This document shows, piece by piece, positions 1-5,911 of a stretch of DNA of 5,911 nucleotides. The stretch's first letter is position 1, and each line of letters opens with the position of its first letter. The stretch lies in the NCBI GenBank assembly GCA_030611945.1, contig JAUWOV010000093.1, positions 1 through 5,911 on the forward strand. The letters are read 5' to 3'. The notes under the pieces were generated by a model that had not been told where the DNA came from, did not search any database, and saw only the letters and a program-made list of their open reading frames with translations. The DNA is from a bacterium (GTDB lineage: Bacteria > JAHJDO01). The translations under genes were made by a program, and so were the position numbers.

Positions 1-271
1 TTGAGACATTTGTAGTGCTTCAATAATTAAAGAATACACCACACCCAGAGGAATTAAAAGAACTAAATGGAATAAGAAGAAGTAAAAGGAACTTTAAAGG
101 CTAAAACCCACAACATAATCAGACTCGCAACATAACGTCCCCTCCTGAACAGCGATTCCCGCTGGCATGATAACATATTGATTTAACAATGTTTTGAATC
201 ACACCTTTCGTAAACTTTTTTGTTGTAAATTCAAAAGGTTAGCTTCAAATAGAGTTTGTGATTTGTGTTAA
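1..271. other. Leading non-coding stretch, nothing recognised
   Basis: I see no credible gene, RNA gene or clear repeat here on either strand. Reading frames are short and interrupted. The frame of the downstream transposase remnant is closed by a TAA at 269-271, and the codons before that stop do not resemble the transposase region that should precede it. A weak imperfect hairpin can be drawn around 173-195 but is not supported further. This may be flanking DNA into which the IS inserted, or decayed IS sequence. Confidence 0.5.
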
Positions 272-886
272 ATATGGAGTAAAGCATATTTCAACTGGCT
301 TTCTGATATTTCTATGCCACATCCAGCACAGCAGATAACAATACAAGAATATATTGATACTGTCCATGATAGCAAAAAGCGTATGGAACGTTTTTCAGAA
401 CAAATAAGACAATTGTCGGGAGAAACACAATTGAATAATCTTAATAAGGCATTGCAATCATTGCGTAGGGTATCAGAAATTGTTTCTGCAGTTGTAGTGT
501 CAGAGCTCGGAGATATTACCCGCTTTGATTCTCCTGCAAATTTAATGGCATATCTGGGCCTTGTACCTTCACAACATAATAGCGGAGACAAAAAAAGACC
601 AGGGAATATCACTAAAACAGGAAACGGGCATGTTCGACGTGCTCTTATTGAAGCTGCTCAAGCATATAGACTGCCAGCCAGAAAAAGCCGGGCTATTGCA
701 AAACGCAATGAAGGTTTGCCTCAAGCAGTCTGCCAAATTGCCTGGAAAGCACAAGTAAGATTATGTGATCGTTATAAACGACTGGTATTTAGAGGTAAAA
801 ATGCAAACCTTGTAAAAACAGCTATTGCCAGAGAGTTGGCAGGTTTTATGTGGTCTATTGCTCATGCAATTCCGAAAACTGCATAA
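272..886 (+). pseudogene. IS110-family transposase, 5'-truncated remnant
   Basis: This is the C-terminal part of an IS110/IS116/IS902-type transposase (recombinase). The frame is open from 272. The 14 codons before the first ATG (314) already read like family sequence (WSKAYFNWL, then PAQQITIQEYID), so the break lies upstream of that ATG. Counted from ATG 314, residues 15-35 are the helical linker, 50-110 hold the Transposase_20 region (ELGDITRF, LMAYLGLVPS, GNITKTGN) and Ser90 of the NSG motif aligns with the family's conserved catalytic serine. The C-terminus ends in a typical helix before TAA at 884-886. Full-length members run about 320-400 residues. The N-terminal RuvC-like DEDD domain is absent, and no alternative frame in 1-271 restores it. 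A protein from ATG 314 could be made (190 aa) but should not transpose. Family call is confident; subgroup is not. Confidence 0.88.
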
Positions 887-980
887 AAAAATATAAGGAA
901 TCGCTTCGCTCTATCAATTTTATATGGATTTTTTAGGCATGAGGCAGGAAAGCTTAAATAATTAATAATGAACTGACGCT

Positions 981-1030
981 GAGAGAGGCGGCTAATACAC
1001 CAGCCTCTCTCTTAAGCATTATTTAATGCT
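981..1030. repeat. Two adjacent perfect hairpins
   Basis: GAGAGAGGC (981-989) is perfectly complementary to GCCTCTCTC (1003-1011) across a 13-base loop. Four bases later AGCATT (1015-1020) pairs with AATGCT (1025-1030) across a 4-base loop. Neither is followed by a T tract, so a rho-independent terminator is unlikely. They lie about 100 bases after the transposase stop and may belong to the structured end of the IS. Confidence 0.6.
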
Positions 1031-1036
1031 GCCTGC

Positions 1037-1094
1037 ATCCGATTATCCCTTGATAGGTTGCTTCCCAGCAGAGCCTACCTCCGTTTTGTCGGAT
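1037..1094. repeat. Two-tier hairpin with internal loops
   Basis: ATCCGA (1037-1042) pairs with TCGGAT (1089-1094). Inside, TAGG (1054-1057) pairs with CCTA (1074-1077) and TGCT (1059-1062) pairs with AGCA (1067-1070) around a TCCC loop. The result is a stem interrupted by internal loops. Each piece is short, so the fold is only suggestive. It could be part of an IS-encoded RNA. Confidence 0.4.
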
Positions 1095-1180
1095 ATTGAA
1101 TTATAACATTAGGTCGCATTAAAACCAAGAGAAGAATATTGAAAAACACAAGAGAGGTTAACAGGAAAGTATACACATAA

Positions 1181-1384
1181 TTTTTAAATTTTATTGCAGG
1201 GGCGCGGTCACGGTTGGAGAACCCCAGTAAACACTATGGGAATAGGTATCATTACTGAAACTCCCGATAATAGATAAGGGCAGCTCCACGACGAAGCCAA
1301 ATCATGCGGTAACCAATCCGCGTATATCAGATTGATCAACCGTCGTTACATGATGACCCCGTCCCTGACAATAAAATTTAAAAA
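1181..1384. repeat. 204-bp element bounded by a 30-bp inverted repeat
   Basis: The left arm (1181-1210) and right arm (1354-1384) are inverted copies. TTTTTAAATTTTATTG at 1181-1196 is perfectly complementary to 1369-1384. CAGGG (1197-1201) pairs with CCCTG (1363-1367) after one bulged A at 1368. The arms then continue through CG to GGTCA/TGACC (1206-1210 with 1354-1358), with mismatches only at 1202 (G:T wobble) and 1205. That is 28 of 30 positions, far beyond what base composition explains for the GC-rich half. The arms enclose a 143-base core that can itself fold. It could be the non-coding end of the neighbouring IS110 element, a MITE-like element, or a pre-existing hairpin that received an RNA-coding insert. 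No obvious target-site duplication flanks it. Confidence 0.75.
1206..1358 (+). ncRNA. Candidate structured RNA, possibly IS-linked guide RNA
   Basis: The core folds on paper into a closed multi-branch shape. GGTCA/TGACC (1206-1210 with 1354-1358) and CGGTTG/CAACCG (1211-1216 with 1337-1342) close it. Inside are a hairpin CCC-AGT (1223-1228) with ACT (1233-1235) and GGG (1238-1240), with a two-base bulge, and GCGG/CCGC (1306-1309 with 1318-1321). An alternative pairing of 1211-1217 with about 1313-1320 also exists. The core is clearly richer in GC than its surroundings. Position 3' of an IS110 transposase fits a bridge (seekRNA-type) RNA of the IS1111 subgroup. A HEARO/omega-RNA-like element is an alternative, because ATGATGA follows at 1350-1356. 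The strand is assumed from the transposase direction. No promoter was identified. Confidence 0.35.
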
Positions 1385-1446
1385 AATGATGAAAACTTCT
1401 TAATTTTAGTAGGTAAAAAAAAGAGGCAGGGATTGGTATTTTTTTC

Positions 1447-1460
1447 TTGACAAGTGTCAA
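1447..1460. repeat. Palindrome TTGACA-AG-TGTCAA, possible IS end
   Basis: TTGACA (1447-1452) and TGTCAA (1455-1460) are perfect inverted copies separated by AG, and are followed by CCATATCAG. TTGACA is also a consensus -35 hexamer, and outward-facing -35 boxes are common at IS ends. This is the most likely place for the right boundary of the IS110 debris, but without the left end it cannot be proved. It could instead be an operator. Confidence 0.35.
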
Positions 1461-1475
1461 CCATATCAGTGTTTT

Positions 1476-1511
1476 AGGCTGAAGTTCCTGACAGCCTTCG
1501 GACTTCAGCCT
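1476..1511 (+). terminator. Terminator-like hairpin
   Basis: AGGCTGAAGT (1476-1485) is perfectly complementary to ACTTCAGCCT (1502-1511). The stem extends by CC/GG past one bulged T, leaving a loop of about 11 bases. It is followed by TTT CCCC TT, a broken T tract. It would separate transcription of the IS region from the phoB operon. The interrupted T run lowers confidence that it acts as an intrinsic terminator. Confidence 0.45.
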
Positions 1512-1622
1512 TTTCCCCTTATAGGTCTTAATTTGTGTGATAGCGCATGATTTGTTCCTAAAAGCCTTCCGCCCTCAGTTTATCCACCTGAGTAGTTACA
1601 AATTTAGATACAAACAGTGTTC

Positions 1623-1666
1623 TTAATAAAAAATTAACATTATACTAACTTTATGTTAATATAAAT
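1623..1666 (+). promoter_or_regulatory. Pho-box-like array of four 11-bp-phased heptads
   Basis: Four heptads start at 1623, 1634, 1645 and 1656: TTAATAA, TTAACAT, CTAACTT, TTAATAT. They are separated by exactly 4 bases of mostly A/T (AAAA, TATA, TATG, AAAT). PhoB-type regulators bind tandem 7-base half-sites with 4-base spacers, so an 11-base period is the expected geometry. The core TTAAY resembles the cyanobacterial Pho-box core more than the enterobacterial CTGTCAT. An 8-base inverted repeat (1633-1640 with 1653-1660) overlaps the array and is the rival reading. The site lies directly before the response-regulator gene, suggesting autoregulation. Low local GC raises the chance of coincidence. 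Confidence 0.5.
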
Positions 1667-1677
1667 AAAGAAGAATT

Positions 1678-1683
1678 TATAAT
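1678..1683 (+). promoter_or_regulatory. Candidate -10 box (TATAAT) of the phoBR operon
   Basis: A perfect TATAAT sits 15 bases after the last heptad of the phased array and overlaps the upstream in-frame ATG at 1682. No good -35 hexamer is visible 17 bases upstream, as expected for an activator-dependent promoter. If used, transcription would start near 1690, leaving only ATG 1703 on the message. The gap to the array is a few bases longer than in E. coli Pho promoters, so the spacing is not ideal. Confidence 0.4.
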
Positions 1684-1702
1684 GTTAAAAGGAAAAAATA
1701 CT

Positions 1703-2398
1703 ATGGCAAAAGAAAGAATACTAATTGTAGATGACGAAGAAGATCTACTTGAGCTGTTGAAATATAACCTTAACAGAGAAGGTTATAAAGTAGTGAGCGC
1801 ATCTTCCGGTGAACAATGCCTTCAAAAGGCCGCCTCAGAAAAGCCTGATCTGATAGTCCTGGATCTTATGCTTCCCGGAATAGACGGACTTGAAGTTACT
1901 AAAATCCTGAAAAATGATTCCAAGACCCAACATATTCCAATCATTATGCTGACAGCCAAGGGAGAGGAGGCGGATATAGTTGCAGGCCTAGAACTCGGAG
2001 CTGACGATTATATAACTAAACCTTTCAGCCCAAGAATTTTAATAGCAAGGGTACGTGCTGTTATTCGCAGGAAAGATAAATCGAAAAAAGATGATGATCT
2101 TGAGATAATTCAAGTCCATGATATTGTAATCAATCCTCGCAAACGAGAAATCCTTGCAAAAGATAAACCAGTTGATTTAACTTTTACAGAGTTCCAACTA
2201 CTATGTTATCTTGCAAAAAGACCTGGATGGGTATTTACTCGTTTTCAGATTGTTGATGCAGTTCATGGTGATGATTATCCTGTTACTGATAGATCTGTTG
2301 ATGTTCAGATTGTTGGACTTCGCAAAAAACTCGGCCTTTGCGGGAAATACATTGAAACCGTTAGAGGCGTTGGGTACAGATTCAGAGAAAATCCATGA
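1703..2398 (+). CDS. phoB: PhoB-type response regulator (OmpR family)
   Basis: DNA-binding transcription factor that receives a phosphoryl group from the kinase encoded next to it. From ATG 1703 it is 231 residues, close to E. coli PhoB. The N-terminal receiver domain (about 1-118) has the acidic pocket in VDDEED (Asp10, Asp11), phospho-acceptor Asp54 in VLDLMLPG, Thr84 in MLTAK and Lys106 in YITKPF. The C-terminal winged helix (about 135-230) has FTEFQLLCYL, the recognition-helix region SVDVQIVGLRKKL and the closing hairpin ETVRGVGYRF. An in-frame ATG at 1682 adds seven residues. I prefer 1703 because AAAAGGA (1687-1693) lies at good distance and the receiver domain begins there, while a TATAAT overlaps 1682. 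Its stop overlaps the kinase start by four bases. The Pho assignment follows from domain type, partner and upstream repeats. A different OmpR-family role is possible, since no pst or phoU gene is in view. Confidence 0.85.
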   Translation: MAKERILIVDDEEDLLELLKYNLNREGYKVVSASSGEQCLQKAASEKPDLIVLDLMLPGIDGLEVTKILKNDSKTQHIPIIMLTAKGEEADIVAGLELGADDYITKPFSPRILIARVRAVIRRKDKSKKDDDLEIIQVHDIVINPRKREILAKDKPVDLTFTEFQLLCYLAKRPGWVFTRFQIVDAVHGDDYPVTDRSVDVQIVGLRKKLGLCGKYIETVRGVGYRFRENP

Positions 2399-4185
2399 AA
2401 AAAAAGAAACGGCTGCTTTGGCAGTTATATCCTTCTTATCTTCTTATCACACTAATTTCACTTCTTGCTGTAGGCCTTTTTGCATCAAGTGCCTTTAGAG
2501 AATTTTTTCTTGACCGTACTGCCGCAGATCTCAAGTCAAGAGCACATCTATTGGAAAAACAGGTAGATAACTACATTGCACCTCTGGATGGAATGTCGGT
2601 TGATTCTATATGCAAGTCAGCCGGCAGGCAATCATCTACTCGAATTACAGTAATAATTTCTTCAGGGAAAGTTGTAGGTGATTCTGAAGAGGTGCCGGAA
2701 AATATGGACAACCATGCTAATCGTTTTGAAGTTTCAGAGGCTTTGCGGGGAGAGGTCGGTACATCTATAAGATACAGCAAAACACTTAAGCATGAAATGA
2801 TGTATGTCGCGATACCATTAAAGAGAAATAATAACATTTTAGGTGTATTACGTACTTCTATCCCAGTAACTTCAATATACGATGAGCTTCAGTCCATTCA
2901 AATTCAGATAGCATTTGGAGGGTTACTTATAGCTCTTTTTGCTGCCGGAGTCAGCTTATTTATTTCAAAACGTATAAGCAAACCAATAGAGGAGATTAAA
3001 AAAGGCGCTGAAAGATTTGCCCGCGGGGATTTAAATTATAGGATGCCGGCTGCAGATACAGAAGAAATGAGGGGCCTGGCTGAAGCAATGAGCCAGATGG
3101 CAATACAGCTTGATGTTAGGATAAAGACAGCAATAAAACAACGCAATGAGCTTGAAGCTGTCCTTTCAAGTATGAAGGAAGGTGTAATTGCAGTTGATTT
3201 GGACGAGAAAATAATCAGCATAAATCAGTCGGCAGATAGTATGTTTAAAAGCAGGACCTCAGACTTAGAACAGCGAAGCATTCAGGAGGTGATAAGAAAC
3301 CCTGAGCTGCAGAAAATTACCAAGAAAGCTATTTCAAGCGGTGAACATTCAGAAGGAGATATTGTGCTTTATCAGGGCGAAGAAAGCATTTTGAATGTCC
3401 GGACAACTTCTCTTCTTGACGAGAATGAAAAATTTATAGGCATAATTGTTGTATTGAACGATGTGACCCAGCTAAGGCATCTGGAAACTATGCGGAAAGA
3501 ATTTGTATCCAATGTTTCGCATGAAATCAAAACACCTCTGACAGCAATAAAAGGCTTTGTTGAGACTTTAAGTCAAGGGGCAATGGAAAATCCGGGCGAA
3601 GCTAAGCGTTTTTTGAATATTATCGAAAAACATGTAAATCGCCTGGTTGCTTTAATAGAAGATCTTATGCGCCTTTCAGTAATTGAGCAAAAAGACAAAA
3701 TTGAAGACATAACGTTAGAAAAAGGGCATATCAGGAGCGTTATTAAAACTGCTATTCAGGTCTGCCAGGCAAAAGCAGAAGCAAAGAGTATAAAGGTTGG
3801 TCTGATATGTAATGAAGATATTTCAGCCAGAATAGATCCTCCACTTCTTGAACAGGCTGCAGTAAATCTTCTTGATAACGCAATAAAATATAGTGAAGAA
3901 GAGGGCTTGGTTCAGATTGAGGTAATTACCAAAGATACTGAGGTTTGTATAAGTTTTAAGGATTATGGAATCGGAATTCCAAAAGAACATCTTCCCCGTC
4001 TTTTTGAAAGATTCTATAGGGTAGACAAAGCCAGAAGCCGTAAGCTCGGGGGCACGGGGCTGGGCCTTGCCATTGTTAAACATATTGTACAGACTCATGG
4101 AGGCTATGTTACAGTTGAGAGCGAGCCTGGAGAAGGAAGCAATTTTGTTATTCACCTGCCTAAAATCTCCACTTTATCTCATTGA
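2395..4185 (+). CDS. phoR: PhoR-type membrane sensor histidine kinase
   Basis: Sensor kinase that autophosphorylates on histidine and passes the phosphate to the upstream regulator; 596 residues. Order of parts: short basic N-terminus; membrane helix about 10-32; extracytoplasmic domain about 33-168; second membrane helix about 170-190; HAMP about 191-243; PAS about 252-360 (EGVIAVDLDEKIISIN); HisKA with H-box SHEIKTPL, phospho-acceptor His376; HATPase_c with N-box NLLDNAIKY (Asn495), G1 box DYGIGIP (Asp523), F-box FERFYR (537-542) and G2 box GGTGLGLAI (552-560). All catalytic motifs are intact. ATG 2395 overlaps the regulator's TGA (ATGA), pointing to translational coupling. E. coli PhoR is shorter (about 430 aa) and lacks a large outer domain. 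This long form, with an outer domain plus HAMP and PAS, is common in deltaproteobacteria and resembles Gram-positive PhoR/WalK. Ligand specificity cannot be read from the sequence. Confidence 0.85.
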   Translation: MKKKKRLLWQLYPSYLLITLISLLAVGLFASSAFREFFLDRTAADLKSRAHLLEKQVDNYIAPLDGMSVDSICKSAGRQSSTRITVIISSGKVVGDSEEVPENMDNHANRFEVSEALRGEVGTSIRYSKTLKHEMMYVAIPLKRNNNILGVLRTSIPVTSIYDELQSIQIQIAFGGLLIALFAAGVSLFISKRISKPIEEIKKGAERFARGDLNYRMPAADTEEMRGLAEAMSQMAIQLDVRIKTAIKQRNELEAVLSSMKEGVIAVDLDEKIISINQSADSMFKSRTSDLEQRSIQEVIRNPELQKITKKAISSGEHSEGDIVLYQGEESILNVRTTSLLDENEKFIGIIVVLNDVTQLRHLETMRKEFVSNVSHEIKTPLTAIKGFVETLSQGAMENPGEAKRFLNIIEKHVNRLVALIEDLMRLSVIEQKDKIEDITLEKGHIRSVIKTAIQVCQAKAEAKSIKVGLICNEDISARIDPPLLEQAAVNLLDNAIKYSEEEGLVQIEVITKDTEVCISFKDYGIGIPKEHLPRLFERFYRVDKARSRKLGGTGLGLAIVKHIVQTHGGYVTVESEPGEGSNFVIHLPKISTLSH

Positions 4186-4275
4186 CCTGCGGGATGGGAA
4201 CCCTCTATTATGTTTGACGAACATTCCCGGCTCGAATCGCAGGGGTTTTAATGCCCTCTTTTTTCTTTTCTTCTC
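4186..4275 (+). terminator. Nested stem and T-rich tract after phoR
   Basis: Directly after the phoR stop, CCTGCG (4186-4191) pairs with CGCAGG (4238-4243). Inside it GGGAA (4196-4200) pairs with TTCCC (4224-4228), and TGTT (4211-4214) with AACA (4220-4223). Shortly downstream a weaker AGGG/CCCT stem leads into a long pyrimidine run of CTTTTTTCTTTTCTTC type. The position suits transcription termination of the operon. The separation between the main stem and the T run makes a classic intrinsic terminator uncertain. Confidence 0.4.
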
Positions 4276-4375
4276 TCTTCTTTCTGGCTTGATAGCAAAC
4301 CATATTTTTTACACGATTATAACAATCCCTTCACACGAATCTCATATTCAGTGTTTATAATTCTGTATACTACAT
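4276..4375. other. Intergenic spacer
   Basis: AT-rich sequence between the end of the phoBR operon and the MITE-like repeat. I see no gene, RNA or clear site in it. Together with 4186-4275 and the repeat at 4376-4530 it makes up the long gene-free gap between phoR and the STAS gene. Confidence 0.5.
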
Positions 4376-4530
4376 AGTGTCTGAACAAAATCCCTATAGA
4401 ATTACAGTTTTTCTGGCATTGCGAGAGAGATACGACCGAAGCAATTTTCCGGAAACAAGGGGATTGCTTTGTCGTTCGTTCCTCACTTCTCGAAATGACT
4501 GCTCAGAACAGGGGTTTTCGTTCAGGCATT
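4376..4530. mobile_element. MITE-like palindromic repeat, 155 bp
   Basis: Imperfect terminal inverted repeats bound the element. AGTGTCTGAACAAAATCCCT (4376-4395) matches the reverse complement of 4510-4530 except for about four differences and one inserted base. Inside, a second palindrome has arms 4417-4445 and 4463-4496, with perfect cores AAGCAAT/ATTGCTT (4439-4445 with 4463-4469) and ACGAC/GTCGT (4432-4436 with 4471-4475). A TTTCCGGAAA palindrome (4446-4455) lies between the arms. There is no coding capacity. The CATTGCGAG...GAAGCAAT core is a pattern I recall as a dispersed repeat in several bacterial groups, deltaproteobacteria among them. It lies just upstream of the STAS gene's ribosome site, so it may form part of that gene's leader or promoter. 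Confidence 0.65.
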
Positions 4531-4569
4531 GTTTATGAATATTAAAACAAAAAAGAGGACAAACGAGTT

Positions 4570-4930
4570 ATGAAATATCATATAGTAAAGGACGACGATT
4601 TTTATTGTAAAAATCTCAGGTCAAACCAAAAAGAATGAGGCCCTTCAAGTCAAAAGTATCCTTTCCTCTTATCTCAAGGGAAGAGATGTCAGAGTAATTA
4701 TGGATCTCAAGGAGTTAGAGTTAGAGAAGTTTGAACCAATCGCCCTCCTGGGAGTTTTAAAAGGTATGAGAAAAGAGATTGACCTTTTAGGAGGATGCTT
4801 GAAGTTGTGTTCCTTGAAGCTGGAGATACTAAACTATTTTAAGGAAAATCGCATGGATCAGTTCTTTAAGATTTATGATGATGAAGAAGGCGCAAAAAAG
4901 AGTGAATGGAGAAATTATGGTAAAAGATGA
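4570..4930 (+). pseudogene. STAS-domain protein gene with one-base frameshift
   Basis: Small cytoplasmic STAS-domain protein (anti-sigma-factor-antagonist type; such proteins bind partner kinases or anti-sigma factors). AGAGGA at 4554-4559 precedes ATG 4570, which opens MKYHIVKDDD and then hits a stop at 4636-4638. The rest of the domain continues in the next frame: IVKISGQT, KSILSSYLKG, VRVIMDLKEL, LLGVLKGMRK, LKLCSL, MDQFFKIYDD. Removing one T from the five at 4599-4603 joins the halves into a normal STAS protein of about 119 residues. Without that, only a 76-residue C-terminal piece from ATG 4700 could be made, lacking the first strands. The usual DSSG motif before helix 2 is replaced by KFEP, so a phosphorylatable serine is missing. 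The gene end overlaps the MBL gene. The frameshift could be a sequencing error, slippage, or real decay. Domain call is fairly firm. Confidence 0.7.
4908..4919 (+). promoter_or_regulatory. Ribosome site that decides the MBL gene start
   Basis: GGAG at 4908-4911 stands six bases before ATG 4917, inside the last codons of the STAS gene. The in-frame ATG cluster at 4875-4883 has no comparable site and would add 14 residues encoded by STAS-overlapping sequence. The hydrolase therefore most likely starts at 4917. Confidence 0.6.
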
Positions 4931-5651
4931 CCTGATAATAGAATTGCAGCCCAACATTTTCCGGCTCAAGGGAGCGGGCTCCAGCCGCCACAGCTACCTG
5001 ATCAGGGGGGATTATAAAAATGTTCTCATTGATTCAGGAGTGGATAAAAATTTCTCAAAATTGCAAAAATCCTTACTTACACTGGGGCTCAAGATCAGGG
5101 ATATTGATATAGTAATCAATACCCACGAGCACTTTGACCATATTGGAGCCAATCGTTATTTTCAGGATTATGCCCTGATTGCCGCCCATCGCTTTGCTGC
5201 CACAAAGATTGCAGTAGAAGACAGATACGTTACCATGTATAAATCCGGCGATCTCAACGAACCATCCCTAAAAGTTCATTTGTGGCTGGAAAACAGATTT
5301 CGATTTGATCTCGGGAATTACATCCTGGAAGTAGTGCATACACCAGGGCATACTTCCGGTTCAATTTGCATTTATGAATTTACCCGAAAGATCCTTTTTA
5401 CAGGGGATACTCTATTTGCCGGAGGCACACTTTCCTATATTGGCGAGTCTGGAAGTGTTGGTGATTATATCAATTCAATCAATCTGTTGGAGACAAGAAA
5501 AATAAACGAGCTTTATCCAGGACACGGAAAAATTTCAAACACCCCTGAAGATGATATGCAAAAGGCCATTCTGAATGCCAGGGCGCTTTTGAGGGACGAA
5601 GAGGGGGTAGAGATTACCGATTTCCGAGAGGTCCCTTATGCTAATCAATAA
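4917..5651 (+). CDS. MBL-fold metallo-hydrolase (glyoxalase II-like)
   Basis: Predicted cytoplasmic metal-dependent hydrolase of the metallo-beta-lactamase superfamily, 244 residues from ATG 4917, without signal peptide. The metal-binding set is complete: THEHFDH (His70, His72, Asp74, His75), His145 in HTPGHTSGS, Asp164 in FTGDTLF and His203 in YPGHG. The early LIDSG (Asp40) is also typical. This arrangement with two metal sites is that of the COG0491/hydroxyacylglutathione-hydrolase-like group, whose members cleave thioesters or other esters. The true substrate cannot be deduced. The stretch 95-130 between the metal motifs may form part of the substrate pocket. The gene overlaps the STAS gene by 14 bases, so the two are probably co-transcribed and translationally linked. 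A link between a signalling STAS protein and this enzyme is an inference from that overlap only. Confidence 0.85.
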   Translation: MVKDDLIIELQPNIFRLKGAGSSRHSYLIRGDYKNVLIDSGVDKNFSKLQKSLLTLGLKIRDIDIVINTHEHFDHIGANRYFQDYALIAAHRFAATKIAVEDRYVTMYKSGDLNEPSLKVHLWLENRFRFDLGNYILEVVHTPGHTSGSICIYEFTRKILFTGDTLFAGGTLSYIGESGSVGDYINSINLLETRKINELYPGHGKISNTPEDDMQKAILNARALLRDEEGVEITDFREVPYANQ

Positions 5652-5766
5652 TAAAAACGCAAGACAATGACCTCATAAAAAATTTAACACTCCCTTAATA
5701 GCCCTGTAACACTGATGTGGCTTAAAACGGCATTAAAAATCAACAATCGAAAAGAGGAGGTAAGCT
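5652..5766. other. Intergenic spacer with strong Shine-Dalgarno
   Basis: A 115-base AT-rich gap with no terminator hairpin that I can see, so the next gene may be read from the same transcript. A near-perfect GAGGAGGT (5754-5761) precedes the GTG start at 5767 by five bases. Confidence 0.6.
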
Positions 5767-5911
5767 GTGGACAAAATAGTAATTGTAACCAACCGGCCAG
5801 AGCCTGATCGTGGTTTGCTTGCATCGCTCAATACGTTGTTTCCTGAATGTGAGGTCCAGATTGTTTTCAAGGAAGTTGGGACTTTTGAGAAGCGTCCGGC
5901 AGGTGGGCGGC
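5767..5911 (+). CDS. Hypothetical protein, 5' end only
   Basis: The window ends inside this gene; 48 codons are visible. The GTG start is chosen because a near-consensus Shine-Dalgarno (GAGGAGGT, 5754-5761) stands five bases before it and the frame stays open to the edge. The protein begins MDKIVIVTNRPEPDRG and continues with LLASLNTLFPECEVQIVF, a beta-strand then helix then strand pattern. This vaguely recalls the start of a receiver-like or Rossmann-type domain, but the acidic DD pair of true receivers is absent. I do not recognise the family. It lies 115 bases after the hydrolase on the same strand and may belong to the same operon. Confidence 0.6.
   Translation, partial: MDKIVIVTNRPEPDRGLLASLNTLFPECEVQIVFKEVGTFEKRPAGGR

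What the first reader, a model, noticed from the sequence alone, without database searches (positions are those of the whole stretch)
1181..1384. Long inverted repeat enclosing a foldable 143-base core
A 30-base inverted repeat (28 matches, one bulge) closes a GC-richer core with its own pairings. Nothing coding explains it. An arm this long that stays paired through both an AT-rich and a GC-rich half points to a selected structure or a mobile element with terminal repeats. It may be an undescribed MITE-like element or RNA.
Basis: seen in the sequence. Interest (0 to 1): 0.6.

Follow-up and report, generated by a model that had tools for sequence, protein, structure and literature searches.

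The report
Bridge RNA of a broken IS1111-like element
The long hairpin is the guide ("bridge" or "seek") RNA of a decayed insertion sequence of the IS110/IS1111 family; the same structure lies behind transposase genes in many bacteria, and it still carries a seven-base match to the DNA site where this copy sits, so it is a good new example of a known system.

Summary
The inverted repeat is real (1181-1210 with 1354-1384, 28 of 31 aligned positions, 16/16 in the outer half), noncoding, and folds far better than shuffles (z -6.8). It is not a MITE terminal repeat. It is the closing helix of a ~204-nt bridge RNA/seekRNA of an IS1111-type (IS110 family) insertion sequence. The C-terminal half of the matching transposase lies upstream (275-886, PF02371). 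About 20 other loci carry the same RNA, mostly 20-75 nt downstream of IS110-family transposases. Across 21 RNAs, 19 of 21 closing-helix pairs change on both sides while staying paired. The element's right end is at 1467. The RNA's first internal loop (AAACACT, 1229-1235) is the exact complement of the right target flank (AGTGTTT, 1468-1474); its second loop (ATATCAG) repeats the right end. Guide-target matching holds across 15 elements (0 of 20,000 permutations reach it). This copy is dead in cis: the catalytic N-terminal half is missing, no DEDD domain was found in the assembly, and an antisense fragment resembling another IS110 noncoding region sits between transposase and RNA. Mechanism and family are established (bridge RNA and seekRNA papers, 2024). 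New member of a known kind.

The parts
275..886 (+). C-terminal remnant of an IS110-family (IS1111-like) transposase; the N-terminal catalytic half is missing
   Evidence: PF02371 E 1.3e-21; aligns to residues 166-361 of the intact 368-aa transposase of L037 at 60% identity, window 275-862 in one frame, and 1-274 has no transposase similarity
905..1130 (-). Foreign stretch between the transposase stop and the RNA, resembling on the minus strand the noncoding region of a different IS110-family element (boundaries approximate)
   Evidence: Relatives have only about 20-75 nt here; minus-strand landmarks shared with Acidisarcina pACPOL3 downstream of its IS110 transposase, 84% over 45 nt plus a collinear CATGCCT..AAATCCAT box
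1181..1384 (+). Bridge RNA / seekRNA
   Evidence: Same fold downstream of IS110-family transposases in about 20 loci; covariation
1181..1210 (+). 5' arm of closing helix P1
1354..1384 (+). 3' arm of closing helix P1
1229..1235 (+). Target-loop guide AAACACT, 5' side of first internal loop; complement of right target flank 1468-1474
   Evidence: 0 of 20,000 permutations over 15 elements
1266..1273 (+). Target-loop 3' side GATAATAG, expected to match the left flank plus left end (left flank lost here)
   Evidence: Position equals the segment that matches left flank/left end in relatives (B: 3 of 20,000 permutations); the reading in this copy is inference
1306..1321 (+). Invariant hairpin GCGG/CCGC of the second half of the RNA
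   Evidence: 21 of 21 sequences
1324..1330 (+). Donor-loop segment ATATCAG, identical to the element's right end plus first flank bases (1463-1469)
   Evidence: D: 2 of 20,000 permutations
1447..1467 (+). Right end of the element: TTGACA (likely -35 box of the junction promoter), putative subterminal repeat GTGTCAACCAT (1454-1464), 3-bp extension ATC
   Evidence: Aligned with L037 and with right ends of relatives whose subterminal repeats are found on both sides; left partner missing in the window
1468..1474 (+). Right target flank AGTGTTT

Best explanation
The hairpin is the bridge RNA (seekRNA) of an IS1111-type element of the IS110 family. The long inverted repeat is its closing helix. The first internal loop reads the target DNA: its 5' side pairs with the right flank on the top strand, and its 3' side matches the left flank plus left end, thus pairing with the bottom strand. 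The second loop reads the element's own right end. In an intact element the DEDD transposase would bind this RNA and join target and donor at the matched sites. Shown here: homology, position downstream of the transposase, covarying structure, guide-target and guide-donor matches. Inferred from published work: binding to the transposase and the recombination chemistry. This copy has lost the transposase's catalytic half and its left end, so it cannot move on its own.
For: Homologues downstream of IS110-family transposases: L016 26 nt, L027 35, L026 57, L032 26, L006 20 and L037 73 nt after the stop. L037 has both a 57-60% identical transposase and a 75% identical RNA. Covariation: closing helix 21 pairs, 19 with two-sided changes, whole structure 92.9% of cells paired against 71.3% shuffled and at most 50.3% slid, covariation score 0.584 against 0.203, 0 of 500. 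Each RNA's own arms pair; the window's arms with arms of others do not (-12.7 kcal/mol own, cross mean -2.4). Relatives have subterminal inverted repeats of 9-12 bp. Target guide: own matches exceed all 20,000 permutations, with 7 nt in the window, 8 in L037, 9 in L026. The order top-strand match first, bottom-strand match second is the IS1111 order (PMC11187229).
Against: No transcript data. Left end and left flank are missing in the window, so the left subterminal repeat and left guide cannot be tested there. Transposase and RNA are separated by about 295 nt instead of 20-75, explained by a foreign stretch whose ends are approximate. The 21 sequences are related, and the MAFFT alignment misplaces the outer closing-helix pairs of the window row. 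Several elements in the guide test show only short matches.
Confidence: 0.95

Rival explanations
1. MITE-like element: a ~204-bp non-autonomous element whose terminal inverted repeats are the two arms.
For: Long near-perfect arms, noncoding core, intergenic position.
Against: Single copy in the genome. In relatives the arms have quite different sequences but still pair with each other, which terminal repeats of one element would not do. The element's end is at 1467, outside the arms. Transposase remnant of the same family upstream.
Confidence: 0.02
2. A host RNA (riboswitch, leader or terminator-like element) of the downstream phoB/phoR-like operon.
For: Lies about 300 nt upstream of a response regulator gene on the same strand.
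Against: Homologues sit behind transposases in unrelated contexts and phyla; no Rfam match; no match to the RNA in the four congeneric genomes.
Confidence: 0.01
3. The RNA is kept in this genome for a use other than transposition, or used in trans by a transposase elsewhere.
For: Closing helix and the 7-nt guide match are intact although the transposase is truncated.
Against: No DEDD_Tnp_IS110 domain in the 91%-complete assembly; recent decay explains intactness equally well.
Confidence: 0.04

Closest known systems
seekRNA of IS1111-family elements (ISEc11, ISPa11, ISKpn4; PMC11187229)
   Same: Downstream of the transposase gene; structured; top-strand target match precedes bottom-strand match; subterminal repeats with asymmetric 7-bp/3-bp extensions in relatives
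   Different: Hairpin of about 204 nt with a very long closing helix (long seekRNAs there 145-170 nt, peak 70-100 nt); this copy is a remnant
Bridge RNA of IS110-family elements (IS621 and others; PMC11208160)
   Same: Two internal loops, one reading target and one reading donor, next to a DEDD recombinase gene
   Different: IS621-type bridge RNA lies upstream of the gene in the left end; here it is in the right end as in the IS1111 group

Membership tests
IS1111 group of the IS110 family | DEDD transposase with C-terminal Transposase_20 domain and a GL-P----S(T)G motif | tested here: met
   PF02371 in the window fragment with GLVPSQHNSG; the catalytic N-terminal half is lost in the window but present in L037
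IS1111 group of the IS110 family | Longer noncoding region downstream of the transposase gene | tested here: met
IS1111 group of the IS110 family | Subterminal inverted repeats with 7-bp left and 3-bp right extensions | tested here: inconclusive
   Found in most relatives examined (9-12 bp, e.g. ATGTTCGCC/GGCGAACAT, ATGTATTGACCT); in L037 the repeat is 8 bp (ATGATTGA); in the window only the right half can be read because the left end is missing
Bridge RNA / seekRNA | RNA segment complementary to the insertion target | tested here: met
   AAACACT against right flank AGTGTTT; 15-element permutation test 0 of 20,000
Bridge RNA / seekRNA | RNA segment matching the element's own end (donor) | tested here: met
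   ATATCAG equals 1463-1469; permutation 2 of 20,000
Bridge RNA / seekRNA | Transcribed and bound by the cognate transposase | not testable with these tools
   No expression or binding data
MITE | Terminal inverted repeats at both ends, several copies, target duplication | tested here: not met
   One copy; arms are an internal RNA helix

The most novel reading that the evidence does not exclude
Bridge RNAs outlive their transposases as solo RNA units. This locus holds one intact-looking bridge RNA next to a dead transposase, plus an antisense noncoding region of a second IS110-type element without its transposase. Such solo units might be mobilised or used in trans.
Probability: 0.05. Interest if true: 0.55.

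Novelty: new member of a known kind. Interest (0 to 1): 0.25.

Why it matters
Bridge RNAs are RNA guides for programmable DNA recombination. This set of about 20 related RNAs, with ends, target flanks and covarying structure worked out from sequence alone, adds a subgroup with a very long closing helix and gives a readable target rule. Rfam, as searched here, did not recognise the window's RNA, so copies like it pass as anonymous hairpins.

Tried and rejected
Rfam at gathering and relaxed thresholds: nothing credible. Phage collection: no match. First guess at the right end of L037 (GCCTTCCTT repeat, 3880-3888) was dropped when the family right end (TTGAC..CAT + 3 nt) placed it at the ATGATTGA repeat instead, and the guide then matched its right flank. 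Search for further copies of the right end, and for uninterrupted copies of the predicted target GATAATAGTGTTTAC, in the own genome: none beyond chance. Empty site in congeneric genomes: not found, because the neighbourhood is not conserved. Viral and metagenome scans and structure prediction were not needed.

Full report
Observation. The inverted repeat exists as described: 1181-1196/1369-1384 is 16/16 complementary and 1181-1210/1354-1384 pairs at 28 of 31 aligned positions. The stretch folds at -71.4 kcal/mol, z -6.8 against dinucleotide shuffles, and no ORF of 60 aa or more covers it. Rfam recognises nothing.

What lies around it. Upstream, 314-886 is the C-terminal half of an IS110-family transposase (PF02371). 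Similarity to the intact 368-aa transposase of a Desulfobacterales MAG (L037) covers residues 166-361, window 275-862, in one frame; the first 274 bases of the contig show no transposase similarity. The protein fragment differs from its nearest relative (L044) mostly at silent sites (dN 0.09, dS 0.54 over 86 codons), so most of their divergence arose under selection for protein function and the decay is probably recent (inference). Downstream are a response regulator and a histidine kinase (PhoB/PhoR-like), then a metallo-beta-lactamase-fold protein.

Homologues. blastn of the hairpin finds the same core in about 90 plasmid records, and in L006, L037 and L043 outside plasmids. Transposase-like sequence lies within a few hundred bases upstream in nearly all the loci fetched from these hits; where the gene is annotated it is an IS110-family transposase ending 26-57 nt before the hairpin. 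By ORF search the distance is 20 nt in L006 and 73 nt in L037. L037 carries both a related transposase and a 75% identical RNA. Two exceptions: L028 shows only the conserved 44-nt core with no closing helix, and L008 is a weak partial match without a transposase nearby.

Structure. 21 RNAs were aligned. The consensus has a long closing helix, two inner helices closing a first loop, and an invariant GCGG/CCGC hairpin in the second half. On 37 pairs, 92.9% of cells are paired (shuffled 71.3%, best slid version 50.3%), 163 cells carry two-sided changes (shuffled 49.8) and the covariation score is 0.584 (0.203 shuffled), none of 500 shuffles reaching it. The closing helix has 19 of 21 pairs with two-sided changes. 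Independently of the alignment, each RNA's own 18-nt arms pair strongly while exchanged arms as a rule do not; the window's arms give -12.7 kcal/mol with each other and -2.4 on average with others. Caveats: sequences are related, and MAFFT misplaces the outer arm of the window row, so the arm-swap test is the better evidence for the AT-rich half.

Ends. Most relatives carry subterminal inverted repeats of 9-12 bp with a 7-bp left extension, the IS1111 signature (PMC11187229). Their right ends read TTGAC/TTGAA, then the repeat ending in CAT, then 3 bp. The window has TTGACAAGTGTCAACCATATC ending at 1467, and L037 has ATTGACAACTTTCAATCATATC at the matching place, with the left partner ATGATTGA present in L037. 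TTGACA is likely the -35 half of the promoter formed in the circular intermediate (inference from PMC11187229). The window's left end is missing.

Guides. With these ends, the 5' side of the first internal loop is complementary to the first bases of the right target flank: AAACACT against AGTGTTT (1468-1474) in the window, TGAAACCT in L037, GAAACATCT in L026. Over 15 elements no permutation of RNAs and flanks in 20,000 did as well. The 3' side of the loop matches left flank plus left end (3 of 20,000) and the second loop matches the right end (2 of 20,000). The loop regions were chosen after inspecting the first matches, so the permutation counts are somewhat flattering; the window's and L037's ends were set by alignment to the family right end. 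Some elements (L034, L043, L006, L025) show weak matches, possibly because their ends were set a few bases off. The order is that of IS1111 seekRNAs, top-strand match first (PMC11187229).

State of this copy. The catalytic half of the transposase and the left end are gone; no PF01548 domain was found in the assembly. Between transposase stop and RNA lie about 220 extra bases which, read on the minus strand, share landmarks with the noncoding region behind a different IS110 transposase of Acidisarcina. This copy is therefore dead in cis.

Conclusion. The finding is the bridge RNA/seekRNA of a decayed IS1111-type element: a real, selected RNA, but a new member of a known kind rather than an undescribed MITE or RNA class.

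Noticed in passing
window 905-1130, minus strand: Looks like the noncoding region (probable bridge RNA) of a second, different IS110-family element lying antisense between transposase remnant and RNA, without its own transposase; shares GGCTCTGCTGGGAAGCAACC and CATGCCT..AAATCCAT boxes with Acidisarcina pACPOL3.
   Followed up: partly
L026, L030, L032: Two inverted copies of these IS110-family elements flank an IS481 or IS5 transposase gene symmetrically, as if they target the terminal repeats of other insertion sequences.
   Followed up: partly
L044 2911-3335: A 78% identical transposase fragment in another Desulfobacterales MAG also lacks its N-terminal half and carries a frameshift, another decayed copy.
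   Followed up: partly
window 1475-1520: Hairpin GGCTGAAGT...ACTTCAGCC followed by TTTT directly right of the insertion site; probably an intrinsic terminator next to the target.
   Followed up: no
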